Shown here one piece after another: positions 1 through 64,000 of a DNA stretch of 64,000 nt (the first letter of the stretch is position 1; every line of letters starts with the position of its first letter). The notes beneath the pieces were generated by a model, which saw only the letters and a program-made list of their open reading frames with translations, did no database searches and was not told where the DNA came from. Where the stretch lies: contig JAGAPO010000022.1 in assembly GCA_017623215.1 (NCBI GenBank), positions 1-64,000 of the forward strand, read 5' to 3'. Source of the DNA: Lachnospiraceae bacterium. GTDB taxonomy: Bacteria > Bacillota > Clostridia > Lachnospirales > Lachnospiraceae. The position numbers were made by a program, and so were the translations under genes.

Positions 1-119
1 ACCTTTCGTATTTTGTTGAGTTTGGTCGCTTACATTATACACAAAAAAGGGGGTCATTGCTTTTTTATTTGTAAAAGTGGTGAAATACTTGAAAATATAA
101 GGTTTTAAAGAAAAATAGG

Positions 120-137
120 ACTGTAAAACTTTACAGT
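120..137. promoter_or_regulatory. Perfect 18-bp palindrome upstream of the first small gene (candidate operator)
   Basis: ACTGTAAA at 120-127 and TTTACAGT at 130-137 form a perfect inverted repeat around a 2-base centre, 26 bases before the ATG at 164. Dyads of this size next to a start codon in mobile elements are often repressor sites. No run of T follows, so it is not a terminator. The binding protein is unknown. Confidence 0.4.
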
Positions 138-163
138 ACCGGGATTTGTCAGGGGGTGACGGC

Positions 164-496
164 ATGAATATGATTGAGCATGCGAAGAATGCAGGGTTGA
201 CAGAAAATGAGTGTTTCATGAAGCTGTCTGATATGGTGTCCGAGCTACTGATCCGGCAAGAGCGGGCGCAGGCGATGAGTGACGAATTGGCGCAAGATTA
301 CTTCTCGACGAGAGAAGATGTTTTTAAGATTTGTTACCACGACCGCGCACGAATCCAGAACGAAATTGCGCTCGATTATCTGAATCAAATGGGAGATATT
401 TTGAATGAGGTGGAGGAGCTTATGCGCGAGTATGAACATAAACAGGTATTGCCCTGTGAAATCAGAAGTGCAGCCAAGGAAAGGGAGGGCGGTTGA
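164..496 (+). CDS. Small helical protein of a mobile element, function unknown
   Basis: This predicted 110-residue soluble protein is highly charged and looks mostly alpha-helical, with no signal peptide or membrane segment. I recognise no family. An in-frame TTG exists at 146, but ATG 164 is preceded at good distance by an AGGGGGTG ribosome binding site, so I start there. It is followed within 3 bases by another small gene (499), and the run of tiny same-strand genes leading to a sigma-like factor is typical of the accessory end of an integrative element. A palindrome at 120-137 may regulate it. Confidence 0.6.
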   Translation: MNMIEHAKNAGLTENECFMKLSDMVSELLIRQERAQAMSDELAQDYFSTREDVFKICYHDRARIQNEIALDYLNQMGDILNEVEELMREYEHKQVLPCEIRSAAKEREGG

Positions 497-498
497 AG

Positions 499-663
499 AT
501 GAGTGAGTTGGTTGAATTGATGGAGCCATTAGATACACCGCTTTTAAAAGCACTCCGGCGGCACTGGGAGAAAACGTCCAGGCCAAGTGACGCGACAAAG
601 AGAATAGTTCGGCAGGCGAATGCGCTGGTAATTGCAAAGCGCCAGAGGGCCGTGCAGCAGTAA
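499..663 (+). CDS. 54-residue basic protein, function unknown
   Basis: The ATG at 499 follows the previous stop by two bases and the stop is TAA at 661-663. The product is 54 residues, starts MSELVELMEPLD, and turns strongly Arg/Lys/Ala-rich in its second half (KRIVRQANALVIAKRQRAV), consistent with an amphipathic basic helix that could bind nucleic acid. Translation is probably coupled to the upstream gene, since GGGAGGGCGG ends the previous reading frame. No family is recognised. It is too short for most gene finders. Confidence 0.55.
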   Translation: MSELVELMEPLDTPLLKALRRHWEKTSRPSDATKRIVRQANALVIAKRQRAVQQ

Positions 664-735
664 CACGTACCGATGAGCCGGGGAAGGTTGCGGCAACAGC
701 CGAACCCGGCGGCATCCGGAAAGGAGAAAAAAACG

Positions 736-1047
736 ATGGACAGTATGAATGAAAACTGCATTGAATTCCTACGGGGGCAGGAGACTGCGACCGTCACTTT
801 CTCGCAGGGACGGTATCTTGCAAGAATCCGCAAACTTGCGGTGGAGCGCCCGGAGGAATGCCAGATCACTGCAGAGAATCCGGACGGTTCGATTGTGGCG
901 CATATTCCTACGAAGTGGATTAAAATATCCCCGCCGAGGAAAGTTTCAGAGGAACAGCGCACAGCCTTTGCGGAAAGGGTGAAAAATGCTTATACAGTAA
1001 GCGAAAAATCGTCAGATCCGGGCGAAATCATCGAAGAGGATAAATAA
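736..1047 (+). CDS. 103-residue mobile-element protein, function unknown
   Basis: The reading frame is open from 673, but AAGGAG at 721-726 lies just before ATG 736 (MDSMNENCIEFLRG), so that start is preferred. The N-terminal half looks like a small beta-rich fold (ATVTFSQGRYLARIRKLA) and the tail is charged. I recognise no family. The sequence suggests a small cytoplasmic domain of the kind found in clostridial integrative elements. It sits between two tiny genes and the sigma-like gene at 1246. Confidence 0.5.
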   Translation: MDSMNENCIEFLRGQETATVTFSQGRYLARIRKLAVERPEECQITAENPDGSIVAHIPTKWIKISPPRKVSEEQRTAFAERVKNAYTVSEKSSDPGEIIEEDK

Positions 1048-1245
1048 CCTGCCTAAGGATAAATAACGGCAAAATGAGCGGAAAAATCAATCGTAATCAA
1101 GGAGTGTTGAATGAGTGTGCGCCGGTTCGTCCTGCTGCCAAGGCGGAGCCAGTGAGAACGAAGGAGGACGCGCCGCATCGGATAGCCCGTATACTGCCCG
1201 CCCTCTGGAGTCTGTCAAGCTTATTATACCGGAGGAGGGAGCTGT

Positions 1246-2142
1246 ATGTCAAATGAAGAACTGGTTGCCCGGATAAAAGTCGGGATAGATGTGCCTGAGA
1301 ATATGAATCAGCTATATCTGCAAATGAAAGGTCTGATACATATTTTTGCGGAAAAGTATCGGGACAGCGGTCTGGCGGAGGATTTGGAGCAGGAGGGCTA
1401 TTTAGCCCTATATCCCGCGGTAGATGGATATGACCCGGAAGCAGGCTGCAAATTCTCTACCTATGCGGGTTTTTATATCCGGCAGGGGATGCAGCGATAC
1501 CTTGAAAATAACGGTTGTACAATTCGGCGTTCTGCGCATCTACAGCAGAGAGTCCAGCAATATCGCTGCATCCAGAACGAAGCCCTGACAAGCCGAGGCC
1601 GGGAACTGACCGACCGAGAAGCTGCACGCAAGATGAATCTATCTATTGAGCAGATTGTCCGGGTTCGGGAGAGCGCAGAGCATTTCCGGATGGTGAGTAT
1701 GGATAGTCCTATAATAGGGAGAGACGGTGAAGAGGATGCGACACTCGGCGAGCTGCTGCCAACCAGCGAGGATATCGAGGATACGGTTTTAGAGCGGATT
1801 CAACAGGAGCAATTGAAAGAAACGTTATGGAGCTGTGTAGATGAGCTACCAAAGCGGTATTCAGAGGTCCTGCATCAGCGTTACCAGGAACGGAAGCCGT
1901 ACCGGGAAATTGGAGAGCTACAGGGAGTCTCAACGGCCAGGATTGAGCATATCCACATGGATGCCCTGCGGGAGCTTCGAAAGAGCCGACACAAAAACCG
2001 GCTTCGGCCTTATCTGGAAGAAAGCCGGATCTACAGTGCCGCCCTTGTGGGAAATGGGGCAAAGCGATTCTCTGAGACCTGGACGAGCAGTACGGAGCGT
2101 GTGGCGCTTCGGCGATTGGAAGGACAGGGAGATAGAACATAA
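1246..2142 (+). CDS. Sigma-70 family RNA polymerase sigma factor of a mobile element
   Basis: A 298-residue protein resembling group 3/4 sigma-70 factors. Region 2 spans about residues 20-90 and includes DLEQEGYLALYPAVDGYDP and the core-binding/-10 recognition segment KFSTYAGFYIRQGMQRYL. A region 3-like stretch follows (GRELTDREAARKMNLSIEQI), and a region 4 helix-turn-helix covers about 205-255 (LPKRYSEVLHQRYQ, YREIGELQGVS). A C-terminal tail of about 40 residues has no recognised domain. GGAGGAGGG at 1231-1239 fixes the ATG. Such sigma-like proteins are common on Firmicutes conjugative elements, where they probably drive element genes. The target promoters are not identifiable here. Confidence 0.85.
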   Translation: MSNEELVARIKVGIDVPENMNQLYLQMKGLIHIFAEKYRDSGLAEDLEQEGYLALYPAVDGYDPEAGCKFSTYAGFYIRQGMQRYLENNGCTIRRSAHLQQRVQQYRCIQNEALTSRGRELTDREAARKMNLSIEQIVRVRESAEHFRMVSMDSPIIGRDGEEDATLGELLPTSEDIEDTVLERIQQEQLKETLWSCVDELPKRYSEVLHQRYQERKPYREIGELQGVSTARIEHIHMDALRELRKSRHKNRLRPYLEESRIYSAALVGNGAKRFSETWTSSTERVALRRLEGQGDRT

Positions 2143-2550
2143 ATCGAGAGAGTTTTATGACGCGATAACGCGCGTGAGGATTGGAACGCAATCGTTGTAC
2201 TCTGAACGATTTCCAAATCAAACGAATGTTGTACAACATTCCAAAAGGCGGTGAAAATGTCTTAATGAATCACACGATTCAAAGTCTGCTGGGCAACGAA
2301 CAGTGAGAAGCCGTGGGAAAAAATTGGATTGGAGTACGAGCGAATCACAAGAAATGATTCCTGCTGCCGCTCAGAGTTCCTTGGCATCCGCACGGGAATG
2401 GCTTGAAAATGCTTATATTCAGGGCGTGAAACGGTCAAATTTGCCCGAAACCGGCGTAAGGGTATATTTCCTTGTCTGAATGGATTTTGACCCGAATTTC
2501 ATAGAAAAAATGAACGTAGCTAAGGAAAACAGCACCTTGAGAAAAAGAGA
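2143..2550. other. Gene-poor stretch with a 16-bp palindrome and one doubtful 58-codon frame
   Basis: There is no convincing gene between the sigma-like gene and the toxin promoter. AATGTTGTACAACATT at 2225-2240 is a perfect 16-bp palindrome and could be an operator. A GTG-started frame at 2303-2479 (58 residues) contains a plausible protein-like segment (PAAAQSSLASAREWLENAY) but lacks a ribosome binding site, so it may be a gene remnant. Confidence 0.4.
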
Positions 2551-2579
2551 TTGCATCCCGTGGGAGATACTGCTATAAT
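2551..2579 (+). promoter_or_regulatory. Promoter of the holin-like toxin gene
   Basis: TTGCAT at 2551-2556 and TATAAT at 2574-2579 are separated by 17 bases, a near-consensus vegetative promoter. Transcription would begin about 2586, leaving an 80-base leader before the toxin start at 2669, as is usual for type I toxins. Confidence 0.8.
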
Positions 2580-2668
2580 ATCAACATGGGAAATCCAGAG
2601 AGCCGGGCGGCTTACCCTCTACATCGGAGGGGCAAACCCTCCAGACGAAAGAAAGGGGGGCGAGCAAA

Positions 2669-2761
2669 ATGGTTACATATGCGGACTTGATCCAATTCTG
2701 TATACTGCTGATTGCCCTTGTCAGTCTTTGTTATAAGATTTTCAAGGATAATAAAAAATAG
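2669..2761 (+). CDS. Small holin-like type I toxin (30 residues)
   Basis: The ATG at 2669 follows AAAGGGGGGCG and opens a 30-residue protein beginning MVTYADLIQFC, a single hydrophobic helix (ILLIALVSLCYKIF) and a basic tail KDNKK. This is the pattern of the 'putative holin-like toxin' family (Hol_Tox, relatives of TxpA/BsrG toxins), which depolarise the membrane when over-produced. It is expressed from its own promoter at 2551-2579. A convergent antisense RNA overlaps its 3' end. It is shorter than normal ORF cut-offs. The family call rests on the MVTYADLIQF motif and the locus architecture; toxicity is inferred. Confidence 0.8.
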   Translation: MVTYADLIQFCILLIALVSLCYKIFKDNKK

Positions 2762-2856
2762 CCGCCACTACCGCAAATAGTGACGGCTGCCCGTTAGGGG
2801 AGTAACACTTGCTATTGAGGGTAGGCCGCATCTCTGGGTTTCCCTTCTCTATACTC
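2745..2856 (-). ncRNA. Convergent antisense RNA antitoxin (RatA-like position)
   Basis: A minus-strand promoter at 2857-2885 would start an RNA near 2850 that runs toward the toxin. It ends at a hairpin made by GCCGTCACTA and TAGTGGCGGC (plus-strand 2762-2788), followed on the minus strand by a T-rich stretch (TATTTTTTATT) that lies over the last toxin codons. The RNA would therefore pair with the 3' end of the toxin mRNA, the arrangement known for txpA/RatA. The boundaries are estimates from the promoter and terminator. Confidence 0.7.
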
Positions 2857-2885
2857 AATATAGCACATCTTACAGCGAGGCGCAA
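2857..2885 (-). promoter_or_regulatory. Promoter of the antisense RNA
   Basis: Read on the minus strand: TTGCGC (2880-2885), a 17-base spacer, then TATATT (2857-2862). It faces the toxin gene and has no protein-coding frame downstream before the toxin, so it best explains an antisense RNA. Confidence 0.7.
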
Positions 2886-2926
2886 GAGTTTTCTTGACTT
2901 TCTGAGTTCGTGGGGAGGGATCCGGA

Positions 2927-3109
2927 TTATTTGCCGGATGCAAGCCGATCGTCAATCGCCTTTTTGATGTAGCCGTTTACAGACTCATTGCTTGCTGCCG
3001 CCGCTGCAATCTCCTCATATTTTTCTTTTTGAACGTCCAGAGGAATGCGCTTTAAGTTCTTCCTTGCATATTCCATATCGTATTTTGCTTTATTTTCTTT
3101 TGATGGCAT
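2927..3109 (-). CDS. Ribbon-helix-helix (Arc-like) protein, 60 residues
   Basis: A short basic protein whose layout fits an Arc/MetJ-type ribbon-helix-helix dimer: a basic start (MPSKENKAKYDMEYARKNLK), a short beta strand (RIPLDVQ), then two helices (KYEEIAAAAASNESVNGYI, KKAIDDRLASG). RHH proteins of this size are DNA-binding repressors in plasmids and integrative elements. AAAGGA lies upstream of the ATG. It follows a second RHH gene (3167-3400) on the same strand, so the two probably form an operon transcribed from about 3450, where three direct repeats lie. Confidence 0.75.
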   Translation of the reverse strand: MPSKENKAKYDMEYARKNLKRIPLDVQKEKYEEIAAAAASNESVNGYIKKAIDDRLASGK

Positions 3110-3166
3110 ATTGTATCGTCCTTTCTTGTGGTATAGGCAGTAGAAAATACCCGGGATGAGCGAAGG

Positions 3167-3400
3167 TTATTCGCTGGTTTTCTGTTTGGCATTGTTGTCA
3201 CGTTTAATGGTTTCGTCAATCGCGCGGTTTATAAAGGCGGTGGTACTTTCGTGCATCTGGGCAGCATGTTCCTGAACCAGTGTGCGTTTGTCGGCAGTCA
3301 TGCGAACCTTTATTTCTACGAAGTCTTTCATATAACGTTTGTGTGCTTCGGCTTGCGCGGGCGTGAATCCTCTGTATTTGCTTTTCTTATCGTCTGACAT
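3167..3400 (-). CDS. Ribbon-helix-helix (Arc-like) protein, 77 residues
   Basis: After a charged N-terminus (KYRGFTPAQAEAHKRYMKD), the strand FVEIKVRMTADKRTLVQEHA and the helix STTAFINRAIDETIKRD give the beta-alpha-alpha pattern of the ribbon-helix-helix fold. AGGTG precedes the start. It probably acts with the 60-residue RHH protein downstream and may repress their common promoter. Read on the minus strand, the upstream region has TATAAT near 3475 and three copies of GTATATRGTCGTATCT. Similar RHH proteins regulate copy number, excision or toxin genes; which applies here is unknown. Confidence 0.75.
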   Translation of the reverse strand: MSDDKKSKYRGFTPAQAEAHKRYMKDFVEIKVRMTADKRTLVQEHAAQMHESTTAFINRAIDETIKRDNNAKQKTSE

Positions 3401-3488
3401 GGTACACCTGCTTTCTAAATGAGATAGACTGGGCGTGTGTTAATGATTGCACATCTTCCAGCATACCAGTATTATACCACAAGGCGAA

Positions 3489-3568
3489 AGATACGACCAT
3501 ATACAATATGAACAAAGATACGACTATATATTTGGCGATTTTGCCAATGGACAGATACGACCATATAC
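3489..3568. repeat. Three direct repeats, candidate RHH operators
   Basis: AGATACGACCATATAC occurs at 3489-3504 and 3553-3568, with a close variant AGATACGACTATATAT at 3516-3531. The repeats lie at and upstream of the minus-strand TATAAT box (near 3475) that should drive the two RHH genes. The 27- and 37-base offsets are compatible with several dimers bound along the DNA. No coding frame accounts for the conservation. Confidence 0.6.
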
Positions 3569-3631
3569 TATATAATAGAATCATAAGATAAAGCAAAACA
3601 ACAGCCGCCGGGACCGCCGATTCACCGTAGC

Positions 3632-3665
3632 ATAAGAAAAGGCCCTTGCAAGAGCGGCAACTCCG
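3632..3665 (+). other. GC-rich hairpin in the integrase-side leader
   Basis: GCCCTTGC at about 3642 pairs with GCAAGGGC near 3665, followed by a second GC-rich stretch and CCCTTCCCC before the small CxxC gene. It has no T run, so it may be a structured leader or attenuator rather than a terminator. The rest of 3570-3759 holds no recognisable gene. Confidence 0.3.
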
Positions 3666-3759
3666 GCAAGGGCAACCAGTCCCATTCTGGGGAGAAGGGA
3701 ACCAACCAAGGACAGTATAACACCCTTCCCCCTGGAATGCAAGAACAGGAGGAAATTTC

Positions 3760-3972
3760 ATGAATAGAACAGCATATATTTACCCGCTCCGGAAGCAGTG
3801 TGGATTGTGCGGCCGGGAATATCCGTGGGATGCGAAGCAGGCTTACTGCGAGTGCGAAGCGCGCGGATTCCTGTATTCCATAGTCGGAATGAATGAGCAG
3901 CAGGGAACGAGAAGGACCGGCGAACAGAGACAGATCCGGAAGAGTTCGAACTGGCAGCAGGGAAGAAGGTGA
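3760..3972 (+). CDS. Small cysteine-rich protein upstream of the integrase
   Basis: A 70-residue protein with CGLCGREYPWDAK followed by CEC, four cysteines that could form a zinc knuckle in residues 14-32. The second half is polar and Arg/Gln-rich. AGGAGGAAATTTC gives a strong ribosome binding site. It ends 4 bases before the integrase start, so the two are almost certainly co-transcribed and translationally coupled. Its position just before a tyrosine recombinase is typical of an excisionase or accessory factor, but nothing in the sequence proves that role. Confidence 0.6.
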   Translation: MNRTAYIYPLRKQCGLCGREYPWDAKQAYCECEARGFLYSIVGMNEQQGTRRTGEQRQIRKSSNWQQGRR

Positions 3973-3976
3973 GCGG

Positions 3977-5128
3977 ATGGCGATAGACAAGAACGGGAAA
4001 CCATTGCCGAAGGGAATTACCTTGCGTCCCGATGGTCGTTATCAGGGGAGGTTTACTTACGGAGGAGAACGGTATACTCTTTATGGGTTCAACCTGAAGG
4101 AGCTTCAGAAGCAGATGCAGGATATGCAATACGAGTTAGAGCATGGCATTTATGCGAAGAAGGAGAAAATCTCGGTGAATGCCTGGTTCGAGACCTGGAT
4201 AGAGGAATACAAGGCGAATAGCGTGAAGTTTGGAACACTGAAAAGCTATCAGGAATGTTTCCGGAATTATATAGCACCGGCACTCGGAAAGAGACAGCTT
4301 TCGGATATGCGCCCAGAACACATCCAAAAACTGTTCAATGATATGATACGAAAAGGGTACTCGCGTTCAACGATTGGATTGACCAGTGTCGTATTGAAAG
4401 GGATGTTTAATCAGGCTGTAAAGAATAAAATCATTCGGGAGAATCCGGCTGCATTAACTACCTTGCCACGAGAACGCCAGAAGGAAGAACCGCGGGTAAT
4501 GTCGCGGGAAGAGCAGACGCTTTTTCTACAGTACGCGGAGACGAGCCGGTACTATGACCTTTATAAGCTGGCTCTGTTTACCGGAATGCGTGCGGGAGAG
4601 CTTCGGGCGCTTCAATGGTCCGATGTTGATTTCAAGAAGAGCGTCATTCATGTGAACGGCACGCTGAAATACGAGAAGGGAAACGGCTATTTTCGGGATT
4701 CGCCCAAAACAGCAACCAGCCAGAGGGATATTCCAATGTTGGAGGGCGTCTCCTCTTTATTGAAGAACCGGCGGAAATGTCAATTAGAGCAACGGCTCCT
4801 ATTGGGGGAAAGGTGGGAGGAAGCAGAAGGATTGGAGGGACTGGTGTTCGCAAATGAGTTCGGACAGCCGGTATCGCACGATTCTCTGAATGTTGATATT
4901 CGAAAGATAGTAAAGCGAATCAAGGAAGAGAAAAGCGATTTCAAACACTTGACCCCGCATTCTCTCCGGCATACCTTTGCGACACGCTGCATCGAGAGCG
5001 GTATGGAGCCGAACGTGCTGCAGAAGATTCTGGGTCATAGCAGCTTAGCTATGACGATGGATTTATACGCACATGTTCTGCCAGACACCAAAGCGGATCA
5101 ACTCGAAAAAATTGCAAATTTGTTTTGA
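3977..5128 (+). CDS. int: Tyrosine recombinase/integrase of the mobile element
   Basis: A 383-residue phage-type integrase. The N-terminal arm-binding domain covers about 1-55 (RPDGRYQGRFTYGGERYTLY), the core-binding SAM-like domain about 65-150 (VNAWFETWIEEYKAN), and the catalytic domain 170-383. Visible catalytic residues are Arg in TGMRAGELRALQW, His/Arg in HSLRHTFATRC, His in LGHSS and the nucleophile Tyr in DLYAHV. ATG 3977 (MAIDKNGKPLP) is preferred over upstream in-frame codons because it follows the previous stop by 4 bases and starts the conserved domain. It marks one end of the element, which continues leftward beyond the window. Confidence 0.95.
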   Translation: MAIDKNGKPLPKGITLRPDGRYQGRFTYGGERYTLYGFNLKELQKQMQDMQYELEHGIYAKKEKISVNAWFETWIEEYKANSVKFGTLKSYQECFRNYIAPALGKRQLSDMRPEHIQKLFNDMIRKGYSRSTIGLTSVVLKGMFNQAVKNKIIRENPAALTTLPRERQKEEPRVMSREEQTLFLQYAETSRYYDLYKLALFTGMRAGELRALQWSDVDFKKSVIHVNGTLKYEKGNGYFRDSPKTATSQRDIPMLEGVSSLLKNRRKCQLEQRLLLGERWEEAEGLEGLVFANEFGQPVSHDSLNVDIRKIVKRIKEEKSDFKHLTPHSLRHTFATRCIESGMEPNVLQKILGHSSLAMTMDLYAHVLPDTKADQLEKIANLF

Positions 5129-5133
5129 AAACG

Positions 5134-5157
5134 GCCGTCCGGATGGGCGGCTTTTTT
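5134..5157 (+). terminator. Integrase terminator
   Basis: GCCGTCC (5134-5140) pairs with GGGCGGC (5145-5151) around a GGAT loop and is followed by six T. Confidence 0.85.
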
Positions 5158-5545
5158 CGAGTTAAGAAAAAATGGTGTAAAAATGGTGTAAACTGAAAAC
5201 TGTAACAGGAGAAGTGAGCTGGAAACCGCAGGAGCAACCCTTCGCAAACCCGCGAAACATAAGTGAAACAGCGTCCGGGGGAGCCAGACGCTGTTTCGAT
5301 GAGGGGAGTATAAATAATTAATAAGGGGTTATATAGTGTAGTAATTGCTATGCTACAATCACTAACACGTTATTATAATAATACATATCACAGGAAAATG
5401 CAAGCATTTTTTGAAAAAAATAAATCTGCCGCTTACGCAAAGCAGGGACTTGCATAAAAAATTTGTATAGGATGAATATTTTCGGGAGAGGTGCAGATAA
5501 TAGTGCTGTAGTAATCATTCATTAATTATTAGGAGGTCTTTTATC
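5158..5545. other. Element boundary region: tandem 11-bp repeats and a strong hairpin, no gene
   Basis: AAATGGTGTAA is repeated in tandem at 5170-5180 and 5181-5191, directly after the integrase terminator, where arm-type or attachment sites are expected. A hairpin with an 11-bp perfect stem (GAAACAGCGTC at 5265-5275 and GACGCTGTTTC at 5287-5297) follows, without a T run. From 5300 to 5535 the DNA is AT-rich and non-coding and should contain the chromosomal junction and the promoter of the next gene. The exact att core cannot be fixed without the other end. Confidence 0.45.
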
Positions 5546-5767
5546 ATGGCAAACAACAATTCTTCTCAGAACACTACCAATACTTCCAACGCTCAGAACT
5601 GCCGCACTATGAATGCATCGAAGAACAATGCATCTCAGAATGCGTCTCAGAACACAACCCAGAATGCATCAAAGGGCAGTACAACCCAGAATGCATCGAA
5701 GAACACCGCATCCAGAAATTCTGCAGGCCAGAGCAGCTACCGGAATTCTTTTGAGGATGCAGAGTAA
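5546..5767 (+). CDS. Asn/Ser/Thr/Gln-rich small protein, possible spore-associated protein
   Basis: A 73-residue protein made almost entirely of Asn, Ser, Thr, Gln, Ala and Lys, with repeated NASQN/NASKN units and no hydrophobic core. AGGAGGTC precedes the ATG and a strong terminator follows, so it is a monocistronic gene and not noise. The composition recalls gamma-type small acid-soluble spore proteins, but no GPR cleavage motif is seen and one Cys and one Met occur, so that is only a suggestion. The coding DNA consists of repeats around CAGAATGCATC. Confidence 0.65.
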   Translation: MANNNSSQNTTNTSNAQNCRTMNASKNNASQNASQNTTQNASKGSTTQNASKNTASRNSAGQSSYRNSFEDAE

Positions 5768-5797
5768 CGCTCGATTGATAATCGAGTAGTGCAGCAG

Positions 5798-5826
5798 GGC
5801 CTCCGCAGGTAAGCGGAGGCCTTTTT
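5798..5826 (+). terminator. Terminator of the Asn-rich protein gene
   Basis: GGCCTCCGC (5798-5806) pairs with GCGGAGGCC (5813-5821), followed by TTTTT. Confidence 0.9.
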
Positions 5827-5991
5827 GGATCAATTGGATCAAAAAGAAAATGTTCGGAAGGAAAAGAACAACGCACAGCTCTGTAAGGGTACGGTCAGAC
5901 AGGCACCGGACAAAACGGGGATGAATATTGTATACAATGGGGGAAATAAGGGGAAAAAGGAGGGAAGCCCGGGCAGAATCCGGGCGGCAGT

Positions 5992-6294
5992 ATGGCATTT
6001 GAAACAATCCGCTCGTGCGACGCGGCCCGTTATGCGGGAAAAGAAGGCTGCATGCTCATTGATCTGCGTTCCGAAGAGGAATACCGTGCAGGCCATATTC
6101 CCGGGGCTGTTAATATACCGTACGAAGAACTTGCCGAGCAAAAAGAACACATCCGAAAATATCTTCTGTTCTTATATTGTGATCGCGGCAATACCAGTCT
6201 GCTTGCGGCAAGAGATTTGGATCAGGAGGGCTTTCGGGTGGTGAATATAGGAGGAGGAATCCTTCGATACCGCGGAAGAATCGAGCATTCCTGA
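5992..6294 (+). CDS. Rhodanese-like sulfurtransferase domain protein
   Basis: A 100-residue single-domain rhodanese. It has the CH2A-like strand MLIDLRSEEEYRAGHIPGA, the active-site loop with catalytic Cys in YCDRGNTS, and the C-terminal VVNIGGGILRY. These proteins carry persulfide sulfur on the cysteine; the physiological acceptor is unknown. An AAGGAGGG motif lies 29 bases before the ATG but is separated from it by a GCCCGG/CCGGGC hairpin, which may bring it closer. A nearer GGGCGG may serve instead. The gene is alone between two terminated or promoted units. Confidence 0.85.
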   Translation: MAFETIRSCDAARYAGKEGCMLIDLRSEEEYRAGHIPGAVNIPYEELAEQKEHIRKYLLFLYCDRGNTSLLAARDLDQEGFRVVNIGGGILRYRGRIEHS

Positions 6295-6367
6295 GGAAAG
6301 CACGGAGTATTTGGAGAAATTCGTGCAGAGAACTGGGCAGAAGGGAAATAAAAATTTCCCGAATTTC

Positions 6368-6396
6368 TTGACGGAATCGGCAAAGGGCTTTACAAT
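6368..6396 (+). promoter_or_regulatory. Promoter of the THUMP methyltransferase gene
   Basis: TTGACG (6368-6373), 17-base spacer, TACAAT (6391-6396). Start of transcription is expected near 6403, giving a leader of only about 23 bases. Confidence 0.8.
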
Positions 6397-6425
6397 AGAG
6401 TCATACTATGCATTTGGAGGAATCA

Positions 6426-7592
6426 ATGAACCGATATGAACTAATCGCACCCTGCCATTTTGGCCTGGAAGCGGTGCTGAAGAAAGAAATACAGGATTTG
6501 GGATACGAGATTGTAAAGACCGAGGACGGCAAGGTAACGTTTGCCGGGGATGAGAGCGCGATTGCAAGAGCCAATATGTTTCTGCGCACCACAGAGCGAA
6601 TCCTGTGGAAAGCGGGCTCTTTTCACGCGGAGACCTTCGATGAACTGTTCGAAGGGATTAAAAAGATTCCGTGGGAACAGTTCCTGCCGCCGGATGCAAA
6701 GTTCTGGGTGGCAAAGGCGACCTCGATCAAGAGTAAGCTGTTCTCACCCTCGGATATTCAGTCCATTGTAAAAAAAGCAATTGTAGAGCGTATGAAGTTC
6801 AAATACCGCATGGAGTGGTTCCCGGAGACGGGCAGCGAGTATCCGATTCGAGTTACTTTGCTGAAAGACGAGGTAACGATCGGCATTGATACCTCAGGGG
6901 AATCACTCCATAAGCGGGGATATCGTAAGCTGACCAGTAAAGCGCCGATTACGGAGACTCTGGCTGCCGCGATTATCATGCTTACCCCCTGGAACAAAGA
7001 CCGGATTCTGGTCGATCCGTTCTGTGGTTCCGGAACCATTCCGATTGAAGCAGCCATGATTGGTGCCAACATTGCGCCGGGACTGAATCGTTCGTTCACC
7101 GCGGAGAAGTGGGACGATATGATTCCAAAAAAGATCTGGTATGCGGCTGCGGAGGAAGCGAACGATGTGATCCGTCAGGACGTGGAGATGAACATCCAGG
7201 GCTATGATATCGACGGAGACATCGTGGCAGCTGCCAGACAGAATGCGGAGCTGGCAGGAGTGGAGCAGTATATCCATTTTCAGCAGAGGGACGTAAAAGA
7301 TCTGCGCAGCAGTAAGAAATACGGCTTTATCATTACGAACCCTCCCTACGGCGAGCGTCTGGAAGATAAGGCAGCGATGCCGCTGCTGTACCGCAGAATG
7401 GGACAGTCCTTCGCAGGGCTTGATTCCTGGTCGTGGTATGTGATTACTTCCTTTGAGGAAGCGGAGCGCTATATCGGAAAGAAAGCGGATAAGAACCGGA
7501 AGATATACAATGGTATGATGAAGACCTACCTGTATCAGTTTATGGGGCCGAAGCCGCCGAAGAGAAGGCCGGAGGCACCGGAGAAGGAATAA
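6426..7592 (+). CDS. THUMP-domain class I rRNA (guanine-N2) methyltransferase, RlmL/YpsC type
   Basis: A 388-residue protein with an N-terminal ferredoxin-like/THUMP region (residues 1-150, RYELIAPCHFGLEAVLKKE) and a Rossmann methyltransferase domain. The SAM-binding motif I is LVDPFCGSGTIPIEAAM and the catalytic motif IV is TNPPYGERL, typical of exocyclic-amino methyltransferases. The family methylates 23S rRNA guanine (G2445 in E. coli RlmL); the exact target here is inferred. ATG 6426 is preferred over 6408 because GGAGG sits just before it. A strong hairpin terminator follows. Confidence 0.9.
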   Translation: MNRYELIAPCHFGLEAVLKKEIQDLGYEIVKTEDGKVTFAGDESAIARANMFLRTTERILWKAGSFHAETFDELFEGIKKIPWEQFLPPDAKFWVAKATSIKSKLFSPSDIQSIVKKAIVERMKFKYRMEWFPETGSEYPIRVTLLKDEVTIGIDTSGESLHKRGYRKLTSKAPITETLAAAIIMLTPWNKDRILVDPFCGSGTIPIEAAMIGANIAPGLNRSFTAEKWDDMIPKKIWYAAAEEANDVIRQDVEMNIQGYDIDGDIVAAARQNAELAGVEQYIHFQQRDVKDLRSSKKYGFIITNPPYGERLEDKAAMPLLYRRMGQSFAGLDSWSWYVITSFEEAERYIGKKADKNRKIYNGMMKTYLYQFMGPKPPKRRPEAPEKE

Positions 7593-7607
7593 GCGATAAG
7601 CAAAGCT

Positions 7608-7650
7608 ATGCCAGCATTCCCTGTTGCAGCAGGAATGCTGGCATTTTTTA
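7608..7650. terminator. Bidirectional terminator between convergent genes
   Basis: ATGCCAGCATTCC (7608-7620) pairs with GGAATGCTGGCAT (7632-7644). T-rich DNA follows on the plus strand and serves the methyltransferase. The hydrolase on the minus strand ends just beyond it. Confidence 0.85.
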
Positions 7651-7657
7651 ATAAAAG

Positions 7658-8593
7658 CTATTTCACATTCTGATGAAGCAGCCAGGAGACAATCTCGCTC
7701 ATGACAACTTCGTGATCTGGTTCATTCAAAATCTCGTGACGCGCGTCAGGATACAGCTTCAGTGTCACCTTTTCGAATCCGAGGCGGTTAAGCAGCTTGA
7801 AAAGACTCTTTACCTGGCTGCCGCAGCCGCCGACGGGATCGTTATCACCGCTGATCAAAAAGATCGGGAGGTCTTTTCGGGTTTCGGCAATCAGCTCTTT
7901 CTTGCCGGCGAGGAAAGTAAGGTGGATCAGGTCCCGATAGAAGGATGTCGTACACAGGAAACCGCAGAAGGGGTCCTGGTTATATGCGCTGACAATTGCG
8001 GCATCTCTGGTCAGCCAATCGTTCGAAGTTCTGGTGCACAGTTTTTTGTACTGCGGACCGGAGAACAGGAGGCGATCCAGAAAGGGGGAATAATGTCGGG
8101 GGCCCTGAAGGGAGCAGAGAAGCGACGCAATTTTGTAACCAGCCAGACTGACAAGGGAAGGCGGCATGGTCGTACCGCATATAATAGCGCAGTCCATCTC
8201 ATCATAATGCTGGATTACATTACGGGCAATCAAAGAGCCCATACTGTGGCCGAACAAAACCAGCCTGTCGCTGCGGCCCTGTGCCTTTACATGCTTCAGA
8301 ACCTGAATCGCATCCGAGACAACGAGGCGATCGCCGTTCTTTTCGGCAAAGAAACCGAGCTGTTCTGCCGACTTATCGACACCATGCCCTCTGTGATCAT
8401 ACAGATACACATCAAATCCGTTCCGATTCAGAAAGTCAGCAAACGGATAGTACCGCTCATGATGCTCCGCCATACCGTGGAGCACGACAACGCTTCCCTG
8501 TATCACCGGCAAATCGGTATAGAATGGATATACTGCAGTAGTGTGATTCTCTTTCTGCAAAATCAAAAATGGATCTGAATGCTTGGTTATCAT
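7658..8593 (-). CDS. Alpha/beta hydrolase, monoacylglycerol-lipase-like (Hydrolase_4 family)
   Basis: A 311-residue serine hydrolase. The oxyanion region is VVLHGMAEHHERY, the nucleophile elbow is LFGHSMGSLIAR, the acid is likely Asp in SGDNDPVGG and the base His in YPDARHEILNE. This motif set matches the lysophospholipase/monoacylglycerol lipase branch, which cleaves glycerol or phospholipid esters in the cytoplasm. There is no signal peptide. AAGGAGGACATG precedes the ATG at 8593. A long frame on the other strand (7673-8578) is only its shadow. Confidence 0.85.
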   Translation of the reverse strand: MITKHSDPFLILQKENHTTAVYPFYTDLPVIQGSVVVLHGMAEHHERYYPFADFLNRNGFDVYLYDHRGHGVDKSAEQLGFFAEKNGDRLVVSDAIQVLKHVKAQGRSDRLVLFGHSMGSLIARNVIQHYDEMDCAIICGTTMPPSLVSLAGYKIASLLCSLQGPRHYSPFLDRLLFSGPQYKKLCTRTSNDWLTRDAAIVSAYNQDPFCGFLCTTSFYRDLIHLTFLAGKKELIAETRKDLPIFLISGDNDPVGGCGSQVKSLFKLLNRLGFEKVTLKLYPDARHEILNEPDHEVVMSEIVSWLLHQNVK

Positions 8594-8752
8594 ATCATGT
8601 CCTCCTTATTCCGTATTCTATGTCGAGTCCTGCTTTATTAAAATTTTGTTTCTTCTATTATAACTGGTTCCAAACAGAAATGCAATTTGGAAATGTTCGG
8701 AGAAAGGTGCGAAGGAATCATAGGGCTATGGAAGAAGCCGGAAAATTTTTTG

Positions 8753-8781
8753 TTGCGGATTTGCCCGATTCATAGTATACT
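8753..8781 (+). promoter_or_regulatory. Promoter of the rdgB-yfcE pair
   Basis: TTGCGG (8753-8758), 17-base spacer, TATACT (8776-8781). Confidence 0.7.
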
Positions 8782-8838
8782 AAGCATAATAATTTCCGCA
8801 GGAGAGGAGTCCGGAACGGGAAGTTTCGGAAGAGAACC

Positions 8839-9420
8839 ATGAAGAAGATTATCTTTGCAACTGGAAACGAAGGAAAGATGAAGGAAGTCCGCATGATTAT
8901 GGAGGGTTCCGGCTATCAGGTAGTATCGCTGAAGGAGGAGGGATTGTCACCGAATATTGTGGAGGACGGAACCACCTTTGAAGAGAATGCGGTGATCAAG
9001 GCGAGAGCGGTCATGGAGCTGACCGGTGAGATTGCGATGGCTGACGATTCAGGACTTGAGGTGGATTATCTGGATAAAGCGCCCGGAATCTATTCTGCAA
9101 GATTTATGGGAGAGGATACCCCGTACGATATCAAGAATCAGTATATTATAGACAAGCTCTCGGGAGTGCCGGAGGAGAAGAGAACGGCCAGATTCGTCTG
9201 TGCAATCGCCTGTGCATTTCCGGATGGAAGAGTGCTTACGACCCGAGGAACCATAGAAGGAATCATTGGATATGAGATTGCCGGAAGCAATGGATTTGGC
9301 TATGATCCTATCTTTTATGTGCCGGAATACGGAAAGACAACTGCGGAATTGACCCCGGAGCAGAAGAATCAGGTGAGCCACCGCGCCAAAGCGCTTGAGG
9401 CGATGAAGAAGCTGATATAG
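8839..9420 (+). CDS. rdgB: XTP/dITP diphosphatase (RdgB/HAM1)
   Basis: A 193-residue protein of normal length for the family. It hydrolyses XTP, dITP and ITP to monophosphates and so cleans the nucleotide pool of deaminated purines. Family motifs are present: the substrate loop FATGNEGKMKEV at the N-terminus, DDSGLEVDYL with catalytic Asp, PGIYSARF, and GFGYDPIFYVPEYGKT near the C-terminus. The next gene, a YfcE-type phosphoesterase, begins 11 bases after the stop; this rdgB-yfcE pairing is common in Clostridia and indicates one transcript from the promoter at 8753. Confidence 0.95.
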   Translation: MKKIIFATGNEGKMKEVRMIMEGSGYQVVSLKEEGLSPNIVEDGTTFEENAVIKARAVMELTGEIAMADDSGLEVDYLDKAPGIYSARFMGEDTPYDIKNQYIIDKLSGVPEEKRTARFVCAIACAFPDGRVLTTRGTIEGIIGYEIAGSNGFGYDPIFYVPEYGKTTAELTPEQKNQVSHRAKALEAMKKLI

Positions 9421-9431
9421 GGGGAACCGGA

Positions 9432-9926
9432 ATGAAGATCATGATTGTGAGCGATACCCACGGGAGGTGTCAGTATCTGGAACGTGCGGTAAAGCAGATT
9501 TCTCCGATCGATATGCTGATTCATCTTGGAGATCTGGAAGGCGGGGAGGAACAGGTGCGCGCCATCGCTAACTGTCCGGTGGAGATGGTGTCCGGGAATA
9601 ATGACTTCTTTACACCGCTTGAGCGGGAGAAGATGATTACAATCGGGCAGTATCGGATATTTCTGACCCATGGACATCGTTACAGCGTCAGCTATGGAAC
9701 CAGTATGCTCAAGGAAGCGGCCTACGCAAGAGGAGCGGATATTGTCATGTTCGGTCATACGCACAGACCTCTGATTGATATGTCAGGTGATGTCTGGGCG
9801 ATTAATCCGGGAAGCATATCGCAGCCGCGCCAGGAGAGTCATGTTCCGACCTACATTGTCATGGACATTGATCGTAAGGGAGAAGCTCATTTTACGCTGA
9901 ATTATGCTTCGATTGATACGTGGTAG
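9432..9926 (+). CDS. yfcE: YfcE/MJ0936-family metallophosphoesterase
   Basis: A 164-residue calcineurin-like phosphoesterase with all metal-binding motifs: SDTHG at the N-terminus, HLGDLEGG, SGNNDFF, LTHGHRY and FGHTHRP. Members hydrolyse small phosphodiesters with Mn2+ or similar metals; the in vivo substrate is unknown. GGGGGAACCGG provides the ribosome binding site. It is co-transcribed with rdgB, and the tRNA operon promoter starts 50 bases after its stop. Confidence 0.9.
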   Translation: MKIMIVSDTHGRCQYLERAVKQISPIDMLIHLGDLEGGEEQVRAIANCPVEMVSGNNDFFTPLEREKMITIGQYRIFLTHGHRYSVSYGTSMLKEAAYARGADIVMFGHTHRPLIDMSGDVWAINPGSISQPRQESHVPTYIVMDIDRKGEAHFTLNYASIDTW

Positions 9927-9975
9927 AGACAATATTTGGAAATCAATAAATTACAAAAAAAAATTAAAAAAAGTG

Positions 9976-10004
9976 TTGACAATTCGACAACCCTATTATA
10001 TAAT
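9976..10004 (+). promoter_or_regulatory. Strong promoter of the tRNA operon
   Basis: Perfect consensus: TTGACA (9976-9981), 17 bases, TATAAT (9999-10004). It drives at least Pro, Gly, Arg and His tRNA genes. Confidence 0.9.
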
Positions 10005-10054
10005 GTATCTTGCGTCGGGCGGCAGTAACCGAAGCGGCCAGTCAGCAGGACCAA

Positions 10055-10131
10055 TCGGGGTGTAGCTCAGTTTGGCTAGAGTGCTTGATTTGGGATCAAG
10101 AGGCCGCAGGTTCGAGTCCTGTTACCCCGAT
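10055..10131 (+). tRNA. tRNA-Pro (anticodon TGG)
   Basis: Cloverleaf with acceptor TCGGGGT/ACCCCGA and anticodon loop TTTGGGA on a CTTGA/TCAAG stem; GGTTCGAGTCC T arm. Confidence 0.95.
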
Positions 10132-10145
10132 TACTAATTGAATAT

Positions 10146-10216
10146 GCGGGTGTAGTTCAATGGTAGAACACTAGCCTTCCAAGCTAGATACGTGGGTTCG
10201 ATTCCCATCACCCGCT
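10146..10216 (+). tRNA. tRNA-Gly (anticodon TCC)
   Basis: Acceptor GCGGGTG/CACCCGC, anticodon loop CTTCCAA on a CTAGC/GCTAG stem, GGTTCGATTCC T arm. CCA is not encoded. Confidence 0.95.
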
Positions 10217-10252
10217 TTGATAACAAAGCTTATCATAGTGAAGTTATCAGAT

Positions 10253-10326
10253 GTGCTAGTAGCTCAGTTGGATAGAGCAACGGCCTTCTAAGCCGTGTGT
10301 CGGGGGTTCGAATCCCTTCTGGCACG
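10253..10326 (+). tRNA. tRNA-Arg (anticodon TCT)
   Basis: Acceptor GTGCTAG/CTGGCAC, anticodon loop CTTCTAA on a CGGC/GCCG stem, GGTTCGAATCC T arm. Confidence 0.95.
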
Positions 10327-10362
10327 TTTCTTTAAAGGAAACTTTAGGATACAATTTTATAT

Positions 10363-10437
10363 GGTGGGTATAGCGCAGCTGGTTAGCGCGTCAGATTGTG
10401 GCTCTGAAGGCCCAGGGTTCGAATCCCTGTACCCACC
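10363..10437 (+). tRNA. tRNA-His (anticodon GTG)
   Basis: Anticodon loop TTGTGGC on a CAGA/TCTG stem. An extra G at 10363 faces discriminator C at 10437, the G-1:C73 pair diagnostic of tRNA-His. Confidence 0.95.
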
Positions 10438-10458
10438 TTTGCAGACATCGCAATGAAA

Positions 10459-10487
10459 AGTCTTTTGGAATCCAAAAGGCTTTTTTA
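10459..10487 (+). terminator. Terminator after tRNA-His
   Basis: AGTCTTTTGG pairs with CCAAAAGGCT, followed by TTTTTT. It probably ends or attenuates the four-tRNA transcript. Confidence 0.8.
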
Positions 10488-10554
10488 TCTAATAGGAGGA
10501 ACCGACGGATACCTGGAATGATATTCGGAGCTGTCGGAGCGGACGGTCTGCTGT

Positions 10555-10627
10555 TGGGTCATCGCCAAGCGGTAAGGCACAGGACTTTGACTCCTGCATC
10601 ACGCTGGTTCGAATCCAGCTGGCCCAG
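10555..10627 (+). tRNA. tRNA-Gln (anticodon TTG)
   Basis: Acceptor TGGGTCA/TGGCCCA, anticodon loop CTTTGAC on a CAGGA/TCCTG stem, GGTTCGAATCC T arm. Confidence 0.95.
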
Positions 10628-10634
10628 TGGAGAA

Positions 10635-10670
10635 GGAAAGAATGGACAAAGACCGCATTCTTTCCTTTTT
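10635..10670 (+). terminator. Terminator after tRNA-Gln
   Basis: GGAAAGAATG (10635-10644) pairs with CATTCTTTCC (10656-10665), then a T run. Confidence 0.85.
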
Positions 10671-10911
10671 TGATGCTCTTAGATCTTACGAAAGCAGTTA
10701 CAGGGCTATCTTCGGATTTCTCTTTGTGCAAGAATAAGCTTGTTGGAGGTAATATCATTCGAAGGAATAGCAGAGGGTGTTATTATTACTGCGCGCCACG
10801 GAGATAGGCACTACGAATAGGCAAAGCCCTATATCGGGAGCGGGATGGCAAGGTTTAGACTTTCTGTATTTGCGGACAATACGGCAGGGACAAGTTTGGT
10901 AAAAAATAGCA
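10671..10911. other. Spacer between tRNA-Gln and tRNA-Leu, no gene seen
   Basis: No coding frame with a ribosome binding site and no recognisable RNA is visible in this stretch. It ends at the promoter of the Leu tRNA. Confidence 0.5.
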
Positions 10912-10940
10912 TTGCCAATTAGGTGGGAGCGTGTTATAAT
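10912..10940 (+). promoter_or_regulatory. Promoter of tRNA-Leu
   Basis: TTGCCA (10912-10917), 17 bases, TATAAT (10935-10940), only 8 bases before the mature 5' end. Confidence 0.85.
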
Positions 10941-10948
10941 AGCTGCAT

Positions 10949-11028
10949 GCGGATATGGCGGAACTGGCAGACGCGCTGGATTTAGGTTCCAGTGGGAGAC
11001 CGTGCAGGTTCGATTCCTGTTATCCGCA
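10949..11028 (+). tRNA. tRNA-Leu (anticodon TAG)
   Basis: Acceptor GCGGATA/TATCCGC, anticodon loop TTTAGGT on a CTGGA/TCCAG stem, variable arm TGGGAGACCG, GGTTCGATTCC T arm. Confidence 0.93.
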
Positions 11029-11142
11029 TTTTTGATGTAACATAAGGCTTTGAAGAACTCCTTCGGAAGAGCCTCGGTAATTATAAGCAGTGTCTGATGG
11101 TATAGTAAGCACTGTCGAGACCGGCAATCTGAATACGCACAG

Positions 11143-11182
11143 AAACGCTCGAAGCGAAACGTCTATTCCTTCGGGCGTTTTT
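11143..11182 (+). terminator. Hairpin terminator upstream of clpS
   Basis: AAACGCTCGAAG pairs with CTTCGGGCGTTT, followed by TTTC. From 11183 to 11344 the DNA holds only the clpS leader and promoter region. Confidence 0.6.
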
Positions 11183-11344
11183 CTTCGTATGTGATAGCTT
11201 TTATCGTGCTTTTGTGATATATTTTATTTGTCGAAAGTGTGAGATAAATTGGGATTGGTGTGGTCAACCCTATGACCGGCGAATCTGAGGTGGTGCTGCT
11301 CGACGAAAAATTGGGGGATTAGGAGAGAAGAGGAGGTCTGTCAT

Positions 11345-11638
11345 ATGCCGGAAAAAGGTGCAGTGAAGGAAATAACCAGAGCAAAGGCCAAGCTTCCGAG
11401 GCAATACAAGGTCGTAATTTATAATGATGATTTTACACCGATGGATTTCGTGGTGATGATTCTGAAGGAGATATTTAACAAGGGCCAGGAAGAGGCGGTT
11501 GCGCTGATGATGAGCGTGCATGAGGGCTCGTGCGCGGTAGTCGGCGTATATACGAGGGATGTCGCGCAGACAAAAGCGGCGCTTGCGACAAGACTTGTGA
11601 GGGAGAACGGGTATCCGCTGAAGGTGGAAGCGGTGTGA
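11345..11638 (+). CDS. clpS: ClpS, N-end-rule adaptor for ClpA
   Basis: A 97-residue adaptor that binds the ClpA N-domain and delivers proteins with N-degron residues to ClpAP. The core fold is complete: YKVVIYNDDFTPMDFVVMIL (the hydrophobic pocket includes the N-D-D segment), VHEGSCAVVGVYTRDVAQTK with the conserved His, and a C-terminal basic strand. The N-terminal 20 residues form the flexible extension. AGGAGGTCTGTCAT is its ribosome binding site. It is followed 87 bases later by clpA, forming the usual clpS-clpA operon, which only some Firmicutes possess beside ClpX and ClpC. Confidence 0.95.
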   Translation: MPEKGAVKEITRAKAKLPRQYKVVIYNDDFTPMDFVVMILKEIFNKGQEEAVALMMSVHEGSCAVVGVYTRDVAQTKAALATRLVRENGYPLKVEAV

Positions 11639-11725
11639 AAAGAACCTTCGGGGTGTCAAAAGGGATTGCTTAAGACGGGATAGATCGGGTTGTTGGAAGA
11701 CAAAGATTGCGAGGGTTGAATCGAC

Positions 11726-14086
11726 ATGAAATATACGGAAGAATTACAGGAAGCGCTTTCTAAGGCGGTTGAGTATGCCGGACGGGAGAATCATCGGTAT
11801 CTGATGCCGGAGCATCTGCTTTGGGCGTTTACCTTTTGTCATAGCTTTGCAGAGGCGTGCCTGGTAAACGGGGGCGATGCAGAAGAACTGCGTGCCGATC
11901 TGGAAGAATGGTTGGCAGAAAACGCGGAGCCGCGCGGAGAGGAGCGCGAAGGTCTTGAGATGACGGAGGATTTTAAGCGGATTTTGATTGCCGCGGAAAG
12001 TCAGGCTTCGGCGAGCGGACGGGACGCGGTGGAGATTAGCCACATCATGGCGATCCTGTATCTGCTGGAGGACAGCTACGCGGTGTATTTTCTGGAAAAG
12101 CAGGGGATTGATCAGGTTGGACTGTTGGGGGATTTGTCGCGCGGGAGCATCGCTAAGGATCCGAAGCGGAACGGGAAATATGAGCCGGAGGATTCTGAAA
12201 TTACGGATGGGTTCCGCGGCGAAGAGAATTCCGAAGCTGCTGATGGGTTCCGGGGCGAAGAAAGCTCGAAGGATGCCTGGCGCCGGTATCTGGAATGCAT
12301 GAATGACACCTGTATGGATCAGAATCCATTAATCGGAAGAGAGCGTGAGCTTTCTCGTACGATTCAGATTCTGTGCCGGATGGAGAAGAATAACGTACTT
12401 CACATCGGAGAACCGGGCGTTGGAAAGACCGCGATTGCCTATGGGCTTGCCAGACGGATTGAGGAAGGAAAGGTGCCGCAGGTACTGGCGCATGCGAAGA
12501 TATACAGTCTGGATTTGGGCGGATTATTGGCGGGAACACAATTTCGCGGGGATTTTGAAAAGCGGTTCCAGATGATTATGAACGGACTCTTGCAGGAGGA
12601 TAAGCCGATTCTGTATCTGGATGAGATTCATAATATTGTCGGCGCGGGGGCAGTTAATGGCGGAAGTCTGGATGTGTCCAATCTTTTGAAGCCCTATCTT
12701 GCGGGCGGCCGCATTCGCTTCATCGGGGCTACGACGTACGAGGAGTACAAGAAGCATCTGTCTCTGAACAAGGGGCTTATGAGGCGATTTGGCCGGATTG
12801 ATATTCCGGAGCCTAAAAAGGAGGAGGCACTTGCAATTCTGAAAGGACTGCAGCCGCGGTATGAGGCGTTTCACGGTGTTGTCTACGCACGCGGAGTTCT
12901 GGAATATGCGATAGAGGCTTCCATGCGATACGGGAATGAGCGCTTCCTTCCGGATAAGGCGATTGATCTGATTGACGAGGCCGGAGCAATGCGTAAGCTG
13001 AATCCGATGTCCGGGAAGATGCAGTATGTGAGAAAGGATCTGATTGATGAGATTCTGGCGCAGTCGTATCAGGTGCCGAAGCGGGCGGTGGAGAGAGATG
13101 ACAGGGCTTTGCTCGCTTCCCTGGAACGCCGGATGAAGCGGTGTGTGTTCGGGCAGGAGGAAGCGGTGCTTCGCATCTGTGACGCGGTCAAATTTGCGAA
13201 AGCGGGTCTGAATGAAGAGGGTAAGCCCGTTGCAAGCTTTCTGTTCGTAGGGCCGACCGGCGTGGGAAAGACGGAGTCGGCCAAGGCTTTGGCAAGCCTG
13301 CTTGGAATCTCGCTGGTGCGGTTTGATATGAGTGAGTATTCCGAAAAGCACGCGGTTGCCAAATTAATCGGCGCACCGGCCGGATATGTTGGCTACGAGG
13401 AAGGCGGCCTTTTGACAGAGGAGATTCGCAGGCACCCGCACTGTGTACTGCTGTTGGATGAGATTGAGAAGGCGCACCCCGATATTTATAATGTGCTGCT
13501 TTCCGTGATGGATTATGCGACGTTAACAGATAATCAGGGGCGCAGGGCGGATTTCCGGAATGTCATTCTGATTATGACCTCCAACGCCGGTGCGGGCAGA
13601 CTGGGAAAGCAGAAGATCGGCTTTGGCGCCGGGGCCTATAACCGGGAAGCAGTCGAGGAGGCGGTAAAGCAGACCTTTCAGCCGGAGTTCCGCAATCGTC
13701 TGAGCCGGATTGTCATCTTTAACGGAATGGATGAGCGAATGGCGGAGCAGATTACGGAGAAGAAGCTGCAAGAACTGAAATCGCGTCTGTCAGAGCAGAA
13801 TGTGACGCTTACTGTGACAAAGAGAGCGAAGGAATGGATCCGGAAAGCCGGTATTACGCAGGAATACGGCGCAAGAGAGATTGATCGGGTGATTGCGGCG
13901 GAGGTGAAACCGCTGCTGGCGGACGGGCTGTTATTCGGAAGTCTGAAGAAGGGAGGCGCGTGCCTGCTTGAGGAAGAAAAGGGGAAACTGGTTCTTGCGG
14001 CAGGAAAGTCCGGGCAAAGGGCCGAAAAACGAGCGTCCGCCAGAAAACGAACGTCTGCGGGAAAACGAACGTCCGAGGGGGAATGA
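11726..14086 (+). CDS. clpA: ClpA, AAA+ unfoldase of the ClpAP protease
   Basis: A 786-residue Hsp100 protein. A double Clp_N repeat spans about 1-145, then a linker with two DGFRGEE repeats. D1 has Walker A GEPGVGKTA and Walker B LYLDEIHNI; D2 has Walker A GPTGVGKTE and Walker B LLLDEIEKA, with the sensor arginine region in the C-terminal small domain. It unfolds substrates for ClpP, which is not in this window. The last 20 residues are KRTSAGKRTSEGE-like repeats, and the same DNA repeat continues beyond the TGA at 14084-14086 in the same frame to a TAA at 14207-14209, so the tail was probably once about 40 residues longer. Confidence 0.93.
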   Translation: MKYTEELQEALSKAVEYAGRENHRYLMPEHLLWAFTFCHSFAEACLVNGGDAEELRADLEEWLAENAEPRGEEREGLEMTEDFKRILIAAESQASASGRDAVEISHIMAILYLLEDSYAVYFLEKQGIDQVGLLGDLSRGSIAKDPKRNGKYEPEDSEITDGFRGEENSEAADGFRGEESSKDAWRRYLECMNDTCMDQNPLIGRERELSRTIQILCRMEKNNVLHIGEPGVGKTAIAYGLARRIEEGKVPQVLAHAKIYSLDLGGLLAGTQFRGDFEKRFQMIMNGLLQEDKPILYLDEIHNIVGAGAVNGGSLDVSNLLKPYLAGGRIRFIGATTYEEYKKHLSLNKGLMRRFGRIDIPEPKKEEALAILKGLQPRYEAFHGVVYARGVLEYAIEASMRYGNERFLPDKAIDLIDEAGAMRKLNPMSGKMQYVRKDLIDEILAQSYQVPKRAVERDDRALLASLERRMKRCVFGQEEAVLRICDAVKFAKAGLNEEGKPVASFLFVGPTGVGKTESAKALASLLGISLVRFDMSEYSEKHAVAKLIGAPAGYVGYEEGGLLTEEIRRHPHCVLLLDEIEKAHPDIYNVLLSVMDYATLTDNQGRRADFRNVILIMTSNAGAGRLGKQKIGFGAGAYNREAVEEAVKQTFQPEFRNRLSRIVIFNGMDERMAEQITEKKLQELKSRLSEQNVTLTVTKRAKEWIRKAGITQEYGAREIDRVIAAEVKPLLADGLLFGSLKKGGACLLEEEKGKLVLAAGKSGQRAEKRASARKRTSAGKRTSEGE

Positions 14087-14152
14087 ACGCCCGCGGGAAA
14101 ACGAACGCCAGCGGGGAAGCGAACGTCTGCCAAAAAACGAACGTCCGAGGGA
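14025..14152 (+). repeat. 18-bp tandem repeats spanning the end of clpA
   Basis: About seven degenerate copies of an 18-base unit close to GGAAAACGAACGTCTGCG, encoding K-R-T-S-A-G. The third CGA codon reads TGA and ends clpA; reading through it keeps the repeat in frame for four more units. Confidence 0.75.
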
Positions 14153-14308
14153 GAAACGGATGAGTTCGTTGAGAAGAAAGCGGAAGCGGCAAACACGAAA
14201 ATATTCTAAATATTTTCTTACGTTTTGCGGAGGTGCTTTCTTTTGAGCGGTCGTTGTGATATGATAAGCAGGTAGAGAACTTCTGTGGCGTAGGAAAGGA
14301 GATTCAGG

Positions 14309-15994
14309 ATGAGACGAACAGGAAGAATATTAGCGGCAGGCGCACTTTCCCTGTCGATATTAATAACAGGCTGCGGGAAGCCGCTGTCGGAGCCCAAGGA
14401 AGGGACTGATGCGGTTACGGTATTTCAGAGCGGGGATTTGACCACGGAGCAGAAGCTGTTGGAGCTTGGCAAGCCCGTGGCGACATCGGCTACCCTGCCG
14501 GAGATATTTGGAATTGATACGGCACTTTTGCTGAACGGCAGCCTTGTGGATTCGTACGTAAGAGAGGACACGATTACGTTCGAAGGAGATTATACGCAGC
14601 TTGAGGGTGTGATTACATTCCGCGGCGATAATTACCGCAGGAATCCGTCCTACGGGGTCGCGGATATTGTAGAAAAGACGCTTGAGAAGACCTGGAGCGT
14701 AAAGACCGGGCGTTTAAAAAAGACGGTAAAGAGCGGGTACTGGACCGGAAGCGGCTGGACCGGACAGCCGCTTCTGGTGCGCTGGCCGGAGGAGACCAGG
14801 CTTGCCATGAATCTATATGAGGAGAAGAAGAACAAGGACGGGCTCGTTGAGGTGATTTACGCGACGATGGACGGCAATATCTATTTCCTTGATTTGGAAG
14901 ACGGAGAGCCGACCAGAGATAAGATATCGCTCGGATTCCCGGTAAAGGGAACGGGAAGCTTATACCCGGACGGAACGCCGCTGTATTTTGTCGGTGCGGG
15001 CGATTCCATGGGGGAAGAAGGGGCGAGGACCTTTGTAGTAGATCTGATTCGCGGCGAGATTATCTATGAGTATGGCGTGGAGGATGAGTTCTCGGTTCGA
15101 GAGGATAATAACCGGTTCCACGCGTACGACTCGTCTCCGTTGATTGATGTGGAGACGGATACGCTGATTCAGCCGGGCGAGAACGGAATTCTGTATACGA
15201 CGAAGCTGAATACCTTTTATAATGGGACAAGCGTCAGCATTGATCCGGAGGAGCCGGTGAAGCTGCGCTATACGACGGCGCGCTCGGGTGAGGATTCGTA
15301 CTGGCTCGGTATGGAGGCTTCGGCGGTGACCTGGAACGGTTATCTGTATATTGTAGATAATTGCGCGGACCTGCTGTGTATTGATTTGAATACGATGGAG
15401 GTTGTGTGGACGCAGGATGTGAAGGATGATGCCAACGCAACGCCGGTGTTGGATATCGTGGAGGAAGAACAGACCGCATATCTGTATGTGGCGCCGTCCC
15501 TTCATTTTACAAGGGATAAGAACAGTCAGGGCGAGATCCCGCTGATGAAGGTGAATGCGGCGACCGGTGAGGTGGTATGGCAGAGAGAATATCTGTGTTC
15601 GACCGTGGACGGCGTATCGGGCGGCGTGCAGGCAACCGCGTTAGTGGGGCAGAATAATCTGTCGGATCTGGTGTATTTTGTGATTGCGAGAACCGGAGGT
15701 AAGGATCGCGGTAAGATTGTGGCTCTCGATAAGAAGACAGGAAGCGAGGTCTGGTACTGCGAGATGGAGCATTATTCCTGGTCGAGTCCGATTGCTCTGT
15801 ATGATTCGGAGGGCAACGGATATGTGATTCTGTGCGATTCGGACGGCAATATGTTCCTGCTTGACGGATTGACCGGAGAACAGTACAGCAAGGTGAATCT
15901 GGGAGATAATATCGAAGCTTCGCCTGCTGCGTTTGAGAACACGATTGTGGTTGGAACGAGGGGACAGAAGATATACGGTGTTACCGTGAAATAG
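14309..15994 (+). CDS. Surface lipoprotein with PQQ-like beta-propeller
   Basis: A 561-residue exported lipoprotein. The signal peptide has a basic start and the lipobox LITGCG with Cys22. The mature protein carries repeated PQQ/YWTD-like blades, for example GEVVWQREYL, GSEVWYCEMEH and MEVVWTQDV with conserved Trp, consistent with a BamB-like eight-bladed propeller displayed on the cell surface. No quinoprotein dehydrogenase catalytic residues can be claimed, so a binding or scaffold role is more likely. AAAGGAGATTCAGG sets the start. A large terminator hairpin follows. Confidence 0.85.
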   Translation: MRRTGRILAAGALSLSILITGCGKPLSEPKEGTDAVTVFQSGDLTTEQKLLELGKPVATSATLPEIFGIDTALLLNGSLVDSYVREDTITFEGDYTQLEGVITFRGDNYRRNPSYGVADIVEKTLEKTWSVKTGRLKKTVKSGYWTGSGWTGQPLLVRWPEETRLAMNLYEEKKNKDGLVEVIYATMDGNIYFLDLEDGEPTRDKISLGFPVKGTGSLYPDGTPLYFVGAGDSMGEEGARTFVVDLIRGEIIYEYGVEDEFSVREDNNRFHAYDSSPLIDVETDTLIQPGENGILYTTKLNTFYNGTSVSIDPEEPVKLRYTTARSGEDSYWLGMEASAVTWNGYLYIVDNCADLLCIDLNTMEVVWTQDVKDDANATPVLDIVEEEQTAYLYVAPSLHFTRDKNSQGEIPLMKVNAATGEVVWQREYLCSTVDGVSGGVQATALVGQNNLSDLVYFVIARTGGKDRGKIVALDKKTGSEVWYCEMEHYSWSSPIALYDSEGNGYVILCDSDGNMFLLDGLTGEQYSKVNLGDNIEASPAAFENTIVVGTRGQKIYGVTVK

Positions 15995-16002
15995 GGCAAA
16001 GG

Positions 16003-16060
16003 AAAGGAGTCAATTGCACACGCAGGATTGCAGCAGCGTGTGCGATTGACTCCTTTTGTA
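16003..16060 (+). terminator. Terminator of the lipoprotein gene
   Basis: AAAGGAGTCAATTGCACACGC at 16003 onward pairs with the complementary stretch ending near 16058 (GCGTGTGCGATTGACTCC), followed by TTTT. The loop is about 12 bases. Confidence 0.85.
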
Positions 16061-16133
16061 TAGCAGGGATGATTCCTGCTATACGGTTACCTTTTATAGA
16101 GAGAACGAAGAATTCCTGTAAGCGTATCCGTTG

Positions 16134-17663
16134 TTATTTCTCCGAAAGGGACTTTTTCTTGCGAACCGTAACAGTCTCATTATAGCAGGAAAAGATTTCT
16201 TCCACCTGTTTGTCCGGCATCTTCTTTGTAATCAGGCTCACAATCGGAACAACAATCAGTCCTGCGATCATGGCGGCAGCGCCCGCGTTAATCGGGGAGG
16301 CGATGAACTTGAAGAACAGGTTCAATACCGTAATGCCGACGCCCGCTGCAAAGCTTGCCCAGACTGCCGCTTTGGTAACCTTCTACCAGTAGAGGCCATA
16401 CAGGAACGGAGCGAGGAATGCACCGGCTAAGGCGCCCCAGGAGATTCCCATGAGCTGAGCGATGAAGGTCGGAGGATCTAACGCGATGACGACGGAGATT
16501 ACAATAAAGAATACAATCAGAATCCGCATGGTCAGAAGCTGTTTCTTTTCATCCATCTTTTTGATCACATTATCCTTCAGCAGATCGAGCGTCAGAGTGG
16601 AGCTCGAGGTCAGCACGAGGGAAGAAAGCGTGGACATGGAAGCGGACAGAACCAGCATAACCACGATCCCGATCAGAATATCCGGAAGCTTGGAAAGCAT
16701 GAACGGAATGATGCTGTCGTAGATAACGGATCCGGTTGCGGAGTAGATGGCCGGATCATCGAAGAGCCTTGCGAAACCGCCAAGGAAATAGCAGCCGCCG
16801 GATACGATAATTGCAAATACGGTGGATACGATGGTTCCGGTCTTAATCGCGCGCTCGTCCTTGATGGTGTAGAACTTATGTACCATCTGAGGAAGGCCCC
16901 AGGTGCCGAGCGAGGTTAAGATAACAACGCCCAGCAGATTCATCGGATCCGGCCCAAAGAAAGAAGTGAACGCGCCCTTCTGGCCGAGGGTTGCGGGAAT
17001 ATCGCTCTCCAGCTCGGACAGATTCATAATTGCCTGCATAAAGCCTCCCTGGCCGTTCAGTACGGATACGATAACCGCGCAGATACCGAATAACATAATG
17101 ATGCCCTGAATAAAATCATTAATAGCGGTAGCCATGTAGCCGCCGAGAATGACATATACACCGGTCAGAACCGCCATTACAATAACGCAGACTGTGTACG
17201 GAATATCAAAAGCCATTCCGAACAGACGGGACAGACCGTTGTAGACCGAGGCGGTATAAGGAATCAGGAAAATGAAGGCGATTGCGGAAGCAGCAATCTT
17301 AAGCGCCTTGCTGTCGTAACGTTTGCCGAAATAATCCGGCATGGTTGCCGCGGAAAGGTGGTTCGTCATAACGCGGGTTCGGCGGCCAAGCACAACCCAG
17401 GCGAGCAGGCTTCCGAGGAAGGCGTTGCCAAGGCCGATCCAGGTGGCGGAGATGCCGTACTTCCAGCCGAACTGGCCGGCATAGCCGATGAATACAACGG
17501 CGGAGAAATACGAGGTTCCGTATGCGAATGCGGTCAGCCAGGGACCGACACTGCGGCCGCCCAGAACAAAATCATTCACATTCGTTGCGTGTTTGCGGGA
17601 TCGGATTCCTACGAGAATCATGATTCCGAAGAACAGGACGAGCATTAAAATTTTGACTGCCAT
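16134..17663 (-). pseudogene. Sodium:solute symporter (SSS family), interrupted by an in-frame TAG
   Basis: Minus-strand gene with ATG at 17663 (MAVKILMLVLFFG). It encodes an SSF-family Na+-coupled transporter with about 11-13 membrane helices and the family signature region NDFVLGGRSVGPWLTAFAYG. Codon 427 (16383-16385) is TAG, after LYGLYW. The frame continues without shift for 82 codons (KVTKAAVWASFAAGVG and one or two more helices) to the stop near 16134. A single AAG-to-TAG change would explain it. The truncated 426-residue product loses its last helices. The homologous substrate is not clear; proline or another small organic acid is possible. Readthrough cannot be excluded. Confidence 0.85.
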
Positions 17664-17900
17664 GATGTGTAAACCCTCACATTCTTTTAAAATTTGAACA
17701 TTCAATGCAACAAAGCGTCGAAGCTTCAAAGCATTAAAGTAACACAATAAATAATATCAGTTTTTGGAAAAAATGTCAAGAAATATATGAAATATTTGAA
17801 TAAAATAAGACATTTTGCCGAGAAGACAGGAGGACGGCAGGTGTGCAAATAAAGGTATTGGAATCGAATTCCTATCATGGGAAAATGTTGAGATGTGGTA

Positions 17901-17929
17901 TTGAATAACTGATGATATAGTGTTATAAT
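17901..17929 (+). promoter_or_regulatory. Promoter of the degV-family gene
   Basis: TTGAAT (17901-17906), 17 bases, TATAAT (17924-17929). Confidence 0.75.
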
Positions 17930-18000
17930 CTGTTGTATAAAAGAAATGATGGTAAGCTGGAATAGACAGTAGAATTTGACCAGAAAAGGAGAAAGGTATC

Positions 18001-18888
18001 ATGAGACAATTTGTGTTAACCTGTTGTTCGACCGCGGACATGACAAAGGAATATTTTGAGGAACGGGAGATTCCTTATATTTGCTTTCATTTTCATATCG
18101 GAGAGAAGGATTATGAGGACGATCTGGGACAAAGCGTGCCCTTCAAGGAGTTCTACCAGATGATTCGGGACGGCGCACAGCCCACTACTTCGCAGGTGAA
18201 TGTGGAGGAATTCATGGAGGCGTGGGAGCCGTTTTTAAAGGAAGGAAAGGATGTTCTGCATGTGTGCCTTTCCAGCGGGATTTCAGGAACCTATAATTCA
18301 GCCTGCATCGCCCGGAATGAACTGCGCGAGAAATATCCGGAGCGCAGGCTCGAGGTGCTTGATTCTCTTCAGGCCTCGTCCGGTTACGGTCTTCTGGTCG
18401 ATATCCTTGCAGATATGCGCGACGCGGGAAAGACGCTAAAAGAGACGTATGAGTGGGGCTGCGCGAACAGAAGGAAGGTACATGCATGGTTCTTCTCAAC
18501 GGATCTGACCAGTTTTCGCAGAGGAGGAAGAATTACCGGAACAGAGGCAATGCTTGGAACGATCCTTGGAATCTGTCCGTTGATGAACGTTGATAAGGAT
18601 GGCCGTCTGGTTCCGAGAAAGAAGATTCGTACCAAGCGGAAGGTCATTGAAGAGATGGTAAAGACGATGGAGGAGCATGTTCAGGATGGGGCTGCATATT
18701 CCGGTAAGTGCTTCATCAGTAACTCTGACTGCAGAGAAGATGCGGAGATGGTACGGGATAAGATTGAGGCAAAGTGGCCGCAGCTGAAGGGAAAGATCAT
18801 TATCAATAGTGTCGGAACGGTTATCGGAGCTCATACAGGCCCCGGAACTGTCGCATTATTCTTCGTCGGAGACGAAAGAATTGACTAA
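18001..18888 (+). CDS. DegV family fatty-acid-binding protein
   Basis: A 295-residue DegV protein. The first domain holds the lipid-carboxylate motif area (VLTCCSTADMT, then QPTTSQVNVEEF and CLSSGISGTYNSA). The second domain has FRRGGRITGTEAMLGTILGICPL, the conserved stretch that closes over the fatty acid. Related FakB proteins present fatty acids to the kinase FakA for phospholipid synthesis, but no fakA is nearby. It has its own promoter and terminator, so it is monocistronic. GAGAAAGGTATC lies before the ATG. Confidence 0.9.
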   Translation: MRQFVLTCCSTADMTKEYFEEREIPYICFHFHIGEKDYEDDLGQSVPFKEFYQMIRDGAQPTTSQVNVEEFMEAWEPFLKEGKDVLHVCLSSGISGTYNSACIARNELREKYPERRLEVLDSLQASSGYGLLVDILADMRDAGKTLKETYEWGCANRRKVHAWFFSTDLTSFRRGGRITGTEAMLGTILGICPLMNVDKDGRLVPRKKIRTKRKVIEEMVKTMEEHVQDGAAYSGKCFISNSDCREDAEMVRDKIEAKWPQLKGKIIINSVGTVIGAHTGPGTVALFFVGDERID

Positions 18889-18935
18889 TTAGAAAGAATA
18901 ATGTCGAAGAATGGATTGCAAAGAGCAGAACAGGA

Positions 18936-18995
18936 AAGAATAAGACATCAAAGAATAGGATATCAAAGAATAAGATATCAAAGAATATGATATCA
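18936..18995 (+). repeat. Four tandem 15-bp repeats after the degV gene
   Basis: Consecutive units close to AAGAATAAGATATCA start at 18936, 18951, 18966 and 18981. They lie in the 3' untranslated region before the terminator. Confidence 0.85.
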
Positions 18996-19005
18996 AAGAA
19001 CAAAG

Positions 19006-19052
19006 AACGTGGATGCCGCAGAAGAATTCAGAATCCGGGCATCCACGTTTTT
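19006..19052 (+). terminator. Terminator of the degV-family gene
   Basis: AACGTGGATGCC (19006-19017) pairs with GGCATCCACGTT (19038-19049) followed by T residues. Confidence 0.85.
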
Positions 19053-19098
19053 CGAAGGGTCACATGTGCCAGTACAAAATACGCCGTTTACGCGCCTG

Positions 19099-19662
19099 TT
19101 AAGCAAAGACACCGAGGTGCTCCAGCAGAATCTTTAAGCCCATCAGGACCAAGATAACGCCGCCCACAAATTCGGCCTTCGACTTGTAGCGGCATCCGAA
19201 TACATTACCGATTTTGACGCCGATGATGGAAAGGGTGAAAGTAATAACGCCGATGAACGAGACAGCGGCCACGATATTTACCTTGAGGAAGGCAAAGGAG
19301 ATACCGGCTGCCAGCGCGTCGATGCTGGTCGCGATTGCCAATACGATCATGGAACGGAATGATACCGAGTCATCCGCTTCCTCGCACTCTTTATCGAACG
19401 ATTCGCGAATCATGTTAACTCCGATGATTCCAAGCAGGATAAAAGCGATCCAGTGATCAAAGGCCGTGATATATTCGGTGAAATTAACGCCGAGCAGATA
19501 TCCAAGCAGGGGCATCAGAGCCTGAAATATTCCGAAATACGCTCCGATAATTACCGCATGCTTCCAGCGCATCTTAGGCATGCTCAGTCCTTTGGTGATG
19601 GCAACCGCAAATGCATCCATGGACAGGCCGATTGCCGTTAACAGTAACGTTACAATACTCAT
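19099..19662 (-). CDS. mntP: MntP manganese efflux pump
   Basis: A 187-residue, six-helix membrane protein of the MntP (DUF204) family, which exports Mn2+. The paired metal-binding signatures are visible: [14 protein letters not shown] in helix 1 and [14 protein letters not shown] in helix 4, each with the essential Asp. GTGAGG sits 6 bases before the ATG at 19662, so I prefer it over upstream in-frame codons. Its leader carries a structured element of the yybP-ykoY (Mn2+ riboswitch) type followed by an intrinsic terminator, which fits control by Mn2+. A 250-base leader from the promoter at 19944 supports this. Confidence 0.92.
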
Positions 19663-19756
19663 CTTCATCCTCACATTCTGCCGCACAGGCGGCGTATCTT
19701 AGGCATAGTTACAAAGGGAGAGCAATCCTGGAGGGGCCGATGGGAGCCCCTGAGCA

Positions 19757-19933
19757 ATAAAAAAAGACCATCTGTACACCAAAAAGAGGGTTCCCTTGCA
19801 AAACACGTCCCTTGTGGTGCAGATAAGTCTCATCATCCAATTCGATATTGGTCTATAAAGCCAGACAGCAGGCTGTCAGTATGTTGGCTTTATTCCATAC
19901 GGATGCTCCGTATGCCGACTACTCCCTTATTGC
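19757..19933 (-). ncRNA. Probable Mn2+ riboswitch (yybP-ykoY type) with terminator
   Basis: On the minus strand the RNA starts AAGGGAGTAGTCGGCATACGG, resembling the conserved GGGGAGUAG start of the yybP-ykoY aptamer. Paired stems CATACGG/CCGTATG and GCCAACATACTGACAGCC follow. It ends with GACTTATCTGCACC, which can pair with GGTGTACAGATGGTC (plus 19766-19780) to make a terminator followed by seven T. The gene downstream is mntP, a known target of this class. The assignment is by eye. Confidence 0.75.
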
Positions 19934-19943
19934 ATTATATTCG

Positions 19944-19972
19944 ATTATAAAGTAGATGATAAGATTTGTCAA
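19944..19972 (-). promoter_or_regulatory. Promoter of the riboswitch-mntP transcript
   Basis: Minus strand: TTGACA (19967-19972), 17 bases, TATAAT (19944-19949), a perfect consensus. It lies just upstream of the aptamer. Confidence 0.9.
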
Positions 19973-20019
19973 TTAGGATTTCAAAAATCTTAGAATTTTA
20001 TGAAAAAGCGGATTGGAAA

Positions 20020-20048
20020 TTGACAAAACGGGCCGGAAATTATATCCT
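20020..20048 (+). promoter_or_regulatory. Promoter of the DJ-1/PfpI gene
   Basis: TTGACA (20020-20025), 17 bases, TATCCT (20043-20048). Confidence 0.65.
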
Positions 20049-20167
20049 TATAGTCAGATGGAGAAGAGGATGGACATGATTCGGGGAACCGTTCCGAAGC
20101 GAAAGCGTGTCAGGGCTGAGCGGGCGGAATGGGGCTGAATATGGGATTTTGGAAAGGAGAATAAGAT

Positions 20168-20719
20168 ATGAGTAAGGTATATGTGTTTCTTGCAGACGGT
20201 TTTGAGGAGATTGAAGGATTGACGGTAGTAGACTTGCTTCGCCGCGCGAAGGTGGATACGGTAACCGTCTCGATTATGAAGGAAAAGCTGATTCACGGCG
20301 CTCATGGTATCAATGTGTATGCGGATGCAATGTTTGACGAGCTCGACTGCACGGATGGCGACATGCTGGTGCTTCCGGGAGGAATGCCGGGAACGACGAA
20401 TCTTGGCGCGCATGCGGGATTAAAGGAGCTGATGCATCGCTACGCCGATGAGAATAAGAGACTTTCCGCAATCTGTGCGGCTCCGAGTGTTCTGGGACAG
20501 AATGGATTCCTTGTAGGGAAGAAAGCAACCTCTTATCCGGGATTTGAGGCGGAACTTAAGGGCGCGGAGTGTGTGACGGACCGTGTGGCTGTGGATGGAA
20601 CGATTATCACGAGCAGAGGGCTTGGAACGGCGATTGATTTCGCGCTGGCGATTATCACCGTGTTAACGGATAAAAAGACGGCGGATACGATTGCGGCTTC
20701 GATTCAGTATATGGCGTAA
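20168..20719 (+). CDS. DJ-1/PfpI family protein (YajL/ThiJ-like)
   Basis: A 183-residue DJ-1 superfamily protein. The conserved Glu sits in FLADGFEEIEGLT and the reactive Cys in the nucleophile elbow SAICAAPSVLG. It also has the LPGGMPGT loop and the C-terminal TSRGLGTAIDFALAI. Members act as protein or metabolite glyoxalase/deglycase-like enzymes or stress chaperones; the activity of this one cannot be told from sequence. AAAGGAGAATAAGAT precedes the ATG. It is monocistronic, with its own promoter and a terminator overlapping the end of the convergent symporter gene. Confidence 0.9.
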   Translation: MSKVYVFLADGFEEIEGLTVVDLLRRAKVDTVTVSIMKEKLIHGAHGINVYADAMFDELDCTDGDMLVLPGGMPGTTNLGAHAGLKELMHRYADENKRLSAICAAPSVLGQNGFLVGKKATSYPGFEAELKGAECVTDRVAVDGTIITSRGLGTAIDFALAIITVLTDKKTADTIAASIQYMA

Positions 20720-20741
20720 CAGCGCTGTATCGGCGGAAAGC

Positions 20742-20784
20742 ATACCGCGGATCCTTTAGCTTAAGGATCCCGCGGTATTTTTTT
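20742..20784 (+). terminator. Terminator of the DJ-1/PfpI gene
   Basis: ATACCGCGGATCCTT (20742-20756) pairs with AAGGATCCCGCGGTAT (20763-20778) followed by T residues. The stop codon of the convergent symporter lies in its loop. Confidence 0.9.
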
Positions 20785-22074
20785 GCGAAGAAGCCAGAGC
20801 GCGAGAAGATTGGGAATTACCATCAGTGCGTTGATGAAATCCGTCATTTCCCAGACAAAGGTCAGCGGCAGGATGGAGCCGAGGAAGATCATGAAGAGAT
20901 ACCAGAACTTGAAGGTCTTGATGGCTCGCCCGCCGAACAGGTAGCTGACCGCCCGATCGCCGAAATACGACCAGCCGATTAACGTTGCGGCTGCGAATGC
21001 AATAATACTGATTCCGAGGATAACCGGGCCGATCACCGGGAGCGCGGAAAAGGCCGCCGCCGTGTAGTCTCCTGCGGAAATGCCCTCGGACAGGGATGGA
21101 TTTCGAAGCATGCCGGTGACAATGACCAGTCCGGTAATTGCGCACATGACGACCGTATCCCAGAAGGTTGCACTCATGGAGATTAGCGCCTGATCGTGAG
21201 GCGGGCGGGTGTGTCCGGAAGCGGCGGTGATGGCAGCAGTTCCAAGCCCTGCCTCATTGGTGAATAGGCCTCTTGCGATACCGTAGCGCGCTGCAAGTAA
21301 CAGGGTACTGCCGGCGATTCCGCCAAGTGCCGCGCTCGGGGTAAACGCCGCGGTTATAATAAGCTTCAGTGCGGGAAGAATCCAGGGGGCATTCATAATA
21401 AGAAGGAGAACGCAGCCTCCAATATACAAAGCGCCCATTGCGGGAACGAGCCGCATACAGATTCGGCTGATGGAGGAGATGCCGCCGAGGATGACAAGCC
21501 CGGTAAAGAGGGCAGCCGCAAGACCAGCCACACCCTCCGGAATATGAAAGAGACGGTTTGCAGTGTCCGCGATTGCTTTGGACTGTGTGGAGCAGCCGAC
21601 CCCGTAAGAGGCAAGAAGGGTGAGAAAGCAATACAGGGAGGCAAGAGGCTTGGAGTGAAGTCCGTATTCCAGCGCATACATCGGTCCGCCGAGATAGCTT
21701 CCGTCCGGCTGTTTTTTGCGGTATAAGACGCCGAGATAGCATTCCGCATAGGTGGTCGCCATTCCAAGCAGGCCGGTCAGCCAGCACCAGAATACGGCTC
21801 CGGGACCGCCGAGTGCGATTGCGGTTGAGACTCCGACGATATTGCCGGTGCCGAGCGTTGCGGCAAGGGTGGTAGTAAGCGTGGCGAAGGCGGACATTCC
21901 GCCGGAGGAGTGGGAATCCGGGGTAACGGAAAGGCGGATTGCGCGTCCGATTCGTCTTTGAATAAAACGGCAGTGAATGGTATAATACAGATGCGTTCCA
22001 AGCAGCAGAATCAGAAGCGGTCCGCCCCATAAAAACTGATTGGCAGAGGAAAGAAACTCTAATATATGGCCCAT
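20761..22074 (-). CDS. Alanine/glycine:cation symporter (AGCS family)
   Basis: A 437-residue membrane protein with about 9-11 helices, of the AGCS family that imports alanine or glycine with Na+. Signatures are GTGNIVGVSTAIALGGPGAVFWCWLTG and AECYLGVLYRKK near the N-terminus and the ARGLFTNEAGLGTA segment in the middle. The frame is open 44 codons further upstream, but GGAG lies 6 bases before ATG 22074 (MGHILEFLSSANQ), giving the normal family N-terminus. It converges with the DJ-1 gene and is divergent from the SASP gene. Confidence 0.9.
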   Translation of the reverse strand: MGHILEFLSSANQFLWGGPLLILLLGTHLYYTIHCRFIQRRIGRAIRLSVTPDSHSSGGMSAFATLTTTLAATLGTGNIVGVSTAIALGGPGAVFWCWLTGLLGMATTYAECYLGVLYRKKQPDGSYLGGPMYALEYGLHSKPLASLYCFLTLLASYGVGCSTQSKAIADTANRLFHIPEGVAGLAAALFTGLVILGGISSISRICMRLVPAMGALYIGGCVLLLIMNAPWILPALKLIITAAFTPSAALGGIAGSTLLLAARYGIARGLFTNEAGLGTAAITAASGHTRPPHDQALISMSATFWDTVVMCAITGLVIVTGMLRNPSLSEGISAGDYTAAAFSALPVIGPVILGISIIAFAAATLIGWSYFGDRAVSYLFGGRAIKTFKFWYLFMIFLGSILPLTFVWEMTDFINALMVIPNLLALWLLRKKIPRDP

Positions 22075-22316
22075 CAAAGACTCCGGACAGAAAAAGATAT
22101 GATACACAATATGCGGGAGAAAAAGCGAATAGACCGGAATAGGCCGATCGGGAATGCGGAAGAGGCTGCTGCCAAATGTCAAAATAAAAAAAGAAAAAAA
22201 TCTCACCAGATATTACCATAATATTTTTTTGCCTTCCGTTGATAATAGTACCAAGATAAACAGTACAAATGCTTATCTTGAACAAATATAATGAACTCAT
22301 ATGGAGGGAAAGAATT

Positions 22317-22568
22317 ATGGCAAGCAACAACAGCGGAAGCAACAGAATGGAAGTGCCTCAGGCAAAGGAAGCAATGGACAGATTCAAGATGGAGGTTGCA
22401 TCGGAGCTTGGTGTTCCGTTAAAGCAGGGCTATAACGGCGACCTGACCAGCGCACAGAACGGTTCCGTTGGCGGCGAGATGGTTCGTCAGATGATTAAGA
22501 AGCAGGAAGAGTCCATGTCCGGTACTATGAGCGCTAACACAGCAGCATCCGGTACCATGAATAAGTAA
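22317..22568 (+). CDS. Alpha/beta-type small acid-soluble spore protein
   Basis: An 83-residue SASP. The GPR protease recognition region is present (KMEVASELGVPL) and the DNA-binding signature GYNGDLTSAQNGSVGGEMVRQMIKK is typical of the family. These proteins coat spore DNA in an A-like form and protect it from UV and heat. GGAGGG precedes the ATG at 22317; an upstream in-frame TTG is not supported. The gene shows the organism is a spore former. Expression should be forespore-specific (sigma G), though I could not fix a sigma G promoter with confidence. A strong terminator follows. Confidence 0.93.
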   Translation: MASNNSGSNRMEVPQAKEAMDRFKMEVASELGVPLKQGYNGDLTSAQNGSVGGEMVRQMIKKQEESMSGTMSANTAASGTMNK

Positions 22569-22602
22569 TTTGTAATCGGTAAGGAAGCGGAAATGCTGAT
22601 AA

Positions 22603-22653
22603 GAGCCGCTGCCCGTCAAAGAAGTACTTTGCGGGCGGCGGCTCAAATTTTTT
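22603..22653 (+). terminator. SASP gene terminator
   Basis: GAGCCGCTGCCCG pairs with CGGGCGGCGGCTC, followed by AAATTTTTT. Confidence 0.85.
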
Positions 22654-22751
22654 AAATATATCTGGTATTTCACAAAGGGGTGTGTTATAATAAAGCCTGA
22701 TTAATTTGAAAAAATAGAAACAAAAAAGATAGAGGAATACAAAATATCTGA

Positions 22752-25790
<3,039 letters not shown>

Positions 25791-25937
25791 CGGGAGACAA
25801 TGTACCGGATGACCGCTTTGCATGCGGTCTGCGGATATGATTTAAGGCCTATGGTGTAAGGGTTAACCGGCATTCCTGCATGGTTATCAAAGGGAGTGCC
25901 GTAATATAAAAGAATATAGACAGCATCAACACGTTGA

Positions 25938-28961
<3,024 letters not shown>

Positions 28962-28983
28962 AATAGAATAGACAGTAAGAAAG

Positions 28984-29009
28984 GAGCCCGGTTTTGCCGG
29001 GCTCTTTTT
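28984..29009 (+). terminator. Terminator of the beta-galactosidase genes
   Basis: GAGCCCGG (28984-28991) pairs with CCGGGCTC (28997-29004), then TTTTT. Confidence 0.9.
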
Positions 29010-29071
29010 CAATAAAAAAGCTTCTTTGAAGTCCTCGGTAAGCCCAAAATAATCTGGAGGGCTGTGCCGCG

Positions 29072-29950
29072 TTAAAGCATTAATTTCGACTTGATCGTCC
29101 GAATATAATCCGATGGGGAACAATTCTCGTATTGCTTAAAGACTCGGCTGAAATAATGAATCGAAGAAAAACCAACCTGCATCGCAATCTCCGTCAGGTT
29201 AAAATTCCCTTCTCGCAGCAGGCGCTTTGCCTCGGTCAGACGGAGCTGATTCAGGTAGTTAATGATCGTGACTCCGTAGACAGAGCGGAAATGATTGCAC
29301 AAGCTGGTTTTGTTGGTATTGTACAGAAAGCATAGATCGTTCAGCGTTATCTTCTCTCTGAAATTCTCCGTGATGTAAGCGTGGATATCCTTGGTCTTTG
29401 AGGCAAGGGCATCGGTCAGGCTCGTCTGTGGGAGGGCAGGCAGGGAGACTTCACGGATCAGTTCAATAAAAAAGGTTTCCAGCTTCAGCTTGATCATCTG
29501 GTCAGAGCCGAAAAGGTATTCTTTGCGCTTTTTCATGTCCTTCAGATTTGGAATATCGTAGGGAGGGAGAAAGACATTGCGCCCTTCCCGGACGATATCA
29601 GAGAGAAGCCTCTGCAGAGGCTCGGACAGTGTGACCGGTGCCAGAGAAAATGCATCGAGGCGGGAGCTGTTACATTCGAAGCCGATGATGATGATATTGG
29701 GGGCGATATCGGACGGACAGGTAAGGGAATGCGTTTCTTCGGAGGTGTGGATAATCAGCTGATTCTTGTTCACAATTCCGGAATAATTGTTCGCTTTTAC
29801 ATAAATGTAGCCGTTATCAACATATACCAGTTCGCAAAAAGGGTGTTTATCTTCAAAGGTGTGGTATTGCCGGGTGAATTCAAAATAATGAATGTTGGCA
29901 ATACGCGTTACATCAATAACCGTTTCAAAGTCTTTCAATTCAAATTCCAT
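29072..29950 (-). CDS. AraC family transcriptional regulator
   Basis: A 292-residue regulator. The N-terminal half (about 1-160) is a cupin-like sensing region (HTFEDKHPFCELVYVDNGYIYVKAN). The C-terminal 100 residues form the double helix-turn-helix AraC domain (LNDLCFLYNTNKTSLCNHFRSVYG, then LTEIAMQVGFSSIHYFSRVFK). AraC proteins of this layout usually activate carbohydrate genes on sugar binding. It is divergent from the GH3 gene and faces the beta-galactosidases, so either may be the target. AGGAGTATCCGA precedes its ATG. Confidence 0.92.
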   Translation of the reverse strand: MEFELKDFETVIDVTRIANIHYFEFTRQYHTFEDKHPFCELVYVDNGYIYVKANNYSGIVNKNQLIIHTSEETHSLTCPSDIAPNIIIIGFECNSSRLDAFSLAPVTLSEPLQRLLSDIVREGRNVFLPPYDIPNLKDMKKRKEYLFGSDQMIKLKLETFFIELIREVSLPALPQTSLTDALASKTKDIHAYITENFREKITLNDLCFLYNTNKTSLCNHFRSVYGVTIINYLNQLRLTEAKRLLREGNFNLTEIAMQVGFSSIHYFSRVFKQYENCSPSDYIRTIKSKLML

Positions 29951-30012
29951 TCGGATACTCCTATCTGCATACGAGATGTATGCTGCGTCGGTATACTTCT
30001 TCCTGTTCCTAT

Positions 30013-30041
30013 ATTTTACTATAAAGACATAATTTAATCAA
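30013..30041 (-). promoter_or_regulatory. Promoter of the araC-family gene
   Basis: Minus strand: TTGATT (30036-30041), 17 bases, TAAAAT (30013-30018). A TATAAT at 30111-30116 on the plus strand probably serves the divergent GH3 gene. Confidence 0.7.
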
Positions 30042-30161
30042 TATTCAAAAAAATTAATATTATGCAAAAACCGTTAAACATTAGCCAAAGACACGTGAAA
30101 GAAAAGCAGGTATAATGGAAGCATGAACGATAGGATCCTATCTTGAAGGGAGGAACTCAGT

Positions 30162-31766
30162 ATGAGTCTGGATATCGAAAAGCAGATCGCGCGCATGTCA
30201 TTAGATGAGCTTTGCGGACAGCTTCTGTGTTATGAGGTCAGCGCGTCCATGGAGCCGGAGAGATTCGAAGAATGTGTAAAGCGGACCATGCCGGGAGCGA
30301 TCTTTATTAATGGTCAGGAGAAAGAATTCATCAAGACCTATACGGATCTTGTAAATCGGTACACACCGGTGCCGGTTATTGTCGCGGCGGACGTAGAGAA
30401 TGGTCCGGGAAGCGCGCTGAGGGACGGGGTGCTGTATCCGAATGAGATGGCCTGGGGCGCCTGCGATGATGAAGCACTTATCGAGAGAGCGGGAGAGGTC
30501 TGCGCGAGAATATGCAGAAAAGCAGGAATCCACTGGACGTTTTCTCCGGTGGTGGATCTGAATTATAACCCGAACAATCCGGTTGTGAATATTCGCGCGA
30601 TTTCGGACAGCTCCGCGCAGGTGGGAAAAATTGCGTCTGCGTTTGTTCGCGGCCTGCAAAAGGAAGGGCTTTTAATGGCGGCCTGTAAGCATTTCCCGGG
30701 GGATGGAATGGATGATCGGAATCAGCATTTTTGTACGACGGTCAATCCGCTTTCCAGAGAAGAGTGGATGCGGACATATGGGGAAGTGTACAAACGGCTG
30801 ATCGAAAGTAACGTCGCATCGGTAATGAGCGCGCATATTGCGCTGCCGAGTTTTGAAGAGACAGGGGAATGCCTGCCTGCGACGCTCAGTGAATCCCTTC
30901 AAAGCGGACTGCTGAAACAGACGCTGGGATTTGAGGGGTGTGTCGTCTCGGATGCGATCTCCATGATTGGAATCAGCGCCGCAATCAAACGGGAGAAGCT
31001 GGCGGCAGAATTCGTGAGAACGGGAGGGGATGTTCTGCTGTTCGCACTTCCGGAGGATTTCGACTACCTGAAGAGCGCGGTTTTAGACGGAACGATATCC
31101 ATGGAACGGTTAAAAGACGCGGTTCGGAGAGTACTGACGCTGAAACAGAGAGCGAGGCTCTTTGAAAATCAGCAGGAGCTGGAGGCCGGCATCACAGGTG
31201 ATATGGACGCCCGGGCAATATCGGATGAAATCGGAGAAAAGAGTATTAAGATTGTGCGCAATCTGGAAAATCTGGTGCCGCTGACGCTCAAAAAGGGAGC
31301 CAGAATCCTGTTCGTGAATCTGCAGAAAAAGGCGGAGGATGGCTTTACCTATGTGCGCGGGCTTGAGACGCTTGAGCAGGAGCTTGTGAAGCGGGGCTTT
31401 GCGGTTACTGTGAAATATAATCCGGGGCATTACGAGCTTAAGGAAATCAAGGACAGCTATGATTGTATCCTGATTAATTGCAAGATAAGCAGCCAGGATT
31501 ATCCGGGCGGATCGCTTCGAATGGGGTGGGATCAGATGATGGCGTTCTGGCGCGGATACGTTCTGGAACATCCCTGCGTGATTTTCACGGCATTTGGGGA
31601 TCCATACAAGATCTATGAGGTGCCGTTCGTGAAGACATATATCAATGCATTTTCCTATTCGGAGAGTACGCAGAAGGGATTTGTAAAAGTGCTGCTGGGA
31701 GAAATACCGGAGACGGCAAAGAGTCCGGTCGGACTGGAGGGCTTTTTTGATAGGGAAGTAGGGTGA
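30162..31766 (+). CDS. Glycoside hydrolase family 3 enzyme (beta-N-acetylhexosaminidase-like)
   Basis: A 534-residue cytoplasmic GH3 protein. Domain 1 (about 1-340) is a TIM barrel with the NagZ-type catalytic loop KHFPGDGMDDRNQHF and the nucleophile Asp in CVVSDAISM. Domain 2 (about 370-520) is a reduced alpha/beta sandwich (LVPLTLKKGARILFVNL). NagZ enzymes remove N-acetylglucosamine from muropeptides or glycans, but similar GH3 proteins act on other beta-linked sugars. It starts the operon that continues with the M24-like, ASRT and creatininase-family genes, so a substrate linked to that pathway is possible. GGGAGG lies before the ATG. Confidence 0.85.
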   Translation: MSLDIEKQIARMSLDELCGQLLCYEVSASMEPERFEECVKRTMPGAIFINGQEKEFIKTYTDLVNRYTPVPVIVAADVENGPGSALRDGVLYPNEMAWGACDDEALIERAGEVCARICRKAGIHWTFSPVVDLNYNPNNPVVNIRAISDSSAQVGKIASAFVRGLQKEGLLMAACKHFPGDGMDDRNQHFCTTVNPLSREEWMRTYGEVYKRLIESNVASVMSAHIALPSFEETGECLPATLSESLQSGLLKQTLGFEGCVVSDAISMIGISAAIKREKLAAEFVRTGGDVLLFALPEDFDYLKSAVLDGTISMERLKDAVRRVLTLKQRARLFENQQELEAGITGDMDARAISDEIGEKSIKIVRNLENLVPLTLKKGARILFVNLQKKAEDGFTYVRGLETLEQELVKRGFAVTVKYNPGHYELKEIKDSYDCILINCKISSQDYPGGSLRMGWDQMMAFWRGYVLEHPCVIFTAFGDPYKIYEVPFVKTYINAFSYSESTQKGFVKVLLGEIPETAKSPVGLEGFFDREVG

Positions 31767-31830
31767 CGGAGACCCTAATTTCCGGGTGCTGGAAGGCAGG
31801 TTGATTAGAATGAAAGGAAGGGAATGGATT

Positions 31831-33006
31831 ATGGCGAACAGAATTTGTATTCCGGATTATGAGTACAAGGAGAGAATTGCAAAGGCGGCGAAGCTGATTC
31901 GGGAGAAAGGGTTGGATGTTATGCTGGTGTCCAGTACGGAGTCGGATTATGCCAATGCACGGTATTTCAGCGGGTTCTGGCCGTTGTTTGAGCGGGCGGG
32001 AGTTGTGATTTCGGCGGCGGGAGAGGCGGCTTTGTTGGTTGGGCCGGAATCGGCGCTGTTTGCGAAGGATTTTGGTAAGCTTGATAAGGTATTTGTGTTA
32101 AAGGAGTTCCGGGAATCGGCGGATCCGTCGTATCCGGAGCTGCATGCGGATACATTTGCGGATGTCTTTCAGGGGCTCGGTGTTACCGGGAAGAAGCTTA
32201 AGATAGGCCTCGGCAGCTATGTGGAGTGTACCCTGCCTATTTACGAAGGACTGCGTGACGCATATCCGGAGGCGGAGATTATAAAGTGCAGCGAGATTAT
32301 GGTTGAGCTGAGAAAGATCAAGAGCGGAAATGAGCTTGCCTGCATTCGGGAAGGCTTTCGCATTATTGAAGCGGCGACGGACGAGGTGATCCGTAAATTA
32401 AAGCCGGGCGTCACAGAGCTGCAGATGGTTGGTATTGCACAGCAGGTTATATACGAGGAAGGCGCGGAGTACGAGGGGCTGCCGATGTATGTATTCAGCG
32501 AGAAGTCGACCAGTCACGCAATCAGCCGTTCACGGTACAGAACGATCAACAGGGGGGATATTGTTCAGCTGAATCTTTCCGCAAAGGTTGACGGATATTC
32601 GCCGTCCATCGGGCTTCCGGTTGTCATGGGTAAGCTTGAGGGAGAGCGAAGAAGGCTGGTTGAGTTCTGCCTGCAGGCCCATAACTGGACGGTTGACCGC
32701 ATCAAGGCCGGTGTGATCGCAAGCGATATTGCAAAGGATTTTTACAAGCTATACGAAGAGAACGGGCTGAAGGATAATTTTGTATACGGCCCCTGCCACG
32801 GTACCGGAATGATCGAGGTGGAAGCGCCCTGGATGGAGACGATCAGCGATTATCCGTTAGAGGAAAATATGACGTTCCAGGTTGATACCTTTATTTCGGG
32901 TCCTACCTTCGGTGCGAGATGGGAGAAGGGAATTGTGGTAACGAAGGAGGGCTGCCGCTCGATGACGGATTATCTGAAGAAGGGAATTATTGAAATTGAT
33001 GTGTGA
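31831..33006 (+). CDS. M24-family 'pita-bread' protein lacking metal ligands (creatinase-like)
   Basis: A 391-residue protein with the M24 creatinase/aminopeptidase architecture: an N-terminal creatinase domain (about 10-150) and a C-terminal pita-bread domain. The two metal-binding Asp of peptidases are replaced: GDIVQLNLSAKV has Asn and GYSPSIG has Ser. His is kept in CHGTGMIEVEAPW, but the TIEPG Glu position reads QVDTF. Creatinase itself lacks metals in this way, so an amidinohydrolase or a non-catalytic role is more likely than an aminopeptidase. AGGAAGGG precedes ATG 31831. The next gene overlaps its stop. Confidence 0.82.
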   Translation: MANRICIPDYEYKERIAKAAKLIREKGLDVMLVSSTESDYANARYFSGFWPLFERAGVVISAAGEAALLVGPESALFAKDFGKLDKVFVLKEFRESADPSYPELHADTFADVFQGLGVTGKKLKIGLGSYVECTLPIYEGLRDAYPEAEIIKCSEIMVELRKIKSGNELACIREGFRIIEAATDEVIRKLKPGVTELQMVGIAQQVIYEEGAEYEGLPMYVFSEKSTSHAISRSRYRTINRGDIVQLNLSAKVDGYSPSIGLPVVMGKLEGERRRLVEFCLQAHNWTVDRIKAGVIASDIAKDFYKLYEENGLKDNFVYGPCHGTGMIEVEAPWMETISDYPLEENMTFQVDTFISGPTFGARWEKGIVVTKEGCRSMTDYLKKGIIEIDV

Positions 33007-33370
33007 TGGAGTTGGGAAAAAGACATGGCTGATTCCGGACTGCGAGCTTCCCAGGGAAGGGGAAGGAATCTTAAAAGGGCATGAGTCGGTTATTATTGTA
33101 AATGACAGCGACTCAGACGCCAGAATTCAGGTTACGCTTTACTTTACTGACGAAGAGCGGGACAACGGAATTGAGTGGATTGTGAAAAAAGGGCGGGTTC
33201 GCTGCTTTCGGATGAATAACCCGGAGGATATGGGCGGACGCAGAATTCCTTATGATACACAATATGCGATGAAGCTGGTATCAAGCTGCAATATTGTTGT
33301 ACAGTACGGGAGGCTGGATAACCGGCAGACCAATCTGGCATACTATACGACGCTTGGGTATTCGGAATAA
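32999..33370 (+). CDS. ASRT-family protein (Anabaena sensory rhodopsin transducer superfamily)
   Basis: A 123-residue protein matching the ASRT beta-sandwich family: GKKTWLIPDCELPR at the start, GHESVIIVNDSDSDARIQV, then RVRCFRMNNPEDMG, IPYDTQYAMKL and VVQYGRLDNRQTNLAYYTT at the end. The founding member binds a sensory rhodopsin, but most members lie in bacteria without rhodopsin, beside sugar or small-molecule enzymes, and have been proposed to be ligand-binding domains. The ATG at 32999 overlaps the upstream stop at 33004-33006, and an alternative TTG is at 32990. Translational coupling with its neighbours suggests a shared substrate. Confidence 0.85.
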   Translation: MCDGVGKKTWLIPDCELPREGEGILKGHESVIIVNDSDSDARIQVTLYFTDEERDNGIEWIVKKGRVRCFRMNNPEDMGGRRIPYDTQYAMKLVSSCNIVVQYGRLDNRQTNLAYYTTLGYSE

Positions 33371-33437
33371 CGGTAAGATTTATGCTTTTCTGCTCTTTAA
33401 AGCGAGCAGGAAAGGAAGAGGAAAGGCAGGGATCAGA

Positions 33438-34172
33438 ATGTATCTGGATATGTGTTTTCCGAGGGAAATAGAGGCTGCGAAAGAGAACAATACGCCGGTC
33501 GTGATTGTAGGAGGGACCGTGGAATATCACGGTCCGCAATGCTCCTATGGGTGTGATACGCTGGTGGCGCAGGGGCTGGTTGAGCGGCTGGCGCAGAAAA
33601 AGGATATTATAATTGCGCCCTCGATCAGCTACAGCCCTGCGAGCTACGCGGTTGGCGGCGAGACGAGCGGAACGGTTCATGTGGAAGAAAATGCATTTGA
33701 GCAGTATGTGTATTATGTATTTATGAGCATGCTCTCCGCAGGTCTGCGGAATATCTATGTCGTGATTCACCATCAGTATGAGCAGGAGTCGCTGATGCCG
33801 ATGACGCTGTGTTACATGAAGGCGGCGAAGCGGGCGACCATGGCGTATCTGGAAAAGACCAGAGGACAGGGCTGGTGGGGAAGCGAAGCCTATCAGGACT
33901 ATTATGCAAATCTTGAGACAAGCGACAACCCGTTTGGCTGGATTAAGGTAATTCCCACAATGAATACAGCGGTTCAGAACGCGACCGGCTATGATCACGC
34001 GGGAAAATACGAGTGCTCCATTCTGATGGCGCTGTATCCGGAAGCGGTCAGGCCGGAACGTCTCGGAGAGCGGGCACACTGGTTCACGAAGAGCGCCGCG
34101 GAGGCGAACAAAGAGCTTGGGGAAGAGATGGTGCGGCTGGCGCTTGAATACTTGGAAAGAACGATTCTATAA
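33438..34172 (+). CDS. Creatininase/creatinine amidohydrolase family protein
   Basis: A 244-residue member of the creatininase superfamily, metal-dependent amidohydrolases that open lactam rings or cleave formamides. The metal-binding N-terminal motif is VEYHGPQCSYGCDT with Glu, His and Asp; a second region, HAGKYECSILMAL, supplies the C-terminal Glu. The usual GHGGN loop reads IHHQYEQ. Its substrate is unknown, but adjacency to a creatinase-like M24 protein and an ASRT protein suggests a guanidine, lactam or related small molecule. ATG 33438 is preceded by GCAGGGATCAGA. It ends the operon. Confidence 0.85.
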   Translation: MYLDMCFPREIEAAKENNTPVVIVGGTVEYHGPQCSYGCDTLVAQGLVERLAQKKDIIIAPSISYSPASYAVGGETSGTVHVEENAFEQYVYYVFMSMLSAGLRNIYVVIHHQYEQESLMPMTLCYMKAAKRATMAYLEKTRGQGWWGSEAYQDYYANLETSDNPFGWIKVIPTMNTAVQNATGYDHAGKYECSILMALYPEAVRPERLGERAHWFTKSAAEANKELGEEMVRLALEYLERTIL

Positions 34173-34286
34173 CAAAAATCGGAGGAAACGGGCGGCTGCT
34201 GAGATGCGCCTGAAAAGAGAAAACATCGAAAAGAATAAACAAGATTTTATATCCTTTTCGATTGGAAAAATTATAATTATATTGAG

Positions 34287-34335
34287 ATACGTCCTGTTAT
34301 ACCATGTCTTAAGGGGTGACAGGGCGTATTTTAGA
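34287..34335 (+). terminator. Possible terminator/attenuator hairpin
   Basis: ATACGTCCTGT pairs with ACAGGGCGTAT across about 20 bases and is followed by TTTTA. It may end the creatininase operon. Confidence 0.5.
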
Positions 34336-34367
34336 GTGGAAGCAAAGCCGAAGAGAAGGGATATACG

Positions 34368-34539
34368 ATGATAATTGATGTGAACAAATACAAGGATCTT
34401 CCACGTGACAGCGATATACCTGGATTTCGTATTCGGAGAATTCGGAACGGGAACAATCATCCGTAATAAAATCCAGCGGGAGCCCATCCCAGATCTGACC
34501 AGTGCCAAAGAAATTGAGATACATGAAATATACGAATAA
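34368..34539 (+). pseudogene. Possible short gene remnant with a frameshift
   Basis: ATG 34368 opens a frame reading MIIDVNKYKDLPRDS that stops after 33 codons. The overlapping +1 frame carries a more protein-like segment (AIYLDFVFGEFGTGTIIRNK and onward) to TAA at 34537-34539. This would be explained by one frameshift near 34415-34440 in a gene of about 57 codons. No family is recognised, so it could also be chance. Confidence 0.35.
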
Positions 34540-34697
34540 TAATTAAAAACCACACAAATAAAACTGAAAAAGGTTGGATTAAATGTTTTTAGGAACCTAA
34601 AACCTCACATCCGCGTCGATTCGGCATTTTTTTCTGATGATTTTCTTAAAATGCAGATTTTTTTCTGAAATGACTCGTAATTACAAAAAGTTTATGG
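34540..34697. other. AT-rich non-coding stretch before the hairpin element
   Basis: No gene is visible. It contains T-rich runs and ends in the TATAAT box at 34698-34703, which starts the transcript leading into the duplicated hairpins. Confidence 0.5.
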
Positions 34698-34703
34698 TAT
34701 AAT
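34698..34703 (+). promoter_or_regulatory. -10 box of the envelope operon
   Basis: TATAAT preceded by TATGG. The -35 region (34675-34680, TCGTAA) is poor. An RNA beginning near 34710 would contain both copies of the 45-bp hairpin repeat. Confidence 0.5.
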
Positions 34704-34720
34704 ATGCGTATAGGGCGGAG

Positions 34721-34905
34721 TCAGACCAATCAAAGGACCCTCTGACAAGCTTGCTTGATCAGAGGGTCCTTTGATTGGTCTGAAGGAGCGAAGCGACCCG
34801 GGAAAACCGAAGGTTTTGCCGGGCTCCGCCCGTCCGTGAGGAAAGACCGGCCGAAGTACGCTGACAAGCTTGCTTGATCAGAGGGTCCTTTGATTGGTCT
34901 GAAGG
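34721..34905 (+). repeat. Perfect 25-bp inverted repeat plus a second 45-bp copy of one arm
   Basis: TCAGACCAATCAAAGGACCC and five further bases (34721-34745) are the exact reverse complement of 34759-34783; the 13-base centre itself contains CAAGC/GCTTG, so the whole forms a hairpin of about 30 base pairs. The 45 bases 34742-34786 recur without change at 34861-34905. Between them lies a GC-rich stretch with a second hairpin (ACCGAAGGT core). There is no coding frame. It could be a MITE-like insertion or a structured leader before the membrane-cdaA operon. Confidence 0.85.
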
Positions 34906-34989
34906 TTCCCGGAATCTGTATATCCCCGGCAAATACGGTGACAATTCAAGATAAGAATAGGTACATACCGAATAAATGGAGGTAAAACG

Positions 34990-35403
34990 ATGCTGAACAA
35001 CAACAAAGTCAGGCTCATGACCCGGCTTGCCATGTATGAAAAAAGAGAGGGCAAAGAAGACATCAGGCTCAGCAAGTATTACAAGACAGACTATGTCAGG
35101 CTTAATATTCTCAAGACCGTCGTATCGGTCACCGTCGGATACTTGCTTGTTCTGCTGATGATAGGTATCTATCACATGGAATACCTGATCAGCGAAGCGG
35201 TTAATCTGAACTACAAGGACATGGGACTGAAGATACTGGGGGGCTATCTTGCGATACTCACAGTCTACATCAGCAGTTCCCTGGTTGGTTACACCATATA
35301 CTATAACCGTTCGAGAAAGAAGCTGTCGAAGTATTTTAAAATGCTCAAAAAATTAAGCCGCATGTATCAGGAAGAAGAGCGGGCTGCGGACAGGGAGGAT
35401 TAA
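34990..35403 (+). CDS. Two-helix membrane protein, function unknown
   Basis: A 137-residue protein with a basic cytoplasmic N-terminus (about 1-38), two transmembrane helices (about 43-60 and 80-105), and a basic C-terminal tail (KKLSKYFKMLKKLSRMY) ending acidic. I recognise no family. GGAGGTAAAACG sets the start. It is followed after 4 bases by a multispanning membrane gene and then cdaA and cdaR, so it likely belongs to the same envelope/c-di-AMP operon and could be a partner of the next protein. Confidence 0.75.
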   Translation: MLNNNKVRLMTRLAMYEKREGKEDIRLSKYYKTDYVRLNILKTVVSVTVGYLLVLLMIGIYHMEYLISEAVNLNYKDMGLKILGGYLAILTVYISSSLVGYTIYYNRSRKKLSKYFKMLKKLSRMYQEEERAADRED

Positions 35404-35407
35404 AAGT

Positions 35408-36496
35408 ATGATGATGAAATTATTGGAGATACGCGCCAGAATCCGGTCGCTGTATCAGAAATTTGAGACGTATATTGATCCGGTTATCAAGTTTATTGTT
35501 GCATTTGTAGTATTCCAAATGGTGAACAATGCGCTCGGAAGCGATCCGAGACTGACGCGGATACCGATCGTATTGGTATTATCGCTGCTGTCGGCATTTA
35601 CGCCCTCGTCGGTACTGGTATTCTTGGCAGGCATCCTGGCATTGGCGCATATCTATGTGGTATCGCCGTTTCTTGCGATTCTGGCAGCGCTGTTGTTCGT
35701 GATTCTGTACCTGTTCTTTATCCGGTTCACACCAGGACTCGGATATGTGCTGGTAGCGGTTCCGATTCTGAAAATGATTGGAATCCCCTACGTAGTTCCG
35801 ATCCTGATGGGACTGTTCGTATCCCCGCTCGCGATTATTCCGACAGGCTGCGGCGTGATTATCTACTATCTGTTCCAGATTCTCAGAGATGCGGCAGCGA
35901 AGCAGGTGAATATGAATATGGACGATTTGCTTCAGCTCTATATAGAGGTTATGGACAGCCTGCTTGGCAATAAGGAGATGTTCCTGACAATCGCGGTATT
36001 TGCGGCGGTCATTATCGTGGTATACCTGATTCGAAAGCTGAAGTTTGACTATATTTTCGAGATTGCGATTGCGCTTGGAGCAGTAGTAAATATTACAGGT
36101 TTTTTAATTGTTGATTTGAGACTTGACATATCAGGTCAGATTGGTAAAATGGTTTTGGGGACAATTGGATCGGCGGTAATCGTATATCTGATCTATATGT
36201 TCCGCCAGATTTTGGATTATTCCGCGTCAGAGAATGTGCAGTTCGAGGATGACAGCTATTATTATTTTGTAAAGGCCGTGCCGAAGATGGATGTTACCGT
36301 TCCGCAGTTCCATGTGAAGCGTATCAGCGGTGAGGAAGAGCAGGAGGAAGGCCTTTACGAAGAGGACTACCAGGATGAATATTCCGAGGATTCGGAGGAA
36401 GGTTACTACGTGGAGGAGGATTATGTTCCGGACGAGGAATATGATTCGAATGTAGAGTACGAGGAAGAGTATCCGGAGGAGCCGGAACAGAGATAG
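35408..36496 (+). CDS. Polytopic membrane protein with acidic tail, function unknown
   Basis: A 362-residue protein with about 8 transmembrane helices between residues 20 and 280 (LAGILALAHIYVVSPFLAIL and similar) and a cytoplasmic tail of about 60 residues that is extremely acidic and Tyr/Glu-rich (YEEDYQDEYSEDSEEGYY). I recognise no domain family. It is 64 bases upstream of cdaA and 4 bases downstream of another membrane gene, so it may be a regulator or transporter linked to cyclic di-AMP or the envelope. Two or three in-frame ATG codons lie at 35408-35416. Confidence 0.75.
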   Translation: MMMKLLEIRARIRSLYQKFETYIDPVIKFIVAFVVFQMVNNALGSDPRLTRIPIVLVLSLLSAFTPSSVLVFLAGILALAHIYVVSPFLAILAALLFVILYLFFIRFTPGLGYVLVAVPILKMIGIPYVVPILMGLFVSPLAIIPTGCGVIIYYLFQILRDAAAKQVNMNMDDLLQLYIEVMDSLLGNKEMFLTIAVFAAVIIVVYLIRKLKFDYIFEIAIALGAVVNITGFLIVDLRLDISGQIGKMVLGTIGSAVIVYLIYMFRQILDYSASENVQFEDDSYYYFVKAVPKMDVTVPQFHVKRISGEEEQEEGLYEEDYQDEYSEDSEEGYYVEEDYVPDEEYDSNVEYEEEYPEEPEQR

Positions 36497-36559
36497 CGCC
36501 TGTGAAGGACAACGCTTCCGATACGCTTTGGGGAAGGCAAAAAAAGGGAAGCAGAGATT

Positions 36560-37444
36560 ATGGAGAGAATTATCAGTCTAATAAAAGAATATGGCAAATA
36601 TCTCATACTCCCGGAACTGGAGTTGGGGGATGCGGTTGAGATCCTGCTGATAACGTTCTTAATTTACCGCATTATTGTCTGGGTAAAGAAGACAAGAGCA
36701 TGGGTGCTGGTTAAAGGATTTGCAGTATTGCTGCTGCTCTGGGCGGTTGCGTCGCTTTTGGAGCTTAAGGTTATTCTGTGGATCTTTATGAACAGTATCG
36801 GAGTCGGTATTACGGCACTGATTATCCTGTTCCAGCCGGAGCTTCGAAAGGCGCTGGAGCAGATTGGACAGAAGAATCTGGTGTCTACGATTCTGCCGTT
36901 CGGAGAAGGAAAGGAGAAGCCGGAGCGATTCTCGGACAGGACAATTGATGAGCTGATTCGCGGCACGTATGAGCTTGCAAGAGCAAAGACGGGCGCGCTG
37001 ATGGTAATTGAGCAGGAAGAGAATCTGGAAGAGTATGAGCGCACGGGAATTGAGATTGGAGCGATTGTGACAAGCCAGCTTCTGATTAACATATTTGAAC
37101 ATAATACGCCGCTGCATGACGGCGCTGTGATTATCCGCGGCGATCAGATTACGGCTGCGACATGTTATCTTCCGCTTTCGGATAATATGGGACTGAGCAA
37201 GGAGCTCGGAACCAGACATCGTGCAGGCGTCGGTATCAGTGAGGTTACGGACAGCTTTACGATTATTGTATCAGAGGAGACTGGTAAGGTATCGATAGCC
37301 AGGAATGGTGAGCTCATTCGGAATGTGGATGGGGATTATCTGCGGGCGAAGCTGATGGAGATTCAGAAGAAGAAGCAGGCTGCCGAGCCCAAAAAGATTT
37401 GGTTATGGAAGGGAAAGAGCAAGGATGAAGAAAGAACTGATTAA
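36560..37444 (+). CDS. cdaA: Diadenylate cyclase CdaA (DacA)
   Basis: A 294-residue membrane diadenylate cyclase that makes c-di-AMP from two ATP. Three N-terminal transmembrane helices (about 25-95) precede the DAC domain, with catalytic DGA in HDGAVIIRG and RHR in GTRHRAGVG. The C-terminal tail is basic. c-di-AMP controls potassium import and turgor; the Trk genes at 55.9-58.7 kb are in the same window but far away. The gene overlaps cdaR by 20 bases, a classic cdaA-cdaR pair. AAGGGAAGCAGAG lies before the start. Confidence 0.95.
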   Translation: MERIISLIKEYGKYLILPELELGDAVEILLITFLIYRIIVWVKKTRAWVLVKGFAVLLLLWAVASLLELKVILWIFMNSIGVGITALIILFQPELRKALEQIGQKNLVSTILPFGEGKEKPERFSDRTIDELIRGTYELARAKTGALMVIEQEENLEEYERTGIEIGAIVTSQLLINIFEHNTPLHDGAVIIRGDQITAATCYLPLSDNMGLSKELGTRHRAGVGISEVTDSFTIIVSEETGKVSIARNGELIRNVDGDYLRAKLMEIQKKKQAAEPKKIWLWKGKSKDEERTD

Positions 37445-38726
37445 AAATATGGATGTTAAGATTCTGTCGCTTGTCCTTGCGTTCCTTTTGTGGATTATCG
37501 TTATGAATGTCAGCGATCCGGTGGAGACAAAAGAATTCGAGGATATTCCGGTTAAGGTGATTAACGAGGAAGCGATTGCAGATGCGGAGAAGGTGTATAC
37601 GATCGTGTCGGGAAGTACCGTGGATATTACGGTAAAAGGGCCGCAGTCCATTGTTCGGAGCCTGAGTGCATCCAATTTTACTGCAATTGCAGATCTGTCA
37701 AAGACCTCGGTTGTAGGCGCTGTGCTGATTGATGTCAAGGCGCCTTCGAAGTATGAGGATAAGCTGACGATTACAACCGGAAAGAGGAATGATGAAGTCT
37801 TAATTATTTCCATGGAAGATAAGAAGACGGACGACTTTCGTGTGAATGTCAGAACTGTGGATGAGCCGTCAACCAATTATTATGTAATGCCGGGCTCTGA
37901 AGCATCACCGAAGATGGTTTCGGTAACGGGAGCAGCCTCCAAGATTGACGATATCAAAGAAGTTGTCGCGGAGGTTTCGGTTCAGTGGAAGAGCGCTTCC
38001 TTTGTGAGGTCGGTGGAGCTGAAAGCCTACAACGCATACGGCTATGAGGTGGAAGGGGTTGAGTTCGATACCGAACAGGTGGAAGTAGCGGTTAATATTG
38101 TGCCGACCAAGGAGATTGAAGTTAAGGTAGTACCGGAAGGAAATGCGGCATACGGCTATGCGGTAGCGGAGATCAAGAATGATCCGGAGGTTATTACAAT
38201 TGCCGGAGAACAGTCTGCCATTGATGAGTACTCCGTATTCCGGCCGGTGTTCAATATATCGGGACAAAGCGGAGATTCGGAGAACCATATTATGGAAGGG
38301 GAGATCGATCTGGAGGCGGATTTCGGAGATGAACTCGCCGATAAGGGAATTGTATTCGTAGATACGAATACTAAGGTGTCAGTCAGGGTTACGTTCCAAA
38401 AGGAAGCCAGACAGAGACTTTGGCTGACCGCCGGCGATATTGAGATTCGGAATGTTCCCGAGAACCTGGAAGCAACCATTGATCTGGAAGGCAGCTATAC
38501 CAAGCTTATCGAAGTGATAGGTTATTCCGGTGCGGGCAGTCTGACCGTTGCTGATATAAAGCCCTATATTGATTTATCCGGAGGGGAATATGAACCGGGG
38601 ATTACATATCAGGAAGAGGTTTACATTGATTCGCCAATCAGCAGTATTACATTAAATGGTTCCTGTGTGGTATCAGTTACATTTTCAGAAAAGATAGAGA
38701 TGAGAGAGAACGGATCAGAAGGGTAG
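37425..38726 (+). CDS. cdaR: CdaR, YbbR-domain regulator of CdaA
   Basis: A 433-residue protein with an N-terminal transmembrane anchor (about 12-28, ILSLVLAFLLWIIVMN) and an extracellular part made of four YbbR repeats (for example DIPVKVINEEAI, EVEVKVVPEGNAAY-like segments). YbbR proteins bind and regulate CdaA from outside the membrane. ATG 37425 starts 20 bases before the cdaA stop, so translation is coupled. HPr starts 12 bases downstream. Length and layout are normal. Confidence 0.92.
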   Translation: MKKELIKNMDVKILSLVLAFLLWIIVMNVSDPVETKEFEDIPVKVINEEAIADAEKVYTIVSGSTVDITVKGPQSIVRSLSASNFTAIADLSKTSVVGAVLIDVKAPSKYEDKLTITTGKRNDEVLIISMEDKKTDDFRVNVRTVDEPSTNYYVMPGSEASPKMVSVTGAASKIDDIKEVVAEVSVQWKSASFVRSVELKAYNAYGYEVEGVEFDTEQVEVAVNIVPTKEIEVKVVPEGNAAYGYAVAEIKNDPEVITIAGEQSAIDEYSVFRPVFNISGQSGDSENHIMEGEIDLEADFGDELADKGIVFVDTNTKVSVRVTFQKEARQRLWLTAGDIEIRNVPENLEATIDLEGSYTKLIEVIGYSGAGSLTVADIKPYIDLSGGEYEPGITYQEEVYIDSPISSITLNGSCVVSVTFSEKIEMRENGSEG

Positions 38727-38737
38727 AGGTTTGAGTT

Positions 38738-39001
38738 ATGGTAAAAGGGTGTGTCAGCATTACGAATGAATGTGGACTTCATCTGCGGCCTGCCGGGTTC
38801 TTATGCAAGCTTGCGATGGAATATAAGGCTTCGGTCAGCATGAGAAAGGCGAATGTAACCGTGAATGCGAAGAGCGTTCTTGGCGTATTGGGGGCCTGTG
38901 TCAAGTGCGGGGATGAAGTGGAATTCCTTTGCGATGGAGAAGACGAGGAAGAGGCGCTGCAGGCGATATTGGCTGCGGCACAGAATAAGTTTGGAGAATA
39001 G
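38738..39001 (+). CDS. ptsH: HPr phosphocarrier protein
   Basis: An 87-residue HPr with the phosphorylatable His15 in CGLHLRPAG and the regulatory Ser46 in NAKSVLGVLGA, both at the canonical positions, so it can serve PTS sugar uptake and, when phosphorylated on Ser46, catabolite repression through CcpA. The unusual feature is its site: directly after cdaR, away from ptsI, and before the teichoic acid cluster. An ATG follows AGGTTTGAGTT. It could be a second, specialised HPr if the main ptsHI operon exists elsewhere. Confidence 0.9.
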   Translation: MVKGCVSITNECGLHLRPAGFLCKLAMEYKASVSMRKANVTVNAKSVLGVLGACVKCGDEVEFLCDGEDEEEALQAILAAAQNKFGE

Positions 39002-39117
39002 CGTGAAAAGTACGCCGATGTATGGCAATGAGTGACTTAATTGGGGGGAGTCGTGGAAAGGATGGCTCCCCTTTTCTTCACATAACAGGAAGTTTCATTC
39101 GGAGATTGGAGATTGAG

Positions 39118-39897
39118 ATGCGCAGAGTATTTGAGAATTTTAAAAAGTATCGTTTCCTTTTGGTCGAACTGATCAAAAAGGATATCAAGCTGAAATACCG
39201 GAATTCCTATCTGGGACTTTTGTGGACGCTGCTGGAGCCGCTTTTGATGATGCTGGTATTGACGCTGGTGTTTTCCGGAAGTCTGGGAAGAGGGGACAGA
39301 CTGTACCCGATATATATACTGACGGGCCGACTGCTGTACACGTATTTTTCGACCACGACAAAGTCGGCGCTCAAGTCGATTCGCAGCAACAGCGGAATGA
39401 TTAAGAAGGTGTATGTTCCGAAATATATGTATCCGGTATCATCGGTTATTTCAGGGTATGTTATCTTTCTGTTATCGCTGATTGTACTGATTGCAGTGGG
39501 AGCGGTGCTGAAGGTAAAGCCTACGATCTATATTTTCCAGGCAATCGTGCCGCTGACGTTACTGTTCGTTATGACGCTTGGCGTCAGCCTGATTCTGGCG
39601 ACATTGGCGGTATTTTTCCGCGATTTGGAATATCTGTGGACCGTTGCACTGATGCTTATCATGTATGCTTCCGCAATCTTTTACCATGTGGAAGATCTGA
39701 ACAAGCCGCATATTGAGGCGGCACTGAAGCTGAATCCGCTGTACGCGCTGATTCTGAACTTCCGCAACAGTGTACTGTACGGAAAGCCGCTGGACATGGA
39801 GGCGGTTGTGATAGCCGCGGTATTCGGTCTGTTGTCTGTTATTGTAGGAGGGTATATGTTCTACAAGAATCAGGATAAGTTTATCCTGCATATTTAG
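39118..39897 (+). CDS. ABC-2 type permease for teichoic acid/polysaccharide export (TagG-like)
   Basis: A 259-residue permease with six membrane helices and the ABC-2 signature in the amphipathic N-terminal region (ELIKKDIKLKYRNSYLGLLW), typical of TagG/RfbA exporters. It pairs with the ATPase gene 20 bases downstream. An open frame starts 32 codons earlier (39022), but GGAGATT before ATG 39118 (MRRVFENFKKYRFLLVE) matches the family N-terminus. The pair would flip undecaprenyl-linked wall teichoic acid to the cell surface. Confidence 0.9.
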   Translation: MRRVFENFKKYRFLLVELIKKDIKLKYRNSYLGLLWTLLEPLLMMLVLTLVFSGSLGRGDRLYPIYILTGRLLYTYFSTTTKSALKSIRSNSGMIKKVYVPKYMYPVSSVISGYVIFLLSLIVLIAVGAVLKVKPTIYIFQAIVPLTLLFVMTLGVSLILATLAVFFRDLEYLWTVALMLIMYASAIFYHVEDLNKPHIEAALKLNPLYALILNFRNSVLYGKPLDMEAVVIAAVFGLLSVIVGGYMFYKNQDKFILHI

Positions 39898-39916
39898 CAA
39901 ATGGAGGAAGAGACTG

Positions 39917-40657
39917 TTGGACGAATTGGCTTTAAAAGTGGATCACGTGGGGATTCGCTTTAATTTAAGTGAACAAAAGGTGGATAACCTGAAGGAATAT
40001 GTCATCAAGCTGCTGAAGCGGGAGCTTCGGTATCACGAGTTCTGGGCGCTTCGGGATGTCAGCTTTGAAGTAAAAAAAGGCGACCGCGTTGGAATTCTTG
40101 GTCTGAACGGAGCGGGAAAGAGTACGCTTCTTAAGATTATCGCGGGTGTGCTGAAAGCAAGCGAGGGGTCTGTTACGACCTGGGGCAAGATTGTGCCGCT
40201 TTTGGAGCTCGGAGCGGGCTTTGATAAGCAGTATACGGGAGCGGAGAACATCTATCTGTACGGGGCGGTGCTCGGCTATCCGAAGTCCTTTATCAAAGAG
40301 CGTTTTGATGAGATTGTGGAATTCTCAGAGCTCGGCGATTTCATTAATGTGCCGTTAAAGAATTATTCGTCCGGTATGAAGGCAAGACTTGGTTTCTCGA
40401 TTGCAACGATTGTGGAGCCGGAGATACTGATTCTCGATGAGGTGCTTTCTGTCGGCGATGCCAAATTCCGCAAAAAGAGCGAGAAGCGCATCAAGTCCAT
40501 GTTCGACAAGGGCGTGACGGTGCTGTTCGTATCGCATTCCCTGCAGCAGGTACGCAGTCTGTGCAATCGTGCCATTGTACTTGAGAAGGGAAGACTGGTT
40601 GCGGACGGCGGGATTGATGAGGTAACGGAGTTCTACGAGAAAAAGATCGAGAGCTGA
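39917..40657 (+). CDS. ABC transporter ATPase for teichoic acid/polysaccharide export (TagH-like)
   Basis: A 246-residue ATPase. Walker A is GLNGAGKST, the signature is YSSGMKARLGF, Walker B is ILILDEVLSVGD with the H-loop in LFVSHS. The YHEFWALRDVSFEVKKGD start and the VGDAKF segment mark the polysaccharide-export (TagH/KpsT/RfbB) subgroup. It begins with TTG at 39917, with GGAGGA 9 bases upstream; no ATG is available in a better place. It is shorter than TagH because it lacks the C-terminal extension. Confidence 0.92.
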   Translation: MDELALKVDHVGIRFNLSEQKVDNLKEYVIKLLKRELRYHEFWALRDVSFEVKKGDRVGILGLNGAGKSTLLKIIAGVLKASEGSVTTWGKIVPLLELGAGFDKQYTGAENIYLYGAVLGYPKSFIKERFDEIVEFSELGDFINVPLKNYSSGMKARLGFSIATIVEPEILILDEVLSVGDAKFRKKSEKRIKSMFDKGVTVLFVSHSLQQVRSLCNRAIVLEKGRLVADGGIDEVTEFYEKKIES

Positions 40658-40697
40658 GGGATGATGCAGGAGCCGAACGATACGGGAGAGTCAGAAC

Positions 40698-41933
40698 ATG
40701 GGACAGGGAAAGATAAAGGCGATATCCGCGGCCAGATGGTTCATCAAGCGCGCCGTACTTGCCGTCTATCATATGCTTGCGGCGGTGCTGCCGGTGCGGC
40801 GGGATATCATTGTATTTGAGAGCAATCTGGGGCGGAACTATACCGGCAATCCCAGATATATATATGAAGAGATGGTGCAGCAGGGCCTGGATAAGCAATA
40901 TCGGATATACTACATTTTCGACCGTCCGGAAGAGATTGTTCTCCCAGGATCTGCGGTCAAATTGAAAAATTTCAGACTTCGGTTCTATTATGTGATGGCT
41001 GCGGCGGGTATCTGGATTTCCGATACCCGTTTGCCGAATTATATGAAGAAGCGGAAGGAGACCGTATATATCCAGACCTGGCACGGGACTCCGCTTAAGA
41101 AGCTGGCGCTCGATATGGAGGAGATCCATATGGAGAAGGAGAACAGTCTGCAGGCGTATAAGGAGGAGTTCCGAAAGAATACGGCGACCTGGGATTATCT
41201 GCTTGCCCAGAGTCCGTTCGCAGCTCAGACCTTTCGGAAAGCCTTTGATTTCAAGGGAACGATGCTTATGTGCGGATATCCCCGCAATGACAGGCTGTTT
41301 GCATGGAATAATGAGGAACGGATTCGGGAGCTGAAGGAAAAGCACGGAATCCCGCAGGGAAAAAAGGTGATGCTGTATGCGCCGACGTGGCGGGATGACG
41401 CGTTCTATGGGAACGGGCAGTACAAATTCGAGACGGAGCTAAATTTTGACGCGATGCAGGAGGCGTTTGGCGGAGAATGGGTCCTTCTTGTGAAATATCA
41501 CTATCTGGTAGAGGATAAGCTGGACTTCGGACCGTGGAAGGGCTTTGTGTATCCGTTCCGGAAGGAATGCGATATTGCGGAGCTGTATCTGACGGCGGAT
41601 ATTCTGATTACGGATTACTCGTCGGTTATGTTCGATTACAGCATTCTGCGCCGGCCGATGTTCTTTTATACGTATGATTTGGACTATTACCGCGGAATTC
41701 TGCGCGGATTTTACTTTGATTTTGAAGAGGAGGCGCCGGGACCGATTGTACAGACGACGGAGGCGCTGATTCAGGCGATTGCCTCTTACCAAGAAGAGGA
41801 ATGGAAGGAAAAGGCGGAGGCATTCCGTGAAAAATATAATACGGCAGACAACGGAACCGCGTCGGAACAGATAGTGGAGCTGGTAGCGTCCATTTGCTGC
41901 GGAAGAGGAAAGAGAGGGGGCAGGCCGGAATGA
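40698..41933 (+). CDS. CDP-glycerol glycerophosphotransferase family protein (TagB/TagF-like)
   Basis: A 411-residue GT-B enzyme that adds glycerol- (or ribitol-) phosphate units from CDP-glycerol to the teichoic acid chain. The catalytic motifs are the N-terminal WHGTPLKKL His and the C-terminal ITDYSSVMFDYSIL, the donor-binding signature of the family. A short N-terminal membrane-associated helix (AVYHMLAAVLPVRR) is typical. It starts 41 bases after the ABC ATPase and its stop overlaps the next gene's ATG, so the cluster is one transcript. Whether it acts as primase or polymerase cannot be read from the sequence. Confidence 0.9.
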   Translation: MGQGKIKAISAARWFIKRAVLAVYHMLAAVLPVRRDIIVFESNLGRNYTGNPRYIYEEMVQQGLDKQYRIYYIFDRPEEIVLPGSAVKLKNFRLRFYYVMAAAGIWISDTRLPNYMKKRKETVYIQTWHGTPLKKLALDMEEIHMEKENSLQAYKEEFRKNTATWDYLLAQSPFAAQTFRKAFDFKGTMLMCGYPRNDRLFAWNNEERIRELKEKHGIPQGKKVMLYAPTWRDDAFYGNGQYKFETELNFDAMQEAFGGEWVLLVKYHYLVEDKLDFGPWKGFVYPFRKECDIAELYLTADILITDYSSVMFDYSILRRPMFFYTYDLDYYRGILRGFYFDFEEEAPGPIVQTTEALIQAIASYQEEEWKEKAEAFREKYNTADNGTASEQIVELVASICCGRGKRGGRPE

Positions 41934-43138
41934 TAGAGGCGTTCAAGCGGGAAGCCAAGCGAAGAGTATTAAGCGGAATTCATGCGGTGCAGGCAAGAAC
42001 GGAGCGAAAGAGGGTCAATGATATCCTAAAGTTTTATGATCCAGCGGTTATTTCTAATCCGGAGCAGATTGAAAGGCAGGGGCAAATTGGGGCGGAAGGC
42101 GACGGTGCGCCCCTTACGATTTGGTTCATCATTACGCGGATGGTACGCTTCCACGGCGGGCAGACCTCCGTGCTGCGGCTGGGAACGGAGCTTGCAAAGC
42201 AGGGCTTTGCGGTTGGCTACGCGGTCTATAAGGCGCAGAGCAAGGAAGAGATGGAACTGTGCGCGAGGAGCAATCTGGCCGGATATCAGGGAAAGCTGTA
42301 TACCAGGCAGGAGCTGGCGGCGGGGAAGCCGGATATCGTGATTGCAACCTCGTGGGATACGGTGTCCTTTGCCAAGCGGCTGCCCGGGTATAAGATGTAT
42401 TTTGTGCAGGATTACGAGCCGTATTTTTATTCCTTCGGCGAGCTGTTCCTGCTTGCAAAGAAGACCTATGAGCAGGGACTTCATATGGTCAGCCTCGGAA
42501 AATGGAACCGGGATATGATTCTGCGGGAATGTAAGCCGGTCTCTCCTGTGGATGTGGTGGATTTCCCCTGTGAGAAGAAGGAATATCCGAGGATAGAGCG
42601 CAAGTTTGAAAGCTACCGGACGAAAAAGACGCTGATCTTCGCTGTGTATCTGAAATATTACGGGAAGCGGCTGCCCTGCATTATTCCGCATCTGCTTGAA
42701 GAGCTTGCGGAGGAATTCAAAAAGGATGGAGTTGTGCTGGATGTCCGGTATTACGGAGAGGCGAAGAACTTTACAAGTAAGGGAGGACGCAATCTTGGAA
42801 TGCTGAACAAGCAGGAACTCTATCAGCTTTACGCGGAGGCAGACTTTGGAATGGTGGCGTCCATGAGCAATATTTCCCTGGTGCCGTACGAGATGCTGGC
42901 GGCCGGACTTCCGGTTATTGAGTTCGAGGATGGAACCTTTACGGAATTTTTCCCGGAGGACTGTGCGATTCTGACGTCGTTATCCGGAAGGGAGCTGTAT
43001 CAGAGGCTGAAGGCCGCAATGGCGGATCCGGAAGGAATGAAGCGGCGCCAGGAGCGGGCAAAGGAGCAGCTTGACTTAGTCAGCTGGGAGAAGACAGGAG
43101 CGCAGTTCGCAGAGATTATAAGGGGGCGATGTCTGTGA
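41930..43138 (+). CDS. Glycosyltransferase, GT4-like, of the teichoic acid cluster
   Basis: A 402-residue GT-B glycosyltransferase. The N-domain has RFHGGQTSVLRLGTELAKQG, a glycine-rich acceptor loop, and the C-domain has ADFGMVASMSNISLVPYEMLAAGLPVIE, the EX7E-type donor motif with Pro-Tyr-Glu in place of the usual start. It resembles WsaF-type rhamnosyltransferases. ATG 41930 overlaps the previous stop (ATGA), and the next gene's ATG at 43129 lies inside it. It probably attaches a sugar to the linkage unit or decorates the chain; sugar and acceptor are unknown. Confidence 0.85.
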   Translation: MIEAFKREAKRRVLSGIHAVQARTERKRVNDILKFYDPAVISNPEQIERQGQIGAEGDGAPLTIWFIITRMVRFHGGQTSVLRLGTELAKQGFAVGYAVYKAQSKEEMELCARSNLAGYQGKLYTRQELAAGKPDIVIATSWDTVSFAKRLPGYKMYFVQDYEPYFYSFGELFLLAKKTYEQGLHMVSLGKWNRDMILRECKPVSPVDVVDFPCEKKEYPRIERKFESYRTKKTLIFAVYLKYYGKRLPCIIPHLLEELAEEFKKDGVVLDVRYYGEAKNFTSKGGRNLGMLNKQELYQLYAEADFGMVASMSNISLVPYEMLAAGLPVIEFEDGTFTEFFPEDCAILTSLSGRELYQRLKAAMADPEGMKRRQERAKEQLDLVSWEKTGAQFAEIIRGRCL

Positions 43139-44328
43139 GAGAATTCATAAAAAGGCTTGTGCCGGTACCTCTGATTCGTGCCTATCGCTGGTGCCGGGAG
43201 CGATGCGTCAAGTTCTTGTGCGTGCTGTATCGGATTTACCCGATTGATCCGAACCGGATTGTGATCTGCAATGTCTGGGGGTACGGAGATAATGCGAGAT
43301 ATATCACGGATGAGCTGATTCGGCAGGAGGTTCCGTATGAGATTATATTCATCACGAATCATCCGGGCGCCAGCGACGCGCCGAAGGGAGTGAAGGTGCT
43401 CAAAAGCAATACCTGTGCGGCAATACGTGCACTGGTGACTGCGAAGCTCTGGGTTGATAATAACCGCAAAGAGCCCTATATTCTGAAGAGAAAAGGGCAG
43501 TATTATATTCAGACCTGGCACGGAGGAATCTCGTTAAAGCGGATCGAGGGCGATTGCAGAGAAAAGCTTGGTGAGGCATATATCCGGAACGCTATGCGGG
43601 ATTCGGCAATGACGGATCTGTATGTGTCGAACAGCCGGTTCTGTACCAATATGTATCGCAGTGCATTCTGGTATCAGGGAGAGATCTTAGAGTGCGGAAG
43701 TCCCAGAAATGATTGTCTGCTGCGTCCGGATCCGGAGGCGATCCGGAGGATTCGGGAGCGCATCGGAATCAAAGAAGGCGTGCGCCTTGCAATTTATGCG
43801 CCGACTTATCGGGGAGCCGGCTGTAAGGGAAAAGAAGCGGCGAAGGTCTATGGACTTGATACAGCCGGACTGCGTCATGCGCTGTCGGACCGATTTGGCG
43901 GGGACTGGGTGGTTCTTGTAAGACTTCACCCTCTTGCGGCGGAGGACAGCCGATATATTCCGTTCGGACCGTCCGTTGTGGATGCAAGCCATTACCGGGA
44001 CATGTATGAACTGCTGCAGGCAGGAGAGGTACTGATCACGGATTATTCCAACACGATGTTTGAATTCGCCTTAAGCGGGCATCCTGTGTTCCTTTATGCG
44101 AGAGATGTCAGAGACTATCAGGCAGAGAGAGGCTTCTATTTTGATTATTACACGCTTCCGTTTGCGTACGCGGCGGACAGTGAAGCGTTATGCGCGAACA
44201 TCAGAAGGTATGACGAAGCGGAATACCGGAAGACCACAAAGGAATTCTTCCGAACGATGGAGATCTACGAGGACGGATACGGTGCACAAAAGATTGTGGA
44301 ACGAATCCGGCTGGAGATGGCAAGATAG
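43129..44328 (+). CDS. Second CDP-glycerol glycerophosphotransferase family protein
   Basis: A 399-residue homologue of the enzyme at 40698, with the same two catalytic regions: IQTWHGGISLKRIE and VLITDYSNTMFEFALSG. Two such enzymes beside an exporter are typical of a wall teichoic acid locus in which one adds the priming glycerol-phosphate and the other extends the chain. The start overlaps the preceding gene by 10 bases. It is the last gene of the operon; the next gene is on the other strand. Confidence 0.88.
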   Translation: MSVREFIKRLVPVPLIRAYRWCRERCVKFLCVLYRIYPIDPNRIVICNVWGYGDNARYITDELIRQEVPYEIIFITNHPGASDAPKGVKVLKSNTCAAIRALVTAKLWVDNNRKEPYILKRKGQYYIQTWHGGISLKRIEGDCREKLGEAYIRNAMRDSAMTDLYVSNSRFCTNMYRSAFWYQGEILECGSPRNDCLLRPDPEAIRRIRERIGIKEGVRLAIYAPTYRGAGCKGKEAAKVYGLDTAGLRHALSDRFGGDWVVLVRLHPLAAEDSRYIPFGPSVVDASHYRDMYELLQAGEVLITDYSNTMFEFALSGHPVFLYARDVRDYQAERGFYFDYYTLPFAYAADSEALCANIRRYDEAEYRKTTKEFFRTMEIYEDGYGAQKIVERIRLEMAR

Positions 44329-44345
44329 CAGGAAAGCAGCATGAA

Positions 44346-44394
44346 AAACGCTCTCAGAACCAGCGGCGACAGCCACATGGTTCTGAGAGCGTTT
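44346..44394 (-). terminator. Terminator of htrA
   Basis: AAACGCTCTCAGAACC (44346-44361) pairs with GGTTCTGAGAGCGTTT (44379-44394). The minus strand continues with T residues, so it serves htrA. It may also stop the convergent teichoic acid operon. Confidence 0.85.
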
Positions 44395-44398
44395 GAAG

Positions 44399-46114
44399 TT
44401 AATCTGCAGAGCCGCCCTCCGATTCGGCCTGGCCATTCTGGCCGTCTTGGCTATTCTGGCCGTCTTGGCTATTCTGACCGTTTTGGCCATTCTGGCCGTC
44501 TTGGCCATTCTGACCGCTGCGGTCATTCTGTCGGCCCTGTCCGGGAGCTCCTCCCTGACCGTTCTTTGTGCCGTCCGCCTCGGGAGTCGGAGTAGGGGTA
44601 GGGGCTGCAGTGGGCTGCGGGTTGGCCGCAAGGACAACCTGGAATTCCATCTCGGTAAAGGAACCGTTCTGATAACGCTGCAGTGTTATCGTTACCTCCG
44701 TACCGATTCTGAGACTGTTCACCCGTTCCTTCAGCTGATCCATATCGGTTACGGTACTGCCGTTAACCTTGGTAATAATATCCTGAACAAGAATACCGGC
44801 GCGGGCTGCGGGACCGTCCTCGGTAACGCCGTATACCAGGACGCCGACCGGCCACTGATACAGTTCTGCCAGCTCCTCGGTTACGTTCTTAATGGTAATG
44901 CCAAGATAGCCCTTCTCTTCTTCCGAGAGCACCTCACGATTCATGAATTCATTCAGAATCGGGTAGGCGTTGGAGATCGGAATGGCAAATCCGATTCCCT
45001 CGACTTCGTTCGCGGCGTATTTCACGGAATTGATTCCGATTACCTCACCGCGGGTATTAATCAGAGCACCGCCGCTGTTGCCGGGATTAATTGCGGCATC
45101 TGTCTGCAGCAGTATCATGGTATTGCTGTCAACGGTTACCTCCCGATCCTTTGCGCTGACATATCCGACGGTGACGGACTGACCGTAGCCAAGCGCGTTG
45201 CCGATGGCGATTACCATCTCGCCGACCTTAACATCCTCGGAATCTCCGAGCGCAGCAATCTGAATAACTGTCCTGGTATCGGCGGAAAGGCTGTCCAAGG
45301 GAACCGATATAATGGCAAGATCCGCAACGGAATCACGGCCCTTGATTGTCGCAAGTCCCTCGGAACCGTCTACAAAGCCGACCGCAATCTTGGAAGCGTC
45401 TTCCACTACGTGATTATTCGTGGCAATTAAGAGCTCGGTATCATTCTGACCGACAATAATTCCGGAACCGCCTCCGCTCGATTCGTTATCGAACTGCTGA
45501 CCGAAAAAGGAATAGCTCTGTACAAAAGTGCTGGTAATCGTAACAACGGAAGGTTCTACCTGCTCTACGAGCTTGGAAACCAGATCCTCCTGCGTGCTTG
45601 TAACCTGTGCAAGAGGAGTTGATGCAAGCGTTGGAATCTCACGGGAAGGTTCCTGATTCGAGAGAACCGGCTTGGCATCCGGATTCAGCCGATAATAAAC
45701 GTGCTGGAAGCCAACGAAGGAGGCACCGGCAATCAGACCGAATGCAAGAGCACTCGCGGCAATCGATATAACCATGCGGAACCGCTTCTTCTTCGGCTTT
45801 GCGGCCGGTTCTTCCGGAATTGCCCCATTACTATAAGAATAATTCCTTGGATAGGGTACGGTATCGTTAGGAGAAGAGCTTTCATTCGCCGCCGCGCTTT
45901 CAACAAAAACAAAATTCGGCGTATTCGAATTCGACTCCGGCTCCGTTCCGGCCGGTTCCGGGCTTTCTGTATTCTGCGGCTGCTCGGAGGAAGCAGAGGA
46001 ATCCGCATTCGTATTCTCGTTATTTCTATTTTCTTTGGATATCTGCTCTGCCCAGAAGCTGTATCCCTGGGAAGGGGTCTGGTCAGACTCAGAAGAATTC
46101 CAATTATCAGACAT
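44399..46114 (-). CDS. htrA: HtrA/DegP-family S1C serine protease with Gln/Asn/Gly-rich tail
   Basis: A 571-residue membrane-anchored protease. A cytoplasmic, acidic, disordered N-terminus of about 120 residues precedes one transmembrane helix (about 120-140, ISIAASALAFGLIAGASFVGF). The trypsin-like domain has catalytic His in TNNHVVEDAS, Asp in ADLAIISV and Ser in NPGNSGGAL, followed by a PDZ domain (about 395-480). The last 60 residues are repeats of GQNGQD units encoded by tandem DNA repeats (44430-44530). It degrades or refolds damaged exported proteins and is usually induced by envelope stress. AAAGGAGATT precedes the ATG. Confidence 0.93.
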   Translation of the reverse strand: MSDNWNSSESDQTPSQGYSFWAEQISKENRNNENTNADSSASSEQPQNTESPEPAGTEPESNSNTPNFVFVESAAANESSSPNDTVPYPRNYSYSNGAIPEEPAAKPKKKRFRMVISIAASALAFGLIAGASFVGFQHVYYRLNPDAKPVLSNQEPSREIPTLASTPLAQVTSTQEDLVSKLVEQVEPSVVTITSTFVQSYSFFGQQFDNESSGGGSGIIVGQNDTELLIATNNHVVEDASKIAVGFVDGSEGLATIKGRDSVADLAIISVPLDSLSADTRTVIQIAALGDSEDVKVGEMVIAIGNALGYGQSVTVGYVSAKDREVTVDSNTMILLQTDAAINPGNSGGALINTRGEVIGINSVKYAANEVEGIGFAIPISNAYPILNEFMNREVLSEEEKGYLGITIKNVTEELAELYQWPVGVLVYGVTEDGPAARAGILVQDIITKVNGSTVTDMDQLKERVNSLRIGTEVTITLQRYQNGSFTEMEFQVVLAANPQPTAAPTPTPTPEADGTKNGQGGAPGQGRQNDRSGQNGQDGQNGQNGQNSQDGQNSQDGQNGQAESEGGSAD

Positions 46115-46238
46115 AAAATAATCTCCTTTCTGATTTCAATCTGGTTATAGTGTAGCAAGAGTTTATGTTTTTATTGTGAACAATCGTTAAAAAAAGCGTG
46201 TGTTTTAAAATGCTTACAAAATTTTAATAATTTAGATA

Positions 46239-46267
46239 TTGTGGAAACAGATCAAATCATGTATGAT
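46239..46267 (+). promoter_or_regulatory. Promoter of the sugar-phosphate transferase gene
   Basis: TTGTGG (46239-46244), 17 bases, TATGAT (46262-46267). The divergent gap 46115-46395 also holds the htrA promoter, which I could not fix. Confidence 0.65.
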
Positions 46268-46395
46268 AATAGGCAGTAAAGGCCTGCGGATAAAAGAAGC
46301 TTAGCAGGCGGGAGCAGCTATAACAATGACAGGCTGACGTTTCCGGAACGGAGAACGGGGAGGAACGGAGGCTTTTTTGGAGGAAGATAGAGTAT

Positions 46396-47817
46396 ATGAT
46401 AAAAGATAATCAGAAGACGTTTAACCAGATGCATATCGTAATAGATGCCATTCTGATCGTCGTGTCTTATATTACGGCGTATCTGCTTCGGTTTGGAGTG
46501 CTGACCAATTTTTCGTTTTTCAAGCTGGGGCCGCAGGAGGCGTATTATGGACTGGCAGAGGTTGTGAAATATCTGCTTGTACTGGTGCCGGTCTACCTTA
46601 TATTATATTCGGAGTGCAATTTGTACAAGCCCAAGCGAGGGGGCGGCCGCAGAAAGGAGCTGTGGAATCTGTTCAAGGCCAATGTCATGGGACTTGCGTT
46701 CTTCGCGCTGGCCCTGTACCTGGCAAGAGAGCTGGATCTGTCCCGTAAGTTCCTTCCGGTATTCTTTGTATGCAATATTTTATTTGACTTCTTATTCCGA
46801 ACCGCAGTGGATGTTGCGCTGAAGGAGGGACGAAAGAGGGGCTTCAATCTAAAGCATGTGCTTGTGGTCGGATACAGCCGGACTGCGGAAGGATATATTA
46901 CCCGAATTAAGGAGAACCCGCAGTGGGGGTATTATATTCATGGAATTCTGGACGATACGATGGAGCCCGGAACCATGTACAAGAAGATTAAGGTGGTCGG
47001 AACAACTGCCGATCTGCCGAGATTTCTCCAGCATAACGACCTGGATGAGATTGTTATTACCTTAAGTATAGAGGAGTATCCGAAGCTTCGCCGAATCGTG
47101 AGTATGTGCGAGAAATCGGGCGTGCATACCAAGTTCGTTCCGGATTATAACGATATCGTACCGACCGTACCGACCTTTGAGGATATGGACGGGCTGCCCG
47201 TGATCAATATCCGGAATGTCCCGCTGAGCAGCATGTTCAACAAGGTGATCAAGCGGGCTGTGGACATCTTCGGCGCGCTGTGTGCGCTCACGATCTTCGG
47301 AATCCCGATGATCATTGTGGCGATTATTATTAAGAAGACCTCGCCGGGGCCGATTATCTTCTCCCAGGTCCGCGTGGGACTGCATAATAAGGAATTCAAG
47401 ATGTACAAGTTCCGTTCCATGGAGGTGCAGCCGCAGGCAAAAGAACAGAAGGCCTGGACGGTCATGAACGATCCGCGCGTGACAAAGATAGGACGATTTA
47501 TCCGTAAGACCAGTATTGATGAGCTCCCGCAGCTGATCAATGTCTTGAAGGGAGATATGAGTCTTGTTGGACCGCGTCCGGAGCGCCCGTATTTTGTAGA
47601 GAAATTCAAGGAAGAGATTCCCAGATATATGATTAAGCATCAGGTCAGACCCGGAATGACGGGGTGGGCACAGGTGAATGGCTATCGAGGAAATACCTCG
47701 ATCCGGAGACGAATTGAGCATGATTTGTATTATATTGAGAATTGGACGCTGGGATTTGATTTTAAGATTCTGTTCCTGACGTTCTTCCATGGATTTGTGA
47801 ATAAGAATGCGTATTAG
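46396..47817 (+). CDS. Polyprenyl glycosylphosphotransferase (WbaP-like, initiates polysaccharide synthesis)
   Basis: A 473-residue membrane enzyme that transfers a sugar-1-phosphate from a nucleotide sugar to undecaprenyl phosphate. About four N-terminal helices are followed by a CoA-binding-like domain (LVVGYSRTAEGYITRI, about 155-250) and another helix. The C-terminal bac_transf domain has KMYKFRSMEVQ, DELPQLINVLKGDMSLVGPRPERP and WAQVNGYRG, with Asp/Glu of the catalytic motif. It would start exopolysaccharide, capsule or another cell-surface glycan, distinct from the teichoic acid genes upstream. It has its own promoter. Confidence 0.93.
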   Translation: MIKDNQKTFNQMHIVIDAILIVVSYITAYLLRFGVLTNFSFFKLGPQEAYYGLAEVVKYLLVLVPVYLILYSECNLYKPKRGGGRRKELWNLFKANVMGLAFFALALYLARELDLSRKFLPVFFVCNILFDFLFRTAVDVALKEGRKRGFNLKHVLVVGYSRTAEGYITRIKENPQWGYYIHGILDDTMEPGTMYKKIKVVGTTADLPRFLQHNDLDEIVITLSIEEYPKLRRIVSMCEKSGVHTKFVPDYNDIVPTVPTFEDMDGLPVINIRNVPLSSMFNKVIKRAVDIFGALCALTIFGIPMIIVAIIIKKTSPGPIIFSQVRVGLHNKEFKMYKFRSMEVQPQAKEQKAWTVMNDPRVTKIGRFIRKTSIDELPQLINVLKGDMSLVGPRPERPYFVEKFKEEIPRYMIKHQVRPGMTGWAQVNGYRGNTSIRRRIEHDLYYIENWTLGFDFKILFLTFFHGFVNKNAY

Positions 47818-47891
47818 TATTCTCTTTGTATACGGTAATTTTAGAGCGGGCGGCTTCGATTGCGGGCTGTCTGTAAGAATGGAGGATTTTC

Positions 47892-48299
47892 ATGAAAGGT
47901 AACTGGAGAGATAAGCTGGCGCAGTTCATGTCCGGGCGCTATGGGGTGGATGAGCTTTCGAGAGCCTGCCTGACAGCGGCGCTGATTTGTATCGTTCTAT
48001 CCTTGTTTGTGGCGGGAGGAATTCTGTCGCTGCTGTCGATGATATTGCTGGTTATTTGCTATGTTCGAATGTTTTCCAGAAATCGAACGGCAAGAATGAG
48101 AGAGAACCAGAAATATCTGGAGCTTACGGCGCCGGTCCGCAGATGGATGGATCAGCAGAGGCGCGACAGGGTGACAAGAAAGACCCATCATATCTACAAA
48201 TGTCCCGGCTGCGGACAGAGAATTCGTATCCCGAAGGGAAAGGGAAAGATCTGTGTGACCTGCCCGAAATGCAGGAGGGAATTCACGAAAAAGAGCTGA
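47892..48299 (+). CDS. Membrane protein with C-terminal zinc ribbon, function unknown
   Basis: A 135-residue protein with one or two transmembrane helices (about 30-65, ALICIVLSLFVAGGILSLLS), a basic linker and a C-terminal zinc ribbon made of CPGCGQRI and CVTCPKCRREF. Such proteins are frequent in Clostridia and often sit near cell-envelope or protein quality control genes; the role is unknown. GGAGGATTTTC sets the start. It is 38 bases upstream of clpX and could share a transcript. Confidence 0.75.
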   Translation: MKGNWRDKLAQFMSGRYGVDELSRACLTAALICIVLSLFVAGGILSLLSMILLVICYVRMFSRNRTARMRENQKYLELTAPVRRWMDQQRRDRVTRKTHHIYKCPGCGQRIRIPKGKGKICVTCPKCRREFTKKS

Positions 48300-48337
48300 T
48301 TTGATAAGAACAGGGAAAGCAGAAAGGAACCAGTAAT

Positions 48338-49720
48338 ATGAGTGAGGAGAAAGAGGACAAGACAAATAAGCAAGACAAGGACTATGAAGGCTTTTGTTAT
48401 ATGTGCAGACGTCCGGAAAGCGTAGTCGGAAAGCTGATTAAGCTTCCGCATGATATCAGTGTCTGCCAGGAATGCATGCAGAATGTATTTGACAAATTCA
48501 ATAATATGCCAAACGGATATATGGATATGATGAATCCGGTCATGTTCCAGTTCCCGATGAACGACATGCCCGAGCAGCCGAAGGTCAAGGCCAAGCCGAA
48601 GGCAAAGAAGAAGGAGGACGGGGAAGAACAGGAGAAGCCCTTAACGCTGAAGGACATCCCGGCGCCGCACAAGATTAAAGGCGAACTGGATGAATTCCTG
48701 ATTGGCCAGGATTATGCGAAAAAGGTGGTATCGGTAGCGGTATACAATCATTATAAGCGCGTTGTGGAGAACGCGATGGACGATATCGAGATTGAAAAGT
48801 CCAACATGCTGATGATTGGACCGACCGGAAGCGGTAAGACCTACCTGGTTAAGACCCTGGCAAGGCTTCTGAATGTACCGCTTGCGATTACGGACGCGAC
48901 CTCCTTAACCGAGGCTGGATACATCGGAGACGATGTGGAAAGCGTCATCTCGAAGCTCCTTGCGGCTGCGGACAACGATGTGGAGAAGGCGGAGCGCGGC
49001 ATTGTATTCATTGACGAGATTGATAAGATTGCAAAGAAGCGCAATACGAACAGCCGAGATGTCAGCGGAGAATCGGTGCAGCAGGGACTGTTAAAGCTTC
49101 TGGAGGGAAGTGACGTTGAGGTTCCGGTCGGGGCGACGAACAAGAACGCGATGGTGCCGATGGTAACGGTCAATACGCGCAACATCCTTTTCATCTGCGG
49201 CGGAGCATTTCCGGAGCTTGAGGCAATTATCAAGGCAAGGCTGAACAAAAAGTCTTCCATCGGCTTTGAAGCGGATCTGAAGGATAAATACGACCGCGAT
49301 CCGAATCTGCTGAAACAGGTCAGCCTGGAGGATTTGAGAGAATTCGGCATGATTCCGGAGTTCCTCGGAAGACTTCCGGTGGTATTTACGCTGGAGGGGC
49401 TGACTAAGGAGATGCTGGTTAAGATCTTAAAGGAGCCGAAGAATGCGATCTTAAAGCAGTACCAGAAGCTTCTGGCACTCGATGAGGTGGAACTGCTCTT
49501 TGAGGAGGATGCGCTGGAGGCAATCGCGGAGAAGGCGTTAGAGAAAAAGACCGGAGCAAGAGCGCTTCGTGCGATTATCGAGGAATTCATGTTGGATATT
49601 ATGTACGAGATTCCGAAGGACGATGCAATCGGGCGTGTGACGATTACGAGGGACTACATTGAGCACAAGGGCGGCCCGAGAATTGAGCTGCGCGGGGCAC
49701 AAGCGGCGCTTCCGGGCTGA
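48338..49720 (+). CDS. clpX: ClpX, AAA+ unfoldase of ClpXP
   Basis: A 460-residue ClpX. The N-terminal C4 zinc domain has CYMCRRPES and CQECMQNV. The AAA+ module has Walker A GPTGSGKT, Walker B VFIDEIDKI, the pore loop region and arginine-finger sequences, then the C-terminal D2-like part with ALRAIIEEFM and an IGF-like tripeptide loop region for ClpP docking. ClpX unfolds tagged and regulatory proteins for degradation. No clpP is in the window, so it is unlinked here. The zinc domain starts about 20 residues in because of a charged leader (MSEEKEDKTNKQDKDYEGF). Confidence 0.95.
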   Translation: MSEEKEDKTNKQDKDYEGFCYMCRRPESVVGKLIKLPHDISVCQECMQNVFDKFNNMPNGYMDMMNPVMFQFPMNDMPEQPKVKAKPKAKKKEDGEEQEKPLTLKDIPAPHKIKGELDEFLIGQDYAKKVVSVAVYNHYKRVVENAMDDIEIEKSNMLMIGPTGSGKTYLVKTLARLLNVPLAITDATSLTEAGYIGDDVESVISKLLAAADNDVEKAERGIVFIDEIDKIAKKRNTNSRDVSGESVQQGLLKLLEGSDVEVPVGATNKNAMVPMVTVNTRNILFICGGAFPELEAIIKARLNKKSSIGFEADLKDKYDRDPNLLKQVSLEDLREFGMIPEFLGRLPVVFTLEGLTKEMLVKILKEPKNAILKQYQKLLALDEVELLFEEDALEAIAEKALEKKTGARALRAIIEEFMLDIMYEIPKDDAIGRVTITRDYIEHKGGPRIELRGAQAALPG

Positions 49721-49848
49721 AGCAGGGCGGCACTGAAGGGTTAGACGAAAAGCGCAGGAGAAGTGCATTCACGATTCCTTTTGCACGGTATTCGTGCAGA
49801 GCGCTCCGGCATGTCGGTTACGGCGAAAAAAGAAAAGGATACAGATAG

Positions 49849-49885
49849 GCAGGCGGGAAAGGAACAGCAGTACCCGCCTGCTTTT
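49849..49885 (+). terminator. Terminator of clpX
   Basis: GCAGGCGGG (49849-49857) pairs with CCCGCCTGC (49873-49881) followed by TTTT. The remaining bases to 50070 contain a TATGAT box at 49951-49956 and no gene. Confidence 0.85.
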
Positions 49886-50070
49886 ATTTGGAAATTTTGC
49901 GGAAAATCTGTTTATATTTGTTATGACTGGATTTCTGCCATAAAATCAGGTATGATAAAAAAAGATAGACCGTGGCCGCAGAGAATGGAAGCGAGGCAGC
50001 ACAAGTGCGGCCGTCAGCGGAAGATCCCAGGAAATAGCGAGGAAAGGTGCAGGAAAACGAGGGGATAGGA

Positions 50071-50958
50071 ATGGGCGATAACAAGAGAATCTGTAAAATG
50101 GCGGATACAATGCTTCCGGCGATTCGAACGCTGTGGATGGAATGCTTTGGAGATGACGAGGCGTATGTGGATTTTTATTTCCGGGAATACCGGGAGGGAA
50201 GAACCACGTGGGTGCTGAAGGAAGAAAGAATTGCAGGCATGGTATCCGAGATGACCTGTGAGCTGGTAAGAAAGGGAGCACGCTATCCGCTCCGCTATCA
50301 ATACGCCGGAGGAGTTGCTCCGGAATTCAGAGGACGCGGTCTGTTCCCGGAGCTGATGCGCCAAAGAAGGGAAGAGGCGGCCGCTCACGATGAAGCAGTC
50401 ATATTTGAGCCGGGGCCGGGCCTGTTCGAATATTATCGGAGAATGGGGTATCGGGATCTGTTCCCGGTGAAAGAGTATTCCTTTGAGACCGAGGCCGGAA
50501 GAACGCTGTCTTTGATGGAGACATCCGGTCTGCGTCGGGCAGAGCCGGAAGACTATCTGCGAGTCAGAGATTCCTTCTTTACGGGGGATGGCTATGTGAA
50601 ATGGGGCCTTCCCCACATCCGTTACGCAATCGCGGAGTGTGAGCTTGCCGGGGGCGGCGCATATTATACCGGAGGGACCACAGGCGGAGACGGCGGACTT
50701 TGGTCCGCACGCCTGCCGCATATTGCGCTGGTCGGAGGCATTATGGATGGTGAATTGCAGGTGAAGGAGGCAATGATTCCGGACGAATCTCTGAAGGAGG
50801 AGCTCTCCGAACTGGCCGCCGTGTTCTCGTGCAGCCGGGTGAGCGTAAGGCTTCCGGAATGGAGCAGCCTGCCTGGAATACTCCGGGAATTCGGCGTAGG
50901 ATACGGTCCTCACACGGAGGGGATGGAGCGGCCGTACCTGAATCTGACTCTTGACTAA
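50071..50958 (+). CDS. GNAT family N-acetyltransferase
   Basis: A 295-residue acetyltransferase with motif A in GVAPEFRGRGLFPELMRQRRE (acetyl-CoA phosphate loop R-G-x-G) and a C-terminal domain of about 150 residues, resembling Eis-like or two-domain GNAT proteins. The substrate is not evident. GGGGATAGG lies before ATG 50071; the in-frame codon at 50047 is less good. It begins a run of same-strand genes leading to the DUF2156 and MATE-fusion genes, probably one operon. Confidence 0.85.
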   Translation: MGDNKRICKMADTMLPAIRTLWMECFGDDEAYVDFYFREYREGRTTWVLKEERIAGMVSEMTCELVRKGARYPLRYQYAGGVAPEFRGRGLFPELMRQRREEAAAHDEAVIFEPGPGLFEYYRRMGYRDLFPVKEYSFETEAGRTLSLMETSGLRRAEPEDYLRVRDSFFTGDGYVKWGLPHIRYAIAECELAGGGAYYTGGTTGGDGGLWSARLPHIALVGGIMDGELQVKEAMIPDESLKEELSELAAVFSCSRVSVRLPEWSSLPGILREFGVGYGPHTEGMERPYLNLTLD

Positions 50959-51055
50959 GCAAAGCAGAAAGTATAAGATAAGTAAAAAGAAGCTTCCGAG
51001 GCGTTAAGGTACGCCGCTTCAGAAGTTTCAGAGCATGCAGGAATGGCGGGTAATT

Positions 51056-51955
51056 ATGGAAGAATTTCAGGCAATTGCGATATATCATCGAGACGGGATC
51101 GAGCGGCTGCGCCGGACTTATGGACACAGATTGTCCTCCCATCTGTTCGCGTCACTTTTTATCTGGAAGGAGACGATGAAGCTTTCGGTTCTGCTGCGGG
51201 AGGAGCTGTTCGCAGTGCGAATCGGGGAATACCGTGACGAGCGTTATTTTTTTCCGGTCGGAAGCGATGAGGCGAAGGAGAGCTTTCTGAGGGAAGCACG
51301 GAAGCGGGGAGGTACAATCCGTCTGTATTATATGAGACAGGAAGATGTGGAGTACATGAGGCAGCATTTTCCGAACGAATTCACCTGTGAGGAGGATCTG
51401 GACGCAAGGGAATATCTGTATGACAGGGAAGAACAGACTGCGCTCGCGGGCAGCGAGAATAAATATATCCGGCACAAGCTCCGGCAGTTTGAGAAAAGCG
51501 GGAACTGGCAGACAGAGCCGCTTACGAAGGAGAACCTGTTCCGGGCAAGAAAGGTGATTGAACAATGGGGCGATTTTCATAGTGAGGACGGTTCCCATTA
51601 CGCGGATATGTCGGCTGCGGGGCTTTTGCTCGACTATTTTGAAGAGCTTTCCTGCACCGGGTGCCTGGTGCATGACGGAGAGCGGGATTATTCCGTTGTA
51701 ATTGGCTCGGATATCAGCGAAGAAATCCACGATATGCATCTTGCCAAATGTGCGGAGCCGATTGTCGGACTGGATTATTATATCAAACAGGAATATTACA
51801 GAATGCTTCCGGAACGAATTCGGACGATTAATCTGGAGGAGGACCTTGGAATCGAAGGGCTTCGGACCTATAAGGAGCGTCTGCATCCGTCCGGGTATAA
51901 TAATATATGGAAAGGAAAGCTCAGCTATGAAAAAGGAGTCGGGTATCAGAGATAA
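51056..51955 (+). CDS. DUF2156 (phosphatidylglycerol lysyltransferase C-terminal-like) protein
   Basis: A 299-residue protein of the DUF2156 superfamily, an acyl-CoA-N-acyltransferase fold related to the catalytic domain of MprF and FemABX. The helix-rich N-terminus includes YGHRLSSHLFASLFIWKE and the core NKYIRHKLRQFEKSGNWQTEPL; the C-terminal third has INLEEDLGIEGLRTYKERLHPSG, the conserved acceptor/tRNA-like site. It has no transmembrane domain. ATG 51056 is preceded by a GCGGG site. It overlaps the next gene by 29 bases, indicating coupling with the MATE fusion. Confidence 0.85.
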   Translation: MEEFQAIAIYHRDGIERLRRTYGHRLSSHLFASLFIWKETMKLSVLLREELFAVRIGEYRDERYFFPVGSDEAKESFLREARKRGGTIRLYYMRQEDVEYMRQHFPNEFTCEEDLDAREYLYDREEQTALAGSENKYIRHKLRQFEKSGNWQTEPLTKENLFRARKVIEQWGDFHSEDGSHYADMSAAGLLLDYFEELSCTGCLVHDGERDYSVVIGSDISEEIHDMHLAKCAEPIVGLDYYIKQEYYRMLPERIRTINLEEDLGIEGLRTYKERLHPSGYNNIWKGKLSYEKGVGYQR

Positions 51956-53690
51956 TTATTTCGCGGGCCGAATGTTCTATCGGTTCCTGGTTCCTTCCCT
52001 GCTGTCGTCGATCGGCCTATCCTTTGGCAATATTATGGACGCGCTGGTTGTCGGCAATCGGATGGGCGAGTCCGGACTTGCGGCAATCAGCCTGGTATGC
52101 CCGATATATATGATATTTAACATCTTTGATCTGGGACTCGGAATCGGCGGTTCGATTCATTTTTCAAAGCTGTTAAGCGCGGGCGAGGCCAAAAAAGGAA
52201 TTCGGCTGTTCAATCAGGTGCTGCATACAACGGCGATTTTAGGGCTGTTCTTTGCGGTATTCGGCAATCTCCTGATGCCGGGAGTTCTGTGGATACTTGG
52301 AGCAAGAAAAAGCCACGGGGAGGTCTACGACATGGTGAAGGCCTATGCGCGGGTTCTGTTCTCGTTCGCGCCGTTAATCTTCATCAACCTGTCCCTGTAC
52401 CATTTTATTCGGTGTGACGACGATCAGACCGGGGCGGCGGTCGGGCTGGTCGTCGGAAATATACTGGATATCGTGCTGAATTACGTATTTGTAATTGTAC
52501 TGGATTTCGGAGTGGAGGGGGCAATCTGGTCGACGGTGATCGGGCAGATCGCAGCGTTATTCTTTTATCTTCCGCATCTGTTTCAACGATCATACCTATT
52601 GCGGGTAAAGAAGGTGAGATGGGAGTGGAGACCGGTCTGGGAATGCTTTCAGACAGGCTTTGCTTCCTCTTCCCAGTACATCTTCCAGTTCTTCTTCCTG
52701 ATTATCATGAATCATCTGCTCATGAAGATTGGAGGGAAGACCGGAGTTGCGGTATTTGACATTGTGACGAATGTATCGTATATTGCGCTGTCGGTCTATG
52801 AGGGAGTCGGGGCGACCCTGCAGCCGCTTGCGGCAACCTTCTTGGGAGAGCAAAACGGGGACGATGTAAGACGGGTGAGGAATATGTCCTTAGGCTGGGG
52901 AACCGGGATCGGAATTGGAATGTTGGCAATCCTGTTCCTTACAACGGAAGGAATTCTGAATCTTTTCGGCCTCACCGAACCCTATGCACATGAAATCGGA
53001 CGGGGGGCGCTTTGGATGTACTATCTGAGCGCGTTCTTCGCTGGCTTCAATGTAATGATTGGATACTATTTTCAGGCGATTGACAAGGAAAAATATGTGC
53101 TGCTCATCAATTTCCTGCGGACGTTTGCTATGATTCTGCTGTTTAGCTTTTTGTTCGCGGGGCTGGGATTGCAGTGGTTCTGGTGTGCGTTCCCTGCAGC
53201 AGAGGCGGCAACGCTCCTCATATGGATGATTGGGAAGAAAATGGATAAAAAGAAGCCGCTGCTGAAGCTTGCCAGGGATCGGGTGTACCGAAGGACCCTC
53301 GGAAATGCCGGAGAAGAGATCGCGGACACCATTGCAGAGATTGAGGAATTTTGCGGGAAGTGGGGAGCGGATTTTCGGCAGAGCTATTACGTGACGCTTA
53401 CAGTGGAAGAGCTTTGCATGGCAATTATCCAGAATGCGTTCGGCAAGGGGAGAGAGGACTATATCCAGCTGACGCTGATCGCGCAGGAGAACGGAGAATT
53501 CACTCTGCATATCCGTGACAGCGCGGTATCCTTCAATCCGTTCAGCATGAAGATGAAAAAGCTTGAGCTCGGGGATGACAATACCGAGGAGGAGATGAAA
53601 TCCGTCGGAATTCTGATCGTAGTAAAGAATGCGAAAGAATTCTTCTACCGCAGATATCAGGGCTTTAATACACTTACGGTAAAAGTATAA
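51927..53690 (+). CDS. MATE transporter fused to an RsbW-type HATPase domain
   Basis: A 587-residue fusion. Residues about 10-445 form a MATE multidrug/Na+ exporter with 12 helices (MFYRFLVPSLLSSIGLSFGN, then FNVMIGYYFQAID in the second half). Residues about 470-587 form a HATPase_c_2 domain as in anti-sigma kinases RsbW/SpoIIAB: N-box VEELCMAIIQNAFG, G1-like IRDSAVSFNPF and G2-like VGILIVVKNAKEFFYR. The conserved ATP-lid is short. It would let a transporter carry a kinase or anti-sigma activity. ATG 51927 lies in the overlapping end of the upstream gene; an in-frame start at 51702 is unlikely. The next gene is an RsbU-type phosphatase. Confidence 0.88.
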   Translation: MKKESGIRDNYFAGRMFYRFLVPSLLSSIGLSFGNIMDALVVGNRMGESGLAAISLVCPIYMIFNIFDLGLGIGGSIHFSKLLSAGEAKKGIRLFNQVLHTTAILGLFFAVFGNLLMPGVLWILGARKSHGEVYDMVKAYARVLFSFAPLIFINLSLYHFIRCDDDQTGAAVGLVVGNILDIVLNYVFVIVLDFGVEGAIWSTVIGQIAALFFYLPHLFQRSYLLRVKKVRWEWRPVWECFQTGFASSSQYIFQFFFLIIMNHLLMKIGGKTGVAVFDIVTNVSYIALSVYEGVGATLQPLAATFLGEQNGDDVRRVRNMSLGWGTGIGIGMLAILFLTTEGILNLFGLTEPYAHEIGRGALWMYYLSAFFAGFNVMIGYYFQAIDKEKYVLLINFLRTFAMILLFSFLFAGLGLQWFWCAFPAAEAATLLIWMIGKKMDKKKPLLKLARDRVYRRTLGNAGEEIADTIAEIEEFCGKWGADFRQSYYVTLTVEELCMAIIQNAFGKGREDYIQLTLIAQENGEFTLHIRDSAVSFNPFSMKMKKLELGDDNTEEEMKSVGILIVVKNAKEFFYRRYQGFNTLTVKV

Positions 53691-53705
53691 AGGAGGAGAA
53701 TCGGA

Positions 53706-55289
53706 ATGGGCAAACTGAAAATGTCGCTTCGAAAAAAGACGGTAATTGCAATTACACTAATTTCCGCGCTGCTTGCAACGGTTGCGATCGTATTGAGTTA
53801 CCGAATCTACTGTGATACGATGGATGACCACTATAAAAAGCTTGCGTCCAACGTGGCAAAGACGGCGGCTTCCCAGATGAATGGAGACGTTCTCGGCAAT
53901 TATCTGGTCACGATGGAGACGGACGAGGAATATGATCGAATGTATGATATTCTGATGGACATCAAGGAGAACAATGATGTCGAATGGCTGTATATCCAGA
54001 AGCTGGATCTGGAGGCAATGACAGGCACCTATATCATTGATGCGGATGTGGCGGAGACGGCATGCCCGCTCGGAGAGACCGGACCCATCGCGGAGACCGC
54101 GATCCCGTATCTGGATACACTGGAAGAAGGCATCCCTCCCTTTATCACAGATACCGAGGACTTCGGCTGGATCTGTACCTCCTGTGAGCCCATATTCGAC
54201 TCGAACGGAGACGTCGCGGCGATTGCATGCGTAGACATCTCCATGAACGAGGTAATGGAGGATCGCCACGATTTTCTGATGGTAATGGGAATTGCGATCA
54301 CGATAACCGCGCTCCTTGCGATTCTGGCGCTTGCAGCCTTAATCAGCGTCTCCATCGTCAATCCAATTAACCGCCTTGCCAAGGCGACCGGCAGCTTCAT
54401 ACAGGACAAAGAAAAAGCGAGTACCGCGATATCCGAGCTGAACATTCATACCGGAGACGAGATTGAGAACCTCTCGCATTCCGTCAAACGGATGGAGCGG
54501 GATATCAACGAATACATCGACAATCTGACCCGGATTACAGCGGAGAAAGAGAGAATCAGCGCAGAGCTGAATGTAGCGACCCAGATACAGGCAAGTATCC
54601 TCCCTTCGATCTTCCCACCATTTCCGGATCACGAAGAATTCAGTATCTATGCGGTTATGAACCCGGCAAAGGAAGTCGGCGGAGACTTCTATGACTTCTT
54701 CCTGACAAAGCAGGGAAAGCTTGCGGTCGTTGTTGCAGATGTATCGGGCAAAGGCGTACCGGCGGCCTTATTCATGGTCATCGCAAAGACGCTGATCAAG
54801 AATCATGCACAGAGCGGAGAATCTCCGGCGGAGGTATTTGAGAACGTTAACCGCCAGCTGTGCGAGAATAATGATGCAGGTATGTTCGTAACGTCATGGC
54901 TTGGAATCCTGGACCTTGATACCTTCGAGATGACCTTTGCGAACGCAGGTCATAACCCGCCCGTGCGGAAGAAAAAAGGCGAGACATTCGATTACATCAA
55001 GACCCGCCCCGACTTCATCTTAGCCGGAATGGACGGAGTACGCTACCATAACCAGCAGCTCTCGCTGGCGAAAGGAGACATCCTTTATATCTATTCAGAC
55101 GGCGTGACCGAAGCAACGGATATCCACGAGGAGATGTACGGAACAGAAAGGCTGAAAGCGGTTCTGGAGCAATCCGCAGAGCAGCCATTAGATACTATGC
55201 TCAAAACGGTAAGAGACGATATCGACACATTTGGAAAAGGCGCGCCTCAGTTCGATGATATCACAATGTTAGGACTGCGCCTGAAATAA
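53706..55289 (+). CDS. Membrane PP2C (SpoIIE/RsbU-type) phosphatase with extracellular sensor
   Basis: A 527-residue receptor phosphatase. One helix (about 10-30), an extracellular sensor of about 160 residues (dCache/CHASE-like size), a second helix (about 195-215), a HAMP linker (SIVNPINRLAKATGSFI), a coiled region, and a C-terminal SpoIIE-type PP2C domain. Metal-binding Asp are visible in EVGGDFYDFF, VVADVSGKGVPAALFM, YSDGVTEATD and FDDITMLGL. Family members dephosphorylate anti-anti-sigma STAS proteins. It begins 15 bases after the MATE-HATPase fusion, giving a switch-like kinase-phosphatase pair. No STAS protein is in the window. Confidence 0.92.
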   Translation: MGKLKMSLRKKTVIAITLISALLATVAIVLSYRIYCDTMDDHYKKLASNVAKTAASQMNGDVLGNYLVTMETDEEYDRMYDILMDIKENNDVEWLYIQKLDLEAMTGTYIIDADVAETACPLGETGPIAETAIPYLDTLEEGIPPFITDTEDFGWICTSCEPIFDSNGDVAAIACVDISMNEVMEDRHDFLMVMGIAITITALLAILALAALISVSIVNPINRLAKATGSFIQDKEKASTAISELNIHTGDEIENLSHSVKRMERDINEYIDNLTRITAEKERISAELNVATQIQASILPSIFPPFPDHEEFSIYAVMNPAKEVGGDFYDFFLTKQGKLAVVVADVSGKGVPAALFMVIAKTLIKNHAQSGESPAEVFENVNRQLCENNDAGMFVTSWLGILDLDTFEMTFANAGHNPPVRKKKGETFDYIKTRPDFILAGMDGVRYHNQQLSLAKGDILYIYSDGVTEATDIHEEMYGTERLKAVLEQSAEQPLDTMLKTVRDDIDTFGKGAPQFDDITMLGLRLK

Positions 55290-55369
55290 AGGCATCAAAC
55301 GCAAACGAAGCTCGGAACAAACAGGAACCTTCACCGGGCAGCAGCAATACAAAAAAAGGAGGAACCACC

Positions 55370-55802
55370 ATGCAGATTGAAACAGAACGGCTTATCCTGC
55401 GCCCCTGGCAAGACGAGGATGCCGGAGACCTACGCCGTTATCCTAAAAGAAACCGGCCGTGCGGTCGGAAGCGTCGGAATTATGATAGGCGAGCAGGAAA
55501 GAGCGCCTATGAGCGAAACCGAAGCCGAACTCGGCTGCTGGATCGGTGTCCCCTACTGGGGGCAGGGCCTAATCCCGGAAGCGCTGGAAGCTCTCTTACA
55601 CCGGTGCTTTACCGAGCTGAACTGCACCGCAGTCTGGTACGGCTATTTTGACGGCAACACCAAGTCCAATCGCGTTCAGGAGAAATGCGGCTTTTATCCC
55701 CATCATACCGAGTACGAAAAAGAGTGGATGGGCGAAAAAAAGATCGAACACTTCAGCCGCCAAACCAAAGCGGAATGGGAGGCCCGCAAGCTCGCAATAT
55801 AG
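55370..55802 (+). pseudogene. GNAT (RimJ/RimL-type) acetyltransferase with internal deletion and frameshift
   Basis: The frame from ATG 55370 starts normally (MQIETERLILRPWQDEDAGDL) and then shifts at about 55421-55434. The rest of a GNAT protein is in the +1 frame (YAVILKETGRAVGSVGIM, WIGVPYWGQGLIPEALEALL, CGFYPHHTEYEKEW). In family members roughly 35 residues lie between these segments, so about 100 bases and the frame were lost. The junction sits at CCGGAGACCTA, which could encode either flank, suggesting recombination between short repeats. GGAGGAACCACC precedes the ATG. Confidence 0.85.
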
Positions 55803-55877
55803 GAGCCGTTTCGATGTTCCTGTGTTACGTTCCCAGGGAAGCCGTCAGAGATTTTGAGCCTTTCGGGAGCCGAACCA

Positions 55878-57320
55878 TCACTTTTTCTTCCAAAGACTGG
55901 GCATGAACAGCATAATAATCGGAAAAATCTCCAACCTTCCAATCAGCATATCCAATGACAGCACCAGCTTTGAGAACGGTGTAAAAATCGAAAAATTATT
56001 CACCGGACCAATCAGCCCCAATCCAGGGCCGACATTATTAATGCATGTCACCACTGCGGTCAGGGTTGTCTCAAAATCCAGCTCGTCCACGGAAATCAGC
56101 AGGAAGGAGATGAAGGTAATCACCATATACACCATGAAATAACTGGAAACCCCGTGCAGCACCTGGCCGTCCACCGATTTGCCGTTCAGGCGGATAGTCG
56201 TAACACTTCTTGGGTGAAGCATATGCCGGATCTCCTTGGCAATGCTCTTCAGAATCAGAATCAGGCGCGACGTCTTCAGTCCGCCGCCCGTCGAACCGGC
56301 ACAGGCACCAAGGAAGGTCAGGACAAAGATAATGCTCTTTGACAGCTCCGGCCACAGATTATAATCCGTTGTGGCGAAGCCGGTTGTCGTAATAATGGAA
56401 GCAACCTGGAAGGAAGCGTAGCGGAAACTAACTCCTACGCTTTGATATTCCGGGAAAATATCAAAGGTAATGATCGCAATCGAGACCGCAATAATACCCA
56501 GATACCAGTGCAGCTCCTCATTCTTAAAGGCAAGGGAAGCCTTGCGGATCAAGATATAATAAAACAGATTGAAGTTAATACCGAAGAGAATCATGAACAC
56601 GGTAATAACTCCTTCAATATAAGCGCTGTTATAATAGGCAACGCTGGAATTCCTGTTGCTGAAGCCGCCGGTACCGGCAGTTGAGAACGCATGAATCAGG
56701 CTGTCGAAGAGGGACATTCCTCCGAACAGAAGGAAGATTACTTCGATGATGGTCAGCACGATGTAGATTCCATAGAGAATCATTGCGGTCGACTTGGTTC
56801 TGGGTACCAGCTTTCCAACCGTAGGTCCGGGAACCTCTGCGCGCATCAGGTGCATGGAACGGCCCTCCGCAAGCGGAACAATAGCCAGCACAAATACGAG
56901 AACGCCCATTCCGCCGATCCAGTGTGTAAAGCTTCTCCAGAACAGCATTCCGTTCGGAAGTGCCTCGATATCCGTAAGAAGCGTGGAGCCGGTCGTTGTG
57001 AAGCCGGATACTGTCTCGAAGAATGCGTCAACAAAATTCGGGATACTTCTGCTGAATACAAACGGAAGCGCTCCGAAGACGGATAACAAAATCCATGCCA
57101 GAGCGACAATTACAAAGCCCTCTCTGGCATAAATAACAGTATTCTTTGGTTTTTTAAAGCTTGCGGCTGTGCCGAGCACAAGCAGCAGAGCAATGGTTAT
57201 CACAAAGGAGAGGAAGGATGACTCACGATACAATAGGGCCACAACGAGAGGGAGGCACATCAGTGCGGCCTCTACCTTCATGATATAACCGAGGATGTAA
57301 AGAATCATTTTGTGGTTCAT
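55878..57320 (-). CDS. trkH: TrkH/KtrB-type potassium uptake membrane subunit
   Basis: A 480-residue polytopic protein with four M-P-M units and filter-type segments such as SGFTTTGSTLLTDI and ACAGSTGGGLKTSRLI, typical of K+ channel-like TrkH/KtrB transporters. It moves K+ into the cell under control of the TrkA protein, whose gene lies directly upstream on the same strand. Ending with KK, it has no extra domain. The pair trkA-trkH gives a complete Trk/Ktr system. In Firmicutes c-di-AMP binds the RCK domains, and cdaA is elsewhere in the window. Confidence 0.93.
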   Translation of the reverse strand: MNHKMILYILGYIMKVEAALMCLPLVVALLYRESSFLSFVITIALLLVLGTAASFKKPKNTVIYAREGFVIVALAWILLSVFGALPFVFSRSIPNFVDAFFETVSGFTTTGSTLLTDIEALPNGMLFWRSFTHWIGGMGVLVFVLAIVPLAEGRSMHLMRAEVPGPTVGKLVPRTKSTAMILYGIYIVLTIIEVIFLLFGGMSLFDSLIHAFSTAGTGGFSNRNSSVAYYNSAYIEGVITVFMILFGINFNLFYYILIRKASLAFKNEELHWYLGIIAVSIAIITFDIFPEYQSVGVSFRYASFQVASIITTTGFATTDYNLWPELSKSIIFVLTFLGACAGSTGGGLKTSRLILILKSIAKEIRHMLHPRSVTTIRLNGKSVDGQVLHGVSSYFMVYMVITFISFLLISVDELDFETTLTAVVTCINNVGPGLGLIGPVNNFSIFTPFSKLVLSLDMLIGRLEIFPIIMLFMPSLWKKK

Positions 57321-57337
57321 ATGCGGCGTGTCCTTTC

Positions 57338-58696
57338 CTACTGCTTAATAATATCCTTCAAATCCTGAAGATACGGAATTGTTGTTACAACAATCACACT
57401 GTCTCCATACTCGAACGTTGTATTACCGTCCGGGATAATAACCTTATTATTCCGGATGATGCAGGCTACCAGAAGATTGTCTTTGGTGGGAAGTTCCTTT
57501 AACGGAACCCCGACCAGATCCGTCTTTTCTGTGATTCCGAATTCCAGCGCCTCTACCTGATTGTTGATAATGCGGTGAAGGGTGCGGACTCCGTTTCCGA
57601 CCGAATTCTGGACAGAACGCGTGTAGCGAACGATCTGATTCGACGTAATCAGAAGAGGAGATACGATAGTTCCGAGAATCGAATCGTCCAGGAGCTTAAT
57701 GAGACTGGTACGGTTAATCTTGGTTACAACCTTACGGACTCCTTTGGAAGAAGCATACATGGACAGGATGATATTCTCCTCGTCAATGCCGGTCAGCGAT
57801 ACGAATGCATCCATATTATCGATTCCTTCCTCACGCAGAATCTCATGATTGGTGCCGTCATCGTTCAGAACGGACACCTTCGGAAGATCCTCGGAGAGAC
57901 GGCGGCATTTCTCCGCGTTCTGTTCGATGAGCTTGACCGACATTCCTGCGTCGGACAGCATCTTGCACAGATAATGTCCGATTCGCCCGCCTCCGACTAC
58001 CATGACGCTGCGGATCTTGTCCTGATACATGCCGAGCGCCCTTAAGAAGGAAGAGATTGCCGAAGGAGAAGCTGTAATATTGATCTTATCCCCTGCCATG
58101 ATAGTAAAATCACCGCTTGGAATAATGATCTCGTCGCCGCGCTGAACGGCGCAGACCAGAACCTTAACCTGATATTTCCGGTAGAGGCCGGACAGCTTCT
58201 GCCCGTTGAGCTTACTCTTTTCGTCAACCTTAATCTCAATCAGCTCCGCGCGGCCTCTTGCAAAGGTCTCAAGATGATCCGCGGCGGGAAAGCGCAGATT
58301 CTGCGAAATCACCGAAGCAGCCATGAATTCCGGATTCAATACCATACTGATACCGAAGTGCTGTCTCATGAACGCAATCTGCTCCGTATATTCCGGATTG
58401 CGCACGCGGGCAGCGGTGTGCTTGGCCCCGAGCTTGCGGGCCATCATGCAGCTGAGAAGATTCAGCTCGTCACTTGCGGTAACGGAAATAAATAAATCGC
58501 ACTTATCAACGTCAGCTTCTTTCTGAATCTGAATCGTCGCTCCGTTGCCGGCCACACCGGTAATGTCCAGAAGATTCATGGAATTCTCCACAAGCTGTGC
58601 GTTCTTTTCGATGATAACGACATCGTGGCCTTCGCCCGAAAGCTGTTTGGCCAGGGTATTCCCCAACTTTCCGTCACCAACAATTACAATTTTCAT
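57338..58696 (-). CDS. trkA: TrkA, NAD-binding regulator of potassium uptake
   Basis: A 452-residue protein with two RCK modules, each an NAD-binding Rossmann fold (MKIVIVGDGKLGNTLAKQLS and SVMVVGGGRIGHYLCKML) and a TrkA_C domain. It is the cytoplasmic gating partner of TrkH, whose gene follows 17 bases later on the same strand. GGAGGC lies before ATG 58696, and the family N-terminus begins there; the open frame to 58768 is not needed. c-di-AMP, made by CdaA in this genome, commonly binds TrkA_C domains. Confidence 0.93.
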   Translation of the reverse strand: MKIVIVGDGKLGNTLAKQLSGEGHDVVIIEKNAQLVENSMNLLDITGVAGNGATIQIQKEADVDKCDLFISVTASDELNLLSCMMARKLGAKHTAARVRNPEYTEQIAFMRQHFGISMVLNPEFMAASVISQNLRFPAADHLETFARGRAELIEIKVDEKSKLNGQKLSGLYRKYQVKVLVCAVQRGDEIIIPSGDFTIMAGDKINITASPSAISSFLRALGMYQDKIRSVMVVGGGRIGHYLCKMLSDAGMSVKLIEQNAEKCRRLSEDLPKVSVLNDDGTNHEILREEGIDNMDAFVSLTGIDEENIILSMYASSKGVRKVVTKINRTSLIKLLDDSILGTIVSPLLITSNQIVRYTRSVQNSVGNGVRTLHRIINNQVEALEFGITEKTDLVGVPLKELPTKDNLLVACIIRNNKVIIPDGNTTFEYGDSVIVVTTIPYLQDLKDIIKQ

Positions 58697-58843
58697 AGCA
58701 GCCTCCATTCTGTCGGCATTCTGCGAATCTGTGTCTGCGGAACACAATTCGCTGTGTGAGAAAGGCATATTCTTCTCACACGATCATGCCATTTCGATGC
58801 GGGAAACCATGCTGTAACCGCATCGTTTGCGATAAAGTAAAAA

Positions 58844-59365
58844 TTAATGATGTAAAAGCCTTGCAAGCACAAGCTCATACAGCTCTGAGCTGGCTTCCTT
58901 CCAGTTGCGGCAGATTAACTCCGCCTCTTCCCTGGAAGGGACTGCGAGATTGATTTCAAAAATAGAGCTTCCGCGTTCAATCACCCGGAGCCTTGTAACG
59001 AATTCATCCTTTTTTCCTTCAAAGAATTCCGAAGGAACCGAGACCTCTTCGCGCAGATTCAGCTCTTTTTCCAGCAGGTATTCGTCAATTTCCGCGCGAA
59101 TAGCGGGGGAAATCGTGTTGGAAAAAAAAGAAAGAGTTTCTTTTCCGGAATCCGTTATCTTGTACAAAGAATCGCTGCGCACGGTGTCCATACGAACATA
59201 GCCATCCTCAACCAGGTCGGCCAGAGACTGCTGGATATTGAAATAGCTCGCGTACTCCTTGTCTAAAATCAGATCCGTCAGCTGGCTGTTGGTCAGCGGA
59301 AAATTTACATTATTCAAGATATACAGGATAATCAGCTTGTTCAGCATAAGCGATTCCGGCTGCAT
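58844..59365 (-). CDS. DUF4364 winged-helix protein
   Basis: A 173-residue DUF4364 protein. The N-terminal half is a winged helix (LIILYILNNVNFPLTNSQL, SLADLVEDGYVRMD, LYKITDSGKETLSFFS). The C-terminal half is a basic beta-rich region (EFVTRLRVIERGSSIFEINLAVPS). The family is common in Clostridia, probably a transcription regulator, and the target is unknown. It is just upstream of trkA on the same strand, so it may control the potassium genes or share their transcript. ATG 59365 has a GGAGGTTTTTT site. Confidence 0.88.
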   Translation of the reverse strand: MQPESLMLNKLIILYILNNVNFPLTNSQLTDLILDKEYASYFNIQQSLADLVEDGYVRMDTVRSDSLYKITDSGKETLSFFSNTISPAIRAEIDEYLLEKELNLREEVSVPSEFFEGKKDEFVTRLRVIERGSSIFEINLAVPSREEAELICRNWKEASSELYELVLARLLHH

Positions 59366-59451
59366 AAAAAACCTCCATTTCTACCCGTTAGAGGAACGAT
59401 TACGGGCATACAACGATTGTTACAAAAAAAGAACCTGGCAAAGCCTGCGGT

Positions 59452-60402
59452 CTAATCAAGGCCGCTGATACGGACACCTTCCAGATAGATTCCCTGACGG
59501 GTATCCCGAACTTTCAGCTGATGTCCAATCTCATTCAGAACCGCGCGCTTGTTCCGGCTCCACAGCGGCGCAATCAGAGAATCGGCCGGACCGTCGCCGG
59601 TGAGGCGGTGAATGACAATATCGGGTCTGAGATGCTCCAGACAGCAGATGACCGCATTCACATAAGCATCCATACAAAGAAGAGCGAACCGTCCGTCATC
59701 CAGGCGGATGCTTTCTTCATACATCGCGGCGAGCCCTGTGCCTTTCAGAACGTGCAGAAGCTGAAGCTTGACACCGGATACCGGAAGTCCTGACAGATAA
59801 TCCGCGCCTGCGAGCATGTCGGGAAGCGTCTCTCCGGGAAGTCCGAGAATCAGATGGGCGATAACCGGGATGGACCGTTCGTTAAGCTTTTGTATACGTT
59901 CCGTAAAGCAGGAAAGCGGATAACCACGGTTAATGAGAACCGCGGTATCATCCCGTACCGTCTGAAGGCCGAGTTCAATCCAGACTGGCTTGATCCGGTT
60001 CAGCCGCGAGAGCAGCGCAAGTACCTCATCCGGAAGGCAGTCGGGCCGTGTGGCGACGGACAGCACAGCAACGGAAGGATCCGCGATTGCTTCGCGAAAA
60101 ATGCGCTCTAAGTAGTCCGTTGGGGCGTACGTGTTGGTATAAGCCTGAAAATAAGCGATATAACGTCCGGAAGGATACTTTCGGGCGATTCGTTCTTTGG
60201 CCTGGGCGAGCTGTTCCGGTATCGAGAGAAGAGGAGAGGCAGCAAAATCACCGCTTCCTCCTTCGCTGCAGAAGAGACAGCCGGAATGAGAAAGCGTACC
60301 GTCACGGTTCGGACAGGTCATTCCGCCGTTCAGCGCAAGCTTATACAGCGGTTCGCCATAGGTCTCTTTTAAATATCGGGACAGCGAGCGATATCGTTCC
60401 AT
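59452..60402 (-). CDS. TIGR01212-family radical SAM protein
   Basis: A 316-residue radical SAM enzyme of the TIGR01212 (YhcC-like) group. It has the cluster-binding Cys in CPNRDGTLSHSGCLFCSE, the usual wider CX7CX2C pattern of this group. SAM-binding motifs GSGDFA and RPDCLPDEVLALL follow, and the TIM barrel fills the rest. The substrate is unknown; related proteins modify tRNA or small molecules. AUG at 60402 starts a normal-length protein. It is divergent from rho. Confidence 0.88.
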   Translation of the reverse strand: MERYRSLSRYLKETYGEPLYKLALNGGMTCPNRDGTLSHSGCLFCSEGGSGDFAASPLLSIPEQLAQAKERIARKYPSGRYIAYFQAYTNTYAPTDYLERIFREAIADPSVAVLSVATRPDCLPDEVLALLSRLNRIKPVWIELGLQTVRDDTAVLINRGYPLSCFTERIQKLNERSIPVIAHLILGLPGETLPDMLAGADYLSGLPVSGVKLQLLHVLKGTGLAAMYEESIRLDDGRFALLCMDAYVNAVICCLEHLRPDIVIHRLTGDGPADSLIAPLWSRNKRAVLNEIGHQLKVRDTRQGIYLEGVRISGLD

Positions 60403-60765
60403 CAGCAGACACGCATCCTTTCCGCGCAGCCCGCCGATTCCTGTGTTCGTGTCCGGAACACATCGGATGTCAGTTCGTATTCGTCCCGTCTCATATTCAG
60501 TCCCCTCCCGTAATGAAAAGCTTGTAAGAACATCATAGCACTTAAAAATTAGAAAGACAAGAGAAAGATCTTTTCTTTCTGAAAGAAAAGGTGTATAATA
60601 GGATCAGATCGGGATGGGATGCATTTCAGGCATCTTAAAAGCACTTCACGAATGATCGTGCGGTATATCTGTTATCCAGTCTTTATTATCCGGTATAACA
60701 ATCCTTAAGTCAGGCAAACAGAGCAGGAATGGATCGAATCAAGTAAAGGAGTATAGGAGCACAAT
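60403..60765. other. Divergent gap with rho promoter region and leader, no gene
   Basis: CTTTTCTTTC and GAAAGAAAAG make a near-palindrome (60570-60590) next to TATAAT at 60594-60599, the -10 of rho. The -35 region (TTTTCT at 60571-60576) is poor. A leader of about 165 bases precedes rho; rho genes are often autoregulated by attenuation in such leaders. Confidence 0.5.
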
Positions 60766-63168
60766 ATGGCAGTTGAATATGAGAAAATGTCTCTGGTGCA
60801 GTTAAAGGAGCTTGCCAGGGAGATGGGTCTGAAAAAGACAACTCAGCTTAGAAAGAATGAACTAATCGAATTATTGCAGCAGAATGGAACGCAGGGCGGA
60901 GCATTAGTCGGAGCAGCGGATGAGAAAGAAGCGGCGGAGGAAGAGAAGAAGCCGGAAGAACAGAAGCTGGATAAGCAGGAAGCCCAGGCAGACCCGATAA
61001 TCCAGGAAGCGGCGGAGAATTCCGGGAAAGAGAACAGGGGAAAGCCGCAGATCGAGAGGCCGAGAAGAGGAAGGCCGAGAAAGAAAGTCATGACAGAGTC
61101 GGAAGAGAATGGGGAGAAAGAGACGGATATATCCGGGAAGGATTCTGCAGACGCAGCGGAGCCGGAGACGTATGAAGAGCCGGCAAAAGAGAATACGGTG
61201 CAGGTATTTGACGGGGAACCCGAAGAAGAGCAGAAAAAGGAGACGGCAGAGAATGCCGAAAGCGCTGGCGAAGGCGGAGAGCAGGAAAGCAAAGCGGAAG
61301 AGAAGCCGGTGGACAAATCTTCCCAGAAGTCGGATGACAGAACGCAGGAAGAGCGGCCGGCAAGAACGGAACGCCCCGATTATCAAAGCAGAAGAAGTGA
61401 GTATGCTCACAACAGAGAATATAGACAGGGATATCGTCAGGATTATAACAGATCGGAATACAGCCGTCAGGACAATAATCGCCAGGAATACAGCAGGCCG
61501 GATTACAAACGCCAGGATTATAACAGATCGGAATACAGCCGTCAGGATAATAACCGCCAGGAGTACAGCAGATCGGATAACAATCGCCAGGATAATAATC
61601 GCCAGGATAACAATCGCCAGGAGTATAGCAGATCGGATTATAACCGTCAGGATAATAACCGCCAGGAGTACAATAGAACAGATTACAGCCGTCCGGATAA
61701 TAATCGTCAGGATTATGGCAGATCGGACTACAGCCGTCCGGATAATAACCGTCAGGACAATAGTCGTCCGGACAATAATCGCCAGGATAATAACCGTCAG
61801 GACTATAACCGCCAGGACTATAACAGAACAGATTACAATCGTCAGGACAGCAGCCGTCAGGAGTACGGCCGGGCAGATAATACCAGGACGGATAACAGCC
61901 GTCAGGAGAATCGCACGGATGGCAGCCGTACGGACTATATCAGACCGGAGGGAACGCCGGACTATAAAAAGCCGGAGGATCGCCTTGCCGAGAGCAAGGG
62001 AGGAGTTCCGACCGAGATGGCGGAGCTGGACAGCGGCGAGACCAAGGAGGGCATCCTGGAGGTAATGGCGGACGGATACGGATTCATCCGCTGTGATAAT
62101 TATCTGCCGGGAGAGAACGACGTGTATGTATCGCCTGCGCAGATTCGCAGATTCAATCTTAAGACAGGCGATATCATCGTTGGTAATACCAGAATCCGCA
62201 GCCAGAACGAGAAGTTCAGCGCGCTTTTATATGTTAAAAGCGTGAATGGCTTCCACCCGTCCGAGGCGCAGAAGAGAAAGAAGTTCGAGGATTTGACTCC
62301 GGTATTTCCGAAGGAGCGAATCTACATGGAGACTCCGGACTGTAGCATTACCATGCGGATGATTGATATCTTCTCCCCGATTGGAAAGGGGCAGAGAGGT
62401 ATGATCGTATCCCAGCCCAAGGCCGGTAAGACAACGATATTAAAGCAGATCGCCGGCTCAATTACAAAGAACTACCCGGATATGAACCTGATTATATTGT
62501 TAATTGATGAGCGTCCCGAGGAAGTTACCGATATTAAGGAATCCATCGAGGGAGAGAACGTAGAAGTAATCTATTCTACCTTTGATGAACTGCCCGAGAA
62601 CCATAAGCGGGTGTCGGAGATGGTAATTGAGCGCGCAAAGCGTCTGGTGGAGCACAAGAAGGATGTCGTGATTCTGCTTGACAGTATTACGAGACTTGCA
62701 CGCGCATATAACCTGACGATCCAGCCGAGCGGAAGGACCCTTTCCGACGGTCTTGATCCGGCGGCCCTTTATATGCCGAAGCGGTTCTTCGGTGCGGCAA
62801 GAAATATGCGGGAAGGCGGAAGCCTTACGGTGCTTGCAACCGCTCTGGTGGACACCGGAAGCCGAATGGACGATGTTGTATTCGAGGAATTCAAGGGAAC
62901 GGGCAACATGGAGATCGTTCTGGACAGAAGCCTGTCTGAGAAGAGAATCTTTCCGGCGATCGACCTGCTGAAATCCAGCACAAGAAGGGACGACCTTCTG
63001 CTGGAGCCGGTCTTCTTTGAGAGCGCCAATGTGATGCGCAGGTGGCTGAGCGGCCAGCGGCCGGAGGAAGCGCTTGAGCACATCATTAATATATTTACGA
63101 AGACAAAGAACAATAATGAATTCATCAAGGTGCTGATTAAATCAAAAATGCCGGAAAAATTAATTTAG
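60766..63168 (+). CDS. rho: Transcription termination factor Rho with long Arg/Tyr/Asn-rich repeat domain
   Basis: An 800-residue Rho, about twice the E. coli length. The N-terminal SAP-like helix bundle (about 5-40, MSLVQLKELAREMGLKK) is followed by an acidic linker (about 60-200). An insert of about 185 residues (205-390) is repeats of NRQDNNRQDYNR, SRQEYSRSDYN type, rich in Arg, Tyr, Asn, Asp and Gln. The cold-shock RNA-binding domain (about 425-490) and the RecA-type ATPase with Walker A QPKAGKTT follow. It terminates untranslated transcripts as a hexamer. Repeat inserts in Rho occur in other Clostridia and gut bacteria and can drive condensate formation. Confidence 0.95.
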   Translation: MAVEYEKMSLVQLKELAREMGLKKTTQLRKNELIELLQQNGTQGGALVGAADEKEAAEEEKKPEEQKLDKQEAQADPIIQEAAENSGKENRGKPQIERPRRGRPRKKVMTESEENGEKETDISGKDSADAAEPETYEEPAKENTVQVFDGEPEEEQKKETAENAESAGEGGEQESKAEEKPVDKSSQKSDDRTQEERPARTERPDYQSRRSEYAHNREYRQGYRQDYNRSEYSRQDNNRQEYSRPDYKRQDYNRSEYSRQDNNRQEYSRSDNNRQDNNRQDNNRQEYSRSDYNRQDNNRQEYNRTDYSRPDNNRQDYGRSDYSRPDNNRQDNSRPDNNRQDNNRQDYNRQDYNRTDYNRQDSSRQEYGRADNTRTDNSRQENRTDGSRTDYIRPEGTPDYKKPEDRLAESKGGVPTEMAELDSGETKEGILEVMADGYGFIRCDNYLPGENDVYVSPAQIRRFNLKTGDIIVGNTRIRSQNEKFSALLYVKSVNGFHPSEAQKRKKFEDLTPVFPKERIYMETPDCSITMRMIDIFSPIGKGQRGMIVSQPKAGKTTILKQIAGSITKNYPDMNLIILLIDERPEEVTDIKESIEGENVEVIYSTFDELPENHKRVSEMVIERAKRLVEHKKDVVILLDSITRLARAYNLTIQPSGRTLSDGLDPAALYMPKRFFGAARNMREGGSLTVLATALVDTGSRMDDVVFEEFKGTGNMEIVLDRSLSEKRIFPAIDLLKSSTRRDDLLLEPVFFESANVMRRWLSGQRPEEALEHIINIFTKTKNNNEFIKVLIKSKMPEKLI
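61420..61930 (+). repeat. Tandem repeat DNA inside rho encoding the Arg/Tyr/Asn insert
   Basis: Irregular units of 15-24 bases built around AATAACCGCCAG, GATTATAAC and AGCCGTCAG are repeated about 25 times, in frame with rho throughout. Repeat length changes could expand or shrink the protein domain. Confidence 0.9.
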
Positions 63169-63171
63169 GTA

Positions 63172-63200
63172 TTGCAAATCGAATTCACCTGTGCTATAAT
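63172..63200 (+). promoter_or_regulatory. Promoter of rpmE
   Basis: TTGCAA (63172-63177), 17 bases, TATAAT (63195-63200), immediately after the rho stop. Confidence 0.8.
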
Positions 63201-63303
63201 AAAAAAGCTGTTTTATGGACACAGGAGAAATGTATGGTAAAGAAACAGTGTCTTCGGACTATCCGGGGCATAAGCAATAGAATTTATTAAAGAGGTGAAT
63301 GAG

Positions 63304-63510
63304 ATGAAAGAGGGAATCCATCCTAAGTATTATCAGGCAAAGGTTGTATGCAACTGCGGTAACGAGTTCGTAACGGGATCGACGAAGTCCGATATCCACG
63401 TTGAAGTTTGCTCCAAGTGCCATTCTTTTTATACCGGTCAGCAGAAGGCTGCTGCAGCTCGTGGCGCTATTGATAAGTTCAACCGTAAGTATGGCTTAGG
63501 TCAGAACTAA
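63304..63510 (+). CDS. rpmE: Ribosomal protein L31 (zinc-binding type)
   Basis: A 68-residue L31 starting [10 protein letters not shown]. The zinc ligands are in CNCG and CSKC, so it is the C+ form that needs zinc. It bridges the two ribosomal subunits. ATG 63304 is preferred over 63295 because AGAGGTGA lies at the right distance before it. In many Clostridia rpmE is followed by DUF1385, prmC and prfA, and that order holds here at least for the first two. Confidence 0.95.
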
Positions 63511-63546
63511 TATTGCCTTATATACAACATATATGCGTTAAAAATC

Positions 63547-63579
63547 AGGTTGAGGTTATGTGCTAATCTCAACCTATTT
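63547..63579 (+). terminator. Terminator of rpmE
   Basis: AGGTTGAG at 63547 pairs with CTCAACCT ending 63575, followed by ATTTTT. Confidence 0.85.
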
Positions 63580-63643
63580 TTAAATTCGCAGGCGAATCGG
63601 AAAAATCAGCGATTTTTCGAATGGAAGGAATGGAGGGTTTAAG

Positions 63644-64000
63644 ATGAAGTCTTCGGGTATTGGAGGTCAGGCGGTTATTGAGGGCGTTATGATGAAGAAT
63701 CAGAACCAGTATGCCGTGGCGGTGCGTACGCCTGATCAGAAGATTGAGGTAAAATTAGATACTTACACGAGCTTTTCTGAAAAGGTAAAGCTGTTCAAGC
63801 TTCCGGTCTTCAGAGGAGTTCTTTCGTTCATAGAGTCGCTTGTTCTCGGAATGAAGACCCTGACGTATTCGGCGGGATTTTATGAAGAGGAAGAAGAAAA
63901 GGCGAAGACTCAGGAGGAGAAGGCAAAGCAGGAGAAGAAGGATAACGTTATGATGGGGGCGACCGTGGTATTTGCGGTAGTGCTTGCGATTGGAATATTT
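63644..64000 (+). CDS. DUF1385 membrane protein, partial (runs off the window)
   Basis: The first 119 codons of a DUF1385 gene start at ATG 63644 (MKSSGIGGQAVIEGVMMKN), preceded by GGAGGGTTTAAG. The family begins with this strongly conserved GGQAVIEGVMM segment and later has several transmembrane helices; here a charged Lys/Glu-rich stretch precedes the first helix (ATVVFAVVLAIG) at the window edge. Function is unknown; the gene commonly lies between rpmE and prmC-prfA. Confidence 0.92.
   Translation, partial: MKSSGIGGQAVIEGVMMKNQNQYAVAVRTPDQKIEVKLDTYTSFSEKVKLFKLPVFRGVLSFIESLVLGMKTLTYSAGFYEEEEEKAKTQEEKAKQEKKDNVMMGATVVFAVVLAIGIF

Follow-up and report, generated by a model that had tools for sequence, protein, structure and literature searches.

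The window, by which we mean the whole 64-kb stretch of DNA analysed here, carries at 31831-34172 three overlapping or adjacent genes for an M24/creatinase-fold protein (M24 in the following), a stand-alone ASRT protein and a creatininase-family hydrolase (CRN), an arrangement that the original prediction had described and that the open reading frame positions and Pfam matches bear out (Table 1). The GH3 enzyme that it placed ahead of this trio is likewise recovered through its GH3 N-terminal domain. The unit is larger than the three genes, including also the GH3 gene, a tandem direct-repeat operator and a divergently oriented gene for an AraC-family regulator. The ATG start codon of ASRT (32999) lies within the 3' end of the M24 gene, overlapping it by 8 bp up to the M24 stop, and CRN starts with an ATG at 33438 after a gap of 67 bp from the ASRT stop. 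No transporter adjoins the operon in the window, and an Rfam scan of the region from 20 to 42 kb yielded zero matches. In the host genome (3.3 Mb) ASRT and CRN each occur once and no further M24 protein of the trio type was found; its two other M24 proteins share 24-25% identity with that of the operon. Downstream of CRN, at 34721-34905, lies a 25-nt inverted repeat whose arms match perfectly, accompanied by an exact direct copy of 45 nt located 119 bp beyond it; by its appearance this may be a small mobile element or else a strong hairpin.

Table 1. Genes and control elements of the operon, with positions in the window.
Feature	Position	Strand	Basis
AraC-family regulator	29072..29950	-	divergent; HTH_18 E=1.8e-20 (Pfam)
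Tandem direct-repeat operator, probable AraC site	30053..30094	+	left-out matrix score 30.3
Sigma-70-like promoter AAGACA-17-TATAAT	30088..30116	+	consensus scan
GH3 enzyme, operon gene 1	30162..31766	+	Pfam GH3 N-terminal domain E=2.3e-60
M24/creatinase-fold protein	31831..33006	+	Peptidase_M24 E=1.4e-27 and Creatinase_N E=2.7e-11 (Pfam)
ASRT (stand-alone ASRAH-domain) protein	32999..33370	+	Pfam ASRT E=9e-31; GHESVIIVN motif
Creatininase-family hydrolase (CRN)	33438..34172	+	Pfam Creatininase E=2.2e-28

Conservation of the trio

An M24 alignment, run against 84,980 species genomes, gave 300 relatives, the best-scoring 80 of which were kept as loci, chosen on M24 alone and not on ASRT or CRN. 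Among these best 80 of 300, ASRT was present at 70 loci, CRN at 73 and both at 65. Where M24 and ASRT reading frames adjoin, 47 of 80 such pairs overlap. As a conserved unit the trio is real: the survey for recurrence suggested in the original prediction finds all three genes together at 65 of the 80 loci in other genomes, and chance proximity was dropped as an explanation. The 80 loci share ancestry and are top scorers, and so do not represent 80 independent events. ASRT is missing at ten loci and CRN at seven, so neither is strictly needed everywhere. Nearly all loci come from metagenome genomes of Clostridia/Oscillospiraceae, most of them drafts, whose titles name mostly goat, deer, buffalo, sheep, yak and similar guts; the Pfam neighbour counts given below rest on reading frames obtained by simple calling rules.

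ASRT was found in 14 of 299 genomes of the same family, with ASRT, M24 and CRN in that order at four of their loci, and other loci in this survey pair ASRT with an M24. When 391 genomes of the class were searched from the side of ASRT, the 30 best-scoring loci were without M24, whereas at 40 lower-scoring loci M24 lay beside ASRT in 36 and CRN was also present in 19. A search of a plasmid collection gave no trio (best M24 matches about 27% identical, two weak matches for CRN), and a phylum-wide CRN search of 299 genomes gave, beyond the host, six weak generic creatininase-family matches only. We found no earlier description of the M24-ASRT-CRN unit in the open-access papers searched.

Operator and regulation

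The operator family has the consensus TTTACGATTGTGCAAAAA-N3-TTnACGATTnTGTAAATACAA, a tandem direct repeat with a 21-bp period, and was located upstream at 66 of the 80 loci, immediately before M24 in 61 of them. A first strict pattern missed the site in the window because this copy has more than three mismatches to it. A matrix built without the window sequence, however, scored it at 30.3 bits in a scan of the 64 kb, with no other site above 8 and, on five shuffles, nothing above 4. Searching the 3.3-Mb host genome with a loose pattern returned a single match, upstream of the GH3 gene of this operon. The right half of the operator overlaps the -35 element of the AAGACA-17-TATAAT promoter, a pattern that on its own is no better than chance but whose placement relative to the operator recurs across loci. 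Since the operator stands ahead of GH3 in the window and the GH3 genes of two other loci (L046 and L047) carry copies of their own, GH3 probably belongs to the regulon. An AraC homologue is encoded at 54 of the 80 trio-type loci, and from its position and the type of repeat the AraC-family regulator is a candidate for the protein binding the operator.

Further operator copies precede a GHL6 glycosidase-like gene and a DUF4838 gene. In one genome that also has the trio, a trio-type operator (L231, 6120-6161) lies upstream of a gene for a secreted SLH/GH16-domain protein, with DUF4838, amidohydrolase and glucosamine-6-phosphate-isomerase-family genes nearby. At L232 a second copy (9935-9976) is found upstream of a GHL6-family gene adjoining bacterial-microcompartment-like genes (named by eye).

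Predicted properties of the three proteins

In the M24 columns that hold the metal ligands D, D, H, E and E, all 81 proteins compared have N248, S/A259 (Ser in 42, Ala in 39), H323, D352 and E365, and in the alignment of the window protein with the Pyrococcus prolidase 1PV9 the two Asp correspond to N248 and S259. All five ligands are kept in the controls, i.e., the two other M24 proteins of the host and two Xaa-Pro peptidases, while a bona fide creatinase has N, A, H, E and E at these columns. The proposal that both metal Asp are replaced as in creatinase thus stands, and the finding named in the original prediction as speaking against it, a metal-binding M24 peptidase, is contradicted by the sequences: as both metal Asp are absent in 81 of 81 proteins, M24 is not a normal metallopeptidase by this measure. 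Among ASRT-linked M24 proteins taken more broadly, a single distant M24 is the only one that keeps the Asp pair.

The AlphaFold model of M24 (pLDDT 93) has the pita-bread fold, which is also that of its Foldseek matches, creatinase 7yto (TM 0.83/0.81), prolidases and DoeA. With creatinase (7yto/1chm) the operon protein shares this fold, the change of the first Asp to Asn and of the second to Ala (Ser/Ala in M24), and the retained His and last Glu; it differs in its low identity (21%), in its sugar-operon context and in two features of the pocket. Glu262, which binds the guanidinium group in creatinase structures, corresponds to an invariant Gly261, making guanidino chemistry unlikely for M24. 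H229, which is invariant together with N248, H323, D352 and E365, is placed two residues off the catalytic His232 of creatinase in alignments, i.e., in another column, so that their equivalence is at best putative; the assignment of H229 as a proven catalytic His was dropped. Ectoine hydrolase DoeA/EutD (6twj/6twk) is also an M24-fold small-molecule hydrolase without the canonical metal site (TM about 0.77), but unlike the M24 of the trio it additionally loses the His; M24 scores 45.4 bits against the DoeA model TIGR02993 (cut-off 613), and no ectoine genes were recognised near the operon. A 27%-identical M24 is encoded at L127 (6001-7158) in a Leisingera cluster with TRAP-transporter and galactarate-dehydratase genes.

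The assignment of the third gene to the creatininase family, made in the original prediction, agrees with its score against PF02633 (99.8 bits, curated cut-off 31.3) and with the Foldseek search of its model (pLDDT 89), in which the significant matches were creatininases only (TM about 0.7). Creatininase holds its binuclear metal centre with Glu34, His36, Asp45, His120 and Glu122. The near-invariant residues of CRN (E29, H31, D40, E115, H187 and E192) include equivalents of Glu34, His36, Asp45, Glu122, His178 and Glu183 of creatininase (1j2t/1q3k), so that four of the five metal ligands are kept, but His120 is replaced by Gln113, which is preceded by a conserved His111-His112; the partner genes also differ. 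CRN reaches 61.3 bits against the model of true creatininase (TIGR04448, equivalog cut-off 235) and 54.5 bits against that of IolN (NF041098, equivalog cut-off 245), and because it stays below the cut-off of every named subfamily that it matched we treat it as a subfamily of its own. IolN, by its NCBIfam name a 3-dehydro-scyllo-inosose hydrolase, is a creatininase-family enzyme of cyclitol catabolism, and a role of CRN in a sugar pathway would thus have a precedent.

The ASRT protein scores 106.8 bits against PF07100 (cut-off 25), its relatives including Anabaena ASRT (2ii7, E=1.3e-15) and TM1070 (1nc7, E=1e-8). In a published analysis (PMC2739507) stand-alone ASRT proteins have been proposed as sugar sensors, and the His and Cys of an SHExxCxxN motif touch the ligand in TM1070; the sections consulted make no mention of M24 or CRN partners. 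The window protein resembles these sensors in W10, H28 and N35 and in its linkage to sugar genes, but reads GHESVIIVN at the motif, the His and Asn being kept as in all surveyed ASRTs of both classes, and Ile/Val taking the place of the Cys in its class. This Cys is present in 0 of 105 M24-linked ASRTs (GHESVI[IV]VN or similar) and in 31 of 36 ASRTs without M24 (SHEA[VI]CVLN), so that the two classes probably bind different ligands. Several of the ASRTs without M24 that were examined belong to L-rhamnose operons (with RhaA, a class II aldolase and an FGGY kinase at L210); the isomerase, kinase and aldolase genes found there are absent from the window. For Anabaena ASRT, DNA binding and looping with altered reporter expression have been reported (PMC8660804), and by analogy the window protein may have a role at DNA as well. 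Sinorhizobium meliloti and a haloarchaeon (L126 and L123) each have an oxidoreductase gene with an ASRT gene on either side.

Sugar context and proposed function

The closest solved relative of the window GH3 is the GH3 beta-glucoside phosphorylase BglX (5VQD; phmmer E=1.7e-80, residues 8-529), with which it shares a full-length match and the KHFPGDG..R.QH motif, a match in activity being a prediction; its relatives also include beta-N-acetylglucosaminidases. Sister operons contain LacI-type regulators, parts of sugar ABC transporters, a homologue of the L-rhamnose mutarotase RhaM, GH20-domain proteins and a hexapeptide acetyltransferase. For the main group, DUF4432 is seen among 18 scanned neighbours, together with various sugar genes (GH3, GH20, GH38, GH1, GH4, GFO/IDH/MocA, apiosidase-like and others), and rhamnosidase-like and polygalacturonase-like genes are found as well. 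The neighbouring glycosidases differ between loci and indicate no single sugar. At some ASRT-M24 loci (L174, L027, L204, L205 and L207-L209) a metal hydrolase of the PTE or M81 family stands in the place of CRN, as if creatininase, PTE and M81 were exchangeable there. Upstream in the window, at 22767-25790 and 25953-28961, lie tandem GH2 beta-galactosidase genes, the second of which has one in-frame TGA (27615-27617) in an otherwise open frame.

The reading that we prefer, at somewhat less than even confidence, is that of an AraC-controlled, inducible sugar- or glycoside-catabolic operon: CRN and M24 would hydrolyse a compound derived from a sugar, be it an amide, a lactam or another carbonyl compound, and ASRT would bind it. 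From the genes, the conserved unit, the operator sequence, the residue patterns and the context, which are directly seen, we infer the enzymatic activity, the order of the steps and the identity of the ligand. In these gut Clostridia, with AraC divergent from the operator and GH3, M24, ASRT and CRN following on its other side, a small glycoside would be taken into the cell and GH3 would free its sugar part, perhaps by phosphorolysis. An intermediate that derives from a sugar and contains an amide, lactam or comparable carbonyl bond would then be opened or cleaved sequentially by the predicted metal-dependent CRN and the metal-free M24, and ASRT would bind this intermediate as a carrier or sensor, its ligand presumably being the same molecule that CRN and M24 hydrolyse. 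The substrate is probably neither creatine or creatinine nor free L-rhamnose. Of the guanidino, lactam or sugar-linked compounds considered in the original prediction, the sugar-linked one gains from the neighbouring genes and a lactam is possible, while the guanidino one loses ground through Gly261 and the low subfamily scores.

That M24 is an ordinary Xaa-Pro metallopeptidase in a cluster for peptide use would fit its resemblance to prolidases in sequence and fold; with the metal Asp pair gone in every member and intact in the two controls from its own genome, this was dropped as extremely improbable. Degradation of a guanidino compound, with CRN opening the ring of creatinine or a relative and M24 hydrolysing the product to urea, is suggested by the creatinase-like Asn at the first metal position and by a Paracoccus plasmid on which a creatinase gene (7yto match, E=1e-256) neighbours a creatininase gene, the same pair of folds. 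We regard it as very unlikely, given the distance of M24 from that creatinase, the Gly at the column of Glu262, the creatininase score of CRN far below cut-off, and neighbours that are sugar genes, among whose listed families no sarcosine or urea gene was recognised.

M24 could also be a catalytically dead binder or regulator acting with ASRT as a sugar sensor, leaving GH3 and CRN as the only enzymes. The metal site is indeed lost across ASRT-linked M24 subfamilies save the one distant protein, some of these proteins lack H229 too while keeping H323 and E365, and the effect of Anabaena ASRT on reporter expression would be in line with a regulatory role. But the polar pocket residues are very strongly conserved in 81 sequences, creatinase and DoeA are M24-fold enzymes without the metal site, and the operon has an AraC regulator of its own, so that we consider an inactive M24 unlikely. 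Rather unlikely, too, is an amino-sugar or sugar-amino-acid conjugate (an amide or lactam that might come, for example, from the cell wall or from glycation) whose C-N bonds are split by CRN and M24, which is a more specific form of the sugar-operon explanation. It would account for partner hydrolases of the amide/ester type (CRN, M81 or PTE, and an M20 beside one trio), for the beta-N-acetylglucosaminidases among the GH3 relatives and the recurring GH20-domain proteins, and for the operator copy before the GH16-domain protein, near amidohydrolase and glucosamine-6-phosphate-isomerase-family genes; DUF4432, GH38, GH1, rhamnosidase-like and polygalacturonase-like neighbours point elsewhere, however, and nitrogen in the substrate would be a deduction from context.

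Within the sugar-operon reading, it is possible, though on balance doubtful, that the unit represents a new route of gut Clostridia in which the metal-free, creatinase-fold M24 and the creatininase-fold metal hydrolase CRN work one after the other on an amide, lactam or conjugate of sugar origin that ASRT presents. The defined operator and the single-site regulon of the host make the inducer, and hence the substrate, directly testable. The public names of the relatives ("Xaa-Pro peptidase," "sensory rhodopsin transducer," "creatininase") would mislead here. The unit is repeated across many gut Clostridia that are uncultured, mainly those of ruminants and other herbivores, and joins in one regulated whole three orphans, namely the ligand of ASRT, the function of metal-free M24 proteins and the creatininases that do not act on creatinine. 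If the proposed route is true, the metal-free M24 proteins linked to ASRT, with creatininase, PTE or M81 as interchangeable metal-hydrolase partners, would make up a whole unrecognised class of sugar-processing enzymes.
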